Below are positions 1-64,000 of a stretch of DNA of 64,000 bases, in pieces. Made by a program: the position numbers and the translations under genes. How positions within the stretch are numbered: the stretch's first letter is position 1; every line of letters starts with the position of its first letter. A model generated the notes under the pieces. That model was given only the letters and a program-made list of their open reading frames with translations, had not been told where the DNA came from and did no database searches. This stretch comes from Lysinibacillus agricola (GTDB lineage: Bacteria > Bacillota > Bacilli > Bacillales_A > Planococcaceae), in contig NZ_CP067341.1 in NCBI RefSeq assembly GCF_016638705.1, forward strand, positions 1,677,501 through 1,741,500, in the 5' to 3' direction.

Positions 1-531
1 TTTTATATAGGTATAGTGCTTTTTAAGATGATAGGTTACATTCATTTGAGCTGAGCCTGGTCCAAAACCACCGTCATATATTGAAACCGCAAATGGAATG
101 AGTTTATTAATTGGTTGTTCCTCCGTTTCTTTTATATCCTTTACCATTAATTTATTACTGCAAAGCACAACGAAAAATGAGAAAATTAAGAATACGCAAG
201 CTACAATATTCATGATTTGTTCCGATAATCGAGTGGCTAAAAATGCGCCAAATACACCTCCTAAACTAGCAATCATCATTAAAGATGTGAATTTTTTTAA
301 CGATAAATGTCCTTTAATTACAAACGATACGACATTCGATAGAGCTGAAATTCCTGTCGCAAATTTATTAACTGCTACAGTTGTATGTATCGGAATGCCA
401 ATAAGTAACATTGCCGGCAACAAGATAAAGCCTGCAGCGCCGAAAAGAACACCAATGACTGCTGCAAGTAAGCCGATTGTTAATAAAATAAATCCGTTTA
501 CTGAAAACCATTCCTGTAGTAAAATTTCCAT
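1..531 (-). CDS. Sulfite exporter TauE/SafE family permease (3' part beyond window)
   Basis: Membrane carrier family linked to export of sulfite, sulfonates or other small anions. The reverse strand reads from ATG at 531 (about MEILLQEWFSVNGFILL) into hydrophobic helices with the family's early glycine-rich turn (GVLFGAAGFILLP) and a conserved NK-F-TG segment near residue 55. AGAGGTG precedes the ATG at good spacing. The frame stays open to the window edge, so roughly the first 177 residues of an expected 250-270 are present. It is divergent from a LysR regulator with a perfect palindrome between them, so that regulator probably controls it. The substrate cannot be told from sequence. Confidence 0.85.
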   Translation of the reverse strand, partial: MEILLQEWFSVNGFILLTIGLLAAVIGVLFGAAGFILLPAMLLIGIPIHTTVAVNKFATGISALSNVVSFVIKGHLSLKKFTSLMMIASLGGVFGAFLATRLSEQIMNIVACVFLIFSFFVVLCSNKLMVKDIKETEEQPINKLIPFAVSIYDGGFGPGSAQMNVTYHLKKHYTYIK

Positions 532-595
532 CAAATCACCTCTAAACCTAAATTACTGCTAAACAATACATAAAACAAATATATAATAATTGCTT

Positions 596-618
596 ATTCA
601 TAAATTAAATTTATGAAT
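596..618. promoter_or_regulatory. Perfect 23-bp palindrome between divergent tauE-like and lysR genes
   Basis: Arms ATTCATAAATT and AATTTATGAAT are exact reverse complements around one central base. The site ends 18 bp before the LysR start codon and lies about 65 bp before the permease start. LysR proteins usually bind imperfect dyads in such divergent gaps, so this is a good candidate operator. That role is inferred from position and symmetry only. Confidence 0.55.
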
Positions 619-635
619 AGGGAGGAGTGAATAAA

Positions 636-1520
636 ATGAACTTGCATGCATTAAGGATTTTTACGAATGTGGCAAAACATGGGGGAATCACCGCGGCGGC
701 CAATAAAATGCTGCTTAGTCAACCAGCTGTCACAATTCAAATACGGAAATTAGAGAGCGAAATAGGGACAAAATTGATTGAAGGGAAAGGGCGTGGTATT
801 CAATTAACTCCTGAGGGGAAGTTTTTGTATGAGCAGGGAATGCGTTTATTTTATTTAGAAGCACAAATTGATGAAAAGCTCGGTAAATTTTTAGCGAAAG
901 AAGAAAAAATACATATTGCTTCTTCCTATATACCAATAAACTATATACTCCCGCCTATTATAGCAGCGTATAAGCTTGCTAATCCTCACATTGAATTTTT
1001 TGTGTCGCTAGGCAATGTGAAATCTGTGGAAGAGCAAGTTCTGAGTTATGAAGTAGATCTTGGTTTTGTCGTGCAAAATAAAATAGGTCATCCTGATTTA
1101 CAGTTTGAAAAAATACTAGATATCCCGTTTTGGTTTGTTGTTCACCCATCACATTCTATGGCAAATCAAACAGTCTCCATTTATGAATTATCGAATGAGG
1201 ACTTTATTTATCGGGAACGTGGTAGCTCGACACTTGATTTATTGGAGGCCGTTTTTTACACGTTAAACAGTCCGTTACCTAAATTAGGACTTCAAATGCA
1301 GGGCTTACATGAATCGATTAAAGTAGTGGAAGCAGGGTACGGTATGACTTTAGCACCGTCCTACAGTGTAACTGACAGTATAACAAATGGGAAACTAGCT
1401 CGGGTGTATGTAGAACATGCAGATATTCAGCAAAGTTTATTTATATGTACACGCAAATCAGATATAGAAGAGCATTCATTTATTCAGTATTTAAAAGATC
1501 ATTTAAACGCTATAAATTAA
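636..1520 (+). CDS. LysR family transcriptional regulator
   Basis: DNA-binding regulator with an N-terminal winged helix (residues about 1-60, with AAANKMLLSQPAVTIQIRKL as the recognition region) and a periplasmic-binding-protein-like effector domain (about 90-290). Length 294 aa is normal for the family. A GTG at 627 is in frame, but GGGAGG at 620-625 sits 10 bases before ATG 636, so 636 is the likelier start. The effector part resembles the CysL/CysB-like group often found beside anion or sulfur transporters, which fits the divergent TauE/SafE gene, but the inducer is unknown. A terminator hairpin follows at 1551. Confidence 0.9.
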   Translation: MNLHALRIFTNVAKHGGITAAANKMLLSQPAVTIQIRKLESEIGTKLIEGKGRGIQLTPEGKFLYEQGMRLFYLEAQIDEKLGKFLAKEEKIHIASSYIPINYILPPIIAAYKLANPHIEFFVSLGNVKSVEEQVLSYEVDLGFVVQNKIGHPDLQFEKILDIPFWFVVHPSHSMANQTVSIYELSNEDFIYRERGSSTLDLLEAVFYTLNSPLPKLGLQMQGLHESIKVVEAGYGMTLAPSYSVTDSITNGKLARVYVEHADIQQSLFICTRKSDIEEHSFIQYLKDHLNAIN

Positions 1521-1550
1521 CCAATCTAAAAGTAATAGAACCAAAATTGG

Positions 1551-1584
1551 GAATAAGCATTAGAATGCTTATTCTCGATTTTTT
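1551..1584 (+). terminator. Rho-independent terminator after lysR
   Basis: Exact 11-bp arms GAATAAGCATT and AATGCTTATTC with a 2-base gap, followed by GATTTTTT. It ends the LysR gene 30 bases after its stop codon. Confidence 0.85.
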
Positions 1585-1691
1585 CATAGAATTTCTCTTC
1601 TTTTTTATTTCCATTCCTTGTCATAATAATATATAGTAATTGTACTCAAACACAGTGAGTAATTTAATTCTTTAATAATTAGGAGGATATT

Positions 1692-2087
1692 ATGGGGAGA
1701 TTAGTTCATTTCGAAATTCATGTAAGTGACATGGAACGTGCAAAGAAATTTTATGGAGAGGTATTTGGTTGGTCATTTAAAGACTGGAGTGATTATGCGG
1801 GAATGCCTTACTTTGGAGCGGTGACTGGCAATGCAGACGAACCTGGAGTCGATGGTGCTTTAATGCAACGTCAAGGTGCTTCTCCAGAACCAAACCAAGC
1901 TTTAAATGGATTTGCTTGTACAATGGGCGTGGAAAATTACGATGTAACGGAAGCTAAAGTTCTTGAGAATGGCGGCAAGGTTGCAATGCCGAAATATGCT
2001 CTGCCTGGAATGGCGTGGCAAGGATACTATATCGATACCGAAGGCAATATATTCGGAATTCATCAACCCGATGAAAATGCAAAATAG
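1692..2087 (+). CDS. VOC family protein (glyoxalase/bleomycin-resistance fold)
   Basis: Small 131-aa vicinal-oxygen-chelate protein. It starts VHFEIHVSDMERAKKFYGEV, the usual first beta-alpha-beta unit with a metal-ligand-type histidine, and ends with YIDTEGNIFGIHQPD, the usual last strand carrying the second-module ligand region. AGGAGG lies 6 bases before the ATG. Its members range from glyoxalase I to dioxygenases and antibiotic-binding proteins, and this subfamily is mostly uncharacterised. It stands alone between a terminator and a convergent LysR gene, so context gives no substrate. Confidence 0.88.
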   Translation: MGRLVHFEIHVSDMERAKKFYGEVFGWSFKDWSDYAGMPYFGAVTGNADEPGVDGALMQRQGASPEPNQALNGFACTMGVENYDVTEAKVLENGGKVAMPKYALPGMAWQGYYIDTEGNIFGIHQPDENAK

Positions 2088-2179
2088 CATCCATGATAGT
2101 TCAAAAAAATATGCAATCATAAGACACGGTAAGCATACTTAAAAATGTATGCAACATAATACCTGTCTTGTACTGCGAG

Positions 2180-2216
2180 AAGCTGTTTAACTTTTCACTT
2201 TTAAATTAAACAGCTT
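2180..2216 (+). terminator. Hairpin after the VOC gene, probable terminator
   Basis: 11-bp arms AAGCTGTTTAA and TTAAACAGCTT around a 15-base loop. Only a weak T-run follows, so terminator strength is uncertain. Confidence 0.45.
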
Positions 2217-2242
2217 TATCATTCTTAAAAAAATCGTAAATA

Positions 2243-2281
2243 AGACCTGAGCTTGGTAATCTACCAGGCCTAGGTCTTTTT
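2243..2281 (+). terminator. Hairpin overlapping the convergent lysR stop codon, second terminator
   Basis: AGACCT pairs with AGGTCT, and CTTGGTA pairs with TACCAGG inside it. TTTTT follows on the plus strand. On the minus strand the hairpin includes the LysR stop codon and is followed by a TTATTTACG stretch, so it may act in both directions. Confidence 0.55.
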
Positions 2282-3130
2282 CTGATGCTCAGCAATTGTT
2301 TTTAAAAAACATTCCATCGAGTTTGTCATGTATGCATCTTTTCGTCGTATAAAGACGGTTGAAATAGTTCCGTATTTTTTAGGAATTGGATGACAATGAA
2401 CCTTGCCTGTGGTAGATAGATGTTCAGCAGCCGATTGCGGTACAAGTGTAACGCCAAGACCAATGGCAACACTGTTTAAAATTGTCTCTAATATATTAAA
2501 TTCCATGATTCTTTTTGGCAGTAAACCCTCATCTTTGAGCCAGAGTTCTAGCTTGGAACGATATCCGCAACCTTGATTAGAAACAAGGAGTGGTGTAGTC
2601 ATAAATTCCTCGATACGAAAGGATTTGTTTTGTGAAATGAGAACGAGATTTTCGGTATATACATCATATTGTTCTAAAAGCGGATGTTTAATTGGTCCAG
2701 TTATAAAAGCTCCATCTAATTGGTGATCCGCTACTTTTTTAATAAGTTCCTCAGTTAAACCAGCTTGTAGTGTTAAGTCGACATTAGGATATCCCTTATA
2801 GTAAGAGGCTAGAATGGTTGGTAATATACTCACTGTTTCAACTGTACCGATTTTTAATGTCCCGGTCGGTGTATCACTATCTAAAAATACTTGTTTCATT
2901 TCTTCGACATCCTGCAAAATCTTATTAACGTAAGTAAGCATTTTTCGCCCTTCTGGATTTAATGTCATCCCTTTTTTATGACGATAAAAAAGCGGCGTTT
3001 GGAGCTCCTTTTCTAATAGCTTAATACGTGCCGTTACATTGGATTGTACATAATTCAATTCTTTTGCAGCATGGCTGACGCTTCCGTGATTTGCGACACT
3101 TTTGAAAATCTGTAAATCTCGCAGTTCCAT
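2270..3130 (-). CDS. LysR family transcriptional regulator (CysL/YwfK-like)
   Basis: 286-aa LysR regulator. The HTH occupies residues 1-60 ([20 protein letters not shown], then [12 protein letters not shown]), and the substrate-binding domain follows from about 85. The frame opens at 3157, but GGGGGA lies 8 bases before ATG 3130, which is the better start. It is divergent from an EamA-type exporter at 3398, the standard layout for a regulator and its target transporter. The gap between them is unusual because it is filled by a structured repeat. The effector is unknown. Confidence 0.9.
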
Positions 3131-3231
3131 TAGGCATTCCCCCTTAAAAACTATCATTATAAATGATAGTTAATATCACTTTCAATCATTTTACGTGATG
3201 TATTTTCTTTTTTATAATTCTCATTGTGTAT

Positions 3232-3370
3232 TTAACTTCTTTCAGCGGGTGTCCAAACACCCGCTGAAAGAAGTTAAAGCCTCCGGCGGATGTCACGGAA
3301 TCGGAAAGGAGTTCTTTGTGCGAGGGCACAAAGCCGATTCCGGACGCAATTATGCCGAGGCATAATTGAT
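3232..3370. repeat. Structured interspersed repeat, copy 1
   Basis: It begins with a nearly perfect hairpin (TTAACTTCTTTCAGCGGGTG paired with its complement ending at 3276). Then come the conserved block AGCCTCCGGCGGATGTCACG, a variable stem (TCGGAAAGGAG to CCGATTCCGG) and the tail GGACGCAATTATGCC plus AGGCATAATTGAT. The same blocks occur at 51404-51605 and, inverted, at 63184-63313. This copy lies 28 bp before the GTG start of the EamA gene, so it would be transcribed as part of that leader if the promoter lies upstream. Confidence 0.85.
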
Positions 3371-3397
3371 AGGGTTATATAGAAACGAGGAAAAACA

Positions 3398-4369
3398 GTG
3401 AGCAAAAGTAAAATAATAGTAGGTATGATCGCGTGTTTAATTGCAAGTATGTCATGGGGAGCCATGTTTCCAGTTGCAGATCATGCACTTAAATATATAA
3501 ATCCATTTTATTTTTCAACTATTCGATATGGGGCAGTATCGATTGTATTAATCATTTTATTATGGATGAAAGAAGGGAAGAAAGCGTTTCGTTTAGAGGG
3601 GAAAGGTAAGCTGCTCGTTTTCTTTGGAATCATGGCGTTTACTGTTTACAATGTGCTTGTATTTTTAGGCCAGATGTTAATGGGGAAATCCGGCGTTATG
3701 GTAGCTTCGATTATGGAAGCACTCATGCCAATGATTTCGATTGCTATTCTTTGGGGGTACAAACATGTGAAACCGAAGAAGTATATGGTTAGCAGCATGA
3801 TCATTGCTTTTGTTGGAGCTGTTTTTGTTATTACTAAAGGCGATATGAGTTTCTTTCTTACACTGAAACAGAATCTAGTTTCGCTCGCATTCATTTTAAT
3901 TGGTGTTGTAGGATGGGTTATTTATACAATGGGCGGTCAAACATTTAATGATTGGTCTACTCTTCGCTATTCAACATTAACATGTGTATTTGGCACAGCT
4001 GTAACAGGTATCATCACAATGATCATCACGATGCAAGGGTATGTATCAGTCCCAAGTACGGAAATGATTTTTGCTATTAAATATGATTTATTGTTTATGA
4101 TGACACTGCCAGGTATTGTAGCATTGCTTAGTTGGAATTATGGTGTGAAAATCCTATCATCCATTAATGGAATTTTATTTATAAATTTTGTTCCAATTAC
4201 TACATTGGTCATTATGATGATACAAGGATATAAAATAACAATCTTTGATGTAGCAGGGACCCTACTTGTTATTTCAGCTCTTATTTGGAATAACATATGT
4301 CAGCGTAGAGAAGAAAAAACGAATCCGCAGGTTATACAAGAGGAAGAAGAATTACGGCAGGCTGTTTAA
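3398..4369 (+). CDS. EamA/DMT family transporter
   Basis: Drug/metabolite-transporter exporter of 323 aa with about ten membrane helices in two EamA repeats. The first repeat has the usual helix-1 pattern MSWGAMFPVADHALKYINPF. GTG 3398 is used as start because ACGAGG lies 7 bases upstream and no better ATG exists nearby. The C-terminus is short, charged and Glu-rich. Such proteins export amino acids, nucleosides or other metabolites, and the substrate here is not predictable. Control by the divergent LysR is likely. A bidirectional terminator follows at 4454. Confidence 0.88.
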   Translation: MSKSKIIVGMIACLIASMSWGAMFPVADHALKYINPFYFSTIRYGAVSIVLIILLWMKEGKKAFRLEGKGKLLVFFGIMAFTVYNVLVFLGQMLMGKSGVMVASIMEALMPMISIAILWGYKHVKPKKYMVSSMIIAFVGAVFVITKGDMSFFLTLKQNLVSLAFILIGVVGWVIYTMGGQTFNDWSTLRYSTLTCVFGTAVTGIITMIITMQGYVSVPSTEMIFAIKYDLLFMMTLPGIVALLSWNYGVKILSSINGILFINFVPITTLVIMMIQGYKITIFDVAGTLLVISALIWNNICQRREEKTNPQVIQEEEELRQAV

Positions 4370-4453
4370 TATTAGAAGATTTATGATTTTCTTTATCTAC
4401 TAAGCATGGAGTAAATAATAGATTAAGCTTCTTTTAGCGCAATATTTGTTTAT

Positions 4454-4489
4454 AAGAATGGGACCTCCTATTGGAAGTCCCTATTCTTT
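4454..4489. terminator. Bidirectional terminator between convergent genes
   Basis: AAGAAT and ATTCTT form the outer stem, with GGGACCTCC and GGAAGTCCC inside around a TATT loop. T and A runs lie on the two sides. It serves the EamA gene and the convergent TPR gene. Confidence 0.75.
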
Positions 4490-4501
4490 ACCTACAATGT
4501 A

Positions 4502-5416
4502 TTATTCTTGATACTCAGCATGATTATGACGAGTGCAACCAAATAGATAACAGGCTGTCTGGATAGAAGGATCAAATTCCCTGGTAGGAATGTATCCAGA
4601 CGAGATTCGTTCAAACATTCGTTCATACTCTTTCTTTTCATCAAGACATTCTTTAATGTTGGCCTGTTTGTCGATTTCTGACCAATCTTCATCACATTCT
4701 TCTTCATAGGCTTCTTTGATTTCTTCTATTTTTTGTTTGATGACTTCATTTAGTATATCATGAGCATGTGTTGAATTATTTAGTTTGAGCAGTGCATAAA
4801 CATATCGACTAATCCAATTAGGTTGTTTCCAATAAATATCCCACCCCTTTACAAACCACTCAATAGCTTCTTTATAAAAACCCAACTCTACATATAAATT
4901 CGCTACATCAACTTCACCGACAAACTCATCGTCATCTTTTGAAAATTTATCAACTTTAATTTTTGCCTCATTTAATTTTCCTAACTCAATCAAACATTTT
5001 ACATGGCAATACATTGCATAATCAGAGTTTTCTGAAGCAAAAAGAAAATATTTCGAAGCGTCTTCCAAGTTTCCAAGATGATAATTAGCAACGGCTAAAT
5101 TATTATAAGCGGTTTTGGTAGGGTGGATAGAAATAGATGTTACTAATATTTCTTTTGCGTATTCCCACTTTTTTTGCCTAATATAAATTTCACCTAACAA
5201 ATTATATGGAAAATATGAGGAGGGCTTCATATTAATAACTTCTTCCAACAAAACCTCGGCTATTGTGTCTTTATATTCTTCATAACAATATATCCAAGCA
5301 AGATTAGTTAAAGATTGTACAGTTCTTGATTCATCTACTGCTTTTTGAAATAACTTTAATGCATCTTCATATTCATTTTTTTCAAGTAATTCAATAGCTT
5401 TTTGATTAATATTCAA
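4502..5416 (-). CDS. Tetratricopeptide-repeat protein
   Basis: 304-aa cytosolic protein built of TPR helices. Typical repeat pieces are ALKLFQKAVDES near residue 20, PYNLLGEIYIRQKKWEYAKE near 95, and AYNNLAVANYHLGNLEDASK near 130. There is no signal peptide. The start is TTG 5416 with GAGAGG 9 bases upstream. The C-terminus ends with a Cys/His-containing tail (ACYLFGCTRHNHAEYQE). TPR proteins are scaffolds, and no partner domain is present. It stands alone, so function is unknown. Confidence 0.8.
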   Translation of the reverse strand: MNINQKAIELLEKNEYEDALKLFQKAVDESRTVQSLTNLAWIYCYEEYKDTIAEVLLEEVINMKPSSYFPYNLLGEIYIRQKKWEYAKEILVTSISIHPTKTAYNNLAVANYHLGNLEDASKYFLFASENSDYAMYCHVKCLIELGKLNEAKIKVDKFSKDDDEFVGEVDVANLYVELGFYKEAIEWFVKGWDIYWKQPNWISRYVYALLKLNNSTHAHDILNEVIKQKIEEIKEAYEEECDEDWSEIDKQANIKECLDEKKEYERMFERISSGYIPTREFDPSIQTACYLFGCTRHNHAEYQE

Positions 5417-5479
5417 TTATTTTATCCTCTCGTTTTTAGTTTATAAGTTCAAAGACTGATAACCCTAGCTTATCATAGG

Positions 5480-5610
5480 TTACTCTAATTAAAATAACTT
5501 TCTAAGAATTGAAACCAACTCAAATAATGGTCGAGGTATTTAGAAGCCACGCCGTTGAATCGGTTCATTTTAAAGAATTCTATTTCATCACATTGTGCTA
5601 ATACTTCTAG
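5480..5610 (-). pseudogene. IS1595/ISXO2-type transposase C-terminal remnant
   Basis: On the reverse strand a short frame reads about FFKMNRFNGVASKYLDHYLS followed by WFQFLESYFN and a stop. This resembles the typical C-terminus (GVATKYLDNYLNWF type) of IS1595-family transposases. No upstream part of the gene remains. It is a decayed insertion-sequence scar between the TPR gene and the ethanolamine block. The identification rests on a short motif recalled from the family. Confidence 0.5.
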
Positions 5611-5704
5611 AATAGCTTGAATTACTATTTTTTATCTTCATATTGAACACATTTTTTATTTTTGCTATAGTGTTTGGAAAACTAGAGAAAGGGGAGCACA
5701 TATC

Positions 5705-6790
5705 ATGATGGGAATATTAGATTTAGAACGATTTACAAGTTTATCAAACGAACAGTGTGAAATTATTTTAGATGTGGCTCAAAACCTTCAAATAATGGCT
5801 GACCTTTCTCAAGCAGATATATTTATTGATTGTCTTTTGGAAGAAGATAATGCATCTTTAGTTGTAGCTGAAGCAAAACCTACTACTATCTCATCTTTGT
5901 ATAAAAAAAGTATGTTAGGGAAGATAACATTTGAAGAAATGGAGCCTGGTGTTTTATTTAGTTTAAAAACTGGAAAGCCAATTTTTGGATCAAGAGGGAT
6001 TACGGAAGAGCGCGGAATAATGCAACAAGATATTGTTCCTATAAAAGACCGGCATGGGAAGACCATTGCGGTATTAATTAAAGAAAGAGATATCTCACAG
6101 GTAGTACAAAACGAAAAAAATATAGAGCAACTTATGAAAGCGGCCAATAGTGAAGACAAACAACGTGTATTTCATGCCATTGTCGTTCAGGAAATTCATC
6201 ATCGCGTTAAAAATAATTTACAGGTTATTTCCAGTTTGTTGCGGTTACAAATGCAACAATCTCACTCGGTGGAAGTAGCTGAGGTATTTCACGATAGTAT
6301 ATCTCGTATATCAAGTATGGCTTTGGTTCATGATTATTTGGCCCAGCGTGGAACTGAGGAAGCAGATATTAAAGTTTTACTACAACAAATATCTACTTTA
6401 CTAGTCTCCTCGTCCATTATTCCAGGTCAACAAATTGTTGTGTCTGTTGAGGGGGAATCTGTATTCTGTCCTTCAGATAAAGCAACAGCCGTTGCGCTGA
6501 TTATCAATGAGTTAGTTCAAAATAGCATAAAACATGCTTTTCCTTCACAAAATTACGGGGAAATTGTGATAAATTTAGGACGACGAAAACAAATGGTTAC
6601 TATTACAGTAATGGATGATGGATGTGGAATTGGTGATTCTTTTTCTTTAGGTGAGATGTCATCTTTAGGATTACATCTTGTAGATATGTTAGTTGAAGAG
6701 AGGCTACAAGGAGTTCTTTCATTCCCTCAGTCTGATAAAGGGACAAAAGTTTCAATAACTTTTCCGATAATAGCTACCGAAATTAATTAA
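5705..6790 (+). CDS. eutW: Sensor histidine kinase, EutW-like
   Basis: Two-component kinase expected to sense ethanolamine and phosphorylate the EutV-type regulator at 11377. Residues 1-140 form a PAS-like sensor part without membrane helices, so it is cytosolic. The HisKA_2-type phosphoacceptor motif HHRVKNNLQVISSLLRLQ (histidines near residues 163-164) follows, then the HATPase_c domain with an N-box (NELVQNSIKHAF) and a G-box (DDGCGIGDSF). Length 361 aa is in the range of EutW proteins. AGGGGAG lies 8 bases before ATG 5705. The symbol rests on architecture plus position ahead of eutB. Confidence 0.82.
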   Translation: MMGILDLERFTSLSNEQCEIILDVAQNLQIMADLSQADIFIDCLLEEDNASLVVAEAKPTTISSLYKKSMLGKITFEEMEPGVLFSLKTGKPIFGSRGITEERGIMQQDIVPIKDRHGKTIAVLIKERDISQVVQNEKNIEQLMKAANSEDKQRVFHAIVVQEIHHRVKNNLQVISSLLRLQMQQSHSVEVAEVFHDSISRISSMALVHDYLAQRGTEEADIKVLLQQISTLLVSSSIIPGQQIVVSVEGESVFCPSDKATAVALIINELVQNSIKHAFPSQNYGEIVINLGRRKQMVTITVMDDGCGIGDSFSLGEMSSLGLHLVDMLVEERLQGVLSFPQSDKGTKVSITFPIIATEIN

Positions 6791-6855
6791 TACTAGATGG
6801 TAAAATAGATTAACATACCGGCTTTGCTCCTAAATAATTCTTTAGTTAAACAGTA

Positions 6856-7072
6856 AAAGCTCATCGCCATAACGGGTGGTTGATTTCCGTTCCGACTGGG
6901 TGCTTTCCGATGAGCCGCTTTTGTTGTTGCTGTCGCTACGTTAGCACTACGCTTTCGCACAGAAAACATACGCTACGCTCCAGGGTCTCATCTGTGACGC
7001 TGATCCCCGCCTCCACTCAAATCAATGGCGTACGTTTTAACAAATGTCATCCACAACTTTTGGTGATGAGCC
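6856..7072. repeat. Degenerate Bacillaceae-type interspersed repeat
   Basis: The block is bounded by inverted ends (GCTCATCGCCA and TGGTGATGAGC). It contains GGTTGATTTCCGTTCCGACT, GGGTGCTTTCC, CGCTACGCTCCAGGGTCTCA and CTCAAATCAA. From memory this is a decayed member of the repeat family written as TTGATTTCCGCT-GGTGCTCGCTTTCC with GTCTCGCACC and CCAATCAA in many Bacillus-type genomes. It lies between the kinase gene and the eutB promoter. It has no coding potential of its own that I would trust. Confidence 0.6.
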
Positions 7073-7147
7073 ATAATAAATTTCACTGTTAATCGAGACT
7101 TTGTTTCGTAGTAGTATTGTTACTGTTTTCAAAAAGAGAAAGCACGC

Positions 7148-7177
7148 TTTACAAAATCTTTGAGAGTAGTGTAGAAT
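7148..7177 (+). promoter_or_regulatory. Sigma-A-type promoter of eutB
   Basis: -35 TTTACA at 7148-7153 and -10 TAGAAT at 7172-7177 are separated by 18 bases. Transcription would begin near 7184 and run straight into the attenuator. Confidence 0.55.
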
Positions 7178-7189
7178 GAACTAAAATAA

Positions 7190-7258
7190 TATCTGAGGCA
7201 AAGGCGCCTTTCACGCCTGAAGAAAATTTCTTCGGGGTATGTGAAAGCGCTTTTTTTT
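7190..7258 (+). promoter_or_regulatory. eutB leader: ANTAR-type hairpin overlapping a terminator
   Basis: AGGC (7196-7199) and GCCT (7206-7209) form a small stem closing the six-base loop AAAGGC, with A at loop position 1 and G at position 4. Those are the two bases conserved in EutV/ANTAR target hairpins. The stem overlaps the left arm of a strong terminator: AAGGCGCCTTTCAC (7201-7214) pairs with GTGAAAGCGC (7241-7250), followed by eight T. The two folds exclude each other, as in the ANTAR antitermination scheme. I could not find a convincing first hairpin (P1) upstream. Confidence 0.6.
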
Positions 7259-7297
7259 CGTTTATTGCAATCGTTAACATATACAAAGGGGTGTTAA

Positions 7298-8662
7298 ATG
7301 ATGAAATTGTCCTGTGTGGTAAAAGGAACTCATTATACGTTTTCGTCGGTAAGGGAGGTACTTGCAAAAGCAAGTGAAGCTAAATCTGGGGATGTGATGG
7401 CGCGTGTAGCAGCTGAATCATCACTTGAGCGCATGGCAGCAAAAGTGGTACTTAGCGAGATGCAGTTGAAAGAAATTTATGAGAATCCAGTTATTCCGTA
7501 TGAGATGGATGAAGTAACACGCTTGATTTATGATGATATTAGCGACACGATATACAAAGATATTCAAGGTTGGACAGTCGGTGAACTGAGAAATTATATT
7601 CTGTTATCTGATACAGGTACAGATCAATTATTGAAACTTTCAAGGGGACTAACAAGTGAAATGATTTCAGCTGTTGCCAAGCTGATGTCAAGCATTGATC
7701 TTGTTCTTGCTTCGCAGAAAATGAAGTATCAAGCACATTGCAATACAACAATTGGAGAGCCTGGTCGCTTAGCATTTCGTTGTCAGCCAAACCATCCAAA
7801 TGATGTTCCAGAAGGCATTTTGTATTCCATAAAGGAAGGGTTGTCCTTCGGAGCAGGTGATGCAGTTATTGGTATCAATCCGAATGTGGATACGATTGAA
7901 TCCGTCAAAAAACTATTGACACTTTCACATGAATTTATTGAGAAATGGCAAATTCCAACACAAAATTGTGTTTTGGCTCATATAACAACACAAATGGAAG
8001 CTTTAAAACAAGGGGCACCTATCGCACTTATGTTTCAAAGTTTAGCAGGTACACAAAAAGGGAATGAAGCATTTGGTATATCTAAAAAAATTCTTGATGA
8101 AGGCTATGAGATGATGGCTCGATATGGTACATCTACAGGCCCAAACTTTATGTATTTTGAAACAGGACAAGGTTCGGAGGTATCTTTAAATGCTGATTTT
8201 GGGGTAGATATGCAAACTCTTGAATCAAGAAGCTACGGTTATGCACGTCACTGGAAGCCTTTCATGGTAAATACCGTTTCTGGCTTTATTGGACCGGAGA
8301 CACTATATGATGGACGCCAATTAATTAGAGCCGATCTTGAAGATGGATTTATGGGGAAATTGCATGGTTTACCAATGGGGATTGCTCCAACTTATACAAA
8401 TCATATGGATGCCGACCAAAATGATCAGGAAGTTGCCGGTATAATAACGGCAGTTGCAGGAGCGAATTTTTACATGGGAGTACCGGGTGGAGATGATGTC
8501 ATGCTTAATTATCAAGATACAAGCTATCACGATGATGCTAGTTTGCGTGAGATCCTGGGCTTACGACCACTTCGGGAATTTGAAAAATGGTTGGAGAATA
8601 TGGGCCTGATGGAAAATGGAAAGTTGACAAAACGTGCAGGGGATTTATCAATTTTTGATTAA
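7298..8662 (+). CDS. eutB: Ethanolamine ammonia-lyase large subunit
   Basis: Catalytic alpha subunit of adenosylcobalamin-dependent ethanolamine ammonia-lyase, which splits ethanolamine to acetaldehyde and ammonia. Length 454 aa equals the family norm (about 453). The TIM-barrel core is visible from about residue 160 (RCQPNHPNDVPEGILYSIKE, GDAVIGINPN, FETGQGSEVS), and the C-terminal MGVPGGDDVMLNYQDTSYHD segment is characteristic. AGGGGTG precedes two adjacent ATGs. Its partner eutC lies 1.77 kb downstream, because an IS110-family element now separates the two. No microcompartment shell genes are in view. Confidence 0.96.
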   Translation: MMKLSCVVKGTHYTFSSVREVLAKASEAKSGDVMARVAAESSLERMAAKVVLSEMQLKEIYENPVIPYEMDEVTRLIYDDISDTIYKDIQGWTVGELRNYILLSDTGTDQLLKLSRGLTSEMISAVAKLMSSIDLVLASQKMKYQAHCNTTIGEPGRLAFRCQPNHPNDVPEGILYSIKEGLSFGAGDAVIGINPNVDTIESVKKLLTLSHEFIEKWQIPTQNCVLAHITTQMEALKQGAPIALMFQSLAGTQKGNEAFGISKKILDEGYEMMARYGTSTGPNFMYFETGQGSEVSLNADFGVDMQTLESRSYGYARHWKPFMVNTVSGFIGPETLYDGRQLIRADLEDGFMGKLHGLPMGIAPTYTNHMDADQNDQEVAGIITAVAGANFYMGVPGGDDVMLNYQDTSYHDDASLREILGLRPLREFEKWLENMGLMENGKLTKRAGDLSIFD

Positions 8663-8775
8663 GGAGCATTCCTGTTAGAAAGATTTTCAGGGGCTTGAAA
8701 AAGAAAAAGCCCTCTTGTATGATGCATGAGTGTCAACGGCAAATTGACTCACTATCACACAGGAGAACTCCATTT

Positions 8776-10053
8776 ATGAATTCTAATACGAACAAAAAAA
8801 TTAATCAAGTCACTGAAAACACTTTAGTCATCGGCATCGATATTGCCAAGAAAAAGCACTATGCTTGTGCCGTAGATGAACGAGGGCGAGTGCTCCAAAA
8901 ATCATTTCCTTTCTCTCAATCAAGAGGAGGATTCGATGCTTTTTATGAAAGAATACTCGCTTTACGTGCCACACATGAAAAAAGCGAAATTCTCGTGGGA
9001 TTTGAACCCACTGGGCACTACTGGATGAACCTAGCAGCGTACCTTACTCTTCATGGGATTCCGTTTGTCATGGTAAATCCGCATCATGTGAACCGTTCAA
9101 AGGAATTGGATGATAATCTTCAAACGAAGAATGATCAAAAGGATGCCCTTGTCATTGCGCGATTACTGCGTGATGGACGTTTCAGTTATCCACGTATTCT
9201 AGAAGGCGTAGAAGCTGAATTACGAAATGGTGCAACGTTACGGTCCAAAATCCAAGAAGACCTAAATGCCATACAAAATCGTATCATTCGTTGGATTGAT
9301 CGTTTCTTTCCGGAATTTATGACGGTGTTTAAAGACTTCGGAAAAATGGCTTATGCGGCGCTTGAAATGACACCACTACCTAGTGATATTCAAGGGAAGG
9401 CGCCAGAAGAGTTATTGTTTTTGTATCGCCAAGTGAAGGGAATGAAATCGCCCCAACTACCAAAAGCGAAACGATTAGTTGAGGTAGCACAGCACTCCAT
9501 TGGACTGACAGAGGGACTCGTGATGGCACGAATAGAAATTGCCACACTTCTCACACAGTACAAATTGATGCAAAGCCAATTAGACACTTTAACAGAACAG
9601 TTAACCGAACTAGCAAAAGAAATGACGGACTATGACTACTTAAATTCTGTCCCAGGCATCAGCAACGGAACGATTGTCGAGCTACTTTCAGAAGTCGGTT
9701 CACTCACACAATATGACCATCCACGCCAATTAATTAAACTAGCGGGACTTACATTACGTGAAAACTCTTCTGGACAACACAAAGGACAAAAACGAATATC
9801 CAAGCGAGGAAGAAGAAAGTTACGGGCTCTTTTATTTCGAGTCATGATGCCGTTAATTCGTCATAATGAAGCCTTTAAGAAATTACATGAATATTACACC
9901 ACGCGCACCGTCAATCCCCTTCGAAAGAAGCAATCGATTGTCGTGCTCTGTGGAAAGTTACTGAAGATTTTACACACCTTATGCAAGAAGAGAGTGTATT
10001 TTGATGTAAGCTACATGATGAAAGATCTGTATTGTCTCGTAAAGGCAGCCTAG
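8776..10053 (+). CDS. IS110/IS1111-family transposase (DEDD)
   Basis: 425-aa serine-assisted DEDD transposase. The RuvC-like N-terminal domain shows its acidic residues in VIGIDIAKKKHYAC, GFEPTGHYW and NDQKDALVIARLL. The C-terminal transposase_20 domain shows SVPGISNGTIVELLSEVG and KLAGLTLRENSSGQHKGQ with the RGRRKLRALLF run. An open frame begins at 8695, but AGGAGA at 8761 and the family N-terminus (IDIAKKKHY near residue 20) favour ATG 8776. The gene looks intact and the copy may be active. The 3' flank may encode its guide-type RNA. Confidence 0.93.
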   Translation: MNSNTNKKINQVTENTLVIGIDIAKKKHYACAVDERGRVLQKSFPFSQSRGGFDAFYERILALRATHEKSEILVGFEPTGHYWMNLAAYLTLHGIPFVMVNPHHVNRSKELDDNLQTKNDQKDALVIARLLRDGRFSYPRILEGVEAELRNGATLRSKIQEDLNAIQNRIIRWIDRFFPEFMTVFKDFGKMAYAALEMTPLPSDIQGKAPEELLFLYRQVKGMKSPQLPKAKRLVEVAQHSIGLTEGLVMARIEIATLLTQYKLMQSQLDTLTEQLTELAKEMTDYDYLNSVPGISNGTIVELLSEVGSLTQYDHPRQLIKLAGLTLRENSSGQHKGQKRISKRGRRKLRALLFRVMMPLIRHNEAFKKLHEYYTTRTVNPLRKKQSIVVLCGKLLKILHTLCKKRVYFDVSYMMKDLYCLVKAA

Positions 10054-10330
10054 CAACATCAAAGCTCGACCTACTACAAAAGGATGACACGGAGAAGCCG
10101 GCATTATTTATTCCATCCGACTTTGAGTCCCTAAAGGAGCATCGCCAGCCTCTGCCTTATGAATAGACCGAACGAAGGAATGTATGCGCATGGACGCCAA
10201 GAGACATGGGAGGGTACGTCATCATAAGCATCGCAGAGATCCATTAGTGCATCACATAGTGGAAATGAAAGTTAATTTTAACCAATTAACTTTAGCGAAG
10301 CGTACTCACCAAATGACGAATAATTGAAGA
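10054..10330 (+). ncRNA. Candidate bridge-type RNA region of the IS110 element
   Basis: The 3' non-coding end of the element holds no ORF. It contains local inverted segments such as GTTAATTTTAACC/AATTAAC near 10271-10292. In IS110-family elements a structured RNA in a non-coding end pairs with target and donor DNA, and in the IS1111 subgroup that end is 3' of the transposase. The assignment is by position. I did not identify the two binding loops. Confidence 0.4.
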
Positions 10331-10432
10331 ACTAGAAAAGACTATGTAAAAGTTGTGATAAAAAAATTTTTTATCACTCTTAAAAACGGGTCAAACCGTT
10401 GATATATCAACATTTATAGAGGGAGGAGCAAA

Positions 10433-11290
10433 ATGGATATTCAAGAAATTGTTCAAAGAGTAGTAGAAGAAGTGAAGAAAAATATGAATTTGCCAAAAGC
10501 CGATACCGATCAAAAAACAGAAGAAATCATATATTTCCCCGAAGAACGGATACAAGGGGTAGACGAACCACATAACGCTGCATCTATTGAGCGAGCACAA
10601 AGTATTACGCCTGCCCGTATTGGTATTGGTCGAACTGGAACCCGTATGTTAACGACAAGTTATTTACAATTTTTGATTGATCATGCAGCTGCACAGGATG
10701 CTGTGTCAAGAGATGTAAGTGATGATTTTCTTCAGAATATGGGTTTGCAAAAACTGGAGACAAAAGCTAGCGATATGAAATCTTACTTAATGGATTTAGA
10801 TTCTGGACGAAAGTTATCAGATGAATCAGTGAAGTTTCTTGAGAAAAACGGGGATAAAGGAAAAGAAGTACAAATTATTATTTGTGATGGCTTGAGTTCC
10901 TCGGCTGTGGAAGCTAATGTAGTTGATTTACTACCTGCTTTAATACAAGGGCTAAAATTAAAAAATATTAGCGTCGCAAAGCCGTTTTTTATTAAGCGAG
11001 GGCGTGTATGGGTGCAAGACGAAGTAGCTGCAATTGTTAATTGTGACCTTGTTATTTCATTGATTGGTGAAAGGCCAGGTCTAAATACAGATGAAAGCTT
11101 GAGTGCATACATGATTTATCGACCTACTGAAAAAACAGTTGAAGCCGATCGGACGGTAATTTCAAATATTCATAAAGAAGGACTGACTTCGCTTGAAGCT
11201 GGTGCCTACCTATCTGATTTAATCGAACAAATGCTTCTTGCTAAGTGTACAGGAGTTTCTTTTGCTCAACAAAGGAGTTTCAACATGTAA
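10433..11290 (+). CDS. eutC: Ethanolamine ammonia-lyase small subunit
   Basis: Beta subunit that completes the B12-binding face of ethanolamine ammonia-lyase. 285 aa, close to the usual 290. Family features include PARIGIGRTGTRMLTTSYLQ near residue 60, the DHAAAQDAVSRDV segment, VQIIICDGLSSSAVEAN and LVISLIGERPGLNTDESLSA. The first 50 residues are a variable linker, as in other Firmicute EutC. GGGAGGAG stands 4-5 bases before the ATG, so its own ribosome site survived the upstream IS insertion. Transcription now depends on read-through of the IS or on a promoter within it. Confidence 0.95.
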   Translation: MDIQEIVQRVVEEVKKNMNLPKADTDQKTEEIIYFPEERIQGVDEPHNAASIERAQSITPARIGIGRTGTRMLTTSYLQFLIDHAAAQDAVSRDVSDDFLQNMGLQKLETKASDMKSYLMDLDSGRKLSDESVKFLEKNGDKGKEVQIIICDGLSSSAVEANVVDLLPALIQGLKLKNISVAKPFFIKRGRVWVQDEVAAIVNCDLVISLIGERPGLNTDESLSAYMIYRPTEKTVEADRTVISNIHKEGLTSLEAGAYLSDLIEQMLLAKCTGVSFAQQRSFNM

Positions 11291-11376
11291 GTATTGCATG
11301 TAATCTGTGTGTGTTCTCATTAATTCGAGTAAAAAAATTATAGTATTCTTTCTGTCCAGAAAGGTTGTGATGGTTT

Positions 11377-11838
11377 ATGAAAAAACGGATTTTGATTGCT
11401 GAAGACGAACCGATTATCAGACTGGACTTAAAAATGATGCTTCGGAATCACGGTTATGAGGTAGTCGGAGAAGCAGGAGATGGGGATCGAGCGATTGAAC
11501 TCGCTTTTAATTTAAAACCAGATCTTGTGTTAATGGATATTGAAATGCCAAAACTAAATGGTTTAAAAGCAAGTGAGGTTATTGGTCGTCAGGTGGATGT
11601 ACCAGTGCTGTTAATTACTGCCTACAGTCAAAAAGAATTTGTAGAAAAGTCTAGGCAAGATAATATTATGGGTTATCTAGTTAAACCAGTTTCTGAGGCT
11701 AGCTTAATTCCAGCAGTTATTATTGCACTTCAACAAGCTAAGAGGACGCAGACGCTAAAAAAATCTTTACAACTCACAGAACAACAAATTCAAAAACGAA
11801 AGATGATTGAGCGAGAAAAAGGCAACTCGATAAAGTAA
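11377..11838 (+). CDS. eutV: EutV-like response regulator lacking the ANTAR domain
   Basis: The receiver domain is complete in 153 aa: acidic pocket EDE near residues 9-11, phosphoacceptor Asp in LVLMDIEMPK (about 54), a Thr/Ser in LLITAYSQ (about 85) and Lys in YLVKPVSE (about 106). A short coiled segment follows, and then RKMIEREKG, which is how the RNA-binding ANTAR domain of EutV begins. The frame stops five residues later, so almost all of the roughly 50-residue ANTAR domain is missing. Without it the protein should not bind the eut leader hairpin. No shifted-frame ANTAR remnant is visible downstream. Confidence 0.8.
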   Translation: MKKRILIAEDEPIIRLDLKMMLRNHGYEVVGEAGDGDRAIELAFNLKPDLVLMDIEMPKLNGLKASEVIGRQVDVPVLLITAYSQKEFVEKSRQDNIMGYLVKPVSEASLIPAVIIALQQAKRTQTLKKSLQLTEQQIQKRKMIEREKGNSIK

Positions 11839-11939
11839 ATCTGGGCAATAGATATTTTCATTAACTCATTTCGGCAAATGTCTTTTGTAGCGAAAGCGAA
11901 GCATCAGCTACAGAAGTCTCCCACTTCTATTGGAAGGAA

Positions 11940-12117
11940 ATTGGCGACTGCACTGCAAAAAAAGTGAATTATTTACTAGATGGAAGTGGATTGAACCAAA
12001 CGAAACAGGTCGGGCTACCTGCTTGGCGCTAGTACTCAGACAACAGAAATAAACGGTGCAACAATTCAAGTAGCGTCTGATAAACTTCCAATAAAGAATG
12101 TACCTGTCGACGTTTGA
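11940..12117 (+). pseudogene. Unidentified gene remnant
   Basis: Two adjacent reading frames look protein-like: GDCTAKKVNYLLDGSG onward to a stop near 12032, and a shifted frame TQTTEINGATIQVASDKLPI onward to TGA near 12117. This is consistent with a frameshifted gene end. I do not recognise the family. Confidence 0.3.
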
Positions 12118-12249
12118 CACATCTACCATTAACCCTGAAATTATAAGGGGAAGGTCACTCATTTGAAAAATAATGAGTGATTTTTCTTGGTTTTTAACTC
12201 TCTTCTTACATCTAATATTTTCCATAATATGCACTAATTACTCTCAAGT

Positions 12250-12345
12250 CAGAGTAAAATTTGACTCCATTTTCATACGCCAAAGCGGCTGTTATGAAGT
12301 TCTAATATTTGTTTTACAATAGCTACAACCAAGCCTAATCCATCA
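12250..12345 (-). pseudogene. Histidine kinase C-terminal remnant (ATPase G2 box)
   Basis: On the reverse strand a short frame reads DGLGLVVAIVKQILELHNSR then FGV and a stop. This matches the last helix region of sensor kinases (GLGLAIVKQILELHNS type). The rest of the gene is gone. The remnant lies next to an AraC-type remnant in the same orientation. Confidence 0.55.
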
Positions 12346-12366
12346 ATTCTTTGCTTCTTGATTTTT

Positions 12367-12505
12367 CTACTCTGTAAAACGGGTTTCATATTCGTTTGAT
12401 TTCTTCAGCTTCTCTTTAATTTGGTTGCCGAATCGCTTGTTATTGTGCTCATTCCTATACTGTTTTGGTGTGATACAAGTGAATTTTTTTAAAAGTTTTA
12501 AGAGG
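12367..12505 (-). pseudogene. AraC-family regulator C-terminal remnant
   Basis: The reverse-strand frame reads about KFTCITPKQYRNEHNNKRFG and continues to KSNEYETRFTE before TAG at 12369. The F(K)KFTG-TPKQYR pattern is the end of an AraC HTH domain. The N-terminal part is missing. Together with the kinase remnant it marks a decayed regulatory locus. Confidence 0.55.
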
Positions 12506-12519
12506 TGTGTTGATTAACT

Positions 12520-12840
12520 ATTTTTATCCATCCCGATTAATGAGAAGGCTCTGATTTCCGCAAATTGACTTCTTAGTTTCCATTCATGTTCAATTCCCAT
12601 AATAATAAATAACGATTCATATCAGTTATTTCTAATGCAATGAATAGCTCATAAAATCGTATTTTTTGTATAACTTTTTGTTTTTTAAAATTAATAATTC
12701 CTTTTTAAAAATTAATATATTTTTCAACTTTTAGGAGCCGAAAAAGAGAGAAAAATGATGATATTAAGATAAACTTAATGTTTTTTCGAGAAAAACTATA
12801 TACAATTCTATATCATATTGTTGTATAGTATAACTATTCG
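12520..12840. other. AT-rich non-coding gap before yfcC-like gene
   Basis: I see no coding frame, RNA or repeat with support in this stretch. It is strongly AT-rich and holds the likely promoter of the transporter, for example TATAGTATAACTATT near 12825-12840, just before the ribosome site. Confidence 0.4.
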
Positions 12841-12864
12841 CATAAAAAGGGAGGAGATTTGATT

Positions 12865-14244
12865 GTGAAAAAAATGATAAAAGTACCGCATACATATGCA
12901 ATTATTTTTATAGTAATACTTATTGCTGCAATCGGAACTTATGTTATTCCAGCTGGTAAATATGACAAAGAAGAGGTTGGCGGTAAGCAATATGTTGTGG
13001 ATGGTAGTTACCATTCAGTAGAACAGAATCCAGTCGGATTTTTCGAATTATTTACTTCGATTCCTGCAGGGATGCAAGCTGGATCACAAATCATTTTCTA
13101 CATTTTTTTACTTGGTGGAGCATTTGGCATCATCAAAACAACAGGGGCAATTGATGCAGGGATTAATGCCGTTGTCTCAAAATTAAAAACGAAAGATAAA
13201 TTTCTCATTCCGTTAATTATGATCATCTTCTCAATTCTTGGTTTTACGACAGGGACATCAGAAGAGAATATTATTTTCGTCCCAATTGGAATTGGTATCG
13301 CCATTGCACTTGGCTATGATGCCATCGTTGGTACAGCAATGATTACGCTAGGGGCAGCAAGTGGATTTATCGGAGGTATGTTAAACCCATTTACAGTAGG
13401 AGTTGCACAAGGGATTGCAGAAATTCCAATCTTCTCAGGATTCTTATTCCGTTCTTGTGTTTATGTCTTTATTTTAGCAGCAGCAATTTTCTACGTAATG
13501 CGATATGCCGCAAAAGTAAAAGCTGATCCAAAAGCTTCTGTGCTATATGGAGAAAAAATCGATCGTACTGTACGTACAGATGATAACAAAATTCCTGAAT
13601 TCACTTGGAATCGTAAACTTGTTTTAGTTATTCTTTTCGGTGGAATTGGCGTTAATATGTACGGAGTAATAAAACAAGATTGGTTTTTAAATGAATTAGC
13701 CGCATCATTTATGATTATTGGATTCTTAGCAGGGATCGTTGGTAAATTAGGTGTTAATAATACATTCGCTGCTTTTGTTGAAGGGATGAAACTTGTTGCA
13801 TTTGGTGCATTAATTGTAGGTTTCGCTCGTACAATTTTAGTTGTAATGGACAACGGGGCAATCATTGATTCTGTCGTTTATGGGTTATCACATGTTATTA
13901 GCCAATTGCCACCTGTATTTGGTGTCATTGGAATGTTTATTGCACAAACATTTACTAACTTCTTTATTCCATCTGGAAGTGGACAAGCTGCGACAACGAT
14001 GCCAATCATGGTTCCATTGGCGGATATTCTCGGTATGCCACGTCAATTAGCCGTTCTTGCCTTCCAATATGGTGATGCAATTAGTAACTCAATTATTCCT
14101 ACTTCAGCAGCGCTTATGGGCTACCTTGGTATTGCAGGTATTCCATATGACAAATGGGTCAAATTCATTTGGAAATTAATTTTGATTTGGATGGTTATTG
14201 CTTTAATTGGTTTAATTATTGCTTTTTATATCGGTGTACAATAA
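12865..14244 (+). CDS. YfcC family carrier (C4-dicarboxylate/basic amino acid type)
   Basis: 459-aa polytopic membrane protein with about 12 helices. The N-terminus IKVPHTYAIIFIVILIAAIG then TYVIPAGKYDKEE is the standard opening of the YfcC/ArcD-like family (DUF1576/DcuC superfamily). Other family marks are GTSEENIIFVPI, GFIGGMLNPFTVGVAQGIA and FIPSGSGQAATTMPIM. The start is GTG 12865, 8 bases after GGGAGGAG. A TTG two codons upstream is in frame but too near the ribosome site. Proteins of this family carry arginine/ornithine or short-chain or dicarboxylic acids. A link to the ethanolamine genes is possible but unproven. A terminator follows at 14305. Confidence 0.9.
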   Translation: MKKMIKVPHTYAIIFIVILIAAIGTYVIPAGKYDKEEVGGKQYVVDGSYHSVEQNPVGFFELFTSIPAGMQAGSQIIFYIFLLGGAFGIIKTTGAIDAGINAVVSKLKTKDKFLIPLIMIIFSILGFTTGTSEENIIFVPIGIGIAIALGYDAIVGTAMITLGAASGFIGGMLNPFTVGVAQGIAEIPIFSGFLFRSCVYVFILAAAIFYVMRYAAKVKADPKASVLYGEKIDRTVRTDDNKIPEFTWNRKLVLVILFGGIGVNMYGVIKQDWFLNELAASFMIIGFLAGIVGKLGVNNTFAAFVEGMKLVAFGALIVGFARTILVVMDNGAIIDSVVYGLSHVISQLPPVFGVIGMFIAQTFTNFFIPSGSGQAATTMPIMVPLADILGMPRQLAVLAFQYGDAISNSIIPTSAALMGYLGIAGIPYDKWVKFIWKLILIWMVIALIGLIIAFYIGVQ

Positions 14245-14304
14245 ACAAAAAAGTTCGTATATTTAAATTGGTCTGAATATTTTCGATTCTAAAATATACT
14301 GTAA

Positions 14305-14337
14305 AAGGCAATGAAGGTGATCCCTCATTGCCTTTTG
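14305..14337 (+). terminator. Terminator after the YfcC-type gene
   Basis: Exact 10-bp arms AAGGCAATGA and TCATTGCCTT around a 10-base loop, followed by TTTTGT. Confidence 0.85.
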
Positions 14338-14348
14338 TCAATATTATG

Positions 14349-15275
14349 TTAAAAGCTTATGAGAATATCAATTGGATATAGATAAGGTTTTTCAGGTTCT
14401 TCTATTTTCACCCAATTATCCACTTTAATAACGGGTAAGCTTTCTCCATTGTATGTTGTAATATCGATTGTTCCAATTACTTCAATCCATGTATCATTAA
14501 CTAGAGTATGGTTTTCTGGTAATTCTGCTAGAAAGCCTACTATACTTGCGTCAGCAATACAGTGCGTAATGAGAAATCTTGAAATGACCAATTGATTCTG
14601 AGGAAAGCTATCTTCATTTAAAACAAAACCTTTCAATTGTATCTTTTTTCCTAGATATTTTGATAAATCTTTATTAATATCCTCATAATAAATAGTGTAA
14701 TCCTTATCTGTCATTTTAATAGTTTGATTTTGTGAGAGCTGTTGCTTTAAAAGCTCGTATTCTTTTTTAGGCATCTCCTGCCTTTCCTCCATCAACATTG
14801 GATCTTGAGCATGTTCGTCATATATATTTTCGTTAACGGTTTTATTTGAAGTGATATAGTCTTCTATTTTAGATGTTTTGGATTGTTTAGTAAGAATCAA
14901 AGAGGCTCCTTTTTTGTCAGCTATAGAAGCGTCCAGTACCTTCGCAGGCATAAAGAAACCCGTAAGTAATGGAGTAATGATAACTAGATAAGAAAATACC
15001 TTTTTTTTATTAATTGGTGAATCTCCGTGATCGTGTTGAGTACAACAAGCGTGTTCAGTACTGTAACAATGTTGTTTTTTAGTTGAAAAAGAAAAAATTC
15101 TTGTCACTTGAACAAAAAATAAAAGTAGGAATAAAATAGCAACTGTTTTACTTAAATTTTCGTATTTTGGATTAATGAATTTTGTTATTTCTTCAGTCCA
15201 ATGTAGGTTGAAAATCATGGCAAAAAAAGCTAATAAAATGATAGCTCTTACTGCTTGTTGGAAGTGAAATTTCAT
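14349..15275 (-). CDS. TIGR03943/YcgQ-type permease partner protein
   Basis: 308-aa membrane-anchored protein of the DUF1980/YcgQ family, which always pairs with a YcgR/YraQ-type permease. Two N-terminal helices (residues about 1-60) are followed by a Cys/His-rich stretch (HCYSTEHACCTQHDHGD, residues about 75-91), which could bind a metal. A third helix and a long extracytoplasmic domain come next. The C-terminal domain has the family marks FVLNEDSFPQNQLVISRFLI and CIADASIVGFLAE. The open frame reaches 15326, but AAGGGGGA sits 6 bases before ATG 15275. That start is 11 bp after the permease stop, so the two form an operon. Confidence 0.88.
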   Translation of the reverse strand: MKFHFQQAVRAIILLAFFAMIFNLHWTEEITKFINPKYENLSKTVAILFLLLFFVQVTRIFSFSTKKQHCYSTEHACCTQHDHGDSPINKKKVFSYLVIITPLLTGFFMPAKVLDASIADKKGASLILTKQSKTSKIEDYITSNKTVNENIYDEHAQDPMLMEERQEMPKKEYELLKQQLSQNQTIKMTDKDYTIYYEDINKDLSKYLGKKIQLKGFVLNEDSFPQNQLVISRFLITHCIADASIVGFLAELPENHTLVNDTWIEVIGTIDITTYNGESLPVIKVDNWVKIEEPEKPYLYPIDILISF

Positions 15276-15285
15276 GTTTTCCCCC

Positions 15286-16284
15286 TTATATATAACTTGA
15301 AAGTATAAATAAACTAAAATAGACAACAGCGGCTATTAAAATTAATAAACACATTACAAACTTAAAGCGAAATACGCCTATCAACATAATTGTATTTTTT
15401 AGATCAATCATAGGTCCTAAAATTAAAAATGCTAGAATAGAAGGCGTGGAGAAAATAGCGCTAAAAGAAGCCCCTATAAATGCATCCGCTTCAGAGCAAA
15501 GTGATAAAATAAATGCTAAGCCCATCATTACTACTATTGAAGAGGATACATCATTCCCTATTTCGACTAATGTTTTTGTCGACACATACGTTTGTACAAG
15601 TGCAGCTAAAAATGCCCCTATTATTAAATATTTTCCCATGTCAAAGAATTCATCTATAGAGTGTTTTAACATATTAAACAACTTTTTTATGAATGAAGTT
15701 TTAATTACGTCTATACGTGATGAATCTGTTTGAATCCCTGGTTTGAATTGTGTCCCTTAAAAAAACAAGCTAATAATTAAAGATACTATAATAGCAATGA
15801 AGAAGCCTAAAATCATTCGTAGGCCTGCGATTTTTATGTCATTGCCAAATGCCATATAGGTAGAGAGAATAACGATCGGATTAATAAGAGGCCCGGTTAA
15901 CATAAATCCTATTGCGGCATGGATAGGTACTCCTTTTGAAATCAACCTTCGAACGATAGGTACTATTCCACATTCGCAAGCAGGAAATAATGCTCCTACA
16001 ATGCAACTCATTAAAACTGCCATAAATTTATTTTTAGGAATCCACTTTTGAATATGATCTTCCGTTATAAAGATTTGAATAAATCCTGCAATAAGGACTC
16101 CGATTAGCACAAAGGGGAGAGCCTCTATTAAAATACTTATAAATATAGTATTAAGATTCAAAATGGAAGAAGCGATAGTCTCAAATGTCGAGTAGACTAT
16201 TAAAAATGGTTGAATAAAGAATAAAAATAAAATGAAAATGAGCCAAAAATTAAATAGATATTTAGGAATATGAAGACGTTCCAC
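15286..16284 (-). pseudogene. YraQ/YcgR-type permease interrupted by an in-frame TAA
   Basis: Residues 1-175 contain five or so helices with the family motif ACECGIVPIVRRLISKGVPI. The frame then meets TAA at 15757-15759. Reading on in the same frame without any shift gives GTQFKPGIQTDSSRIDVIKT and then the C-terminal half with SLCSEADAFIGASFSA. The whole is 332 codons, the normal length of this permease family. So one sense codon became ochre (CAA or AAA to TAA would do it). Either the gene is dead, or two half-proteins are made (a TTG at 15681 could start the second), or there is a sequencing error. The downstream partner gene is intact. Confidence 0.85.
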
Positions 16285-16313
16285 ATGTACCTCCCAGAAG
16301 TTACGATCTTTTT

Positions 16314-16334
16314 AAATTGTAATGATTCCGTTTT
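16314..16334. promoter_or_regulatory. Candidate Zur box before the permease operon
   Basis: The reverse-strand operon begins at 16284. At 16314 the plus strand reads AAATTGTAATGATTCCG then TTTT. Compared with the Bacillus Zur consensus (AAATCGTAAT-N-ATTACGATTT) it differs at three of 21 positions. A second half-site-like TTACGAT stands at 16301. If real, the operon is induced by zinc limitation and the permease pair would belong to metal homeostasis. This is inferred from motif similarity only. Confidence 0.5.
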
Positions 16335-16491
16335 AATATAAACTATGTATATGGACAATTAGGTATTACACAATACATTAGATTTTTGGATACATTACAT
16401 GTTTAAATATACGGTCAGGGATTCAAAAATTTAGATAAACGTAAAAACGGAAGAGGGGAACAAACTATAATTCTTTGACAACATAAAAATA

Positions 16492-16520
16492 GTAGCATTA
16501 TACACAATGTAAAATGCTAC
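16492..16520 (-). terminator. Terminator after the DMT exporter gene
   Basis: GTAGCATT and AATGCTAC are exact 8-bp arms around a 13-base loop. On the minus strand TATTTTTATG follows. Confidence 0.7.
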
Positions 16521-16535
16521 TTGGAGAAAGGAAAA

Positions 16536-17501
16536 CTATGCTGTTTTCTTTAGTTTGGATACAGGAACAGAACGATTTAAAATACTGTTAGCTATCATTC
16601 CAATCATGATAATAATCATACCGATTAAAGATAATCCAACAGGCCAAGAACCGTTTAAAAAAACGATTTCACCAAGAACAGTAAACACCATTGTTCCAGC
16701 TTGTGTTGCCTCCACTGCCCCTAATAAAGAAAGGTTATTTTTCGCTAAGTCAGTAGCGAAGAAAAATGTCATTGTGGCGATAACACCCGAACATAATGCT
16801 AATAAGAAACCTTGCATCATTTGCCCAGATGTTGGTATGCCAGTTGTAGTCCAACCATAAATCGCTAATATAATACTGACAGGAAGACTGCCAATTGCCA
16901 TGCCTAACACGCGTTGGAATGTATCTAAGCGACCAGCAACGACTTCCATCATTTTTCTATTACCGAAAGGATATAAGAATGCGGCGATGACTACAGGGAG
17001 GAAGCCGGATAAAAATTGAGAAACAGTAATATCCCCAGCTTCTGTTAATTGCATACAAATGACACCTGTTAAAATAAATAAGGCAACAAGTAAGCTTCGC
17101 AAAGGCATTTTACCGCGAACTCGTTTAACTTCTGACTTCGTCTCCAATGTAATAAAAAATAACGGAGATAATAACAAACCAGCTAAAATGGTTATTTGCC
17201 ATGTACCTGCTACGAGCCATGCAGGACTAAATACAGCAGCATAGCTTAATAAGGAATAAAATCCAACCCCAGCTATTGTTCCATAACCAATCCATGCCAA
17301 AGGATTTTTACGCATTTCTACCCATAGTGGACGAAGGTTTTTGCGAAATAGGACGATAAAGAATAAAATGGGTAAAGCGAATAAAAATCGGAAGGAGGCA
17401 GTCCAAGCCCAGCTTGTTCCTGATACGTTCATAATTCGATTTATAATAAATGTAGCTGAAAAAAACGCAGATGATAAAATACCTAATAAGATAGCGCGCA
17501 T
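16536..17501 (-). CDS. EmrE-type multidrug/DMT family exporter
   Basis: 321-aa, ten-helix member of the DMT superfamily, multidrug-resistance EmrE group (PF13536). The N-terminus RAILLGILSSAFFSATFIIN and the segment SGTSWAWTASFRFLFALPIL are typical, as is YAAVFSPAWLVAGTWQITIL near residue 100. It is divergent from an XRE-cupin regulator with a 90-bp gap carrying a repeated motif, so it is probably that regulator's target. The exported compound is unknown. The C-terminal tail is short and basic. Confidence 0.88.
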   Translation of the reverse strand: MRAILLGILSSAFFSATFIINRIMNVSGTSWAWTASFRFLFALPILFFIVLFRKNLRPLWVEMRKNPLAWIGYGTIAGVGFYSLLSYAAVFSPAWLVAGTWQITILAGLLLSPLFFITLETKSEVKRVRGKMPLRSLLVALFILTGVICMQLTEAGDITVSQFLSGFLPVVIAAFLYPFGNRKMMEVVAGRLDTFQRVLGMAIGSLPVSIILAIYGWTTTGIPTSGQMMQGFLLALCSGVIATMTFFFATDLAKNNLSLLGAVEATQAGTMVFTVLGEIVFLNGSWPVGLSLIGMIIIMIGMIANSILNRSVPVSKLKKTA

Positions 17502-17526
17502 TTCGTTCGCTCCTTTCTGAATATAT

Positions 17527-17568
17527 ACTATAATATAATTATTTATATAAAAAGTAAACTATAATATA
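17527..17568. promoter_or_regulatory. Twin ACTATAATATA motifs between exporter and XRE regulator
   Basis: ACTATAATATA occurs at 17527-17537 and again at 17558-17568, 31 bp apart, which is about three helical turns and so on the same DNA face. The second copy ends 17 bp before the XRE start and resembles a -10 region. The repeated spacing suggests operator half-sites for the XRE protein. Confidence 0.4.
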
Positions 17569-17585
17569 CCGAAAGAGGGGTTCCT

Positions 17586-18158
17586 ATGAAAGAACAAGAG
17601 GATATGCAAACAAAAGAAGTAATTCTGCAAGTTGGTCAACTGTTACGACAAATACGCAATGAACAAAAATTAAGTTTAGAAGAGTTAGCAAAGAAAACGG
17701 GTGTTAGTAAATTAACACTAGGAAAAATTGAAAGAGGAGAAACGAATCCTACATTAGGCGTCATTTGGAAGATTACAAAAGGATTATCTATTCCGTTGTC
17801 ACGGCTTATGGTTATAGAAGATATAGTCAATGTTGCACGCTGCGGAGAAGGATTTATTATAGAAGAAAATCAAATGTGGCGATTAGAGACTATATTTCGT
17901 TACAAAAAAGAAACAGGATTGGAAATGCATCGTGCTTGTTTGCAACCGTATAGCATATATGAGGCAGAACCTCATCATGAAGGAGCTATTGAATTTGTAA
18001 CAGTAATGAAAGGGAAAATTTCGATTCAAGTAGGACAAGAAATGTATGAATTAAACGAATTTGATTCTATTCAATTTGAAGCAAATCGAAAGCATAGCTA
18101 TGAAAACACCGGAAATGAAGTTGCAGTTCTCCATTTAACAATGAAATATTTATCTTGA
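17586..18158 (+). CDS. XRE-family regulator with C-terminal cupin domain
   Basis: 190-aa regulator. The HTH is at residues about 15-70 (LRQIRNEQKLSLEELAKKTG, then VSKLTLGKIERGE), and a single cupin fold is at about 110-188 (HHEGAIEFVTVMKGKISIQV, VLHLTMKY). This is the layout of metabolite-sensing regulators such as PuuR and SutR. GAGGGG stands before ATG 17586. It is divergent from the EmrE-type exporter, so the cupin ligand may be the exporter's substrate. Confidence 0.88.
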   Translation: MKEQEDMQTKEVILQVGQLLRQIRNEQKLSLEELAKKTGVSKLTLGKIERGETNPTLGVIWKITKGLSIPLSRLMVIEDIVNVARCGEGFIIEENQMWRLETIFRYKKETGLEMHRACLQPYSIYEAEPHHEGAIEFVTVMKGKISIQVGQEMYELNEFDSIQFEANRKHSYENTGNEVAVLHLTMKYLS

Positions 18159-18310
18159 AATAAGTAATCACACTAGTAGTTTCATCTTTGGATTCTATGC
18201 GAAGGCTTGTTATTATGCTTGAGCTGGAAGCGGTATTGACAGAGCAAGCAGTGGACAGGATCAATAGTTCTAATTGATGCTGGTTTAACTTTAATATATC
18301 ATTAAGAAAA

Positions 18311-18348
18311 ATCCCGAATAATGTCCGTTATTCGGGATATTGTTTTTT
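18311..18348. terminator. Terminator between XRE and chemoreceptor genes
   Basis: ATCCCGAATAA and TTATTCGGGAT are exact 11-bp arms with a 6-base loop. TTGTTTTTTCT follows on the plus strand and AAAAAT precedes it, so it can work both ways. Confidence 0.85.
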
Positions 18349-18390
18349 CTTGCCATATGTTATTAATTTATCCTAAAGCTGCATTGATCA

Positions 18391-20052
18391 TTATAATGTG
18401 AATTTTTTTAGCTCTACAGACAATGTATTTGTCATTTCTTGAAGTTCTGAAACCTTTTCACTAATTTTTTGGAAGGATCCTAACTGCTCTTGAGTGGAAG
18501 CAGAAATTTCTTCTGTTCCTGCTGCGGTTTCTTCCGTAATAGCGGAAATGTTTTCAATGGCACTATTCATTTGCTGGCTCATTTCGCTTGTTTGCTCCAT
18601 ATCCTTAGCAAGGTGTTGTAATTGGTCATTTATGGTTAAAACATGTGAAGCAATTGCCTCAAAAGACTTTTCTGTATCTAACATTGATTGTGACTGCTCT
18701 TTTGAAAGCTGATGTCCATGCTCAGCAGTAGAAAGAATGGTCGTGATACCGTGTTGTATATGTGTGACCATTGAAGAGATTAAACTAGTTGCATTTTCTG
18801 TTTCATTTGAAAGTTTTTTGACTTCCTCTGCCACTATTGCGAATCCTTTTCCAGCTTCTCCAGCCCGTGCAGCTTCGATTGCTGCATTCAATGCCAATAG
18901 ATTTGTTTGATTAGCAATAGCATGGACTGCATTAGCGGCGCCTTCAATTTCTGTTGTGAATTGAGAGAATTGCGTAACAGCCTCTTTAATATCAAGCGAT
19001 GTAGATGAAATATCCTTCGCGATAGAGGATTGCTTTTCTAGTGAATTATGGCCAATTTGAATAGCAGCAAGTGCCTGTTTACCGTTTGCTGCTGATTGTT
19101 CGCTAGTCTGCTGAACTATTGTAAATTGATCTGCCATCGTATTCATGAGGATAGCAGCTGACTGGATATCTTCTGAAATAATTAGGCTTCCTTTTGCCAA
19201 TTCGTCCGTGGATATAGCAATTTGTTTATTGCCTTCATTAACAGTTTCAATATAGCTTGTAACATCGTTTGTAAATAGAGTAACATTTTCACCTACATCG
19301 TCAATGGATTTTACGGTGCTTTTTAAGCTAACAATCATTTTGGAAAAGTTCTCTGTCAGTTGATCAACTTCATTTCGACTGCCTTGCTTATAGGATAGGG
19401 TAGAGGTATCTATTGTCAAATTCCCTGAAGCCACCAATTGTGCACAATCCACGATCCGATTAATCGGATTTGTAATTCTTTTCGTTGCGACATACGAAAA
19501 AATGATGGTAGCAATAATTAGGAGGATACTTCCAATAATTGTTGTTGTAATTATAAAAGTAATTTTTTGCTTTGCCAAATCATTCATTTCTTGATACCAT
19601 TCATTTGTTTCTTTTTTCAGTAGATGCATATCGTTTAATATGCCGGATATTCTTATTGCTTGTTTTTTTATCGCAGGACGGTTGTTAGCAAGAAATCCTG
19701 TTTCGGTAGCTTTTTCCAGTTCCTCGTATTTGCTCTCGATTTTTTTGATGATTGTCTTATGCTCAGATATTTTTGCAATAGTCGAGAGGTTTTCTAAATT
19801 TACTTTCGCTTCTTGTAAAATTGAAAGAGCTTCATTTTTATTGGCCTCACTATCTAAATAAGTGTAATTGTTTAATGATTGGCTCGCTACAACTAAACTT
19901 TGTTCAAGTTCTTTCACTGCGAGTAAAAGTGCTGTATCATCTTGTGCAGTTGTTTGAATATCAAATGTTTGTACGATAATAAAACCAATCATAGCCATTG
20001 CGAGAACAATTGGAATAAGTATGTTCATAAATAATTTTTTTCGTAACGTCAC
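18391..20052 (-). CDS. Methyl-accepting chemotaxis protein (membrane-bound)
   Basis: 553-aa chemoreceptor. TM1 is at about residues 8-28, the extracytoplasmic helical sensor at 30-170, TM2 at about 170-195 with a HAMP domain after it ([20 protein letters not shown]), and the signalling hairpin at about 300-550. The tip is intact, with [20 protein letters not shown] near residue 385. The start is GTG 20052, whose codon overlaps the TGA of the upstream BMP-type gene, with GGGGAG 7 bases before. The two are therefore translationally coupled, suggesting that the binding protein delivers the attractant to this receptor. Confidence 0.93.
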
Positions 20053-21036
20053 TGGATACTCCCCTTTTCTGCGGTAACTTTTATTTTACCCGAGACAATA
20101 TCATCTTGTGCTTTTTCTATGGCAGCCTGTTGCTCAGATGTAAGTTTAATAATACGTATATCCGCAAGTCCGACTCCATTATCAGCTAGACCGAACGAAA
20201 ACGATTTTTCAGAAATTTGCCCGTCCTCGACTAATGTTTTAGCAATTTTATAAACAGCTTGGTCGACATTTTTTAACATGGATGTTACGACAGTTTTTTC
20301 TGCAATGTAAAATTGATCAATATCAACTCCCGCTGCATATACACCCATTTCTTCAGCTTTTTTTATGGCACCAAAGCCTGTGAATCCCGCTGCATGATAA
20401 ATAAAATCTACGCCGTTCTTTATGTAACGTTCTGTGATTGCGGCACCTGCGTCGGTATCATCAAATGTGCCAGCATACTCACTAACAATTTCGATATTTG
20501 GATTAAAATATTGAGCTCCCTCAATAAAGCCGTTTTCAAAATGATGGATAACCGGAACATTTGCACCACCAATAAACCCTATTTTTCCAGTTATACTCGT
20601 CATTGCTGCAACCATTCCAAGTAAAAAACTGCCTTCTTGCTCTTTAAATGTTATTGAAGTGATATTTGCAACATCTGATTGTCCGTCAATAAGGACAAAT
20701 TGCTGATCAGGATATTTCTTCGCAGTTTTTTCCAGTGCCTCCTGTACAGAGAAACCAAGACCGATAATGACGTTATATTTTTCTTCGACAAGTTCTTCTA
20801 GCTTCTGTTCGTAATTGCCATCAGGCGCCTCTTTATAATCAAACAAAATACCTAGCTCATCTCGTGCTTTTTCAAGCCCTTTAAAAGCTGAGTCATTAAA
20901 CGATTCATCACCAAGCCCTGCATCTGAGAGCAAGATACCAATTTTATAGTCATCTTGCGCTTTTTTTCTATGAAGCTGTTGAACAGCCTGCTACTAACAA
21001 AACTATCAAACAAAGGCCAATCATTAATTTTTTCAA
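20049..21036 (-). pseudogene. BMP/Med-type binding lipoprotein with frameshift at the signal peptide
   Basis: Family of basic-membrane-protein lipoproteins that bind nucleosides or related solutes. A TTG start at 21036 behind GGAGG begins a lipoprotein signal ending LLVAGC, but that frame meets TAG six codons after the cysteine codon. The mature domain continues in another frame directly after seven A (20961-20967) as AQDDYKIGILLSDAGLGDES, with later marks NVIIGLGFSVQEAL and FIYHAAGFTGFGAIKKAEEM. One extra base near the A-run accounts for it. The mature part alone is open from 20933. Either the gene is inactive, the A-run is slippery, or there is a sequencing error. Confidence 0.85.
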
Positions 21037-21410
21037 TATGAGTACCTCCAGTTGTATGTATTATTTATCGATCAAAAGTTGTTCTAAGTCAGATGTCAGA
21101 CGACATTTTTTATTTTACCATTAAATATTATCAGATTTTTTACAATTTACTACAGGAAAATGGGTTCAAATCATCCTGAATATTTTTTGGATACTAAGTA
21201 TTTAGTTTGTTATATAATGAGTTTTCTCTATAATGATAGTGGGAAAGGTAGGATGATGTTCATACATAAGTACTAATTCATAAAAATTGCCCCTTTTTTC
21301 TATGGACAATTAAAAAAGCCTAGCAAACACTCAAAGAGTTTGCAGGCTCACTGCCCGAAACAATAGAACGCTTAATGTAGCTTTGGAATAATGTTTGTCA
21401 AATTAAAAAC

Positions 21411-21545
21411 TGTACAAAATTGTTGATATGCTCCCCATTAAGTAGGCAGATGAAAAAATAAAATCTGATTATTTAATGGAGAGTATTTTTATGGCTAAAA
21501 GTAAATATTCCGAAAAACAGCTGGCTGACTACGGAATTATTATGT
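21411..21545 (+). mobile_element. Truncated IS3-family left end with transposase N-terminus
   Basis: ACTGTACAAAATTGTTGATA and GCTCCCCATTAAGTAGGCAG resemble the left end of IS150-type elements. They are followed by GGAG and an ATG at 21491 that begins MAKSKYSEKQLADYGI, the usual start of the helix-turn-helix OrfA. The frame breaks off where it meets the convergent LysR gene. This is a fossil end of an IS with no catalytic part. Confidence 0.5.
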
Positions 21546-22451
21546 CATATGAGGATATATTTTTAATTGCTTTGCTAAATCGTAAATTGAAGTTTTTACA
21601 AATGTATCCATTCTGTTATCTAGACGAGATTTAGGATAAATAAGTTGAATCTTTCTATTAAGTGTCACATCGTGTAGGTCCTTCTTTATCAAAAGTCCTG
21701 ATTTTAACTCATCTTCTATCAGGGCAACTGACAAAAACGCAATTGTTTTTCCGAAAGTAAGCATTTTCTTAATAGTGCTAACAGAATCTAGCTCGATCGT
21801 ATAAATGGATGGGTGAAATGGGTCCATCCATTTTTCTATAAAATGATTCGTTGAACTTGAAGATGTATGCAATAATACTTTGTTTTTTAGGACATCTGCT
21901 TTTGTGATGTCCTTTTTTGCTGCAAGCTCATGGGTAGGGCTTAATGCTAAAACAAGGGAATCTTCGCCGATTGTATCGTAAATAAGAGACGAATTTTCTT
22001 GCTTTGTTTCCATGATGAGCCCGAAATCTAATTCTTGAAGTGCTACCTTTTGTTCAATTTCGGGAGCTGTTTTTACTTCTAGCGATATTCGAATGTCTGG
22101 GTAAGCTGTAGAAACCTGATGAATAATATCTGGCATAAAAATATGTGCGGGTAGCCCGCTTGCGCCAAGACGAATGGAGCCGATATTACCAGCTAAAAGA
22201 TTTTCGATAAAGCGGTTCATGTCTTTTTGAAGCTGTACAATTTGGCGAGCATAATGATAGAGCCCTTCTCCTGCTTCTGTTAAACGGTATCCACCTGCAT
22301 TTGTCCGAAATAAACGGATGCCATATTCCTCTTCAATGGAACGAATATGAAAGGATACGGTCGGTGCTGTAAGACCAAGCTCTTTGGCAACAGGAGCTAA
22401 TTTTTTAAATTCTACAAGTAGGCAAAATGCCTGTAACTTCATATTATTCAT
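21540..22451 (-). CDS. LysR family regulator divergent from the ABC/MBL/CYTH operon
   Basis: 303-aa LysR protein. HTH at residues 1-60 (FKKLAPVAKELGLTAPTVSF), effector-binding domain from about 90. AGGAGG precedes ATG 22451, and a second in-frame ATG follows three codons later. Its 3' end touches an old IS3 fragment at 21545, so the last residues may be new. The 135-bp gap to the divergent operon is AT-rich with several TTAG/CTAA half-sites (for example near 22477-22510). It is the obvious candidate regulator of the operon. The inducer is unknown. Confidence 0.9.
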   Translation of the reverse strand: MNNMKLQAFCLLVEFKKLAPVAKELGLTAPTVSFHIRSIEEEYGIRLFRTNAGGYRLTEAGEGLYHYARQIVQLQKDMNRFIENLLAGNIGSIRLGASGLPAHIFMPDIIHQVSTAYPDIRISLEVKTAPEIEQKVALQELDFGLIMETKQENSSLIYDTIGEDSLVLALSPTHELAAKKDITKADVLKNKVLLHTSSSSTNHFIEKWMDPFHPSIYTIELDSVSTIKKMLTFGKTIAFLSVALIEDELKSGLLIKKDLHDVTLNRKIQLIYPKSRLDNRMDTFVKTSIYDLAKQLKIYPHMT

Positions 22452-22588
22452 TTTATCCTCCTAAAGTAAATTAGAAAAAATCTTAGTTTTACTTTAGTTT
22501 ATTAGATTTTTTTTAACGAGTTATTAATAGTAGATTAATATTTTCTAAATATCTGGAATTTATAGTTGTAATTAACGAGGAGGATATG

Positions 22589-23554
22589 ATGAAAATCTCA
22601 TTAACAAATATCGAGAAAAAATATGGACAGGCTCAAGCGCTTTGGCCCATTAATGTGGAGCTGAACAGCAAATTCATCACCATCTTAGGACAATCAGGTT
22701 GCGGTAAAACAACATTATTAAAAATATTAGCAGGTCTTGAACAACCGACAAATGGAGAAATCGGTTTTGATGAAACCATTATTTACTCATCTAAACTCCG
22801 GAAGAATGTAAAACCAAATAAGCGAAATATTGCGATGGTTTTTCAAGATTTTGCATTGTGGCCACATATGACTGTTTTTCAAAACATTGCTTTTGGCCTG
22901 AAGGGAATTGTTCCAAAGTCAGACATTCCGGCTCGAGTGAAGCATGTTATGCGATTGGTGAAAATGGAAGGATTTGAAAAACGAAAACCTGGGGAGTTAT
23001 CAGGGGGACAGCAGCAACGGGTAGCACTAGCAAGGGCACTTGCGACAAATCCTCAGCTTATTTTGTTTGATGAACCATTATCGGCGCTTGACGCAGTACT
23101 AAGAGAAAAAATGCAAGATGAAATCATGCATATTATTCACGAGCTAGATTGTCAGGCTATTTTTGTCACACATGATCAAACAGAGGCAATGACGATGTCA
23201 GATCAAATTATTGTGATGGAAGCAGGAAGAATTGCACAGGTGGGAACACCAGAAGAAATATATCACGCCCCAGCAACACCGTATGTAGCAGATTTTATCG
23301 GCAAAGTGAACTGGTTTGATAAAGGTAATTATATTGTGCGACCTGAAGGAGTTTCCAGACTATCACGCCCAGGTACGATTGCAAAACAAGCGATGATTGT
23401 AAAAAGTACTTTTGTTGGTGATCGTTATTTAGTGCAGGCACAGGTAGAAGGAAAGCACTGGAGCTTTTACGAAGCAGAACCTATTGAACACGGTAAGCAG
23501 CTTGAAGTTTTTATAGATAAAAAACAAATATATCAATTGGAGGGTTACCATTGA
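22589..23554 (+). CDS. ABC transporter ATP-binding protein (FbpC/PotA-like)
   Basis: 321-aa importer ATPase. Walker A is GQSGCGKTT near residue 35, the Q-loop VFQDFALWPHMT near 87, the signature LSGGQQQRVALARALATNPQ near 137, Walker B LILFDEPLSALD near 160 and the H-loop FVTHDQTEAM near 193. A short C-terminal TOBE-like domain (about 240-320) is typical of iron(III), polyamine and 2-aminoethylphosphonate systems. Two ATGs are adjacent, and GGAGG spacing favours the second (22589). It is the first gene of five tightly packed genes. Confidence 0.93.
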   Translation: MKISLTNIEKKYGQAQALWPINVELNSKFITILGQSGCGKTTLLKILAGLEQPTNGEIGFDETIIYSSKLRKNVKPNKRNIAMVFQDFALWPHMTVFQNIAFGLKGIVPKSDIPARVKHVMRLVKMEGFEKRKPGELSGGQQQRVALARALATNPQLILFDEPLSALDAVLREKMQDEIMHIIHELDCQAIFVTHDQTEAMTMSDQIIVMEAGRIAQVGTPEEIYHAPATPYVADFIGKVNWFDKGNYIVRPEGVSRLSRPGTIAKQAMIVKSTFVGDRYLVQAQVEGKHWSFYEAEPIEHGKQLEVFIDKKQIYQLEGYH

Positions 23555-24576
23555 AACAACGAGGTTTGAAACTATTCGCTACAGCTGGAATTCTTTTAAC
23601 ATTAGCATTAGCGGGCTGTGGAAATAAAGAGGTAGAGAAGAATGATAAAGTAAGTGCAAAGCCGAAAGAAGAGCAAACTTTAACGGTATACTCTGCTGGT
23701 CCAGATGGTTTGGCGGCGAATATTCAACAAGCATTTGAAGAGAAGACAGGGATAAAAGTAGAGATGTTCCAAGGGACAACAGGCAAAATATTATCGCGTT
23801 TAGAAGCGGAAAAAAATAATCCTGTAGCAGACGTTGTTGTACTAGCCTCTGTCGCTTCAATGGATGGTTTAAAGGAAACAGATCAGCTTCAAAGCTATAA
23901 AGATGCTGAAGGTGCAAAGAAAATCAATAGCGATTGGTCAAATGCAGAAGGTTATTACTATGGTTACAGTGCCTCGGCATTAGGAATTGCTTATAATACG
24001 AAAAATACGCAGCAGGCTCCAGCAGAATGGGCAGATTTAGCAAAAGCTGAATGGCAAAATAAAATCAATATACCAGACCCTAGCTTATCAGGCTCTGCTG
24101 TAGACTTCCTATTCGGATATACAGAAGCTGAAAAAACAGCTTGGACTACGATGGAAAAGTGGAAGGAAAATGGTTTACAGGTGAATGGTGCTAATAAGGA
24201 AGCGCTAGATGCTGTTATTACTGGTGACAAAAATGCCACAATTTCAGGGGTAGATTACATGGCCTATAAAGCAAAAGCTGATGGTGAGCCAGTAGAAATT
24301 ATTTATCCAAAAAATGGAACAGTTGTCAGTCCACGTGCTGTTGGTATTTTGAAGGATGCAAAAAACGTAGAGAGTGCAAAAGCGTACGTTGATTTTTTAC
24401 TGTCAGATGAAGGGCAAAAGCTTGTAGCCAATGCTTACTTACTACCAGGCAACAAAGATATACCTGTTAAGGATCGTGCAGCCTTAGATGAAATTCCTCA
24501 GCTAAACGTGAACTGGAAAGGTGCAGAAGCAAAGCAGCTTGAAGTATTAACTAAATTCAATGATATTTTTCGTTAA
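23551..24576 (+). CDS. ABC transporter substrate-binding lipoprotein (iron(III)/AEP type)
   Basis: 341-aa class-2 binding protein. The signal peptide ends in a lipobox (LTLALAGC, Cys near residue 22), so it is anchored to the outer face of the membrane. The mature domain begins LTVYSAGPDGLAANIQQAFE, then GTTGKILSRLEAEKNNP, as in the FutA/PhnS-like group. SLSGSAVDFLFG and GTVVSPRAVGILK are other family points. The start is TTG 23551, which overlaps the TGA of the ATPase gene (ATTGA), so the two are translationally coupled. The ligand could be ferric iron, a phosphonate or another phosphate-like compound. The tyrosine pattern of iron binders cannot be judged here. Confidence 0.9.
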   Translation: MKQRGLKLFATAGILLTLALAGCGNKEVEKNDKVSAKPKEEQTLTVYSAGPDGLAANIQQAFEEKTGIKVEMFQGTTGKILSRLEAEKNNPVADVVVLASVASMDGLKETDQLQSYKDAEGAKKINSDWSNAEGYYYGYSASALGIAYNTKNTQQAPAEWADLAKAEWQNKINIPDPSLSGSAVDFLFGYTEAEKTAWTTMEKWKENGLQVNGANKEALDAVITGDKNATISGVDYMAYKAKADGEPVEIIYPKNGTVVSPRAVGILKDAKNVESAKAYVDFLLSDEGQKLVANAYLLPGNKDIPVKDRAALDEIPQLNVNWKGAEAKQLEVLTKFNDIFR

Positions 24577-24587
24577 GTAGTTGTTTG

Positions 24588-24605
24588 GGAGGTTTTTTAG
24601 CCTCC
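24588..24605 (+). terminator. Weak intra-operon hairpin after the binding-protein gene
   Basis: GGAGG and CCTCC pair around a TTTTTTAG loop, followed by TTTAAGTTTTTC. A weak attenuator here would give more binding protein than permease, as is usual in importer operons. Confidence 0.35.
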
Positions 24606-24638
24606 TTTAAGTTTTTCTAGGGAAGGATTGAATCATCA

Positions 24639-26300
24639 ATGATTATGGAAGGCAGACGAACTTTTGGATTTTTACTGACACTTGTCGTCACGTTTGCTAT
24701 CGCACCGTTAATGGCCATTGCGTTTTATACGTTTATGAAAGATGGGCAATTAGATGTTTCGCAGATTAACAGAATGTTTGCCAATGAAAGAATGTGGCAT
24801 ACACTTGGAAACTCTGTATTATTAGGGGTATTAGTTATAGTTGGGACGACAATAGTTGCATTTCCAATGGCGTTAATAAGAACGAAAACAAGCTTATATA
24901 AATATGATTGGCTAGATATTATTTTAACGATTCCGTTTATGACACCACCATATATTGGCTCCATGGGATGGATATTGTTCATGCAAAATAATGGCTTTCT
25001 CCAACAGCTATTTCCAAGTGCTGCTTGGGTGACTGAATCGTTCTTCTCCTTATTTGGAATGGTCATGATAATGAGCCTACATCTTTTTCCTTTCTTATAT
25101 TTAATGCTGAAAAATACACTATTAAGAATCAATGGCTCCTTTCTTGATGCTGCACTAATTTTTGGACGAAGCTCTTGGAGAAATTGGACGAAAATAGTTT
25201 TGCCTCTAGTAGTTTCTAGCTATGTTCTTGGAAGCTTGTTAATTTTCATTAAAACGTTAGCTGAATTTGGAACACCTGCAACGTTTGGTAGTCGAATTGG
25301 TTTTCAAGTATTTACGACGGAAATTCACTCTTACTTATCTAGATGGCCTGTAGATATTAGTATGGCGACATCGCTCTCGTTATTTTTACTGTCGGTTTGT
25401 CTCGTTATCTGGTATTTTCAAAATCTTATTGGACGCAAATATACATATAGCGTGCTTTCTGGAAAAACACCAGCTATTCGCGAGATTAAAGATCAGTGGT
25501 ATGTCAAGCTTGGTTCATGGCTTTTTGTGGGGATTGTTATTTTGCTATCAATCGGCATTCCTTACTTCTCAATTATCGTGACATCTTTGCAGAAAGTAAG
25601 AGGGGATGGTTTACAAGCAGGGAATTTTAGCTTTGCCTCCTACCAGGAAGTGTTTACAAGTGGAAGTGCTGGATTGTCAGCATTTTTAAATAGTGTTGTT
25701 TTCTCCGTAATCACAGCTGTCGTTACAGCAATTATTGGTTTGTTGATTGCCTTATACATTAAAAAAGGAGAAACGAAAAAGCAGCAAATATTAGATTTCT
25801 TTAGTTTAATGCCTAATATTATTCCTGGAATTGTCTTTGTAGTTGGGTTAATTATGTTTTGGAATGCACCATGGCTACCAGCGACCATCTATAACACAAA
25901 GGCAATGGTTGTAGTCACGTATTGTGTACTTTTTTTACCGTATTCCGTGCAATATATAAAATCTTCTTTATCGCAGTTAGATTCTTCGATATTCCAATCA
26001 ACAGCTATTTTTGGTCGAAGTAGTTGGGCTGTTTATCGACATATTATCATTCCATTATTAATGCAGGGAATTCTTGCTGGAATGATGATGACGTTTATTA
26101 TTTCGATGCGTGAACTTGTCGCTGGATTACTTATTTTGCCTCCTTCAGTAGAGACTGGCGCAACATTTATTTACAGTCAATTTGAACAAGGAAATGTTGG
26201 TGTAGGAATGGCTGTAGCGGTGATTACAGTCGCCATGACCGTTATTTTCATGTTTTTATTAGATTGGCTACAAAAACGGGGAGGACATGCGGATGCTTAA
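24639..26300 (+). CDS. ABC transporter permease, fused double-domain type
   Basis: 553-aa permease with two complete six-helix modules in one chain, as in FbpB/PhnU-type iron(III) or aminoethylphosphonate importers. The EAA loops are visible in both halves (GSFLDAALIFGRSSWRNWTK near residue 170 and DSSIFQSTAIFGRSSWAVYR near 455). The matching FGRSSW pieces show internal duplication. The start is ATG 24639, with a ribosome site (GGAAGGA) rather far upstream. The stop codon lies inside the start of the next gene (8-bp overlap), so the MBL protein is made from the same message and probably in matched amounts. Confidence 0.92.
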   Translation: MIMEGRRTFGFLLTLVVTFAIAPLMAIAFYTFMKDGQLDVSQINRMFANERMWHTLGNSVLLGVLVIVGTTIVAFPMALIRTKTSLYKYDWLDIILTIPFMTPPYIGSMGWILFMQNNGFLQQLFPSAAWVTESFFSLFGMVMIMSLHLFPFLYLMLKNTLLRINGSFLDAALIFGRSSWRNWTKIVLPLVVSSYVLGSLLIFIKTLAEFGTPATFGSRIGFQVFTTEIHSYLSRWPVDISMATSLSLFLLSVCLVIWYFQNLIGRKYTYSVLSGKTPAIREIKDQWYVKLGSWLFVGIVILLSIGIPYFSIIVTSLQKVRGDGLQAGNFSFASYQEVFTSGSAGLSAFLNSVVFSVITAVVTAIIGLLIALYIKKGETKKQQILDFFSLMPNIIPGIVFVVGLIMFWNAPWLPATIYNTKAMVVVTYCVLFLPYSVQYIKSSLSQLDSSIFQSTAIFGRSSWAVYRHIIIPLLMQGILAGMMMTFIISMRELVAGLLILPPSVETGATFIYSQFEQGNVGVGMAVAVITVAMTVIFMFLLDWLQKRGGHADA

Positions 26301-27387
26301 TGTAGAGATTTTAGGTGGAGTCGGTGAGTATGGTCGTAACTGCTTTTTCATTGAAAAAAATGGACATGCTATTTTACTCGATTGCGGAGTGATGAACAAT
26401 CGGCAGAAGACTCTTCCTAATTTAACACAAGCTCATGTTGCAAAGCTTGATGCAGTGTTTATTTCCCATTCACATACAGATCATGTAGGTGCTCTTCCTT
26501 TACTTGAGCGATGGGGATACATAGGACCGATCATTATGAGTAAAATGACTGCGCAGCAATTAAAACAATCTTGCCATCATACAAGAACCTTTCAACCAGA
26601 ATCAATCGGAGAATGGACAGTTGTTAGTAATTGTCTTGCTTTTCAATGGGGTTACAGTGGGCATCTAATAGGAAGCGTTTGGTATAAGATTCGTTTTTTT
26701 GAGGAGGTGATATTTTACTCTGGCGATTATGTGGTAGATTCCTATCTGTTGAAAGCAACACTACCTATAGAGGATGGGACTGTTTATGATGTAGCCATTA
26801 TAGATAGCGGCCACATTGAAAAGCACATCAAAAATATAGAAGTATTACAGCGAATGACGGAATATATCCATGCAAATCCAAACTGTCCGATCATTTTCCC
26901 ATCTTCTTTCTCAGGAAAAACAGCGGATATTGCTACCTATCTTTTTCAGCATACAACAAGAGCGATACGTGTAGATCATGATTTGTTGTCCTTATTTGAA
27001 AATTATTATGAGGCACCTGGAAATTTATTGTCTAACAGAACAATGTTGCAACAGTTTAAACTAGAATGTTTAACAAAAATAACAGAAAGTGAAAACACCA
27101 TTTATTTTGTGCCTGAGCGTAATGAAGCAAAATTAGTGGAGCTGCTTCATAAAAAGCCTACTTCAATAGTAATCTTTACGGGATATTGGAATAAAGGCAA
27201 ATATAAAAGTCCATTTTCCAAAAATCAATATAAAGAATTTTTTTACAAAACGCATCCAGATTATCATGATATCATCGCACTTTCTAGTAAAATACAGGCA
27301 CATAAGACAATCTATTTTCACAGTTCATTAACGAATAGAGATACGACTTTCTTGCAATTACTAAAAAATGAGGAGGAAATACTATGA
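26293..27387 (+). CDS. Metallo-beta-lactamase-fold hydrolase, beta-CASP/CPSF-like
   Basis: 364-aa cytosolic MBL protein. The metal motif HSHTDH is at residues 59-64, with GHLIGS (His near 124) and YSGDY (Asp near 145). These match the RNase J/CPSF73 branch (HxHxDH, GH-xGS, TGD). Later segments resemble beta-CASP motifs: PIIFPSSFSGKTADIATYLF near 200, FTGYWNKGKYK near 300 and a late His in TIYFHSS near 340. GGGGAGG is 8 bases before ATG 26293, whereas the in-frame ATG 26287 is too close. It overlaps both neighbours (permease stop and the next gene's ATG). The substrate is unknown. Nucleic acid or another phosphodiester is the family expectation. Confidence 0.85.
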   Translation: MLNVEILGGVGEYGRNCFFIEKNGHAILLDCGVMNNRQKTLPNLTQAHVAKLDAVFISHSHTDHVGALPLLERWGYIGPIIMSKMTAQQLKQSCHHTRTFQPESIGEWTVVSNCLAFQWGYSGHLIGSVWYKIRFFEEVIFYSGDYVVDSYLLKATLPIEDGTVYDVAIIDSGHIEKHIKNIEVLQRMTEYIHANPNCPIIFPSSFSGKTADIATYLFQHTTRAIRVDHDLLSLFENYYEAPGNLLSNRTMLQQFKLECLTKITESENTIYFVPERNEAKLVELLHKKPTSIVIFTGYWNKGKYKSPFSKNQYKEFFYKTHPDYHDIIALSSKIQAHKTIYFHSSLTNRDTTFLQLLKNEEEIL

Positions 27388-28181
27388 AGAAATGGGCAGT
27401 AAATTTTTATTTAGTTGTCATTGTACTTGTTAGCATCATTGGATTTAGTTCTACACAAGCAAAAGCAGCAATCGAGCCAGGAAATGAAATTAAATTCAAC
27501 ATTAAATCTGAGCCTTTCACTGAATCAGATATTTTAAATGTTTTCCAAGCGACAAAAAAAGATGAAGTGAAGATTTATTTCTTTGATACTCCGAATAGAG
27601 CTTTTCTAAATGAAGATTATATCCATCGTTTACGTGTCTACAAAGGAAGCAATAAAATGGATATCACGTATAAAAAGAGATTTGTAAATACACCTCTGGA
27701 TGAAGCGATTGCTATCACAGAAAGTCATGGCTTCACGGGAGCAGAATCTAACTATAAATTTGAAACGGATATTAAGGGTGACAATCGTACGTTCACAATA
27801 AGTCGTAAGGAATCATTAAAGACTACATCTAAAATTTCTTATGATGCAGTGGATACAAGTGCCGCTAAAAAATTAATTTTAGAAAATGTTCCGAAGAAAG
27901 TTTTAAATTGGGATTCTGAAGCATGGTATCAAAATACATTATCTCAAGCTGTCGTATATGGTCCTGCAAAAGCTACAACATATAAAGGAAGCTTTGCGGG
28001 CTATGCGGCGGATATTGAAGTTTGGCAATATCAAGGGGAGATTATGGTAGAGTTATCAACGAAAGAGGATGATGCATTAAAGGCCGCTGTTATAGAAAGA
28101 GAATGGCATGATCGATTAGCAACAGCAGGTTATTTAAGTGAAGATCAACGCGGTAAAACGGCATTTGTAATGGATAAGTAA
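27384..28181 (+). CDS. Secreted CYTH-like domain protein
   Basis: 265-aa protein with a Sec signal peptide (basic start, hydrophobic core to about residue 25, cleavage near TQAKAAIEPG) and no lipobox or sorting signal. The mature part looks like a CYTH/triphosphate-tunnel fold: NEIKFNIK near residue 33 for the first strand, then KIYFFDTPNRAFLNEDYIHR with LRVYKG (residues about 63-90), DITYKKRF, and NYKFETDI. CYTH enzymes bind inorganic or organic triphosphates or polyphosphate in the tunnel, usually inside the cell. It overlaps the MBL gene by 4 bp (ATGA). Secretion and the operon setting are unusual. Whether all tunnel residues are present needs a structural model. Confidence 0.7.
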   Translation: MKKWAVNFYLVVIVLVSIIGFSSTQAKAAIEPGNEIKFNIKSEPFTESDILNVFQATKKDEVKIYFFDTPNRAFLNEDYIHRLRVYKGSNKMDITYKKRFVNTPLDEAIAITESHGFTGAESNYKFETDIKGDNRTFTISRKESLKTTSKISYDAVDTSAAKKLILENVPKKVLNWDSEAWYQNTLSQAVVYGPAKATTYKGSFAGYAADIEVWQYQGEIMVELSTKEDDALKAAVIEREWHDRLATAGYLSEDQRGKTAFVMDK

Positions 28182-28196
28182 TAAAAAATATTCTTT

Positions 28197-28293
28197 AAAA
28201 TTCGCGACACTTCTGGGAATAGCGAACAAGCCGAGGTGCTAGAGTATCTACAGTGGCTTGTCACTCGTTTGGAGAAGTAGAGCGAATTTTTTT
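28197..28293 (+). terminator. Long hairpin ending the ABC/MBL/CYTH operon
   Basis: AAAATTCGC (28197) pairs with GCGAATTTT (28282-28290). Inside, ACTTCT pairs with AGAAGT and ACAAGCC with GGCTTGT. A run of T follows. The roughly 95-base stem is much longer than an ordinary terminator and could also be a processed RNA. Confidence 0.7.
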
Positions 28294-28420
28294 GGTGTGA
28301 AGTAGGATAGAAGGTAAATAAAAACAAAGAAAAATTTGTTCTAACTTTTTCAATTTAGCTTACACTTACTATAGGACGAACTTAGTGTTGAACAAGGGAG
28401 GAAATGACATAGCGAAAAAA

Positions 28421-29734
28421 ATGGGAATTGTCGCGCTACTTTTATTCGGTGTTTATGTGCTGTGTATGTATTGGTATATATTCCATAGCGGTGGTGGTAC
28501 AATACCACGAGCGTTGCAAGGAACAGCTGCGGATCCAGTGATGTTTATGTCTGAAAAAGAACTATACTTAAGTGGTGAATATTCTAAAATACGGAACTTC
28601 CTATTCTTTGTTGCTACACCTTTGGAATGGTTAGTCTATTTCATGATATTAATTATGGGCGTATCACGTTATTTCGAAAAGGTGGCGACGTCACAAACAA
28701 AATGGAAGCTGTTGCAAAATGCAGGTTACTTATTCTTATTATCACTTTTACTATATGTTGTACTATTCCCACTCGATTATTATCGTTACAATTTAAGCAA
28801 AAGCTATGGTATTAGTACACAAGGGTTTTCGTCATGGATGCGAGATGGCATTATCGATTTTTGGGTCAGCTTTGGCATGAGCTTTATCATTGTGTCTGTC
28901 ATTTATTGGCTCATCAAAAAAAGTGCAAAAAGATGGTGGCTGTATACTTGGTTTCTAACGATTCCATTCACAATATTTGTGATGTTCATTCAGCCTGTTG
29001 TCATTGATCCGTTATACAATGATTTTTATCCGTTGAAAAATAAGGAGCTAGAGGCGAAAATCTTGTCTCTTGCTGAACAGGCAAATATACCAGCAGAGCA
29101 TGTATATGAGGTCAATATGGCAGAAAAAACGAATGCCTTAAATGCTTATGTAACGGGTATTGGCAGTAATTCGAGAATCGTGCTATGGGATACAACCTTA
29201 AATCGTTTAACAGATAATGAAATATTATTTATCATGGCACATGAAATGGGACATTACGTAGAGAAGCATATTTATTTTGGTATTGCAGGATATCTTTTGT
29301 TGACATTGCTAGGATTATGGCTATCAGCGAAGTGTATGAGATGGTTGATTGGACGTCACGGACACGTATTAAAAATTAAAAAAATCAGTGATATAGGTTC
29401 TTACCCGTTGTTTTTACTTATAACATCCGTTTTATTATTTGCTTCAAACCCTCTGTCAAATTATATTTCGAGGTATCAGGAAATGAGAGCCGATCAATAT
29501 GCAATTTCACTAACAGGTGAACGAGAGTCAGCCGTTACGGCATTCCAGAAGCTAACGATATCTGGGCTAAGTGAAGTAAATCCACAGTTACTTGTAAAGT
29601 GGTTCCGTTATACACATCCGCCAATGCTTGAACGTATTTATAAGGTGGCGGAGAATGTAGATGAGAAAAAAGAGGAGCCATTAAAAGAAGTGCCATTAAA
29701 GGAAGAGCAGAAAAAAGAACAGCAGAAGAAATAG
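28421..29734 (+). CDS. M48 family metallopeptidase (Ste24/HtpX-like membrane protease)
   Basis: Integral-membrane zinc protease. About five N-terminal helices are followed by a catalytic domain with HEMGHYVEKH, an HExxH zinc site near residue 280, and a downstream glutamate ligand in RADQYAISLTGE. The start is unclear. GGGAGG at 28396-28401 cannot serve the upstream GTG 28385. The only codon at proper spacing in frame is ATA (28409, giving xAKKMGIV), and the first regular in-frame ATG is 28421. Either ATA is used or translation starts weakly at 28421. The C-terminus is a Lys/Glu-rich tail. It is a quality-control or CAAX-type protease with unknown targets. Confidence 0.87.
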   Translation: MGIVALLLFGVYVLCMYWYIFHSGGGTIPRALQGTAADPVMFMSEKELYLSGEYSKIRNFLFFVATPLEWLVYFMILIMGVSRYFEKVATSQTKWKLLQNAGYLFLLSLLLYVVLFPLDYYRYNLSKSYGISTQGFSSWMRDGIIDFWVSFGMSFIIVSVIYWLIKKSAKRWWLYTWFLTIPFTIFVMFIQPVVIDPLYNDFYPLKNKELEAKILSLAEQANIPAEHVYEVNMAEKTNALNAYVTGIGSNSRIVLWDTTLNRLTDNEILFIMAHEMGHYVEKHIYFGIAGYLLLTLLGLWLSAKCMRWLIGRHGHVLKIKKISDIGSYPLFLLITSVLLFASNPLSNYISRYQEMRADQYAISLTGERESAVTAFQKLTISGLSEVNPQLLVKWFRYTHPPMLERIYKVAENVDEKKEEPLKEVPLKEEQKKEQQKK

Positions 29735-29825
29735 CAGTAGTGCAGTAAGGTTTTGTGAACGAATAAGTTGGGTATTCTAAAAGAAAGTATCAAAACTCGT
29801 TCGTTTTAATGATAGGGGAATTGTT

Positions 29826-30641
29826 ATGCTTAATATTGTCGTTATTACACTTTCATCGATATTAGTCGCCTTTGCCTACAATTTTTTGTTAATTCCACAT
29901 GAGATTTTAAGTGGGGGATTAAGTGGGATTGCCATCATGCTTGGTATTATCACGCCCTTGAATACAGGGGTTTTAAATTTACTATTGAATTTGCCATTAC
30001 TTATTATAGGAGTCTTGAAGCTAGGGAAGCGGTTCATTGGATATACTATACTTTCAGTCGTTGTCTTGTCAGTAAGCTTGTACATTATTCCTATTTATAA
30101 AGCTACACAAGAACCGATCCTTGCCTCTTTATTTGGCGGAGTTATTGTGGGCTTAGGCACGGGTATAATTTTTCGTGCATCGGGTTCCTCTGGAGGTTTT
30201 GATATTTTAGCGATGCTGTTAAGTCGCAAACGGGATTTTCCCCTTGGTACATTAATCTCAGCGATGAATGGGATTGTTGTAGCTATCTCCGGATTCGTTT
30301 TTAGTTGGGATGCGGCATTACTTACGCTCGTATCGATTTATGCTACAGGGAAGGTTGTCGACACCATTCATACGAGTCATATTAAGTTGACGCTGATGAT
30401 TATTACAAGTAAGGGCGATGAAGTAAAGCAGCAGCTGCTGGAAAAGCTTCATCGAGGTGTGACGATTATCGACGCGAAGGGTGCTTACTCAGGTGAGGGG
30501 CGTAAAGTTTTAATCACTGTCATTACACGCTATCAGCTTGCTGAAGTTAAAGGTACGATAAAGGAAACGGATGCAAAAGCTTTTGTCAATATATTACAAA
30601 CTACTGAGGTTATCGGCGTGTTTGATAGAAGTTTAAAGTAA
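29826..30641 (+). CDS. YitT family membrane protein
   Basis: 271-aa protein. Five helices (residues about 1-175) contain IPHEILSGGLSGIAIMLGII and FRASGSSGGFDILAMLLSRK, the conserved YitT repeats. A C-terminal DUF2179 cytosolic domain follows (VTIIDAKGAYSGEGRKVLIT). AGGGGA precedes ATG 29826. Paralogues are common in Bacillaceae and their function is unsettled, with transport or nucleotide sensing suggested. It stands alone between the protease and the MmcQ-type gene, with a terminator at 30772. Confidence 0.9.
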   Translation: MLNIVVITLSSILVAFAYNFLLIPHEILSGGLSGIAIMLGIITPLNTGVLNLLLNLPLLIIGVLKLGKRFIGYTILSVVVLSVSLYIIPIYKATQEPILASLFGGVIVGLGTGIIFRASGSSGGFDILAMLLSRKRDFPLGTLISAMNGIVVAISGFVFSWDAALLTLVSIYATGKVVDTIHTSHIKLTLMIITSKGDEVKQQLLEKLHRGVTIIDAKGAYSGEGRKVLITVITRYQLAEVKGTIKETDAKAFVNILQTTEVIGVFDRSLK

Positions 30642-30771
30642 GGTATTTAATAACCAGAAGCGAAAACATCATGTCCTGTGATAAAGCTTTGTGGCCAGTA
30701 TCGATTTGCCTCAAGCGGCGAATGTACATCGGAGACAGCAATCAATCTAAAAATAAATAGTTATTCCCTCT

Positions 30772-30816
30772 ACACACGTTATTGATTATAATAAATATAA
30801 TCGAACGTGTGTTTTT
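30772..30816 (+). terminator. Terminator after yitT-like gene
   Basis: ACACACGTT and AACGTGTGT form 9-bp arms, with ATTGATTATA/TATAATCG pairing further in. TTTTT follows. Confidence 0.8.
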
Positions 30817-30844
30817 AAATTTTTGGAGGAAAAGGGGTTAAATA

Positions 30845-31219
30845 ATGAACAAAGAAACAATTCATGCATATTGTCTAAAGCTTCGTGGTACAACGTATGA
30901 TCACAAAGAAGAGTGGGGAGCGGATCGCTATCATATTGGGGGTAAAATGTTTGGAATGATGGGCGGAGATGCTACTGGAAGGCCAGTACTTACTTTAAAA
31001 TGCGAACCTAATCGAGCTGAAGAGTTGAGAGAAGCATATGAAGGTATTATTCCAGGCTACTATATGAATAAAACACATTGGAATTCAATTTATATGGATG
31101 CAGATGACGTGCCTATGGATTTAGTTGAAAATTTAATCAAACATTCGTATGAGCTAGTTTTCGGAAAGCTAACAAAAAAAGCTCAGCAGGAAATTAGTTT
31201 AATGGAAGAAATGAAGTGA
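30845..31219 (+). CDS. MmcQ/YjbR family protein
   Basis: 124-aa protein with the CyaY-like fold of YjbR. Typical pieces are KLRGTTYDHKEEWGADRYHI, LKCEPNRAEELREAY, and PGYYMNKTHWNSIYMD, which is the conserved motif with NK-HW. GGAGG lies upstream of ATG 30845. The family binds DNA weakly and its cellular role is not established. It is single and monocistronic. Confidence 0.88.
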   Translation: MNKETIHAYCLKLRGTTYDHKEEWGADRYHIGGKMFGMMGGDATGRPVLTLKCEPNRAEELREAYEGIIPGYYMNKTHWNSIYMDADDVPMDLVENLIKHSYELVFGKLTKKAQQEISLMEEMK

Positions 31220-31300
31220 GAGAAATAGTAGGATGAACACTAGTGTGTCAAAGTAAAACCCCGCGCAAAGAAGCGGGAGCAAATCCGGCGAAGAAATACT

Positions 31301-31469
31301 CAGGCGCAAGGGAAAACTGCTCGGGTCAGCCAAGGAACTGATCAGGCGCAAGGGAAAACTGCGGGTCAGCCAAGGAACTGATCAGGCGCAAGGGGAAACT
31401 GCTCGGGTCAGCCAAGGAACGGATCAGGTGCAAGAGAAAACTTCTCGGTTAGCCGAAGAACTGCTCAGG
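31301..31469. repeat. Four tandem repeats of about 42 bp
   Basis: Unit start CAGG(C/T)GCAAG recurs at 31301, 31343, 31383 and 31425, with a further partial CAGGTCC at 31466. Spacing is 42, 40, 42 and 41 bp. Each unit contains GGGAAAACTGC, CGGGTCAGCC and AAGGAACTGAT. The units differ by only a few bases. The array lies between two convergent genes and has no useful open frame. Confidence 0.85.
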
Positions 31470-31512
31470 TCCAACTGATATTTGCTCTACCAGCAACACA
31501 ATATAAGAAATT

Positions 31513-31570
31513 AAAAAAGAATCTGCCAGTTTCTCCAGCTTAATCGCGAAGAAAACAGATTCTTTTTTTA
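31513..31570. terminator. Bidirectional terminator
   Basis: AAAAAGAATCTG pairs with CAGATTCTTTTT across a 31-base loop, and T runs lie on both strands. It separates the repeat array from the convergent GIY-YIG gene. Confidence 0.65.
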
Positions 31571-31579
31571 GCTCTATGC

Positions 31580-31921
31580 CTAGTTATACCCACGTTCACC
31601 AAATGGCTGAAGCTTGTCGAGCCATTTTTGTTCTAGTTTTTCTAGCTCTTTTTTGGCATCGAAATAGCCTTCTTCTTTTTTCTTCAAATATTCCACAACT
31701 TCGATATCAAAAGCATCCTTGCCGAATGTGTTGTAATCGGCTTGTAGCTTTTGATTGGTATGTGTATTTGTTTTTAACGAAAATTGAAAGCCATTTAAGC
31801 GTTTTAAATTATTGAAGCTGCCAACAAACACTTTACCATTTTGTTTATTGGTCATTGTAAAAACGCCAGCTTCGATTTTCATTTCTTTATACATTTCCTT
31901 TAGTTCTTTTTTATGGTCCAT
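31580..31921 (-). CDS. GIY-YIG nuclease family protein
   Basis: 113-aa protein. The first strand pair reads GVFTMTNKQNGKVFVGSFNN, a variant of GIY-(10-11)-YIG in which tyrosines are replaced by phenylalanines. A later Arg or Lys-rich helix and a C-terminal Asn/Glu region complete the fold. The changed tyrosines make activity uncertain, as in the DUF123-like Bacillus homologues. It follows the DUF2087 regulator gene with 16 bp between them, so the two probably share a transcript. Confidence 0.75.
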   Translation of the reverse strand: MDHKKELKEMYKEMKIEAGVFTMTNKQNGKVFVGSFNNLKRLNGFQFSLKTNTHTNQKLQADYNTFGKDAFDIEVVEYLKKKEEGYFDAKKELEKLEQKWLDKLQPFGERGYN

Positions 31922-31937
31922 TGGAAACCCTGCTTTC

Positions 31938-32693
31938 TTATTTTTTTACCCAGTAGGCACTGCCATCTTCTTTTCGATCAATGAAGCCATATTCGATTAA
32001 AGAGCGACGTATTTGCACATAGTCCTCATACATCGGTTGGATCATTGCATTTAATTCTTTTTCGGAATATTGTTTCGCTTCATCGAAAAGCTTTGTCAGT
32101 GCACGGAGTATCACAATTTTATGCTTTTCACGTTTTGGGAAGCGGACAAGCTCTTTACCAATATCGTTTGGAAAGTACTTTTCAAGTAACTGCTGTTCTT
32201 CAGAAATCGTAATATTATAGCGATCGTCGACCATCGTAGCCGTTTTGTGAATCGGTACAAAGCTATCTTCTTTTTGATCTTGTTCTTTTAGTAGCTCCAT
32301 CATCGCAAGAAAAGTTTTCGCTTGACGTTCCTTTTCTTTAAGGGTAAAACGATGATGACGTATTGTTGTTGCACTACCAATTTCCAGTTCTTCTTTAATT
32401 TCTTGATCTGTTTTACCTTCATAAAATAAGCGCAAAATATGACTTTGATGATCCGTTAGTCCTGTCATTTTTTTATTAAGGCCATTTAAATAATGAAAAA
32501 CAGATTGATGTACAGCAGTAATATGATGCTGCATAAATTTTTCTGCCTCGTAAAGAACGCCTTCATGTGGATAAATAATACCCTGTTCAATTTTTTCCCC
32601 GCAAAGCAAACAAGTGAAGTGTGTTGCCTCATCAAGATAACCTTTTTTTATGTCTTTGATTGAAGCTTGCCAAAATAATTCATTTACATCCAT
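31938..32693 (-). CDS. DUF2087 domain regulator with LuxR-type HTH
   Basis: 251-aa protein. An N-terminal Cys-Cys/His-His zinc-ribbon-like segment (CLLCGEKI near residue 29, HHITAVH near 57) is followed by a LuxR-type HTH (LTDHQSHILRLFYEGKTDQE near 78). The C-terminal DUF2087 domain has YFPNDIGKELVRFPKREKHK and ends IEYGFIDRKEDGSAYWVKK. AGGAGG precedes ATG 32693. The family is found in Bacillaceae with unknown signal. The downstream GIY-YIG gene is probably co-transcribed. Confidence 0.85.
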   Translation of the reverse strand: MDVNELFWQASIKDIKKGYLDEATHFTCLLCGEKIEQGIIYPHEGVLYEAEKFMQHHITAVHQSVFHYLNGLNKKMTGLTDHQSHILRLFYEGKTDQEIKEELEIGSATTIRHHRFTLKEKERQAKTFLAMMELLKEQDQKEDSFVPIHKTATMVDDRYNITISEEQQLLEKYFPNDIGKELVRFPKREKHKIVILRALTKLFDEAKQYSEKELNAMIQPMYEDYVQIRRSLIEYGFIDRKEDGSAYWVKK

Positions 32694-32781
32694 TGGATAT
32701 CCTCCTAAAACAAACGATTAATTATTTTGTTTGCTTATTTATATATAAAATAACAAATTGTTTGATTAAAATCAATAAAAA

Positions 32782-32806
32782 ACACATCGCTTTATAAACG
32801 ATGTGT
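32782..32806 (-). terminator. Terminator of the LytTR-ABC operon
   Basis: ACACATCG and CGATGTGT pair around a 9-base loop. On the minus strand TTTTTTATTG follows. Confidence 0.8.
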
Positions 32807-32819
32807 GAAAATGTTGAAT

Positions 32820-33695
32820 CTATTTATTTTTCTTTTTAAAAATAATGATAGATAAGATAGCTAGCACAATAATTGTGACGAAAATAATGATAATACTTGT
32901 TGAGGTACTTAGTATATTTCCATGAAGGTCATAGACAATACCATACATTATTTTATAATCTTCCACCTGTGAAGCAGGCACACCTTCGAAAACCTTGGAA
33001 ATTGAGCTTTCCATAAAGGCATTACGTAATAGTAAAGTTGTATGGCTGATAGGGAAATACATAATAAGGTTTTGAGCAAAGCTTGGAAGGGCGCCGACAG
33101 GTACATAAACGCCACATAAGAAACCAATTGCAGTACCGATGATTGTTCCTAGCGTCGAAAAGGAATTTTGTGTATTGACAAATAACACAAGAAACAGATT
33201 AAAAACACTGGCAAGTAATACAGATAAAAATAATATACCGACGACGGTAACGAAATCCCTAAAGCTTAGAAGTTCACCGCCTGTTGCAACGATAAAGATT
33301 TCACAGCCAATAAGGGCGATAAGGGAGAAGATACAACCTACGATAAATGCATTGAATACATAGCTAAATTGAATGGTTGCTCGTGAAATGGGAGCAGTTA
33401 AAAAATCAGCCTGTGCTTTTGATTCTAAATCTTTTACAGCAATGCCATACGCAGCAAGTGTAGTAGAAACAGCGATCATAGATAGTAATCCAGCTACAAG
33501 CCATTCATTGACCATCGTTACTAATTCTGGCGTAGCTTCTGTCATTTGCTCAATGGCATCTACTTGCATTTTTTGAAGGAAAACAGCGTACAAAATAATG
33601 ACGATAAAGACAGAAAGCAGGGAGAAGAAGACTTGTGTTTTATCACGTCTGAAAACCTTGTTATTTCGCTGAACTAAGCTATATAAAGCTCCCAT
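32820..33695 (-). CDS. ABC-2 type transporter permease
   Basis: 291-aa permease with six helices of the ABC-2 type and a charged cytosolic start (MGALYSLVQRNNKVFRRDKT) before TM1. Typical points are the long loop after TM1, GTAIGFLCGVYVPVGALPSF and a short lysine-rich C-terminus. Its ATG codon shares a base with the stop of the ATPase gene (33695), so translation is coupled. It is the last gene of the LytTR-DUF3021-ABC operon. The substrate is likely a drug, lipid or peptide, not known here. Confidence 0.88.
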   Translation of the reverse strand: MGALYSLVQRNNKVFRRDKTQVFFSLLSVFIVIILYAVFLQKMQVDAIEQMTEATPELVTMVNEWLVAGLLSMIAVSTTLAAYGIAVKDLESKAQADFLTAPISRATIQFSYVFNAFIVGCIFSLIALIGCEIFIVATGGELLSFRDFVTVVGILFLSVLLASVFNLFLVLFVNTQNSFSTLGTIIGTAIGFLCGVYVPVGALPSFAQNLIMYFPISHTTLLLRNAFMESSISKVFEGVPASQVEDYKIMYGIVYDLHGNILSTSTSIIIIFVTIIVLAILSIIIFKKKNK

Positions 33696-34615
33696 TAAGC
33701 TGCACCTCCCTCGGCCATAATATGAAGAAAGACATCATCCATAGTACCTTTGATTACTTCAAAAGAGGCAATAAGCGGCTCCGCTTTTTTTAATAGTGTT
33801 AAAGCATGAAGAGTCGATTCGACCCGGACAGAGAAAATACCTTGCTTTTCTGTATAGGAGATATTATTTTCCTCAAGCCACTTTATCCCTTCAGAATTAT
33901 GATGAAAAACAAGTGCCATTGAATCGTAGGCGTAATTTGTTTTAAGAGCATCTGGTGTCCCTTCAGCAACAATTTCTCCTTCCTTTAAGACGATGACTTG
34001 ATGAGCGACTGTCACTTCCTCCATATAATGTGTTGTCAAAAAAACAGTCATGTTTGTTTCTAGCTGGAGCTGCTTAATGGCTTGCCAAACGAATTGACGA
34101 GTTTGTGGATCAAGACCAGTTGTCGGTTCATCTAAAAACAAAATTTTTGGTCGATGAATAAGGGCTCGAGCGATATCTGCACGCCTTTTTTGTCCGCCTG
34201 ATAAAGTTCTATATTTTCGCTTTTCTATATCGTCTAAATGCAAATATGTTGAAACAAATTGATAATTTTCGGCCAATTGTGTTTTCGATAAGCCATATGT
34301 TTTGCCACGATGAAGTATGTTTTCACGTACCGTTAATCGTTCATCCAGAAGACTTTGCTGAAAAACTACGCCAATGGATTTTCGGATTTCAGCATTGTCG
34401 TTGCTTTCATCAAGTGTATAGCCATTAATTTTAACTGTACCGCTTGATTTTTTTAATAATGTACAGAGTATTTCAATGGTCGTTGATTTCCCCGCACCAT
34501 TCGCACCTAAAAAGGCGAAGAGGGAGCCTTGCTCAACTGAAAACGAAATCCCCTTTACTGCCTGATGTTCACCATATTGCTTACATAGGTTTTCAACTTG
34601 TATAGCAGAGTTCAT
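33695..34615 (-). CDS. ABC transporter ATP-binding protein (drug-exporter type)
   Basis: 306-aa ATPase of the CcmA/DrrA type. Walker A is GANGAGKST near residue 38, the Q-loop VVFQQSLLDERLT near 87, the signature LSGGQKRRADIARALIHRPK near 140, Walker B LFLDEPTTGLD near 162 and the H-loop TTHYMEEV near 195. A C-terminal DUF4162-like accessory domain follows (about 230-300). It is co-translated with the ABC-2 permease and follows DUF3021 by 5 bp. Confidence 0.93.
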   Translation of the reverse strand: MNSAIQVENLCKQYGEHQAVKGISFSVEQGSLFAFLGANGAGKSTTIEILCTLLKKSSGTVKINGYTLDESNDNAEIRKSIGVVFQQSLLDERLTVRENILHRGKTYGLSKTQLAENYQFVSTYLHLDDIEKRKYRTLSGGQKRRADIARALIHRPKILFLDEPTTGLDPQTRQFVWQAIKQLQLETNMTVFLTTHYMEEVTVAHQVIVLKEGEIVAEGTPDALKTNYAYDSMALVFHHNSEGIKWLEENNISYTEKQGIFSVRVESTLHALTLLKKAEPLIASFEVIKGTMDDVFLHIMAEGGAA

Positions 34616-34620
34616 ATTGT

Positions 34621-35025
34621 TTAATCCTTTCTTTTTTGAATTGCATGATTAATTTCTGCAATATCAATCAATTGAAGTACGTAAATAATGCACCAAACGA
34701 TGAAGTAAATAATGACTTCGGATATAAGTACATACGTAATGCCAGAATGTTCAAACCACCGACCGAAATAGCCTGCCACCATAACACATAGTGTAACTGC
34801 AATAAAGTGTAGAATAAGCTGGGTTATAAATTGTAAACGCTCTATATCATAGATGAAGGACAGTGGACCTATGACAATCCCGAGTATGATGGCGATAATT
34901 ATTTGCTCAAGTAATTCCGCCCCCGACCCCACCGCGTTATTAGATATGAGACTTATGGTCACTAAGACATAGGAAGAGCTAAGTGACATGAGTAAACCAA
35001 TAATCATCAAGCGTAACATTTTCAT
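34621..35025 (-). CDS. DUF3021 family membrane protein
   Basis: 134-aa protein with four helices. DUF3021 proteins pair with LytTR regulators and are thought to inhibit them at the membrane. The frame opens at 35043, but GGAGGG is 9 bases before ATG 35025, 1 bp after the LytTR stop. The final helix pair (IIYFIVWCIIYVLQLIDIAE) and the basic tail fit the family. Its place between lytTR and the ABC genes is the standard order. Confidence 0.85.
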   Translation of the reverse strand: MKMLRLMIIGLLMSLSSSYVLVTISLISNNAVGSGAELLEQIIIAIILGIVIGPLSFIYDIERLQFITQLILHFIAVTLCVMVAGYFGRWFEHSGITYVLISEVIIYFIVWCIIYVLQLIDIAEINHAIQKRKD

Positions 35026-35026
35026 A

Positions 35027-35476
35027 TTATGAATCCCTCCCAATACCTAATTGGCGTTTTAGTTCTTTTAAATATTTCCGGCTAACATGGACAGATACAT
35101 CGTTTTCTAGTATTAGTTCTGTTGTGCCAATTTTACCCATGTGAATAGAAGCAATTTTATTGATGTTAACGAGTGTTGATTTACTGACTCTAGCAAAGTC
35201 ATTCGCTAATTGAGCTTCCAGTTCATATAATTTGCGTTTCGTTTCGAATTCCTGCTCTTCGGTCTGCAAAAATACTTTTGCACCCTCTGCATAAATGGAG
35301 TAAATATCTGAAATTTTTAGCATATGAATTTCCTGCTGAAAGTAGCCATCAAGCATTGTTGTTTGTGAAGTTTGGAGCTGTTTCATCAGTCGTTCAATTT
35401 GTTCGTTGTATTCCTTCGCATGTATATGAACCTCAGTTTCTTCGAGCGAGCTATTGATCGTTAATTGAATTTTCAT
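35027..35476 (-). CDS. LytTR family DNA-binding protein
   Basis: 149-aa regulator with no receiver domain. The LytTR domain occupies residues about 45-147: DIYSIYAEGAKVFLQTEEQE, then LANDFARVSKSTLVNINKIA, and VSRKYLKELKRQLG at the end. The N-terminal 40 residues are a helical linker. It is the first gene of a four-gene operon and probably activates it. LytTR proteins bind direct repeats in DNA, which I could not assign with confidence in the 197-bp gap upstream. Confidence 0.92.
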   Translation of the reverse strand: MKIQLTINSSLEETEVHIHAKEYNEQIERLMKQLQTSQTTMLDGYFQQEIHMLKISDIYSIYAEGAKVFLQTEEQEFETKRKLYELEAQLANDFARVSKSTLVNINKIASIHMGKIGTTELILENDVSVHVSRKYLKELKRQLGIGRDS

Positions 35477-35700
35477 TGGAGGCCTCCTTTACATATCTCC
35501 GCTATGGAGAAACACTGAATCAGGTAATAATAATGTAGCATAGAAAATTTCGGCTTGGAGAAAATCTTGGATAAGAGGTTAAATTTTATAAATAACAGGT
35601 TCAATTTGTACGATATATAACATTGCAAAAAAGTGATGAAGTAGTAAAATAGGCAGGTTCACGGCATAATAGAATGATACAGTCACGAGGGGTTGCTTCT

Positions 35701-36729
35701 ATGTTTATTTTTGACAAGCATATGTTTATTACATTATGTATTGGTTTAGCAGGTGCAATTTTATTTAATTTATTACATATTCCAATGCCGTGGTTACTTG
35801 GAGCTATAGCAGCGGTGCTAATTGTTCAGTTATCGACAAAAGTACAATTGAAATGGCATAAATATTTTCGTAATTTTGGTTTAATCGTTGCGGGGTATTC
35901 CATTGGTTTTGCGTTTACACCGGAAGCGGTGCAGGATATTAAGCAATTTATAGGAAGTATGATTGTTTTAAATGTATTATTTATTGTATTGTTTTTTGGT
36001 GTTAGTTATTTAGTTGCCAAACGTGCGGATTTAGATTTTGCGACCGCGTTGACATGTTGTGTACCTGGTGGCATGTCGCAGGTTGTTGCCTTTGCCGAGG
36101 AGCAAGGGGATATGGATATGGTCTTGATTACGTTCTTTCAAATATTAAGGGTTCTTTTAATCGTCGGCTTTGTGCCATTAATGGTGTCAGGCTCTGGGGG
36201 AACTGGTGTAGTTGCCAACGGAGCGTATTCATGGAGCTTAATAGGTTTACTTGCTGTTTGTGGAGTAGCGGGTTGGCTAGCGCAAAAGGCAAAAATTCCA
36301 ACAGGCTATATGCTTGGCCCAGTTTTTTTATTGATGGGCATCAATATAGCAGGGATTGACGTACCGAAATTGCCATTATCACTACTTCATATTGCGCAAC
36401 TAATGCTTGGCATTTACATCGGACTTTTATTGAAAAAAGACGATCTACATTTATCGAAGAAGCATGTGTTTTACGCATTTGTATCGGCGGGTATCTTTAT
36501 TGGCGCAGCATATGGCTTAACATTTATTATGAAGAGTTTATACAGCCTTGATTTTAAAACAGGCTTTTTAAGCATCGTACCAGGCGGGCTTGATCAAATG
36601 GGGATTATCGCTGCCTCCGTGCATGCAAAGGTCACAATCGTCACCGCATTTCAGCTATTCCGCGTACTGGTCGTATCCGTTTTCCTCGTTCCGTTTGTTA
36701 AAATGTTTGTGAAAAAAGTGAAAACGTAG
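35701..36729 (+). CDS. AbrB family membrane protein (COG3180)
   Basis: 342-aa polytopic protein of the family named AbrB/putative ammonia monooxygenase. It carries two AbrB duplication repeats with the mark IPMPWLLGAIAAVLIVQLST near residue 25 and the repeated GG motifs CCVPGGMSQVVAFAEEQGDM near 120 and LSIVPGGLDQMGIIAASVHA near 300. GAGGGG lies 9 bases before ATG 35701, so the earlier in-frame ATG at 35674 is less likely. It probably transports a small metabolite. No partner gene is near. Confidence 0.85.
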   Translation: MFIFDKHMFITLCIGLAGAILFNLLHIPMPWLLGAIAAVLIVQLSTKVQLKWHKYFRNFGLIVAGYSIGFAFTPEAVQDIKQFIGSMIVLNVLFIVLFFGVSYLVAKRADLDFATALTCCVPGGMSQVVAFAEEQGDMDMVLITFFQILRVLLIVGFVPLMVSGSGGTGVVANGAYSWSLIGLLAVCGVAGWLAQKAKIPTGYMLGPVFLLMGINIAGIDVPKLPLSLLHIAQLMLGIYIGLLLKKDDLHLSKKHVFYAFVSAGIFIGAAYGLTFIMKSLYSLDFKTGFLSIVPGGLDQMGIIAASVHAKVTIVTAFQLFRVLVVSVFLVPFVKMFVKKVKT

Positions 36730-36902
36730 AGTTGTAGGTGGACTTCACCGATTTTTTAGTGAAAAATAAAAATATTAAATACTGTAGATTGTCCGGATTT
36801 CGTAGCTCGGGACTTGTTGAAATATCCCAGGTTTATGATTTTTTTGAAACTTTAAAATTTATTGTAACGTCTTTAACTTCAAAGGATGAAGGGAGAAGAA
36901 CA

Positions 36903-37385
36903 TTGTTTAAATATGTGATACAACTAATTCTTGGTTGCTTGACTTTATTCATGTCAACAGCTATTTCTTGGTATGAGGGAAGTGATATTATAGATAATTC
37001 ACTGGAATGGAAGTATTCAACACCATTTTCTCAGTTCTTTAATATTGAGATAAACAATGGCCAGGATATTAGTCAGCTTGATTACTTTGTCTATGCGGCT
37101 AAATTTCAACCATTTTTCCCGACTATTATGACCGTAAGTGTTATTTATATTTTTGCAGTACTTATTTTTATCATTTACCAACTAAATCGTCAATTAGCCA
37201 TTATTTTGTCAGGAATAATAAGTTGTGTAGGTATTGTTAGTAGTGGCATATTTCTTAACTCTACAACCGATGGAGGGAATGTATTCTTTTGGATTACAGC
37301 TGTCGGTGCATTAATTTTTATATGTATTTCAATAAGTTTATGGTACAAAAAAATACATCGTTTAACTTACAGCCATAATAATTGA
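36903..37385 (+). CDS. YjdJ-like DUF4306 membrane protein
   Basis: 160-aa membrane protein. The first helix and following SWYEGSDIIDNSLEWKYSTP match the DUF4306/YjdJ signature (SWYEGS with EWKY). Three more helices follow. The open frame extends upstream to 36738, but GGGAG at 36890-36894 places the start at TTG 36903, and the upstream part reads like an unrelated non-coding frame. Function is unknown. It ends at a clear terminator. Confidence 0.75.
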   Translation: MFKYVIQLILGCLTLFMSTAISWYEGSDIIDNSLEWKYSTPFSQFFNIEINNGQDISQLDYFVYAAKFQPFFPTIMTVSVIYIFAVLIFIIYQLNRQLAIILSGIISCVGIVSSGIFLNSTTDGGNVFFWITAVGALIFICISISLWYKKIHRLTYSHNN

Positions 37386-37401
37386 TTATCGCAACATAAG
37401 C

Positions 37402-37449
37402 GTGCGAACTCTAGTACATAAGTCTTTGTACAAGAGCTCGCACTTTTTC
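37402..37449 (+). terminator. Terminator after yjdJ-like gene
   Basis: GTGCGA pairs with TCGCAC, and CTCTAGTACA pairs with TGTACAAGAG inside it. TTTTTC follows. Confidence 0.8.
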
Positions 37450-37560
37450 AATCTTATAGCTACTTATTTTAATATTGAACCAAATGAGGATGTGATCGTG
37501 TTAAAAGCATTTTGTGTAGGTAATGGGGGATAGCAGTACCGATAGCCTTAAAAGATATAC

Positions 37561-37730
37561 CGTCATAAGGGGTATGACGAATAAAAAAAGATTGCCCATT
37601 AGATATTACCCTAATGAACAATCCTTCGAACCGCAAAGCCCTTACCATGCACTCTAGCAAGTGCTGCCTTGATTGATCAATGAGCCAGTAAATTGTTTGA
37701 TCAGCTAGCATGAATACTATCCTCATCACA
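37561..37730 (-). ncRNA. Candidate small RNA or leader with terminator (minus strand)
   Basis: On the minus strand GATTGTTCATTAG and CTAATGGGCAATC form a strong stem around an 8-base loop, followed by seven T (plus coordinates 37583-37623). This is a textbook terminator with no gene ending into it. About 100 bases upstream are structured (GATCAAACAATT with GATCAATCAAGG, and GGTTCGAAGG). A second hairpin CGTCATA/TATGACG follows at 37561-37579. No convincing protein is encoded, so a small RNA or an orphan leader is suggested. Confidence 0.4.
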
Positions 37731-37800
37731 ATGTTTTTGTGTGCTTGCGCTACTCGCTAATTCTTGCATATTAGCTGTAAAAATCGCTATCAATCCAAAC

Positions 37801-38046
37801 TCATTTAGAAATTGTTTGATTGACACCTTTTATTATAAAATATACTAAAACACATATGAAAAGTATTAGTAATGGAATGGATTGGCAAAGTAAAAAGAGT
37901 AGAATTTGATCAAGGAATCCTCCTCCTCCATCTGTTGCCATAAAACTCAAACCGAATGAAAAGGGAGCAACAAAAGCATTAATTGCTAAACCGATACCGA
38001 TGAGGAGAAATGACCAACCCTTTTTTCTAACTTTGACACATGCCAT
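37801..38046 (-). CDS. Small membrane protein, start uncertain
   Basis: 81 aa from ATG 38046, with two or three helices (GWSFLLIGIGLAINAFVAPF and a C-terminal helix LLILFICVLVYFIIKGV). The frame stays open upstream through 18 more codons that encode another hydrophobic helix (VIIFFILASVFASFFIV), preceded by AGAGGTG at 38102-38108. That extension has no ATG, GTG or TTG, only ATA or ATT, so the true start may be non-canonical or lost by mutation. The family resembles short YesK-like proteins, not certain. Confidence 0.55.
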   Translation of the reverse strand: MACVKVRKKGWSFLLIGIGLAINAFVAPFSFGLSFMATDGGGGFLDQILLFLLCQSIPLLILFICVLVYFIIKGVNQTISK

Positions 38047-38387
38047 TACAATGAAAAAAGATGCAAATACTGATGCGAGAATAAAAAAAATTATAACTAT
38101 ACACCTCTTTTCATATTAAATTATGTATATCTGAATTAAAAATTCAAAGTATTTTTCATTATATATCATTTAACTATTATTATGTAAAAAAAGTTACTAT
38201 CGTTTTTTGTTTTCATTGTTATAAAAATGATAATAATTTCGTCCTTATTAAATGATGATTCTTTATGCGTTTTTTTATAAAGAGCACATTTGAAACAATT
38301 GTCTTAACCTCTGAAAAATTTTTCTTTTCCAATATATCGGAATTATGGTATTATAAAGTTAACTATTATGAACGGAGGTGAAAAGGA

Positions 38388-38528
38388 ATGAATAAAAACG
38401 CTACGAAAACATGTGTAAAAGTGGATACAGCTATGTATTTTGCACGTGTAATTACTTTCGATTTTGCGAACAACGGGATAGGTCTGTCCATTTTTAAGCA
38501 AAATCAAATATCAAACGTAGCGAATTAA
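38388..38528 (+). CDS. Leader peptide of the ABC-F gene (46 aa)
   Basis: A strong ribosome site (GGAGGTGAAAAGG) precedes ATG 38388 and a 46-codon frame (starts MNKNATKTCVKVDTAMYFAR) ends at 38528. It lies ahead of a terminator and the ABC-F gene. Its 5' part CGCTACG (38399-38405) is the exact complement of CGTAGCG (38516-38522) at its 3' end, so the RNA can fold over the whole frame. This fits a ribosome-stalling attenuation peptide. Its codon order matters more than the product. Confidence 0.7.
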   Translation: MNKNATKTCVKVDTAMYFARVITFDFANNGIGLSIFKQNQISNVAN

Positions 38529-38554
38529 CCATTCTTTTTCACAAACTAATGAGG

Positions 38555-38586
38555 AAAAGACTGCTTGTTAATCGAGCAGTCTTTTT
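38555..38586 (+). terminator. Attenuator terminator before the ABC-F gene
   Basis: AAAAGACTGCT pairs with AGCAGTCTTTT around a 9-base loop, with TT after. It stands between the leader peptide and the ABC-F start at 38632, so it must be bypassed for expression. Ribosome stalling on the leader is the likely switch. Confidence 0.8.
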
Positions 38587-38631
38587 TGTGTCTATAGATG
38601 TTTTTCGCACGTTTCATTGGAGGAAAAAACG

Positions 38632-40431
38632 ATGCAAATTAAAGCTGAACAAATACAAAAAAATATTGGTGGAAATGTTTTATTTGAAGGACTTCAATTA
38701 GAAGTAAATACGGGGGAGCATGTTGCCATTGTTGGCGTGAATGGTAGCGGGAAAACGACTTTATTACAGTTATTAGCTGGTTTAGATACACCAGATAAGG
38801 GACGTATTATAAAAAGTAAGGAAGCGACAATTGGCTATCTTCATCAAATTCCGCACTATCCTATGTTGTCAGTAAAGGAAGTGCTGGAGGAAGCATTTGC
38901 GGAGATCTATGCATTAAAGTCAAAGATGACAAAGCTTGAACAGGAAATGCAGGTAGAAGTTACAGATAAGGTACTTCAGCAATATGGTCATGTGCAGGAA
39001 CAATTTATGTTGCTGGGTGGCTATGAAATTGATGCGCAATTAGCGATGATTGCCAATGGTCTAGGTATTACGCCATTGCTTGAGCAGCCTTTTAGAAGCT
39101 TAAGTGGTGGAGAGAAAACAAAGGTTATGCTTGGGCAAATCCTTTTAAGTAATCCCTCGATTTTGCTATTAGATGAACCGACGAATCATTTAGATATGCA
39201 GGCCATTGAATGGCTAGAAAATTATGTACGAAACTTTGCAGGAATTGTTATTGTAGTATCACATGATCGTCATTTTATGAATCAAATGGCTCAAAAAATA
39301 ATTGAAATTGAAGATGGAGAGGCATTTACGTATATTGGCAATTACGATGCATTTGTTGAACAAAAGGAAGCAAAGCTTGAACAGCAATTTGCTCATTACG
39401 AAGAACAGCAAAAGAAAATTAAAAAAATGCAGGAAACAATAAAGCGCTTAAAGCAATGGGCAAATGAAGCGAATCCGCCTAATGCTGGCTTGCATCGTCG
39501 TGCTAAAAGTATGGAGAAAGCATTAGCCCGTATAGAGCGTGTAAAGAAGCCTTCAACGAAAAAGAAAATGAATTTAGCGTTAACGATGGCTGAGCGTAGT
39601 GGTAAAGAGGTTGTACAAATGAAGGGCATTAGCCATGCATTTGAGAAACCATTATTTAAGGAAAGTGATTTAGCGGTTTACTTTGGAGAACGACTGGCGA
39701 TCGTTGGTGGCAATGGCAGTGGAAAATCAACATTATTAAAAATGATGTTAGGTGAAGTTGAACCAACTGAAGGAGTTTGTCATGTCGGTAGCAGTGTTAA
39801 AATTGGCTACCTATCGCAGCAATTTGAGCATAAAAATCCTGCCATTCGTTTAATAGATGCCTTCCGTGAGAGCGTCTCTGTGTCAGAGGCTGAGGCACGT
39901 CATATTCTTGCTCAATTTTTATTTTATGGCTATGACGTCTTTAAAAAAGTGAAGGATTTAAGTGGCGGTGAAAAAATGCGCTTACGGTTAGCACAGTTAA
40001 TGCATGAGGATATTAATTTATTGATGCTGGATGAGCCGACCAACCATTTAGACATTGAAGCGAGAGAAGTATTGGAGGATACACTGGAATCCTTTGAAGG
40101 GACGATTATTGGTGTCTCGCATGACCGTTACTTCTTACAAAAGATTTTTACAAAGGTTGCCTGGATTGAATATGAAACGATTCAAGTATTTGAAGGTGAT
40201 TATGAATGGGCAAGACAAAAACGCTTAGAAGTAGCTAAAGAACCAGTAATAAAAGAAATACCTGAAAAGTCTTTTGCTGCTAAAAAAGAGTTACCAATTG
40301 AAGAACAAATTGAAAGGCTCGAAATGAAATTAAAGGAGCCGACACTTGCTAAGGAGCAACGTCAAAAGCTTGAACAGCAGTTAGAGGATTTATTTGACGA
40401 ATGGATTGCAGGAGGAACAGAGCATGCATAA
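38632..40431 (+). CDS. ABC-F type ribosomal protection protein
   Basis: 599-aa cytosolic protein with two ATPase domains and no membrane part. Domain 1 has GVNGSGKTT (near residue 38), signature LSGGEKTKVMLGQILLSNPS (near 160) and LLLDEPTNHLD. Domain 2 has GGNGSGKST (near 360), LSGGEKMRLRLAQLMHEDIN (near 450) and LMLDEPTNHLD. The interdomain linker (about 245-310) is helical and charged, the part that reaches the peptidyl-transferase centre in antibiotic-protection ABC-F proteins. GGAGGA is 7 bases before ATG 38632. The leader-attenuator suggests induction by a ribosome-targeting antibiotic. Which drug class it affects cannot be read from sequence. Confidence 0.92.
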   Translation: MQIKAEQIQKNIGGNVLFEGLQLEVNTGEHVAIVGVNGSGKTTLLQLLAGLDTPDKGRIIKSKEATIGYLHQIPHYPMLSVKEVLEEAFAEIYALKSKMTKLEQEMQVEVTDKVLQQYGHVQEQFMLLGGYEIDAQLAMIANGLGITPLLEQPFRSLSGGEKTKVMLGQILLSNPSILLLDEPTNHLDMQAIEWLENYVRNFAGIVIVVSHDRHFMNQMAQKIIEIEDGEAFTYIGNYDAFVEQKEAKLEQQFAHYEEQQKKIKKMQETIKRLKQWANEANPPNAGLHRRAKSMEKALARIERVKKPSTKKKMNLALTMAERSGKEVVQMKGISHAFEKPLFKESDLAVYFGERLAIVGGNGSGKSTLLKMMLGEVEPTEGVCHVGSSVKIGYLSQQFEHKNPAIRLIDAFRESVSVSEAEARHILAQFLFYGYDVFKKVKDLSGGEKMRLRLAQLMHEDINLLMLDEPTNHLDIEAREVLEDTLESFEGTIIGVSHDRYFLQKIFTKVAWIEYETIQVFEGDYEWARQKRLEVAKEPVIKEIPEKSFAAKKELPIEEQIERLEMKLKEPTLAKEQRQKLEQQLEDLFDEWIAGGTEHA

Positions 40432-41215
40432 AATAGAGCACATCATGCAGCTAGATATTGATTATATTAAAAGTTTTAGTGAGATGGAAACTTGTAATGA
40501 AGGAGTATTATTTTACAATAAGGAAATGCCAACATATTACGACGCCAATCATGCACACATTTGGAAGAAGATTGCCGAGCCAGATATGTTTTTAAAGGAA
40601 ATCAAGAATTTCTATCAATCAAAATCTCTTATTCCAAGATTGTATTTATACAATGTGGAGGAAAATCAGTTATGTATAGAAGCATTAGAAATCCAAGGCT
40701 TTCAATATGAAAGTTTTACTGATGATGTACAGCTTTGGAATGGCGAATACGCACAACTATCACATAATCCAGCCATACAAATTGAACGTGTAACAGATGC
40801 CAATATGGAGGAAGCATTAGCCGTAGAAATGAGTATTGCTACATTTGGGGAGCCTGAATTAATTAAAAAAGCCTTTAAGCAAACATATCATTCTCCGCAT
40901 TTTACGTATTATTTATTAAGATTAGATGGAAAAGCTTGCTGTACTGCTAATATTTTCATCTCAGGAAATCAAGGGAGAGTCGAGAGTGTAGCGACAATCG
41001 AAAGCTATCGAGGACGAGGATTGATTGGATATATTTTGCAGCATATTCAGCAAGAGTCGGTAAAGCAGGGATTAGAGTATCTCTGGATTTTGCCAATAAA
41101 TGAACAGGTTGCAAAGGTTTATGATAAGGCAAATTTCAAATCAGTAGGCACAATGAAATCAATTCATGCCTTTACTGAAGGAAAAAGCATTCATCAAATA
41201 CGACAAGATTCCTAA
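40424..41215 (+). CDS. GNAT family N-acetyltransferase
   Basis: 263-aa acetyltransferase, with the catalytic GNAT fold in the C-terminal half (about 125-255). Motif A is visible as VESVATIESYRGRGLIGYIL (acetyl-CoA loop RGRG near residue 200), followed by YDKANFKSVGTM. The N-terminal 120 residues are a degenerate GNAT-like or accessory module. GGAGGA is 7 bases before ATG 40424, which lies inside the end of the ABC-F gene (8-bp overlap). It is thus co-expressed with, and induced with, the ABC-F gene. It may modify an antibiotic, or the pairing may be incidental. Confidence 0.85.
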   Translation: MHKIEHIMQLDIDYIKSFSEMETCNEGVLFYNKEMPTYYDANHAHIWKKIAEPDMFLKEIKNFYQSKSLIPRLYLYNVEENQLCIEALEIQGFQYESFTDDVQLWNGEYAQLSHNPAIQIERVTDANMEEALAVEMSIATFGEPELIKKAFKQTYHSPHFTYYLLRLDGKACCTANIFISGNQGRVESVATIESYRGRGLIGYILQHIQQESVKQGLEYLWILPINEQVAKVYDKANFKSVGTMKSIHAFTEGKSIHQIRQDS

Positions 41216-41230
41216 TTAGGTTGAAAGATA

Positions 41231-41301
41231 AAAAATTTCGCCATACTCCTGTGGGACCGTGATCCAATATGGATTCTCCCATAGGAGTAGAGGGAATTTT
41301 T
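41231..41301 (+). terminator. Terminator of the ABC-F/GNAT operon
   Basis: ATACTCCTGTGGGA pairs with TCCCATAGGAGTA, with AAAATTTCGCC against the lower stem GGGAATTTT. T run after. A 71-base imperfect stem. Confidence 0.75.
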
Positions 41302-41308
41302 ATTATTT

Positions 41309-41460
41309 AGAACGTTACCTGCCAATTGTCATTGCATGCTGCATGAATGGATGGGTGTTTTAAAATATAATCTGCAATCAGCTCCGTCATATCAGTTTGT
41401 ATTTCCTTCATGATGCTGATGGCCAGAAATAACTATATCCACCTCTTCCTTTGCAAGATT
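41309..41460 (-). pseudogene. Metallophosphoesterase/5'-nucleotidase C-terminal remnant
   Basis: The reverse strand reads LAKEEVDIVISGHQHHEGN, which matches the conserved GH-H metal-ligand turn of calcineurin-like phosphoesterases. After a frame change it reads MTELIADYILKHPSIHAACN and ends DNWQVTF plus stop, like the C-terminus of 5'-nucleotidases. The middle is missing, so it is a deletion relic. Assignment rests on two short motifs. Confidence 0.45.
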
Positions 41461-41637
41461 AGCTGCAGGCCAAACCGATGTATTGGTTACGTATGCAGAT
41501 GCACGTAGAGATTATGAGGAAAGCTGGCAAGGTGAATTTGATCGCTCCGCTTCTATTTGGGAGGAAACAGATTTAAATGTAGCAATCCTGAATAGTATCG
41601 ACTATTCGGGATTTTTGAAGTATTGTTCAAAAGAATG
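41450..41637 (+). pseudogene. Unidentified plus-strand gene remnant with terminator
   Basis: An open frame reads DVLVTYADARRDYEESWQGE and FDRSASIWEETDLNVAILNS up to TGA near 41637, with no start codon or ribosome site. The end overlaps a hairpin TCCTGAATAGT/ACTATTCGGGA plus TTTTT at 41584-41616. I do not recognise the protein. It abuts the phosphoesterase relic at a likely deletion joint. Confidence 0.35.
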
Positions 41638-41730
41638 ATTTTCAATCTTTAAAAGTTTTTACTTGAAAAAATGGCGTATTCGATTTATTGTCTTTAGAGA
41701 TACTTGTTTAATGGACTTGGAGGATATGAA

Positions 41731-42465
41731 ATGCACGGAATTTATATACGCTATAATGTCTTAGATGAAACCCCAACAGCACAATGGCCCAAAAAAATGG
41801 ATGCATTTGCGTATGTTCAACGAGGAAAACCACAACAAGACAATGACAACACGATGCCGATGGAAGAGCTAAAAAGCCATGCCATTCGCTATATTAAAAG
41901 CTTAAAAGACAATGCAAGTGAACATTTAGTAGAGCAACGCAATGGTGAAATTGAGCACTTTGATCGACGCTATATGGAATCCTTAAAGTTAAAGGAAAGC
42001 ATCGATTCACAGCTTATTAATCTAGAAGAAATTCGTTTACTATTACAGTTAATGAATGTACTGAATTTATCGCATGGTTTCGGAGAAAATGCTGGAAAGC
42101 TACTACGCCAAATTACCCCATATGCAAAAGAGGTAGAGCACCCAACATTCCAAACAACTCGTGTAGAGAGACATTTTTATTCAGAATTAATTGAACAAAT
42201 TGAAGCAGTATATGCACGAATTATGCGTCACCACAACCCATCAACGACTGAAATGCAGCATTCAGAAAAGCTATGGACAACAGTTTGTGAGCAAGCGATT
42301 GAAAAGGTAGAAGCACGAATTGAACGCTTGTCTTCTATCAAATTAAAGCATGAGAAAAAATTGCTAGAATTTAGTCAATTAAAACAGCAAAATATCGAGG
42401 CAAAGGAACGCCTAGATATTGCTGTCAATGATCTTGATGTTATTTTAAATGTACTAGAATCATAA
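41731..42465 (+). CDS. Unknown coiled-coil protein
   Basis: 244-aa, very hydrophilic cytosolic protein with no signal peptide or membrane helix. The N-terminal 30 residues (HGIYIRYNVLDETPTAQWPK) look like a small folded strand region. The rest is helical with heptad character, mostly at residues 50-110 and 180-240 (KLKHEKKLLEFSQLKQQNIE). GGAGG lies 7 bases before ATG 41731. A strong terminator follows at 42500. I do not recognise a family. Confidence 0.75.
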   Translation: MHGIYIRYNVLDETPTAQWPKKMDAFAYVQRGKPQQDNDNTMPMEELKSHAIRYIKSLKDNASEHLVEQRNGEIEHFDRRYMESLKLKESIDSQLINLEEIRLLLQLMNVLNLSHGFGENAGKLLRQITPYAKEVEHPTFQTTRVERHFYSELIEQIEAVYARIMRHHNPSTTEMQHSEKLWTTVCEQAIEKVEARIERLSSIKLKHEKKLLEFSQLKQQNIEAKERLDIAVNDLDVILNVLES

Positions 42466-42499
42466 AGGCTATGTTAATGCCTATATAATGCGGTTTGAG

Positions 42500-42527
42500 T
42501 GGGGTTAGCTGTGAGCTAGCCCCATTT
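42500..42527 (+). terminator. Terminator after the coiled-coil gene
   Basis: TGGGGTTAGCT pairs with AGCTAGCCCCA (one G-U pair) around GTG, then TTTTC. Confidence 0.85.
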
Positions 42528-42689
42528 TCAATAGCACGATCAAACGTGTCGGTTGAATCAGAAGAACTACCAACACATTTAGAAGGCACTGAATAACATG
42601 GAACCAATAATCGCTAGGTGTAACAAATCGTGTGGTCACAAGTTCTACGTCAAACATTTCAAGGTAGACAAACTTCACAACAAAATCGA

Positions 42690-42741
42690 ACAGACATACT
42701 TCAATTCTCTAAATTGCGATAGAAAGTATGTCTGTTTTTTT
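42690..42741 (+). terminator. Second strong hairpin before the propeller gene
   Basis: ACAGACATACTT pairs exactly with AAGTATGTCTGT around a 22-base loop, followed by seven T. No gene ends just before it. The 200 bases upstream hold no frame that I trust, so this may be an old gene end or IS scar. Confidence 0.65.
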
Positions 42742-42779
42742 GCAGAGAACAAGGGGAGGTGCCTGTTTTCAGAGTAACT

Positions 42780-43829
42780 CTAGAGCCCCGAAACCATACA
42801 GATTGTCCCGGTTTTTATACCAGTAGGACCGTTAAATCCTGGGATTGTATCGATTACTGTATTTGTTGCTATATCTATGACAGACACAGTATTGTCAAGT
42901 TGATTTGTGACATAAGCAAGTGTTCCATCCGGCAAGATGGTTACTTGGTCAGGAGATAACCCTACAGGAATTGTAGCAATCACCGTATTTGTTGCTGTAT
43001 TTATGACAGATACAGTATTATTACCTTTATTTACAATGTAAACAAGTGTTCCATCAGGTGTAATTGCTGTTCCAACAGGTCCTGTTCCTACAGGGATTGT
43101 AGCAACTACCGTATTTGTAGCTGCATCAATTACAGATACTGTGTTACTATTTTCATTTGTAACGTAAGCAAATTGTCCGCTCGGTGTGAAAACGATTGAT
43201 CTTGGGCGAATTCCCACAGGGATATTAGCAACCACGGTATTTGTTGCTGTATTTATAACTGATACTGAATTTGAGTTTTCATTTGCAACGTAAGCAAACG
43301 CACCATTAGGAGTAAAAGCTATGCCTTGAGGTTGGAGCCCTACTGGAATAGTAGCGGTTACGGTATTTGTAGCTGTATTTATGACAGATACAGTATTAGA
43401 TCCGTGATTTGCTACATATGCAAGTGTTCCATTTGGTGAAACCGCTACACCAAGAGGATTAACCCCTACCGGAATAGTAGCGATTGGAGTGTTTGTTGCA
43501 GTATCAAAAACTGTTACATTATTCGATAAGAAGTTTGTAGCATAACCAAGTGCTCCATTTGGACTAATCGCTACTTCTAGAGGACCAGTTCCTACTGGAA
43601 TGGTAGCAACTATAGTATTTGTAGCTGTATCAATCACGGATACTCTATTATCAGGAGTAGCTAACTGACCAGCATCTGTAACGTACACTAAAAAATGACA
43701 AGGTGGAGTTGGTGGCACAGGTATAAATGGTGGCTTACAACGACAAGGACAACAAAAACCACAACAATTACAACGACAACTTGGATTTGATTTAAACTTG
43801 AACTTTATAAATTTATTTTCTTTCTCCAC
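42780..43829 (-). CDS. Seven-bladed YVTN beta-propeller with Cys-rich N-terminus
   Basis: 349-aa protein. After a short charged start, residues about 18-33 are packed with cysteine (CRCNCCGFCCPCRCKPP), then a proline stretch. Seven repeats of about 42 residues follow, each like SPNGTLAYVANHGSNTVSVI with NTATNTV and ATIPVG. The blades are highly alike, pointing to recent internal duplication. It has no classical signal peptide from GTG 43829 (GGGTG 6 bases before). An open frame from 43877 exists but lacks a ribosome site. Cys-rich headers occur on spore-coat or exosporium proteins, so surface assembly by disulphide links is a reasonable guess. Confidence 0.88.
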   Translation of the reverse strand: MEKENKFIKFKFKSNPSCRCNCCGFCCPCRCKPPFIPVPPTPPCHFLVYVTDAGQLATPDNRVSVIDTATNTIVATIPVGTGPLEVAISPNGALGYATNFLSNNVTVFDTATNTPIATIPVGVNPLGVAVSPNGTLAYVANHGSNTVSVINTATNTVTATIPVGLQPQGIAFTPNGAFAYVANENSNSVSVINTATNTVVANIPVGIRPRSIVFTPSGQFAYVTNENSNTVSVIDAATNTVVATIPVGTGPVGTAITPDGTLVYIVNKGNNTVSVINTATNTVIATIPVGLSPDQVTILPDGTLAYVTNQLDNTVSVIDIATNTVIDTIPGFNGPTGIKTGTICMVSGL

Positions 43830-43899
43830 AATGCACACCCTTTCTATCATATATTGATACATTGATACTATATGCAAACGGAATTATGTTTCTTGTACG

Positions 43900-44074
43900 T
43901 TTTACCTAAATCAAAAATTTTGAACAGTGTCGAGTGGTTGTTTATATTAATTTCCAATCATTATTGGATTAACCAATTATAGTGTTTGTTGGTGATTCTT
44001 AGGATGGATTTTTATTAAAAATGACGAATTTCAAAGATGGATTCCCCTGTCCCAAAAAAATTTTATAGTGAATG
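43900..44074. other. AT-rich gap without detectable features
   Basis: Upstream region of the propeller gene. I see no open frame, structured RNA or repeat here. It ends at the first unit of the 21-bp repeat array. Confidence 0.4.
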
Positions 44075-44157
44075 ACGGATAGAGACGGCAAAGTGACGGA
44101 TAGAAACGTCAGAGCGACGGATAGAAGGGGCGAAGTGACGGATAGAATCAAAGCGAC
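44075..44157. repeat. 21-bp minisatellite, left part
   Basis: Units of about 21 bp with the core GTGACGGATAGAA or GCGACGGATAGAA and a 7-base variable spacer. Four units are readable before the IS256 insertion. It continues after the element at 45507. Confidence 0.85.
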
Positions 44158-45506
44158 AGTCAAGTCCTTAATCTTGTGTAAAAGTAAATTCCCAGAGCTA
44201 TGTAAAGTACTTTACTTGAATAACAGTTGAATAGAAGCTAGCTTCTATTCAACTGTTATTCCGCGTTGGAGCGCATACTCCTCGTCTTTATCCATTAAGA
44301 TCGCGCCGATTAAACGTGTGGCGGAGCGATTATTCGGGAAAATTCGAATCACTCGTTCACGGCGTCGTACCTCTTGATTTAAGCGTTCTAATGCATTTGT
44401 ACTATGAATCAATACATGCATTTTTGGGGGATACTGTAGATATTGAATCGCATCTTCAAAACCATTTTCAAGAATGGCTAGTGCCTTCTCATACTTTCCT
44501 TGGCCTTCGAATTTCTCTTCTAATTCCTCGTATCTTTCACGTGCTTCTGCTTCCGTTAAAGACTGAAAAATCCGTTTGATTCCTGCTCGAAATTCCTCTG
44601 TATCTTTTTTCGGTAAAGACTGAATGAGATTTCGTTTAAAGTGAACGGTACAACGCTGCCATGCTGTTCCTTGAAATTCAGTTTGTATGGCTTTCTTTAA
44701 TCCTTCATGCGCATCTGAAATGACTAATTTTGGTCGACCTAGTCCTCGTTCTTTCAGAGATTGAAAAAATTGTTTCCAGGCTTCATAGCTTTCAACATCT
44801 GACACCTGATAACCGATGATTTCACGTCGTTGTCGCATTGAAAGGGTCGTTGCGATATAGACGGCTTTTGAGAGGACACGTCCATTTTCACGCACCTTAA
44901 TATACATGGCATCCACAAATAGATAAGGACATTGAATGTCTGCTAGTGAACGGTTTGACCATTTTTCTATGACGGGATCTAGTTTCTCCATTAGTGAAGA
45001 GACAAATGATTTTGAAACTTTCTGTCCGCACAGCTGTTCCACAATATGTGTGACTTTCCGCGTAGAAACGCCCTGCACCACCATCTCCATTAATGACAAC
45101 ACCAGTGCCTGATCCATTCGGCTATATTTTTCGAACAGGGTTGTACTAAATTCACCATCGCGTGTGCGTGGTACACGTAATGTGACCCGCCCAATCGTTA
45201 AGGTTAAATCACGCTCATAATAGCCATTTCGCTGTCCTTTGCGCGCATCAATTCGTTCATACGCCTTCGCCTGTACATAATCATCTCTCTCTTTTTCCAT
45301 AAATTCATTAAGAATTAACACCACTGTCGACTTCACAATGGCTTCCATATCCGAGTCCATAACCGATTCTTTTAAAAAGTCCATGTTTAGAGTAATATTA
45401 AATTGAGTCATTTTTATTCCTCCTCGATGTTTTGGTCGTACTTAACATTTACCCAGGAAGAATAAAATTGACTCTTTTTCTTTTACACAATTATATGGAC
45501 TTAATC
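44158..45506 (-). mobile_element. IS256-family insertion element with 8-bp target duplication
   Basis: 1349 bp. The right end read inwards is GATTAAGTCCATATAATTGT then GTAAAAG; the left end is AGTCAAGTCCTTAATCTTGT then GTAAAAG. Both match the IS256 terminal repeat (GAT-AAGTCC-TAATTGTGTAAAA type). The 8 bases AAAGCGAC occur directly on both sides (44150-44157 and 45507-45514). It is inserted in the 21-bp repeat array, and the flanks are otherwise unchanged, so the insertion is recent. Confidence 0.9.
44245..45411 (-). CDS. IS256-family mutator-type transposase
   Basis: 388-aa DDE transposase. The first Asp is in YLFVDAMYIKVRENGR (near residue 168), the second in LVISDAHEGLKKAI (near 234), and the Glu in STNALERLNQEVRRRERVIR (near 343). 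The CxxH feature typical of mutator proteins is seen in WQRCTVHFKRNLI. The N-terminus MTQFNITLNMDFLKESVMDS is standard. The gene is intact and lies inside a complete element, so it is probably functional. Confidence 0.96.
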   Translation of the reverse strand: MTQFNITLNMDFLKESVMDSDMEAIVKSTVVLILNEFMEKERDDYVQAKAYERIDARKGQRNGYYERDLTLTIGRVTLRVPRTRDGEFSTTLFEKYSRMDQALVLSLMEMVVQGVSTRKVTHIVEQLCGQKVSKSFVSSLMEKLDPVIEKWSNRSLADIQCPYLFVDAMYIKVRENGRVLSKAVYIATTLSMRQRREIIGYQVSDVESYEAWKQFFQSLKERGLGRPKLVISDAHEGLKKAIQTEFQGTAWQRCTVHFKRNLIQSLPKKDTEEFRAGIKRIFQSLTEAEARERYEELEEKFEGQGKYEKALAILENGFEDAIQYLQYPPKMHVLIHSTNALERLNQEVRRRERVIRIFPNNRSATRLIGAILMDKDEEYALQRGITVE

Positions 45507-45740
45507 AAAGCGACGGATAGAATCGCCAGAGCGACAGATAGAACCGGCAAAGTGACGGATAGAAGGGTCGAAGCGACGGATAGAACAAGCAAAGTGACGA
45601 ATAGAATCAAAGCGACGGATAGAATCGCCAGAGCGACGGATAGAAGGGTCGAAGTGACGGATAGAACAAGCGAAGTGACGTATAGAACCGTCAAAGTGGT
45701 GGATAGAAAAGCCAAAGTGACGAATCCAACCATCGAAATG
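45507..45740. repeat. 21-bp minisatellite, right part
   Basis: About eleven units of 21 bp (one of 17), each with (A)G(C/T)GACGGATAGAA and a spacer such as TCGCCAG, GGGTCGA or ACAAGCA. The last two or three units degenerate (AATCCAACCATCG). Because 21 is a multiple of 3, the array is open in a plus frame with a seven-residue period (ATDRxxK/V), but there is no ribosome site, so I do not call a gene. Confidence 0.88.
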
Positions 45741-45810
45741 ATGGATGGATCGTCACATTGTGCTTTTCGCCTTATATATTGCGTAAGCAACAGTCATTTT
45801 TACGTATCTG

Positions 45811-46191
45811 TTACTGCTTTGCTTTTTCCTCAGACTGTTCCCGTTTTGATTGACGATAAACACGCAGTAAATCAAGCGCAAGCAACAGCACGATAATGTA
45901 AAAAATAGGACTGTTAAACGATAGACCTATTTGAGATTCGCCGCCAAGTAACGTTAGTACAATCCAAAGCCCCACTGTATATATTGTTAAGCCAACATAT
46001 ACTTTTTTAGAAAGCTTTTTATATCTACCCTTGTCCGTCGCGATTTGAACGATCACTAGCGCTACTAATATAAGAAGGATGATTTTTTTAGACAGTATCT
46101 CAGCTATTGTAGTGTGTGGAAAAAAATCATTGACGAATAGTAAGGTGAAAAATACAAAAATACAAAAGTTTAAAATCGTTGAAAGCCTCAT
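45811..46191 (-). CDS. Small membrane protein of unknown function
   Basis: 126-aa protein with four hydrophobic helices (residues about 5-25, 37-53, 66-84, 92-110) and a charged C-terminal tail (VYRQSKREQSEEKAKQ). AGGAGA precedes ATG 46191. It is divergent from yuaF. The sequence shows no conserved catalytic motif, and I do not recognise a family. Confidence 0.7.
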   Translation of the reverse strand: MRLSTILNFCIFVFFTLLFVNDFFPHTTIAEILSKKIILLILVALVIVQIATDKGRYKKLSKKVYVGLTIYTVGLWIVLTLLGGESQIGLSFNSPIFYIIVLLLALDLLRVYRQSKREQSEEKAKQ

Positions 46192-46309
46192 ACAATATCT
46201 CCTTAGTTGCCATTATTCATTTAATTGTAACATGGTTCTGTTTGAGGAGAATTAAAAAAACTAAACTTAAAATCACTCATTCGAAAATTTGAAAAATGCG
46301 AAAAATTAC

Positions 46310-46335
46310 GAAACTTTTCATTGAGTGCATCCGTA
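46310..46335 (+). promoter_or_regulatory. Sigma-W-type promoter of yuaF-floT
   Basis: GAAAC at 46310-46314 and CGTA at 46332-46335 are separated by 17 bases. This matches the sigma-W pattern (TGAAAC-N16-CGTA), and the B. subtilis yuaFGI operon is known to be sigma-W controlled. It stands 33 bases before the TTG start of yuaF. Confidence 0.7.
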
Positions 46336-46367
46336 TAGTAGGTAATATAAAAAAAGGGGTGAACAAC

Positions 46368-46898
46368 TTGACGCTATTTGGCTATTCACTCGAGCAGATC
46401 TTTTTAGTGGTATTAATTTTTCGGGGCCTTGCAACGCTTTTAATTATGTTTTTTGGCGATGCTATCGAAGGTATTGGAGAGGGGCTACCGATTTTTAATC
46501 CAAGTGTCATTCTATCTTTCATTACGTTGATGTCAGCAGCAGGATTTATTTTAGAAAAATTAGCCTTCTTCCCTAGCGTTTGGAACATCGTTGCTGCTTG
46601 TATCATCGGAGCTATTTTAAGTGCACTATTTTATTTATTCGTTCTTGTTCCGCTAAGATCGGCCGATGTTTCTTTAGCTTATACGGAAGAATCGCTTGGT
46701 GGTCAGCTAGGAAAGGTCATTGTCCCAATCCCGAAAGACGGTTTTGGAGAGGTTGTTATTGAAACGACAAGCGGTATGATTTCGAAGCGAGCAACAGGTT
46801 TTGACAATGAGGCTATCGACTATGATACGACGGTACTTGTTGTAGAAGTAAAAGAAGGAACACTTTTTGTGAGATCCTATGATAAAAAATTTTTATAA
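46368..46898 (+). CDS. yuaF: NfeD-family membrane protein YuaF
   Basis: 176-aa protein, close to B. subtilis YuaF. Two or three N-terminal helices (FSLEQIFLVV-type, then LSFITLMSAAGFILEKL and IIGAILSALFYLFV) precede a C-terminal OB-fold (ESLGGQLGKVIVPIPKDGFG with EVVIETTSGM). NfeD proteins are partners of flotillins at the membrane. The frame opens at 46296, but GGGGTG lies 6 bases before TTG 46368, which gives the family length. It is 15 bp ahead of the flotillin gene, so they form an operon under a sigma-W promoter. Confidence 0.88.
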   Translation: MTLFGYSLEQIFLVVLIFRGLATLLIMFFGDAIEGIGEGLPIFNPSVILSFITLMSAAGFILEKLAFFPSVWNIVAACIIGAILSALFYLFVLVPLRSADVSLAYTEESLGGQLGKVIVPIPKDGFGEVVIETTSGMISKRATGFDNEAIDYDTTVLVVEVKEGTLFVRSYDKKFL

Positions 46899-46913
46899 AG
46901 GAGAGATACTTAT

Positions 46914-48479
46914 ATGTCAATGGAGATTTTAATTGTTATAGGGATTGTAGCTTTTATTTTAATCGCACTAGTTGCACTGTATGTGACAAAGTACCGTACA
47001 GCGGGTCCTGATGAAGCACTGATTGTGACAGGTAGCTATCTTGGCTCAAAAAATGTACATAAAGATGAGTCAGGAAATCGTATTAAAATTATTCGTGGTG
47101 GCGGTACATTTGTCTTCCCAATTTTCCAGCAAGCACAGCCATTAAGCTTATTGTCTAGTAAGCTTGATGTGACAACACCTGAAGTGTATACAGAGCAAGG
47201 TGTACCGGTTATGGCTGATGGAACTGCTATCATTAAAATTGGTGGTTCCATTTCTGAAATTGCGACGGCAGCAGAGCAGTTTTTAGGGAAGCAAAAGGAG
47301 GAGCGTGAAAATGAGGCACGTGAAGTGTTAGAAGGTCACTTACGCTCTATCCTAGGTTCAATGACGGTTGAGGAAATTTATAAAAACCGTGATAAATTCT
47401 CTCAGGAAGTACAGCGTGTTGCATCTCAGGATCTGGCGAAGATGGGTCTGACAATCGTTTCCTTTACGATTAAAGATGTGCGCGATAAAAATGGTTACTT
47501 AGAATCGCTTGGTAAACCACGTATTGCACAGGTTAAACGTGATGCAGATATCGCTACTGCAGATGCTGATAAAGAAACACGTATTAAGCGAGCTGAAGCA
47601 TCGAAAGAAGCGCAAAAGGCTGAGCTTGAACGTGCAACAGAAATTGCGGAAGCAGAAAAAGATAATCAGTTAAAAGTGGCTGAATTCCGCCGTGAGCAGG
47701 ATATCGCAAAAGCTCGTGCAGACCAAGCGTATGAGCTAGAAACTGCTCGTGCAAAGCAGGAAGTAACAGAACAGGAAATGCAAATTCGCATTATTGAACG
47801 TCAAAAGCAAATTGAACTAGAAGAAAAAGAGATTTTACGTCGTGAGAAGCAATACGATTCAGAAGTGAAGAAAAAGGCTGATGCTGATCGATACGCTGTT
47901 GAGCAAAATGCAGCTGCAGAAAAAATGCGTGAGCTTGCACAGGCAGATGCGGAGAAATACCGTATTGAATCACTAGCAAAAGCGGAAGCTGAGAAAATTC
48001 GCTTGGATGGTCTTGCAAAAGCAGATGCAGAAAGAGCGCAAGGGGAGACAGAAGCAGATATTATTCGTCTACGTGGTCTTGCGGAAGCCGAGGCAAAACG
48101 TAAAATTGCGGAAGCCTTCGAATACTATGGTCAAGCAGCTGTCCTTGATATGATTGTACGTATGATGCCAGAATATGCGAAAGAGCTTGCGAGTCCACTT
48201 GGCAATATCGATAAGATTACTGTTGTGGATACTGGTGGTGGAGAAGGAAGCGGTGGTGCCAATAAAGTGACTGCTTATGCAACCAATTTAATGTCAACAT
48301 TACAAGAATCGTTGAAGGAAACTTCAGGGATTGACGTAAAGGAACTCATTGAAAGCTATGCAGGCAAGCATACATTACGTCCTGAGCTTGAGCAAATAGC
48401 AGTAGGCTTAGGAAAGCAAGCACCAGCTACAGCTCATGAAACGCAGGACGAGATAAAAGAAACAGTTGAACAAAAATAA
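46914..48479 (+). CDS. floT: Flotillin family protein FloT (YuaG)
   Basis: 521-aa flotillin. An N-terminal membrane hairpin (residues about 4-26), the SPFH/PHB domain at about 28-210 (TYRTAGPDEALIVTGSYLGS, LSSKLDVTTPEVYTEQGVPV) and a long flotillin coiled coil rich in AEA/EKE repeats (about 215-410). The C-terminal oligomer part has FEYYGQAAVLDMIVRMMPEY. It organises rigid membrane microdomains. AGGAGA precedes ATG 46914. The length matches YuaG (509 aa). A terminator follows at once. Confidence 0.95.
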   Translation: MSMEILIVIGIVAFILIALVALYVTKYRTAGPDEALIVTGSYLGSKNVHKDESGNRIKIIRGGGTFVFPIFQQAQPLSLLSSKLDVTTPEVYTEQGVPVMADGTAIIKIGGSISEIATAAEQFLGKQKEERENEAREVLEGHLRSILGSMTVEEIYKNRDKFSQEVQRVASQDLAKMGLTIVSFTIKDVRDKNGYLESLGKPRIAQVKRDADIATADADKETRIKRAEASKEAQKAELERATEIAEAEKDNQLKVAEFRREQDIAKARADQAYELETARAKQEVTEQEMQIRIIERQKQIELEEKEILRREKQYDSEVKKKADADRYAVEQNAAAEKMRELAQADAEKYRIESLAKAEAEKIRLDGLAKADAERAQGETEADIIRLRGLAEAEAKRKIAEAFEYYGQAAVLDMIVRMMPEYAKELASPLGNIDKITVVDTGGGEGSGGANKVTAYATNLMSTLQESLKETSGIDVKELIESYAGKHTLRPELEQIAVGLGKQAPATAHETQDEIKETVEQK

Positions 48480-48485
48480 AAATAG

Positions 48486-48523
48486 AAGCCGCCTGATATT
48501 TGTGATATCGGGCGGCTATTTTT
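48486..48523. terminator. Terminator after floT
   Basis: AGCCGCC and GGCGGCT form the base, GATAT and ATATC the upper stem, followed by ATTTTT. It may also serve the convergent GNAT gene. Confidence 0.85.
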
Positions 48524-48532
48524 GAGAAGCTT

Positions 48533-49084
48533 TTATTTTTCCTTAATTTGTTTCCACTCACTAGCGAGCATACCGTAAGCAGCATGGTCAACATAATGAT
48601 CGTAAAGCCATTCTGCCGCACGAATGGATCCTTCTTTTGCAAAGCCTAGTCGCTCAGGGATGGCACGGCTTTTTGAGTTACCCACAGCAGCACGAATTTC
48701 CACTTTATTGAGCTGCAATTCCTCAAAAGCATATTGTAATAATGCTTGCACTGTCTTCGTCATAATACCATGTCCTTGAGCTCCCTCACCGAGCCAATAG
48801 CCAATAGCAGCGATTTTATTGCTATGATTTATCGCATTAAAGCCAGCAACGCCAACAATTTCATTTCGAAAAATGATAACAAGAGAGAGGCTGCTTTTAG
48901 CTTCATGTCCTTTAATACAACCTTCTATATATGCTGTTGAATCGGCTACTTCTTTTGTGAAATCTAACCATGGCAACCATTTACGTAAATATACTCGTGA
49001 TGCATCTGTTAAGGCAAAGACAGCATTAGCATCTTCTAATGCTATAGTACGTAAAGATAATTCCGGATTAATTGTAATTTGCAA
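48533..49084 (-). CDS. GNAT family acetyltransferase (RimL/RimJ type)
   Basis: 183-aa acetyltransferase similar to ribosomal-protein N-acetylases (YdaF/RimL group). Typical marks are LRTIALEDANAVFALTDASR near residue 10, IGYWLGEGAQGHGIMTKTVQ with the acetyl-CoA loop near 95, and ERLGFAKEGSIRAAEW near 150. There is an ATG at 49084 with AGGTG ahead. It is convergent to the flotillin operon and follows the soluble chemoreceptor gene by 17 bp. Confidence 0.9.
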   Translation of the reverse strand: MQITINPELSLRTIALEDANAVFALTDASRVYLRKWLPWLDFTKEVADSTAYIEGCIKGHEAKSSLSLVIIFRNEIVGVAGFNAINHSNKIAAIGYWLGEGAQGHGIMTKTVQALLQYAFEELQLNKVEIRAAVGNSKSRAIPERLGFAKEGSIRAAEWLYDHYVDHAAYGMLASEWKQIKEK

Positions 49085-49101
49085 TAGTATTCACCTCTTT
49101 A

Positions 49102-49926
49102 TTATTTTAAGGCATCATGCATAAAGCCTTTCATTTCACGGCTAAGAACTGTTAACTCCTCAATAATTTCACTGAAGTCTTGAACGAGCTGAGCCTGTTC
49201 ATTCGTTGCGTCATTGATTTGACCCATATTTTGCTTTAGATTATCAAGATTTCTATTTATATTTCGTAGGGATGCTTCAATGTTTTCAGTGGCGCTTGAA
49301 GTTTCGAAGGAGAGCTTTCTAACTTCCTGTGCCACAATGTTAAAGCCAGCACCATGCTGACCTGCACGAGCCGCCTCAATAGATGCATTTAAGCCAAGTA
49401 AATTTGTTTGGCGAGAGATGCTTTTTATTAAATCTGTAACTTCATTTGTTTTCTCTGAATCTTCAAGGGCGTGCTGTGCTTGTTTGTTAATTTCCTCACT
49501 TGTTGCTGCTAATTCCTCTGAATGTGAGGCAATAGTATGTACTTTGTCCTGTAGGTTGTTTACAATGTTATCCATTGTACTCATATAATCCTCAAGTTTA
49601 AGCTCATTGTCGATTGGCAATCCAAATGCCAGGGCGCCTACGACTTTACCATCTTCACGAATTGGAAATGAAAAAGCATTGATGGCAACTCCGTATACAT
49701 CCTTTGGTATAACGACATCAGCATTTTGTCCTTTAAAGGCAATGAAAACATTTTGGTCATTAGCATTTACTTTTTGTCCATCTCGATAGCCTGAATCTAC
49801 ACGTTTACCAGCTAAATATTTTACAACTGTTTCACTTTCCTTCTCAATGACAGCTACAATTGCCTCTTCTTTTAATGCAAGGTGGATATAAGGTACTGAA
49901 AGGGCTAAAGCTTCAATAATTTGCAT
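49102..49926 (-). CDS. Soluble methyl-accepting chemotaxis-type protein
   Basis: 274-aa receptor without membrane helices. The N-terminal domain (about 1-115, ending in [20 protein letters not shown]) looks like a small PAS/GAF-like sensor. The C-terminal signalling helices contain [20 protein letters not shown] with [16 protein letters not shown], the usual hairpin tip but with truncated methylation helices. GGAGGA is 7 bases before ATG 49926. It resembles B. subtilis YfmS, a cytosolic receptor of similar length. The signal is unknown. Confidence 0.88.
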
Positions 49927-50245
49927 AAAAATTCCTCCAAGTCTGTGCAACGAAAATAGTTTAGTCATCGGAGCTCATATTGACAATGATTTCTAGATGA
50001 TTAACTTCACTGTAGCACAATATTTGTCAACTCAAAATAGAAAAAAATAAATTTATTTAAAAGTCTGTGAAGAAAATTAGTCCGCAAATCTATAATCACT
50101 CAAGAAGTAATTGTCAATTAAAATAGTGTGTGCAGAAATAAAAACAGAGGTAAATTTGTCTATTTTTTGACAAACTATCGTGTGTTTTAAAGAATATTGT
50201 ATTAGAATAATAGTAGTATTGGAAGTACGTTAAGGAGAGAAAGAA

Positions 50246-51439
50246 ATGGATTATATTCAAAGAGGGACTAAGGCCTTTAATAAAGCTAATTGGGCTTTAT
50301 TTTTAGCCGGCTTTATTACCTTCGCCAACTTATATGTTTCACAGCCATTACTACCAACATTTGCGGAGGAATTTCATGTATCACCAGCAGTTGCGAGTTT
50401 ATCGCTTTCTGTGACAACCTTTGCGCTTTCCATCAGTATGATTGTTGTTGGCTCATTATCAGAGGCATGGGGAAGGAAATCTTTGATGACGATTTCTATT
50501 TTTGCAGCATCTATCCTGACGCTTGCACTAGCCTTTTCGCCTAATTTTGAAACGATTTTAGTATTGCGTGTTATACAGGGCGTTGTCTTTGCAGGCTTGC
50601 CAGCAATTGCGATGGCTTATTTAGGAGAGGAAATGGATCCATCTAGTTTAGGTATTGCTATGGGCTTATACATAAGTGGTAACTCGGTAGGAGGGCTTAG
50701 TGGACGAGTGATCATAGGGACATTAACGGACCTTTACAATTGGCAGGTGGGGATGATTGTACTTGGTGTCATCAGTCTTATGATTAGCGTGTTATTTATC
50801 TGGATGCTTCCTAACTCCAAGCATTTTACAGCACGTCCATTGCAGATTAAATCATTAACGGCATCTCTTTTGCAGCATTTAAAGGACCCATCCATGCTTT
50901 GTCTTTTTGGTATTAGCTTTGTATTAATGGGAAGCTTTGTGACTCTTTATAATTACATTGGCTTTAAATTGATGGCGCCACCTTATAATTTAAGTGCTAC
51001 GATTGTTGGCTGGATTTTTGTCATTTACTTAGTAGGGACATTTAGCTCTGCTTGGTTCGGTAGTCTAGCTGATCGATATGGCCGTCAAAAGATGTTGTTA
51101 TTGTCTATTGCGATTATGTTTACAGGGGCGATTCTTACATTAAACGGGCTGCTTAGTTTGAAGATTTTAGGAATTACAATCTTTACATTTGGCTTCTTTG
51201 CGGCGCACTCGATTGCCAGTGGCTGGGTAAGTAAACGAGCCACTCATGATAAAGCACAGGCTTCTTCTCTCTATTTATTTTTCTATTATTTTGGTTCAAG
51301 TGTTGGAGGAACAGTAGGAGGGATCTTCTGGATGCATTACGGCTGGGGAGGGGTTATTGGTATGATTGCTGTATTTTTAGTCGTGGCAAGCTTACTATCA
51401 TTTTTAACTTACTTCAGCAGGTGTCCAAACACCCGCTGA
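50246..51439 (+). CDS. MFS transporter whose 3' end lies in a repeat
   Basis: 397-aa major-facilitator exporter of the YnfM/AraJ-like group. TM1 NLYVSQPLLPTFAEEFHVSP, loop 2-3 SEAWGRKSLMTISI and TM7-8 loop GSLADRYGRQKML are the family marks. Twelve helices are visible. The final residues LTYFSRCPNTR and the stop codon are encoded by the first hairpin of the structured repeat beginning at 51404. The native C-terminus has therefore been replaced, though only beyond the last helix. AAGGAGAG precedes ATG 50246. The substrate is unknown. Confidence 0.9.
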   Translation: MDYIQRGTKAFNKANWALFLAGFITFANLYVSQPLLPTFAEEFHVSPAVASLSLSVTTFALSISMIVVGSLSEAWGRKSLMTISIFAASILTLALAFSPNFETILVLRVIQGVVFAGLPAIAMAYLGEEMDPSSLGIAMGLYISGNSVGGLSGRVIIGTLTDLYNWQVGMIVLGVISLMISVLFIWMLPNSKHFTARPLQIKSLTASLLQHLKDPSMLCLFGISFVLMGSFVTLYNYIGFKLMAPPYNLSATIVGWIFVIYLVGTFSSAWFGSLADRYGRQKMLLLSIAIMFTGAILTLNGLLSLKILGITIFTFGFFAAHSIASGWVSKRATHDKAQASSLYLFFYYFGSSVGGTVGGIFWMHYGWGGVIGMIAVFLVVASLLSFLTYFSRCPNTR

Positions 51440-51605
51440 AATAAGTTAAAGCCTCCGGCGGATGTCACGGAAATCGGAAAAGGAGTTCTTAAAGGATGTT
51501 AGCCTAAAATCATCGCATCCATGCGATAACGGCTAACTGACCTGCATCATGCAGGCCTAAGCACAAAGCCGATTCCGGACGCAATTATGCCAAGGCATAA
51601 TTGAT
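51404..51605. repeat. Structured interspersed repeat, copy 2 (long form)
   Basis: Same blocks as copy 1: first hairpin TTAACTTACTTCAGCAGGTG with its complement, AGCCTCCGGCGGATGTCACG, a central stem and TCCGGACGCAATTATGCC with AAGGCATAATTGAT. Between the central arms (after GGAGTTCTTAA) it has about 70 extra bases with their own small hairpins (GCATCCATGCG, CCTGCATCATGCAGG, and GTTAGCC/GGCTAAC). It overlaps the end of the MFS gene. Confidence 0.85.
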
Positions 51606-51798
51606 TAAAGCGGATTATTGCTAAACAACAGCGCATTGCATTAGGGCACTAGGAATAGTAATTTTTTGTTTAGTTTATTTACTTTTCTTGTCCGCATCCA
51701 TATATATAGCCATCTTCATTAATTATTATAAAAATGATTTGTCATAAACTATCTGATAATATAATGAGTAGACTGGTGATAAGAGGAGTTGAAAGAAT

Positions 51799-52470
51799 AT
51801 GTTCGCGCGTTATAAAGGATTTTCTATTGTCTTTGCTTTTCTGGCAGTAGCATTTGTTTTGACAGGTTGTGGAGCCGCTAAAGACAGTGGGCAATCGGAA
51901 GGAAATACGGCAAAGAAAACGGAAGAAAATGTGGATTATTCATCAAAAGTAAAGGAAAATCCAATTGTAACGATTACGATGAACAATGATGAAAAAATCG
52001 TAATCGAATTAGAGCCTTCTACAGCGCCGAATACGGTAGCTAATTTTATTTCCTTAGTTAAAAAAGGTTTTTATGATGGTCTTATTTTCCATCGAGTTGT
52101 CCCTGATTTTATGATTCAAGGTGGAGATCCTTCAGGTAATGGTACGGGTGGTCCAGACTATTCGATAGAAGGTGAGTTTTCATCAAATGGTTTTAAAAAT
52201 GATTTAAAGCATGAACGTGGTGTCATTTCAATGGCTCGTTCGCAGGATCTGAATTCTGCGGGATCTCAATTTTTCATTATGGTAAAGGATACATCGCAGC
52301 TTGATGGCCAATATGCTGCCTTTGGAAAAGTGATTGAGGGGATGGAGACAGTAGATGCTATCGCTGCTGCTGAACGAGATGATGAAAAGCCATTAAAAGA
52401 TCAGCAAATGAAAAAGGTAGAAGTAGATACAAAGGGCTTTGATTATCCAGCCCCAAAGGTACTAAAATAA
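51799..52470 (+). CDS. Cyclophilin-type peptidyl-prolyl isomerase lipoprotein
   Basis: 223-aa lipoprotein. The lipobox is FVLTGCGAA (Cys near residue 24), followed by a Ser/Lys/Glu linker to about 50 and a cyclophilin domain at about 55-215. Family marks are PNTVANFISLVKKGFYDGLI with FHRVVPDFMIQGGDPSGNGT near 95 (catalytic Arg in FHRV), and LNSAGSQFFIMVKDTSQLDG near 150. It folds or refolds proteins on the outer side of the membrane. AGAGGAG precedes ATG 51799. It is monocistronic, with a terminator at 52578. Confidence 0.94.
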   Translation: MFARYKGFSIVFAFLAVAFVLTGCGAAKDSGQSEGNTAKKTEENVDYSSKVKENPIVTITMNNDEKIVIELEPSTAPNTVANFISLVKKGFYDGLIFHRVVPDFMIQGGDPSGNGTGGPDYSIEGEFSSNGFKNDLKHERGVISMARSQDLNSAGSQFFIMVKDTSQLDGQYAAFGKVIEGMETVDAIAAAERDDEKPLKDQQMKKVEVDTKGFDYPAPKVLK

Positions 52471-52577
52471 CAGTGTGATAATCTGAAATAGGCAATCTTA
52501 ATGGAGCCTAACAAAGAAGCATGAGAGATCTTATGTTTTATCAAGACCAAAATTGAAAAAAGTTAAATAAATTAAAT

Positions 52578-52617
52578 GACCAAACATATTTTATATGACT
52601 AATATGTTTGGTCCTTT
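52578..52617 (+). terminator. Terminator after the cyclophilin gene
   Basis: GACCAAACATATT pairs exactly with AATATGTTTGGTC around a 10-base loop, then CTTTT. Confidence 0.9.
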
Positions 52618-52659
52618 TAGATAGGTTCTTATGCTTTTATTCTATACCCTATTTCATGT

Positions 52660-52893
52660 TTGCCACTAACATTTATCATAAGCAAACTTGTTAAATATTG
52701 GATGTTGAAAGTAGTTACCTTTACTTTATTGGGTGGGATAATAGGGGCTTTTTCTTTTGAAATAATATATGGTTCCCGTTCTATAGTAGAATATAATTTA
52801 AGTATTGTTAGTTCGATTATTATTTTTGGGATTGCAGGTTTACTCTATGCTTTGGTAGAAAATTCTGTGAAGAAAAATATTAAATTTGTTTAA
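52660..52893 (+). CDS. Small membrane protein, start uncertain
   Basis: 77 codons from TTG 52660, with two helices (VVTFTLLGGIIGAFSFEIIY and LSIVSSIIIFGIAGLLYALV). There is no good ribosome site at the TTG, and the ATG at 52702 (MLKVVTFTLL) is an alternative start. A terminator follows at 52923-52946. Function unknown. Confidence 0.5.
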   Translation: MPLTFIISKLVKYWMLKVVTFTLLGGIIGAFSFEIIYGSRSIVEYNLSIVSSIIIFGIAGLLYALVENSVKKNIKFV

Positions 52894-52922
52894 CTAATGA
52901 GGTGCTTTACTTGAAGAACATT

Positions 52923-52946
52923 GAGTTGCATATGCAGCTCTTTTTT
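52923..52946 (+). terminator. Terminator after the small membrane protein
   Basis: GAGTTGCA pairs with TGCAGCTC (one G-U) with a 2-base loop, then six T. Confidence 0.75.
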
Positions 52947-53221
52947 CTTTATTAAACTCCCATGAAAGAACGTAATAATCTTTCATTTTCTGTGGTGAAG
53001 TGCTGATTTTTGCGCTTCATGGATGGATAACGGTGCAGGTTAGATCAATAAGGAATTCCATTTTTATAACGAATATAATATTAGTTTCGGTGAACCGTAT
53101 CATAAGTAAGTGTGGTTCATAATTTCACAGAAATAAAAATTGTCGTATTAATTATATAAGATTTTCAATTATTAAAGAACGCGATAGGTTGTGTTCTTTT
53201 TTGTTAAGTGAATAAAAGAAG

Positions 53222-53252
53222 TTGCATCTGACGTAACGGTAGAATTTATACT
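53222..53252 (+). promoter_or_regulatory. MerR-type promoter with 19-bp spacer
   Basis: -35 TTGCAT (53222-53227) and -10 TATACT (53247-53252) are 19 bases apart, the over-long spacing that MerR activators correct by twisting DNA. A dyad lies between them (TCTGACGT and ACGGTAGA, 6 of 8 matching). It drives the merR gene at 53274 and, through it, the ABC exporter. Confidence 0.65.
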
Positions 53253-53273
53253 GAAGAAAAGGGAGATGAAAAT

Positions 53274-54014
53274 ATGTATTCAATTGGTCAATTTGCGAAA
53301 AAGACGGGGCTAACGGTACGAGCGTTACGATTTTATAGTGAAAAGGGTTTGCTAGAACCATGTTTTATTTCAGATTCGGGACATCGTTATTACGATGACG
53401 ATAGCATTGAAACAATTCAAAAAATAGTAACATTAAAATATTTAGATTACTCATTGGAGGAGATTGAAGATCTTTTACGGAATGGAGAACAGCAGCTAAT
53501 AGATTCATTTAAGTTTCAAAAACTACAACTAGAGAAGAAGCGAAACCAAATTGATCGTGTTATTGCGAGCTTGGATCAGGCGATTGAAATAGGAAAACAA
53601 AGTGAAGTAATTGATACATCAATTTTTTTAACGGTGATTTTTAACTTACTAAAAGAAGATGAACAAAGGGACTATTGGCGAAGTATATTACCTGATGAGT
53701 TGGTAGAGCGCCTATTTGATTTTTCAGGAATGAATATTATTGAATTAAATCAAAAATACATAGATTTAGCAAATCAGTTGAAGCAGGCATACATTCAACC
53801 GACTCAAGACGAATATTTGAAATCGTTAATCGAGCAGTTATTCTCACTAATTCCACAAGATATAGTAGAAGAGTTAGTAGAAGTATTAAAGGAATATGAG
53901 GATATTCAACTAAATGAATGGTTATTTCCTACACCCTTTACAAAGGAAGAGGAAGAGTGGTTGATTTCGCAGGCTGACAGACTTGGGGTGTATGGAGGTT
54001 TGGATGATGAATAA
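53274..54014 (+). CDS. MerR family transcriptional regulator
   Basis: 246-aa regulator. The winged HTH at residues 1-70 begins MYSIGQFAKKTGLTVRALRF then YSEKGLLEP, the MerR signature. A coiled-coil dimerisation helix follows at about 75-115 (FQKLQLEKKRNQIDRVIASL). The C-terminal domain (about 120-240) is a helical ligand-binding part of the BmrR/TipA-like size class. GGGAGA precedes ATG 53274. It overlaps the start of the ABC exporter, so it most likely induces that exporter in response to a drug. Its own promoter has the MerR-type spacing. Confidence 0.9.
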   Translation: MYSIGQFAKKTGLTVRALRFYSEKGLLEPCFISDSGHRYYDDDSIETIQKIVTLKYLDYSLEEIEDLLRNGEQQLIDSFKFQKLQLEKKRNQIDRVIASLDQAIEIGKQSEVIDTSIFLTVIFNLLKEDEQRDYWRSILPDELVERLFDFSGMNIIELNQKYIDLANQLKQAYIQPTQDEYLKSLIEQLFSLIPQDIVEELVEVLKEYEDIQLNEWLFPTPFTKEEEEWLISQADRLGVYGGLDDE

Positions 54015-55725
54015 TTCTGTAAGAGGAATTTGGCAGCTTGTTAATAGTAATCGATTGTCGAAGCAACTCACGATAGGCACTCTTTTACTAAGTATCGTTG
54101 AAACACTTATCGGATTGGCTGTTCCCTTAGTTACGATGAGAATGATCAATGACTTTTCAACGATTGGCTTTTCATTGCAGGCGATATTATTAGTAGGTGC
54201 ATTTCTAATTTCCCAAGCCGTACTGAGTGGAGTAACGTTTTATATGATGCGTAAACTTGGGGAAAGAATTGTGGCTAATTTGCGCAATACGGTATGGGCA
54301 CATGTTTTACGGTTACGTATTCCTTACTTTGATGCACATGAATCTGGTGAAACAATGAGCAGAATTACACAAGATTCTAATGTTATTAAGGAGCTTATTA
54401 CAGATCATTTGATTAGTTTTATTTCGGGTTTATTTGCTATTGTTGGTGCAGTAATAATATTAATTATCATTGATTGGAAAATGACACTACTGATGCTAAT
54501 TGCGGTTCCAGTAGCAATTTTATTGACATTGCCTCTTGGACAACGTATTCATAAAATCGCGAAAGCAAATCAAGACGAACTTGCTAGTTTTACTGGACAG
54601 TTGGGACGTGTATTAACGAATATTCGACTCGTGAAAGTTTCGCAAACAGAAAATTTTGAGCAGCAAAATGGGGAAGAAAAAATTCATCATTTGTATCGAT
54701 TTGGGTTAAAGGAAGCAAAAATTTTAGCGGTTTTATCACCGATTATGACGTTAATTATGATGGTCGTGCTCATATTATTATTTGGATATGGTGGCGCAAA
54801 AGTAGCAACTGGTGCGATTTCAGCAGGTGAACTTGTAGCGATTATGATTTACCTTGTGCAAATTATTATGCCATTTACGCAAATGGCAACATTTTTCACT
54901 GCACTTCAAAAAGCGATGGGGGCAACGGAACGATTACAAGAAATTTTGAACGAACCAATCGAAGGGCATGGGATGAATGCTATTTCTTCTCCCAATGAGT
55001 CGATTGCTTTTGAAAATGTTGCGTTTCAATACAATGATAACCCTATTTTAAAAGGTATTTCCTTTACGATTCCAGCAGGAAAAACAACCGCATTGGTTAG
55101 TGCCAGTGGGGGAGGAAAGACCACAATGTTTTCATTAATAGAACAATTTTATGATGTAACAGATGGTACTATTCGATTTGGAAAACAGCCTATTGAAAGC
55201 ATCGATTTAAAGCAGTGGCGTAGTTTATTTGGGTATGTATCGCAAGAAGCACCACTCATGAATGGAACAATTCGAGATAATGTAACTTATGGCAAAAGTG
55301 ACGTTTTAGAAGCAGATACTATAAGTGCATTAAAAAACGCTTATGCATGGGATTTTGTCCAACAATTTGAAAAAGGGTTAGATACAGAAGTAGGGGAGGG
55401 AGGAATTAAATTATCAGGTGGGCAAAGGCAGCGGATAGCGATAGCACGTGCATTATTCCGAAATCCAGCGATATTATTATTAGATGAAGCAACATCTAAC
55501 CTTGATAATGACTCAGAGAGAGAAGTACAAAAGGCATTCGAGCATGTAATGAAAGAACGTACAACGGTTATTATTGCACATCGCTTATCGACAATTACAC
55601 ATGCGGATCAAATTCTAGTGTTTGAGGATGGTCTGATTACTGGTTCTGGAAAACATGAGGAACTTCAAGAAAACCATACTTACTATAAACAGCTAATTAA
55701 ATTAATGACGACAGAAGCTATATAA
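54007..55725 (+). CDS. ABC exporter, fused membrane and ATP-binding protein
   Basis: 572-aa half-transporter of the MsbA/LmrA type. Six helices in the first 310 residues, then the ATPase with Walker A SASGGGKTT near residue 375, Q-loop YVSQEAPLMNGTIRDNVTYG near 415, signature LSGGQRQRIAIARALFRNPA near 475, Walker B LLLDEATSNLD near 497 and H-loop IAHRLSTI near 530. The frame opens at 53983, but GGAGG lies 8 bases before ATG 54007, which sits inside the merR stop region. It probably works as a homodimer or with another half. The MerR link suggests antibiotic efflux. Confidence 0.93.
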   Translation: MNNSVRGIWQLVNSNRLSKQLTIGTLLLSIVETLIGLAVPLVTMRMINDFSTIGFSLQAILLVGAFLISQAVLSGVTFYMMRKLGERIVANLRNTVWAHVLRLRIPYFDAHESGETMSRITQDSNVIKELITDHLISFISGLFAIVGAVIILIIIDWKMTLLMLIAVPVAILLTLPLGQRIHKIAKANQDELASFTGQLGRVLTNIRLVKVSQTENFEQQNGEEKIHHLYRFGLKEAKILAVLSPIMTLIMMVVLILLFGYGGAKVATGAISAGELVAIMIYLVQIIMPFTQMATFFTALQKAMGATERLQEILNEPIEGHGMNAISSPNESIAFENVAFQYNDNPILKGISFTIPAGKTTALVSASGGGKTTMFSLIEQFYDVTDGTIRFGKQPIESIDLKQWRSLFGYVSQEAPLMNGTIRDNVTYGKSDVLEADTISALKNAYAWDFVQQFEKGLDTEVGEGGIKLSGGQRQRIAIARALFRNPAILLLDEATSNLDNDSEREVQKAFEHVMKERTTVIIAHRLSTITHADQILVFEDGLITGSGKHEELQENHTYYKQLIKLMTTEAI

Positions 55726-55893
55726 TGATTGATTATCGAGTTTGAATAAAGTAGTAAAGTTGTTACATAGTGAAGCAAATTGAATCGCACTTACTGTAAT
55801 ATTTACTCAAATATAGAATGAGTAGTAAAATAGCAATTAATATCAAAAAACAATATTATAAATCCTCTGAAATTAGGAAGTAAGGTGAGCAAT

Positions 55894-56772
55894 ATGTATA
55901 GCGAAGTAACTCAAGATGTAATTTGTTCTTTAGAAGAGTGTTTACTAGATGATTGGCAGTTAGATGATTATGCATCGCATATTGGCTATTCAAAATTTCA
56001 TTTATCACGTATTTTCAAACAAGAAACTGGATTGACGATAAGTGAATATATTCGAAAACGAAGACTGGCAACAGCAGCAATGTATTTATTATATTCAGAT
56101 GAATCGATACTTCAAATTGCGTTTGAGTTACGCTATCAATCACAAGAAGCATTCACACGTTCTTTTAAAGAGCTATATAAAATGCCACCTGGCAAATATC
56201 GCAAAATTATGCGAACACTTCAAGGGACGGAGGAAAAAGATATGAGTGATTTAACGACAATTAAAGGATGGATTTTAAGTGGTTCACACCCAACTTTTTA
56301 TGAAATGAAAGCCGATGGACAAGTATTTCATACAGGCATGAAATCAGGTTTACTGTCTTCGAAAACAGATGTAGGTGAAGGTCAATTCGGGACAATGATG
56401 CAAAGCTTTTCAGCAGAATATTGGCTAGGAAAACGTATAAAACTGTCTTGTTTCTTAAAAACAGACGAAGTTGTAAAATGTGGAGTTTGGTGTCGAGTAG
56501 ATAATAGTACAGGTGATGCGATTCAGTTTGATAACATGGATAATAGACCTATTCAGGGTACAACGGACTGGAACTTCTATTCGATTGTATTAGATGTACC
56601 AAAGGAAAGTGCTTCTATTCATTTCGGTGTTCTATTAACAGGAACAGGTAAAGTGTGGGCTGATGGATTTAAGTTTGAAGAAGTAGATTTATCTGTTACA
56701 TCAACTAATATGCTTGGTCAAGAAGAAAATTTGCCATTAGAGCCGATTAATTTAGGGTTTGATGAAGGGTGA
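55894..56772 (+). CDS. AraC family regulator with C-terminal effector domain
   Basis: 292-aa protein with the AraC double HTH at the N-terminus (residues about 10-105, IGYSKFHLSRIFKQETGLTI and YQSQEAFTRSFKELYKMPPG with KYRK). After a linker, a beta-rich domain follows (about 130-270; CGVWCRVDNSTGDAIQFDNM and GKVWADGFKFEEVD), which resembles a carbohydrate-binding-type jelly-roll. HTH-first order is less common in AraC proteins. AAGGTGA is 6 bases before ATG 55894. It lies 169 bp after the ABC exporter and may belong to the same resistance locus. Confidence 0.85.
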   Translation: MYSEVTQDVICSLEECLLDDWQLDDYASHIGYSKFHLSRIFKQETGLTISEYIRKRRLATAAMYLLYSDESILQIAFELRYQSQEAFTRSFKELYKMPPGKYRKIMRTLQGTEEKDMSDLTTIKGWILSGSHPTFYEMKADGQVFHTGMKSGLLSSKTDVGEGQFGTMMQSFSAEYWLGKRIKLSCFLKTDEVVKCGVWCRVDNSTGDAIQFDNMDNRPIQGTTDWNFYSIVLDVPKESASIHFGVLLTGTGKVWADGFKFEEVDLSVTSTNMLGQEENLPLEPINLGFDEG

Positions 56773-57016
56773 TTATAATTATGTTTACTTAATTAAAATG
56801 ACATATTTAATTTTTTTACTTAAAAGCTGTTTTCCTAAAGATTGTTGCTATAAAATGCTGTAGCGTGCGAGGACTTATGTTAAATATTAACTACCTATAA
56901 TGAGGTATATTAAAAAACATTTAAAAGCACATACTTTTTATAGTAAACACTTTATAAGGTACATTTGAATGTGTTGTATTATTTCCGAAAAATATACATA
57001 AAAAGGGGACATAAGA

Positions 57017-57223
57017 GTGTCAAAAATTCCGATTACTTTAAAGTGGATGATTGCTATCGGTATTATTGGTATCGGTATTACTATTATCCTTACTTCATTT
57101 TACTTTTTACAAGACCACCAATATTATAGATGGATAAAATGGGCAGGTTTCATTTTGTTTTTTGCAGGGATTATATTAGCACCATTTGCTAAAGAATCTA
57201 ATCAAAAAAATGTAAAAAACTAG
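57017..57223 (+). CDS. Small two-helix membrane protein
   Basis: 68-aa protein with two helices (MIAIGIIGIGITIILTSFYF and WAGFILFFAGIILAPFA). GTG 57017 is the start, with AGGGGAC upstream. A weak hairpin (GGCTGTC/GACAGTC) follows at 57240. Function unknown. Confidence 0.65.
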   Translation: MSKIPITLKWMIAIGIIGIGITIILTSFYFLQDHQYYRWIKWAGFILFFAGIILAPFAKESNQKNVKN

Positions 57224-57239
57224 ATAAATTTATTAAATA

Positions 57240-57425
57240 GGCTGTCTATGGACAGTCTGGTTTTATCCCTGTCCAACGTTCCTTTTACTGCATATTTTCT
57301 ATCAGATATTCATTCAACATAGCGACGAAACCACTGAAATCTGATTAAAGAGCATCTGAATAAAGGTGCTTTTTGTTTTTTCTTAAAACTTCAACTGTGA
57401 AATAGTGAGATTTTTGACAAGCTGA
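57240..57425 (+). terminator. Hairpins after the small membrane protein
   Basis: AGGCTGTC pairs with GACAGTCT and is followed by GGTTTTAT (57239-57265). A second hairpin AGCATC/GGTGCT with TTTTT lies at 57351-57375. The first probably terminates the small gene, and the second looks like an orphan terminator. Confidence 0.5.
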
Positions 57426-57575
57426 GATAAGCATTTGTTCTACCCTGATTTTTCAAATGCTAAGTTTTTTTATGTATCTCAAGCCAACGATACCAATAAA
57501 GGTAACTATCCAAATGAACTTTTGATAAACGGAAAAATTGAAGTGGTAGAAATTATTGATGATTTCTCATATTAA
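57425..57575 (+). pseudogene. C-terminal remnant of an unidentified gene
   Basis: A protein-like frame reads FYPDFSNAKFFYVSQANDTN, then KGNYPNELLINGKIEVVEII, and ends DDFSY plus TAA at 57573. It has no start codon, ribosome site or upstream part. It is a gene-end fossil, family not recognised. The stretch 57576-57760 after it holds only a terminator-like hairpin (GGTGTTGC/GCAGCATC with TTTTTT near 57660-57690). Confidence 0.45.
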
Positions 57576-57821
57576 ATTCTGGAAAGTCGTTAAAGGTATG
57601 AATGCAGTAATACGTTTAATATGAGATATATTTAACTTACGGGGTGCAATAGTTAAACAAGGTGTTGCAGGAGCAGCATCTTTTTTGTTGTGCTAAAGGT
57701 GCGGGTTAGTTGAAATAGCAATTTTTGCTTCTGTTTTCGAAAAGAGTAATTAGAAAAGCCAATGTTCACTGTGTATACTTGTGAATATAATAATAATATG
57801 GGATTAAAAGGAGGAGAGTTA

Positions 57822-58262
57822 ATGGATTTATTTAATTTTGCGATAGCGTTCCAAATGCTGTTGTTTCTTTATTTTGAAGTAACAACCCTTGTTAATCTTT
57901 ATCCGTGGAATGATTTATCAAAATACTCAACAAAGGAAAAAATCATTGAGGCAACTGTAAACGGAATTATTATCATTCTTTGTATAGGATTGTTTATTAC
58001 ACAGATAAAATGGTTAATGATTATTTCGGTGGTCTTTTGGTTTGTATTTTTATTTATGCAACTTCTAAATTGGTGGATGCCTTATCTTACTGGGAAGTAT
58101 TTAAAGCAATTTCCAAAAACTCTATATGAAACTCATTTTAAAAATACACTTAAATTATTACCTCCAATAAAAGATCATATTATTCCAGACCTTCAACATA
58201 ATGTTTTACAAATAATATCATTGATAACTTTCATTTTAAGTGCATTAGTCTTAATCACTTAA
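57822..58262 (+). CDS. Membrane protein of unknown function
   Basis: 146-aa protein with four helices (residues about 5-25, 45-65, 68-88, 128-145) and a soluble stretch (YLTGKYLKQFPKTLYETHFK). GGAGGAG is 5-6 bases before ATG 57822. The longer frame from 57762 has no ribosome site. It ends 72 bp before a group II intron. No family recognised. Confidence 0.7.
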   Translation: MDLFNFAIAFQMLLFLYFEVTTLVNLYPWNDLSKYSTKEKIIEATVNGIIIILCIGLFITQIKWLMIISVVFWFVFLFMQLLNWWMPYLTGKYLKQFPKTLYETHFKNTLKLLPPIKDHIIPDLQHNVLQIISLITFILSALVLIT

Positions 58263-58334
58263 CATAATCACTTAAACTTTGTAAATCGATAACATTGTGA
58301 TATTTTACACTTAAAGTAACGGGTGCATTAATTG

Positions 58335-61048
58335 GTGCGACACGTTCCTGGCTCAAATGAATTGTGGTTAACACAATCTCGGTAAAGGTCAGGCAATTTA
58401 TGTTTTTAATTGAAGGATATTATCAAGAAGTCGAATGATGAGGTAACGCTCAGAAAGGCTCCCCCTGCGTCGAATAGCACACTGTTTAGTAAGGAAAAGC
58501 GTGTTATAAGCTCGGTTAATAGGCGTAAGAATTTACCGTAACAGTTCGGCTGACGAAACCCTACCCGATGGGGTGGTGTAAATCATAATGCTTGGGTTGA
58601 ATAGATATGGTGAGAATGTATGATAGACACATAAGGTTAGTGTACTACTGGCGAACTTCCGAATGTACGGGTCTAGACGCACATAATATAGAAATGTACT
58701 AACTACTATCATGTAGGGTTAGCTATGGATGAGTAAGAATCAACTATATGAAAGTCCATCTTGTGTTACAGGCACTTGCAACGCTAACAGGCTCATAGGA
58801 AGCACCTAAGTTTGTTCCATAATAGATAATATTCAACGTGGTAAGCTGATAACGTGGAGAGCTTACTCTTGATGAAGCGTTGAGAAGGAAAATAATCGTG
58901 AGATTAGCGAGTGTATAACTTCTCTTTATATCAGTGAAAGTGGTGGTATAGTACCGTTGAAGCGTGTAATGAACGTGGAGGGATTGCCACTAGATTAATG
59001 CAAGATTTATTCACCATGCAAGGCAGTTTTTCAACGATTAATAAGGTTCCTGCGAGACTAATAGAGGTTCAGCTCCAAAAGGAGCCACCGACTTGTTAAA
59101 ACGAAAGAAATTGAGGCATAGCGAGTATTATGACATGCAGTATCATTTCGATACGTTATATGCTCAAAGTGCTAATGGTCAAAATTTTTATGATTTAGTA
59201 GAACTGATGCAATCGGATGAAAATATCCGACTTGCCTACCGTAACATTAAGAAAAATACAGGTAGTCAAACGGCTGGGATTGATGGACTTGCCATCAATG
59301 ATGTAAAAAGTCTTTCCATTTCAGAAGTCATCGAGAATGTACAAAAAATGTTCTCATACTACCAACCGCAAGCTGTTCGACGTGTTTTGATTCCGAAGGC
59401 AAATGGAAAAACGCGTCCGTTAGGTATTCCAACGATTTGGGATAGGTTGTTCCAACAATGCATCTTGCAAGTGTTAGAACCAATATGTGAAGCGAGATTT
59501 TATAAGCATAGTTACGGATTCAGACCGAATCGTAGCACACATCATGCCAAAGCACGCTTTGAAACATTAATTAATCGAGGATGCTTTTATCATTGTGTAG
59601 ATGTTGATATAAAAGGCTTTTTCGATAACGTGAACCATGCGAAACTGCTTAAACAATTGTGGGCAATAGGGATTCGGGATAAAGCTTTATTATCTATTAT
59701 TTCTCGTTTATTAAAAGCAGAAATTGTTGGTGAGGGTTTACCGATAAAAGGTACACCACAAGGTGGGATTCTCTCTCCATTATTATCAAACATCGTATTA
59801 AACGAACTTGATTGGTGGGTTAGTCATCAGTGGGAAAACTTCCAGACGAAAAAAGTCTATAAAACACCACCAAACAAGATGCAAGCTTTAAAAAAGACCA
59901 ACCTAAAACCTTGTTATATTGTCCGTTATGCGGATGATTTTAAAATTTTATGTCGAACTCGTTCACAGGCGATAAGAATGTATTATGCGGTAACTGATTT
60001 TCTGAGAAATCGCCTCTATTTAGAGGTTAGCGAAGAGAAATCAAAAGTAGTAAATTTAAAGAAAAACTCCTCAGAATTTTTGGGGTTCCGCATAAAAGCT
60101 CATCGAAAGAAAACAGCGAAACGTACGCTATATGTTGCACACTCTCACATGACGGAAAAAGCACTGAAAAACGCTCAACTAACGATTAAACAAGCTGTAA
60201 AAGCGATTCAGAAACATCAATCAGTAGAAAATGTATGGCGGTTTAATACGGTTGTAATGGGGATTCAAAATTATTACGCCGCAGCGTCACACGTCACAAA
60301 AGATTTAAATAAGCTGAACCACCGCACACATCGAACTATGCATAATCGACTGAAAGAAATGAGAAAAGAAGCAGCGTTCACAGACCTCACGAAATCGTTA
60401 CAGAAACGGTATGAAGGATACGAATGTATGTTGTACAAGATTAAAGAAATGACGCTCGTTCCTATTCATGCCCAACGTTGCCGAGTTAATCTCAATTTCT
60501 CACAGGACATTTGTAATTATACTACCGAAGGTAGACACAAAATCCATCGCAATCAACGAGCGATTCCTAAAGAAATCCTCGCTTATGTGATGAAACAATT
60601 TATTCCACAACGCTCCATTGAATATAATGATAATCGCATTAGTCGGTTTATTGCTCAATATGGAAAATGTGCTGTAACTGGTGTTTCACTAGGTTTCAAT
60701 GGTTGGCACTGTCACCATAAAACACCGTATTATTTAACACAGGATGATTCCTATGGCAATTTAATGATTATCCATGAATCAATCCACCGACTAATCCACT
60801 TAAAAGACCTCGAGAAAATACAAATGCTCCTCAAAGCATTGAAATTAGATGAAAAGCAACTACTGAAAGTAAATGAATTGCGTAAGAAATGTCTGAACGC
60901 CACAATCTGATTCTACATGACAACTTAGCCTACACATAAAAATTGAATAAATTGGATTAATGGGAACGCCGTATGCTGGGAAACTCGCACGTACGGTGTG
61001 AAGTGGGGGAAAAGCCGGAGATAACGTCAAAGGCTTACCTATCACTAT
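58335..61048 (+). mobile_element. Group II intron, full length
   Basis: The 5' end begins GTGCGACACG, a usual group II start (GUGYG). About 750 bases of structured RNA precede the protein gene. Domain V is seen at 60964-61000: GAACGCCGTATGC, GGGAAACTC loop and GCACGTACGGTG. Domain VI follows (AAGTGGGGGAAAAGCC with GGCTTACCTATCACT). The 3' end lies at about 61045-61048. Length about 2.7 kb. It has all parts needed for splicing and mobility, and it sits in intergenic DNA on the same strand as a following terminator hairpin. Confidence 0.9.
59093..60910 (+). CDS. ltrA: Group II intron reverse transcriptase/maturase with HNH domain
   Basis: 605-aa intron-encoded protein. The RT domain spans about 60-330 with PLGIPTIWDRLFQQCILQVL, the catalytic YADD in YIVRYADDFKILCRT (near residue 280) and TPQGGILSPLLSNIVLNELD near 222. 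The maturase X domain spans about 350-470. A C-terminal HNH endonuclease is at about 520-575 (CAVTGVSLGFNGWHCHHKTP, then NLMIIHESIHRLIH). The start is TTG 59093 in the intron's domain IV, with a GGAG site. It aids splicing and target-primed insertion. The gene is intact. Confidence 0.95.
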   Translation: MLKRKKLRHSEYYDMQYHFDTLYAQSANGQNFYDLVELMQSDENIRLAYRNIKKNTGSQTAGIDGLAINDVKSLSISEVIENVQKMFSYYQPQAVRRVLIPKANGKTRPLGIPTIWDRLFQQCILQVLEPICEARFYKHSYGFRPNRSTHHAKARFETLINRGCFYHCVDVDIKGFFDNVNHAKLLKQLWAIGIRDKALLSIISRLLKAEIVGEGLPIKGTPQGGILSPLLSNIVLNELDWWVSHQWENFQTKKVYKTPPNKMQALKKTNLKPCYIVRYADDFKILCRTRSQAIRMYYAVTDFLRNRLYLEVSEEKSKVVNLKKNSSEFLGFRIKAHRKKTAKRTLYVAHSHMTEKALKNAQLTIKQAVKAIQKHQSVENVWRFNTVVMGIQNYYAAASHVTKDLNKLNHRTHRTMHNRLKEMRKEAAFTDLTKSLQKRYEGYECMLYKIKEMTLVPIHAQRCRVNLNFSQDICNYTTEGRHKIHRNQRAIPKEILAYVMKQFIPQRSIEYNDNRISRFIAQYGKCAVTGVSLGFNGWHCHHKTPYYLTQDDSYGNLMIIHESIHRLIHLKDLEKIQMLLKALKLDEKQLLKVNELRKKCLNATI

Positions 61049-61050
61049 AA

Positions 61051-61084
61051 CAGAGAAACATTTATTATGGTGTTTCTCTGTTTT
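61051..61084 (+). terminator. Terminator hairpin in the intron's 3' exon
   Basis: CAGAGAAACA pairs exactly with TGTTTCTCTG around a 10-base loop, then TTTT. It begins 3-6 bases after the intron end. Confidence 0.85.
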
Positions 61085-61091
61085 AAATAAA

Positions 61092-61421
61092 CTAAAAGTA
61101 CTTCTGATAAAATTCCTTCCTAAGCTTTCCACTTAGTTGTGCATTAATACGAGTAGTTTCATTTTTTTCATGCCTCATTAAACTTTGAATTACTTCAATG
61201 GGTGCGCCATTGTTTAATAGATGTGTAGCGTAACTATGTCTTAACTGATGGGGGTGTATATCTTTATTTATTCCAGCACGACTGGATATTCGTTTAATGA
61301 TATACCTCACTTGTGCAATACTCATACGATGTGGATTTCTTTCAGTAACAAAAATTGCTGGATCTCTATCTTGACGACTTTCAATGTATCTTTTAAACCA
61401 AATATCACAACATAATATCCT
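61092..61421 (-). pseudogene. Tyrosine recombinase remnant with Tyr-to-Asn at the nucleophile
   Basis: The frame 61421-61092 encodes the C-terminal catalytic half of a XerC/D-like integrase: WFKRYIESRQDRDPAIFVTE, then HPHQLRHSYATHLLNNGAPI with the conserved HxLRH box and a late His region. The end reads RHEKNETTRINAQLSGKLRK. The usual pattern there is TTRIYAQLS-type, so the nucleophile position reads Asn (AAT for TAT). The N-terminal half is absent and no start exists. ATG 61325 opens a 77-codon piece only. It is an inactive relic. Confidence 0.75.
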
Positions 61422-61471
61422 CTAATTATTATAGTCTATTTAAAATGATGATCTTTCATGCTTCTTTGTAT

Positions 61472-62254
61472 TTAACCCATAATATTGTAGCCTGCGTCGA
61501 TGTAAATCGTTTCGCCTGTCACACCGCGTGATAAGTGAGAAAGCATCACGATTGTCATATCTGCCACTTCGTCTTGTTGAACATTACGTTTTAATGGAGC
61601 TGTTTCTTCGATCTTGTGTAAAATTGTATTGAAGGAAGGAACTCCTTTTGCAGCAAGTGTGCGAATCGCTCCAGCTGAAATAGCATTGACGCGAATATTA
61701 TCTTTACCAATATCTGCAGCAAGATAGCGCATAGATGCCTCTAATGCAGCTTTCGCTACACCCATGACGTTGTAGCCATCAAGGACACGCTCTGCTCCTA
61801 AGTAACTCATTGTTACGATAGAACCGCCTTCAGTCATATAAGGATGTGCGGCTTTTGCTGCTGAAATAAGGGAATAGGCACTAGTATCTTGTGCAAATGC
61901 ATAGCCATCACGAGTTGTATTTAAGAAGCGATTGTGTAAATCTTCTGCATTAGCAAAGGCTACTGAGTGCACGATACCATGGATAATGCCTACTTTTGTA
62001 CCGATTTCATCGAAAGCTGCTTTTGTGCTTTCGTCGCTGTTGACGTCACATTGTACGATCAGTGAATCAGATTGCCCGATTTTCTCTAATTGCATTTGTA
62101 ACTTTTTTAATGAACGTTCTTGGCGATATGTGAAAATAACATTTGCACCTACGTCAAATAAACGTTTTGCGATACCCCAAGCAATACTTCGATCGTTTGC
62201 CACGCCCATTACGACAATATTCTTATCTTTTAATTGTAATAAATTATCCATCAT
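61472..62254 (-). CDS. fabI: Enoyl-[acyl-carrier-protein] reductase (NADH)
   Basis: Last reductive step of fatty-acid elongation (trans-2-enoyl-ACP to acyl-ACP). 260 aa, the usual length. The short-chain-dehydrogenase-like fold shows the NAD site VVMGVANDRSIAWGIAKRLF near residue 13, the catalytic Tyr-(6)-Lys as YNVMGVAKAALEASMRYLAA (Tyr near 157, Lys near 164) and a C-terminal VTGETIYIDAGYNIMG. AGGGG precedes ATG 62254. A FapR operator and promoter lie directly upstream, so it is controlled by malonyl-CoA through FapR. It is the target of triclosan-type inhibitors in other species. Confidence 0.97.
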   Translation of the reverse strand: MMDNLLQLKDKNIVVMGVANDRSIAWGIAKRLFDVGANVIFTYRQERSLKKLQMQLEKIGQSDSLIVQCDVNSDESTKAAFDEIGTKVGIIHGIVHSVAFANAEDLHNRFLNTTRDGYAFAQDTSAYSLISAAKAAHPYMTEGGSIVTMSYLGAERVLDGYNVMGVAKAALEASMRYLAADIGKDNIRVNAISAGAIRTLAAKGVPSFNTILHKIEETAPLKRNVQQDEVADMTIVMLSHLSRGVTGETIYIDAGYNIMG

Positions 62255-62288
62255 CTATAAGAACCCCTTTATGAAATAATATCTGTTA

Positions 62289-62305
62289 TTAGTACCAACT
62301 ACTAA
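62289..62305. promoter_or_regulatory. FapR operator upstream of fabI
   Basis: TTAGTACCAACTACTAA is an exact 6-bp inverted repeat with a 5-bp centre and matches the known FapR site (TTAGTACC-TACTAA). It lies just downstream of the promoter -10 (62307-62312 on the minus strand), where bound repressor would block transcription. Confidence 0.85.
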
Positions 62306-62306
62306 A

Positions 62307-62335
62307 ATCTTATCATACATAAAAAATGGTTGCAA
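62307..62335 (-). promoter_or_regulatory. fabI promoter
   Basis: On the minus strand -35 TTGCAA (62330-62335) and -10 TAAGAT (62307-62312) are 17 bases apart. The start point would fall inside the FapR operator. Confidence 0.7.
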
Positions 62336-62425
62336 TAACAAGATGAAAAGAGTGTACAACTTTACTAGGAAAGGCACAAAAAAATTCATCTCCATTTAGT
62401 TAGAGACGAATCCAATAGATGGTAT

Positions 62426-63016
62426 TTAAATTTTAGGTGACTCATACATATCTAATGCACTGTAAACTGCGCTGTGTACTGCAATCCTAAAACAGTTTTG
62501 TGTACGAATAGCCTGTGCAATTATTTTGATGGCTCTTGTTTGATCTTTGTGAAACGCTGTGTCGCTAGATAGAAGATCATCATTCAAATGAGCTAGAAAA
62601 TAGGGTTGCTGAAACATTTGCTCTAAAAGGTCCGCCGTATCACTTTGAACAACTATGTTATAGGCCCAGAGGTCAATAGCTTTGCCAAGCTGGAAAGCGA
62701 CAAAATAGAATAAATTATCATCATTTCTCTCGATAATTTTACGAATAATTTGAATTTTTTTGAGCTCTTCCATTAAAAAAATGTTAATTGAATAGTGCAT
62801 TGCCTTTGAAGAATTTAAAAAAAGATTATTTTCCTGATGAGATTTTAAAAAGAACCAGCTATTTAAAATAATAGCCCAAGAATCTAATGCATTCATACAC
62901 TTAGACTGAAAATCAGGAAAAATAGTTTGCCATTTTGCTGCAAGGTTTTTAAATTGATTAATATGGTCTTCATCAATATGGTATAAACTATGATCTGTTT
63001 CTAATTGATTAAACAT
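62426..63016 (-). CDS. Unknown cytosolic protein
   Basis: 196-aa, mostly helical soluble protein without signal or membrane helices. Fragments: DEDHINQFKNLAAKWQTIFP near residue 14 and LNSWFFLKSHQENNLF near 50. GGGGG lies 7 bases before ATG 63016. An upstream extension to 63064 has no ribosome site. I recognise no family. It sits between fabI and a copy of the structured repeat. Confidence 0.7.
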   Translation of the reverse strand: MFNQLETDHSLYHIDEDHINQFKNLAAKWQTIFPDFQSKCMNALDSWAIILNSWFFLKSHQENNLFLNSSKAMHYSINIFLMEELKKIQIIRKIIERNDDNLFYFVAFQLGKAIDLWAYNIVVQSDTADLLEQMFQQPYFLAHLNDDLLSSDTAFHKDQTRAIKIIAQAIRTQNCFRIAVHSAVYSALDMYESPKI

Positions 63017-63183
63017 TATCATTCCCCCAATAGATTTTATGTATATCCTGAGTAGGAAAATCAACTATACAATCAACTAAATCTCAGTGTTATGTTCCTT
63101 GGCCTTGGTGTTTGCAACGTGAGGATGAAAAATTAATTAAGAAGGCACCCAGTTAAGGATGCCTTTAGGGATATTAATGAAAT

Positions 63184-63313
63184 ATCAATTTCGCCTTGGC
63201 GTAATTGCGTCCGGATTTTGAATTGTGCTTGCACAATTCATTCCTTTCAAAATCCGTGACATCCGCCGGAGGCTTTATCTTCATTCAGTAGGTGTTTGGA
63301 CACCCACTTAAAA
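63184..63313. repeat. Structured interspersed repeat, copy 3 (inverted)
   Basis: Read on the minus strand: GTGGGTGTCCAAACACCTAC, AAGCCTCCGGCGGATGTCAC, central stem GGATTTTGAAAGG-AATTGTGC / GCACAATT-CAAAATCC, then GGACGCAATTACGCC and AAGGCGAAATTGAT. The central stem has a different sequence from copies 1 and 2 but pairs equally well, i.e. with compensating changes. It lies between the unknown gene and the ferredoxin gene. Confidence 0.85.
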
Positions 63314-63378
63314 GGGAACACATCAGCATTCATCTCACTACCTTCAGAGGTGGGATGAGTGCTGAATGAAGATAAAAA

Positions 63379-64000
<622 letters not shown>

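Follow-up and report, generated by a model that had tools for sequence, protein, structure and literature searches.

Among solved structures, the closest relatives of the lipoprotein described here are the binding proteins of two Actinobacillus importers, AfuABC for hexose phosphates and P5PAB for pyridoxal phosphate. AfuA itself was once misannotated as an iron protein, according to the passages of PMC4546632 and PMC8427247 that, with a passage of PMC4641920, are our cited sources on related proteins. In the window (the whole 64,000-nucleotide stretch analysed, from a Lysinibacillus-like genome), a LysR gene diverges from a tight operon of ATPase, binding-lipoprotein, fused-permease, MBL and CYTH genes, a module of which searches of an open-access PMC library gave no description.

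All genes were found where the sequence-only reading had placed them (Table 1). The ATPase and lipoprotein genes share a 4-bp overlap, the permease and MBL genes overlap by 14 bp (start 26287) or 8 bp (ATG 26293), and the MBL and CYTH genes meet in a 4-bp ATGA overlap. The 62-bp gap between the lipoprotein and permease genes contains its own hairpin (z -3.08; 0/200 shuffles equally stable), which forms in 5/6 intergenic stretches tested and is a possible attenuator. The long terminator-like stem-loop noted earlier is likewise present (z -3.56; 0/200 shuffles equally stable), and an inverted repeat in the divergent intergenic region is a candidate LysR box. A search of positions 20900–28500 for riboswitches and other known RNAs gave no Rfam match above the gathering score.

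Table 1. Features of the LysR-linked importer locus, in window coordinates.
Feature	Position	Strand	Evidence or remark
LysR-type regulator, divergent	21540-22451	-	PF03466 113.4 bits, PF00126 50.4 bits; in 60/60 loci
Candidate LysR box, inverted repeat TATTAAT-N5-ATTAATA	22522-22540	.	Conserved intergenic region; putative assignment
ABC importer ATPase	22586-23554	+	PF00005 121.7 bits
Substrate-binding lipoprotein, TTG start	23551-24576	+	PF13343 129.5 bits; LALAGC lipobox read by eye
Hairpin, lipoprotein-permease intergenic	24587-24606	+	Possible attenuator
Fused double permease	24639-26300	+	PF00528, 2 stretches
Beta-CASP-type MBL hydrolase, cytosolic, without signal-like start	26287-27387 (alternative ATG 26293)	+	PF00753
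CYTH-like protein, signal-like N-terminus, presumably secreted	27384-28181	+	Weak PF01928
Long terminator-like stem-loop	28197-28290	+	-35.6 kcal/mol

The five-gene set is a real module. After removal of five duplicates from 65 loci, LysR, ATPase, lipoprotein, permease and MBL occurred together in 60/60 distinct MBL-type loci of other Bacilli, a count that is conditional on MBL or binding protein because the loci were found through those proteins. The flanking genes vary among these loci and, read by eye, offered no recurring clue. By an automatic rule, MBL and permease genes overlap or nearly touch in 63/65 loci; the rule missed the remaining two (L172 and L186), misled by an additional MBL copy and by a long ORF call that overlaps, and on reading MBL adjoins the permease in both. 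The CYTH gene, whose product begins in a signal-like way, is present, in variable position, in 41 of the 60 loci and is thus an optional part of the module; judged only within the stretches read, it is missing from the other 19 and from 3/13 loci of the phosphoesterase type described below. The sequence-only reading had named, as half of what could overturn it, a lack of conservation of the MBL and CYTH genes beside the ABC genes in relatives; on these counts they are conserved there.

Co-inheritance extends this picture. With at most five candidates scored per genome in 398 genomes of the class, all 36 genomes carrying MBL fell among the 39 carrying the binding protein (hypergeometric 4e-48, ignoring relatedness of genomes); both thresholds (MBL, 140 bits; binding protein, E 1e-60) were chosen after the scores had been seen. 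MBL-profile matches in G282, G425, G491 and G515 (68–76 bits) were excluded as other, longer proteins, and the G515 locus (L187), when read, lacked the module; split genes (MBL in L084, CYTH in L249) were scored as present. Within the genus, MBL and binding protein occur in the same 21 of 32 members. The gene trees of the module are congruent. When another sample, drawn from the phylum, was searched with the CYTH profile, 5/398 genomes matched, and all five carry the module.

The MBL protein scores 49.6 bits against PF00753, over the cut-off, and its family profile matches beta-CASP proteins in the PDB with E down to 7e-27. Its solved relatives are mostly nucleases, with INTS11, CPSF73 and TTHA0252 scoring best, and residues H61, H63, D65, H66, H126, D147, D173, H323 and H345, aligned to INTS11, are invariant in 16 members. 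These matches and motifs bear out the beta-CASP assignment made from the letters alone. The best NCBIfam model, a beta-CASP ribonuclease, reaches 68.9 bits, far under its cut-off of 580.2, and the Pfam Beta-Casp family PF10996 gives no match over the cut-off in the window protein and exceeds it in 4/5 orthologs scanned.

The best clue to function is an enzyme swap. In the three genomes (of 39) with the binding protein only, a calcineurin-like phosphoesterase follows the permease, in the MBL slot; this enzyme is unrelated to MBL, and its closest NCBIfam model is of the ApaH type (59.8–89.8 bits, missing the cut-off of 176). CYTH was present in 10 of the 13 importer-containing loci of this type that were read. 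A further 8 of 21 stretches hold the phosphoesterase gene with no importer; LysR is found in five of these eight, and the four that were read gave no pointer to the substrate. Replacement of MBL by an ApaH-like enzyme suggests that the cytosolic partner is a metallo-phosphoesterase, which makes a phosphorylated cargo probable.

The binding lipoprotein is consistent with such a ligand. Its best solved relatives are AfuA, the Fe(3+) protein 7li0 and P5PA, although binders of iron and of 2-aminoethylphosphonate (AEP) are found among its homologues too. In the passages available from PMC4546632 and PMC8427247, the phosphate contacts of AfuA and P5PA are Ser37/Thr37 and Ser-Gly-Thr, which match T77 and S180-G181-S182 here. 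T77, S180 and G181 are invariant in 18 members, and the phosphate-site residues are kept across both MBL and phosphoesterase loci. D235 and Y236, also invariant in the 18 members, align with the sugar-binding His205/Asp206 of AfuA. A thiamine importer was considered and rejected, the TIGR01254/thiB matches of the binding proteins lying below cut-off.

The CYTH-like protein of the window scores 19.3 bits against PF01928, under the cut-off of 23.2, and its ortholog in L184 exceeds it (24.8 bits). With hhalign, the family aligned over short parts, and at low probability, to the genome's own YjbK-like protein (11.1%, E 0.0027) and to ygiF (6.3%, E 0.0059), and its profile matched nothing relevant in the PDB. 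Because the hhalign support is weak, we rely more on the PF01928 matches at E<=0.05 in 19/23 family members, which, with the L184 score, uphold the CYTH assignment of the sequence-only reading. R82, R84 and K97 are invariant in the 23 members and correspond to the ygiF tunnel positions Arg56, Arg58 and Lys69. E35 and K37 are kept as well, and none of the 23 aligned sequences has the first Glu of the ExExK motif, where Gly or some other residue stands instead. Hydrolysis by the CYTH protein is doubtful because this catalytic-metal Glu is missing, and the protein may capture rather than hydrolyse its ligand.

We propose, with moderate confidence, that these genes form a self-contained, LysR-linked Bacilli module that would capture, import and cleave a small phosphorylated compound. 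Outside the cell, the secreted CYTH protein would bind, and perhaps trim, a molecule bearing tri- or polyphosphate; the lipoprotein would grip its phosphate end and pass the molecule on to the ABC importer; in the cytosol, a metallo-phosphoesterase (the beta-CASP MBL in this locus, the ApaH-like calcineurin-type enzyme in another branch) would hydrolyse a phosphate ester or anhydride; and LysR, which would control the operon, may sense the ligand or the product. What we observe are the families of the genes, their linkage and co-inheritance, the swap of enzymes and the conserved motif residues; export, substrate, every catalytic step and regulation we infer. An earlier suggestion that the module captures, imports and processes a phosphorylated compound is retained in part: the ApaH-like replacement and the AfuA-like phosphate site speak for it, whereas the CYTH step is put in question by the doubtful hydrolysis and by the optional presence of the gene. 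More tentatively, and at a rather low probability, the module could be dedicated to the uptake of molecules that carry tri- or polyphosphate, whether short-chain polyphosphate, nucleoside polyphosphates or dinucleoside tetraphosphates, with a catalytically weakened, secreted tunnel protein as an extracellular phosphate-chain catcher feeding the AfuA-like binder and one or the other of the two unrelated phosphoesterases finishing the work in the cytosol.

Other readings were weighed against these. The best NCBIfam models of the ATPase, lipoprotein and permease are PhnT2, PhnS2 and PhnU2, and LysR matches an AEP-associated model (104.6 bits, cut-off 341.1), as would suit an importer that belongs with the PhnS2-T2-U2 transporters of AEP, has accessory genes beside it and feeds PhnW/PhnX; however, the three importer cut-offs are widely missed (306.9 versus 457.7, 129.9 versus 392.75 and 147.5 versus 593.25 bits, respectively). 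PhnX, the sole AEP route searched, is above cut-off in 13/48 other module genomes but under it in the remaining 35 and in the Lysinibacillus genome studied (34.4 versus 220). To our knowledge, the PhnWX route has no role for a phosphoesterase or a CYTH protein, which also counts against this phosphonatase-coupled reading; we disfavour it and consider it unlikely. It is similarly improbable that MBL is an RNA or DNA nuclease with a substrate other than the imported compound, for example trimming the operon's own RNA: its top-scoring solved relatives would favour this, but an ApaH-like phosphoesterase in the same slot is unexpected for an RNA-processing role.

Many solved relatives of the binding protein are annotated as iron binders, and ferric-binding proteins hold iron with a tyrosine pair or run. 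The YYY run of 7li0, which we take to have this iron-binding role, aligns however with D235-Y236-M237; the linkage is too constant for unrelated passenger genes, and the best match, AfuA, was itself misannotated as iron (PMC4546632 and PMC8427247, in the passages cited), so that a ferric iron importer with passengers is disfavoured as very unlikely. A defence or signalling-nucleotide system, hinted at by weak matches (MBL with Apyc1 at 21.6 bits, cut-off 50, and with LmuA at 17.2 bits; the phosphoesterase with PDC-S10 at 19.2 bits), is hardly credible, as these matches are small and partial and the importer, LysR and congruent gene trees better suit nutrient uptake.

An importer modelled nearest as aminoethylphosphonate or iron is tied, across several Bacilli families, to a cytosolic phosphoesterase with one or the other of two unrelated folds and frequently also to a CYTH protein whose start is signal-like, which makes its substrate a tractable question. 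Knowing the ligand of one lipoprotein could name a phosphorus compound that these bacteria scavenge; it would also correct annotation in many genomes and assign a function both to an extracellular CYTH family and to an importer-linked beta-CASP enzyme.

Compared with described systems, the module combines familiar parts in a different setting. It differs from AfuABC and P5PAB in its fused permease and in the replacement of the ring-binding His205/Asp206 of AfuA by D235/Y236; the passages of PMC4546632 and PMC8427247 that we cite mention no LysR, phosphoesterase or CYTH partner. The putative AEP importers PhnS2-T2-U2 (TIGR03261/03265/03262) provide a model, PhnU2, that scores the fused permease end to end, but here cut-offs are missed, PhnX mostly stays below its cut-off, and phosphoesterase and CYTH genes are added. 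Like the beta-CASP nucleases INTS11, CPSF73, TTHA0252 and RNase J, MBL keeps HxHxDH, the third-motif His, the fourth-motif Asp and the CASP-region Asp/His/His, yet its length is only 366 aa, its CASP part is short and it sits within an importer operon. The enzyme that replaces it is closest in NCBIfam to ApaH-type bis(5'-nucleosyl)-tetraphosphatases, from which it differs in missing the cut-off and in being encoded within an importer operon. Among the triphosphate tunnel metalloenzymes (E. coli ygiF, AtTTM3, YjbK), comparison with ygiF shows that ExExK retains its second Glu and its Lys and that a tunnel Lys and two tunnel Arg are kept, whereas the CYTH protein here has a signal-like start, no first ExExK Glu and a longer C-terminal half.

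In a scan of named genomes that yielded 27 loci, the gene order LysR–ATPase–lipoprotein–permease–MBL was found in all 27, in Lysinibacillus, Viridibacillus, Metasolibacillus, Bacillus ndiopicus, Planococcus, Gracilibacillus, Oceanobacillus, Ornithinibacillus, Amphibacillus and Shouchella, with flanking genes that vary from genus to genus. Profile searches of 398 genomes of the class revealed further families carrying the module. Across 60 MBL-type loci, in which the MBL gene adjoins the permease gene (each locus entered once, window excluded), LysR and the importer were present in 60/60, and CYTH, within the stretch read, in 41. The sequence-only reading had placed both MBL and CYTH in one operon with the ABC genes; in relatives this holds for MBL at all 60 MBL-type loci, but for CYTH in only part of them. 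Full-length CYTH occurred in 23 of 200 family genomes sampled, each with MBL adjacent, and 6 of the 29 MBL genomes in this sample lacked CYTH (G198, G018, G036, G052, G075 and G164). Within the genus, MBL and the binding protein shared the same 21 of 32 genomes. Pairwise tree distances of the six genes correlated with r of 0.93–0.99 (41 loci); a common species history would by itself also push such values up. The LysR–importer–MBL(–CYTH) set is a real module.

CYTH lies 3′ of MBL in 23 loci and outside LysR, on the strand of LysR, in 16 loci, all of genus g44; at locus L173 it is one ORF past LysR, and at L176 it is convergent, after MBL. The CYTH profile matched 5 of 398 genomes sampled separately from the phylum, all five with the module. 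Because CYTH stays associated with the module while changing place, these data suggest a functional bond.

In the window, part of a 5.29-Mb genome with Lysinibacillus as its closest named relatives among those found, the ATPase, binding lipoprotein, fused permease, MBL and CYTH genes follow one another, with LysR divergent. Overlaps measure 4 bp at ATPase/lipoprotein and MBL/CYTH and 8 or 14 bp at permease/MBL, and a 62-bp gap 3′ of the lipoprotein gene contains a stem-loop. Such lipoprotein–permease gaps folded into stem-loops, some differing in sequence, in five of six tested (exception, L085). The operon ends in a long stem-loop with a T run. The LysR–ATPase intergenic region contains a TATTAAT-N5-ATTAATA repeat and has a mean column identity of 87% (12 loci). 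Across positions 20900-28500 of the window, no Rfam element scored above its gathering score.

Around these loci, the BMP-family lipoprotein gene of relatives is a single open frame of ~330 aa, and in many Lysinibacillus relatives (for example, L081 and L090) three PTS-component-like genes, recognized by eye, separate it from LysR. Two genus members (G049 and G127; loci L073 and L074) have lost the module, retaining CYTH and LysR remnants between the usual flanks, with no match to MBL or the binding protein in either genome. Two genomes of genus g55 carry a second MBL copy besides the permease-adjacent one, and four loci contain split or irregular module genes, apparently owing to decay or sequencing errors.

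Coordinates of features in the window and in loci of relatives
Sequence	Position	Strand	Feature
Window	20049-21000	-	BMP-family lipoprotein gene, apparently broken near start; signal-peptide and mature parts in different frames
Window	20933-21540		BMP–LysR interval; three PTS-like genes absent
L168	4692-6119		second MBL copy, outside LysR
L172	6728-8086		second MBL copy, outside LysR
L252	3919-4853		split/irregular LysR
L255	4585-8324		split/irregular lipoprotein/permease
L249	2389-3179		split/irregular CYTH
L084	10001-11119		split/irregular MBL

Among the 398 class genomes, the binding protein was found in 39 and MBL (counted at ≥140 bits) in 36, all within the 39. In the other three (G453, G532 and G523), a calcineurin-like phosphoesterase lies directly 3′ of the permease; its best NCBIfam model is symmetrical bis(5′-nucleosyl)-tetraphosphatase (59.8–89.8 bits, below the cut-off of 176), and it passes the PF00149 cut-off (59.3–70.7 bits). 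Relatives of this enzyme occur in 19 of 61 genomes of the putatively Staphylococcus-like genus of G453. Of 21 phosphoesterase stretches read (3 earlier and 18 new), 13 contained the importer with the phosphoesterase adjoining the permease, ten of them with CYTH, and eight contained the phosphoesterase without importer; no gene in the table of these 21 stretches bore an MBL label. As a natural experiment, two unrelated metallo-phosphoesterases in one slot would imply that what is needed there is an activity cleaving a phosphate ester or anhydride. In the same genus, L257, L258, L259, L260 and L261 show divergent LysR–phosphoesterase pairs without importer; in L257 and L260, a gene for a large, seemingly secreted protein and a transporter-like gene come next.

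Nine MBL motif residues are invariant among 16 members with identity down to 25%, beta-CASP nucleases align with positions 2–337, and four of five orthologs scanned scored above the cut-off of Pfam Beta-Casp; the window protein, whose CASP part is short, gave no match to this model. MBL is likely to be an active hydrolase.

All 23 CYTH members have a signal-like N-terminal segment, and 19 match PF01928. D68 and eleven charged residues (E35, K37, R82, R84, K97, K98, E127, E212, E223, K227 and K258) do not vary among the 23. Escherichia coli ygiF Glu6, Lys8, Arg56, Arg58 and Lys69 are conserved in CYTH, and ygiF Glu4 is missing; E127 pairs with ygiF Glu83 beside gaps, an uncertain alignment. According to PMC4641920, tunnel enzymes hold the catalytic metal by the two N-terminal Glu and further Glu, and the substrate metal by a single C-terminal Glu that does not vary among the members characterised. 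Matched by pattern rather than by a reliable alignment, E223 may be the substrate-metal Glu, and the invariant S225 would stand at the expected place of a catalytic-metal Glu. CYTH is predicted to bind phosphate chains, and its hydrolysis would be weak or altered.

Among solved structures, AfuA (hexose phosphates), 7li0 (annotated Fe3+) and P5PA (pyridoxal phosphate) rank highest as relatives of the binding protein, ahead of the putative 2-aminoethylphosphonate (AEP)-binding protein 4r6y and ferric binders. An iron importer is disfavoured, as the tyrosine run is not conserved, and so is AEP import with PhnX: the cut-offs of the importer models were missed widely, and PhnX, the marker of the phosphonatase route, is above its cut-off in 13 of 48 module genomes and below it in that of the window. 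A defence system is also unlikely, PADLOC giving small and partial matches only. For a ligand of phosphate or phosphonate type, T77 aligns with AfuA Ser37 and S180-G181-S182 with Ser148-Gly149-Thr150, which PMC4546632 and PMC8427247 list as phosphate contacts; T77, S180 and G181 are invariant across 18 members, both enzyme types included. The sugar-binding His205/Asp206 of AfuA are replaced by D235/Y236. With phosphate contacts kept and sugar residues replaced, the ligand is likely to be of phosphate or phosphonate type, with a remainder unlike that of AfuA. K79 and K216, not invariant in the 18 members, could hold extra negative charge.

No published account of the LysR–importer–phosphoesterase–CYTH combination was found in the open-access literature searched. 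Importers with helper hydrolases are an already known kind; this composition, with a putative interchangeable cytosolic phosphoesterase and a predicted extracellular tunnel-type protein, we rate as a novel variation on them.
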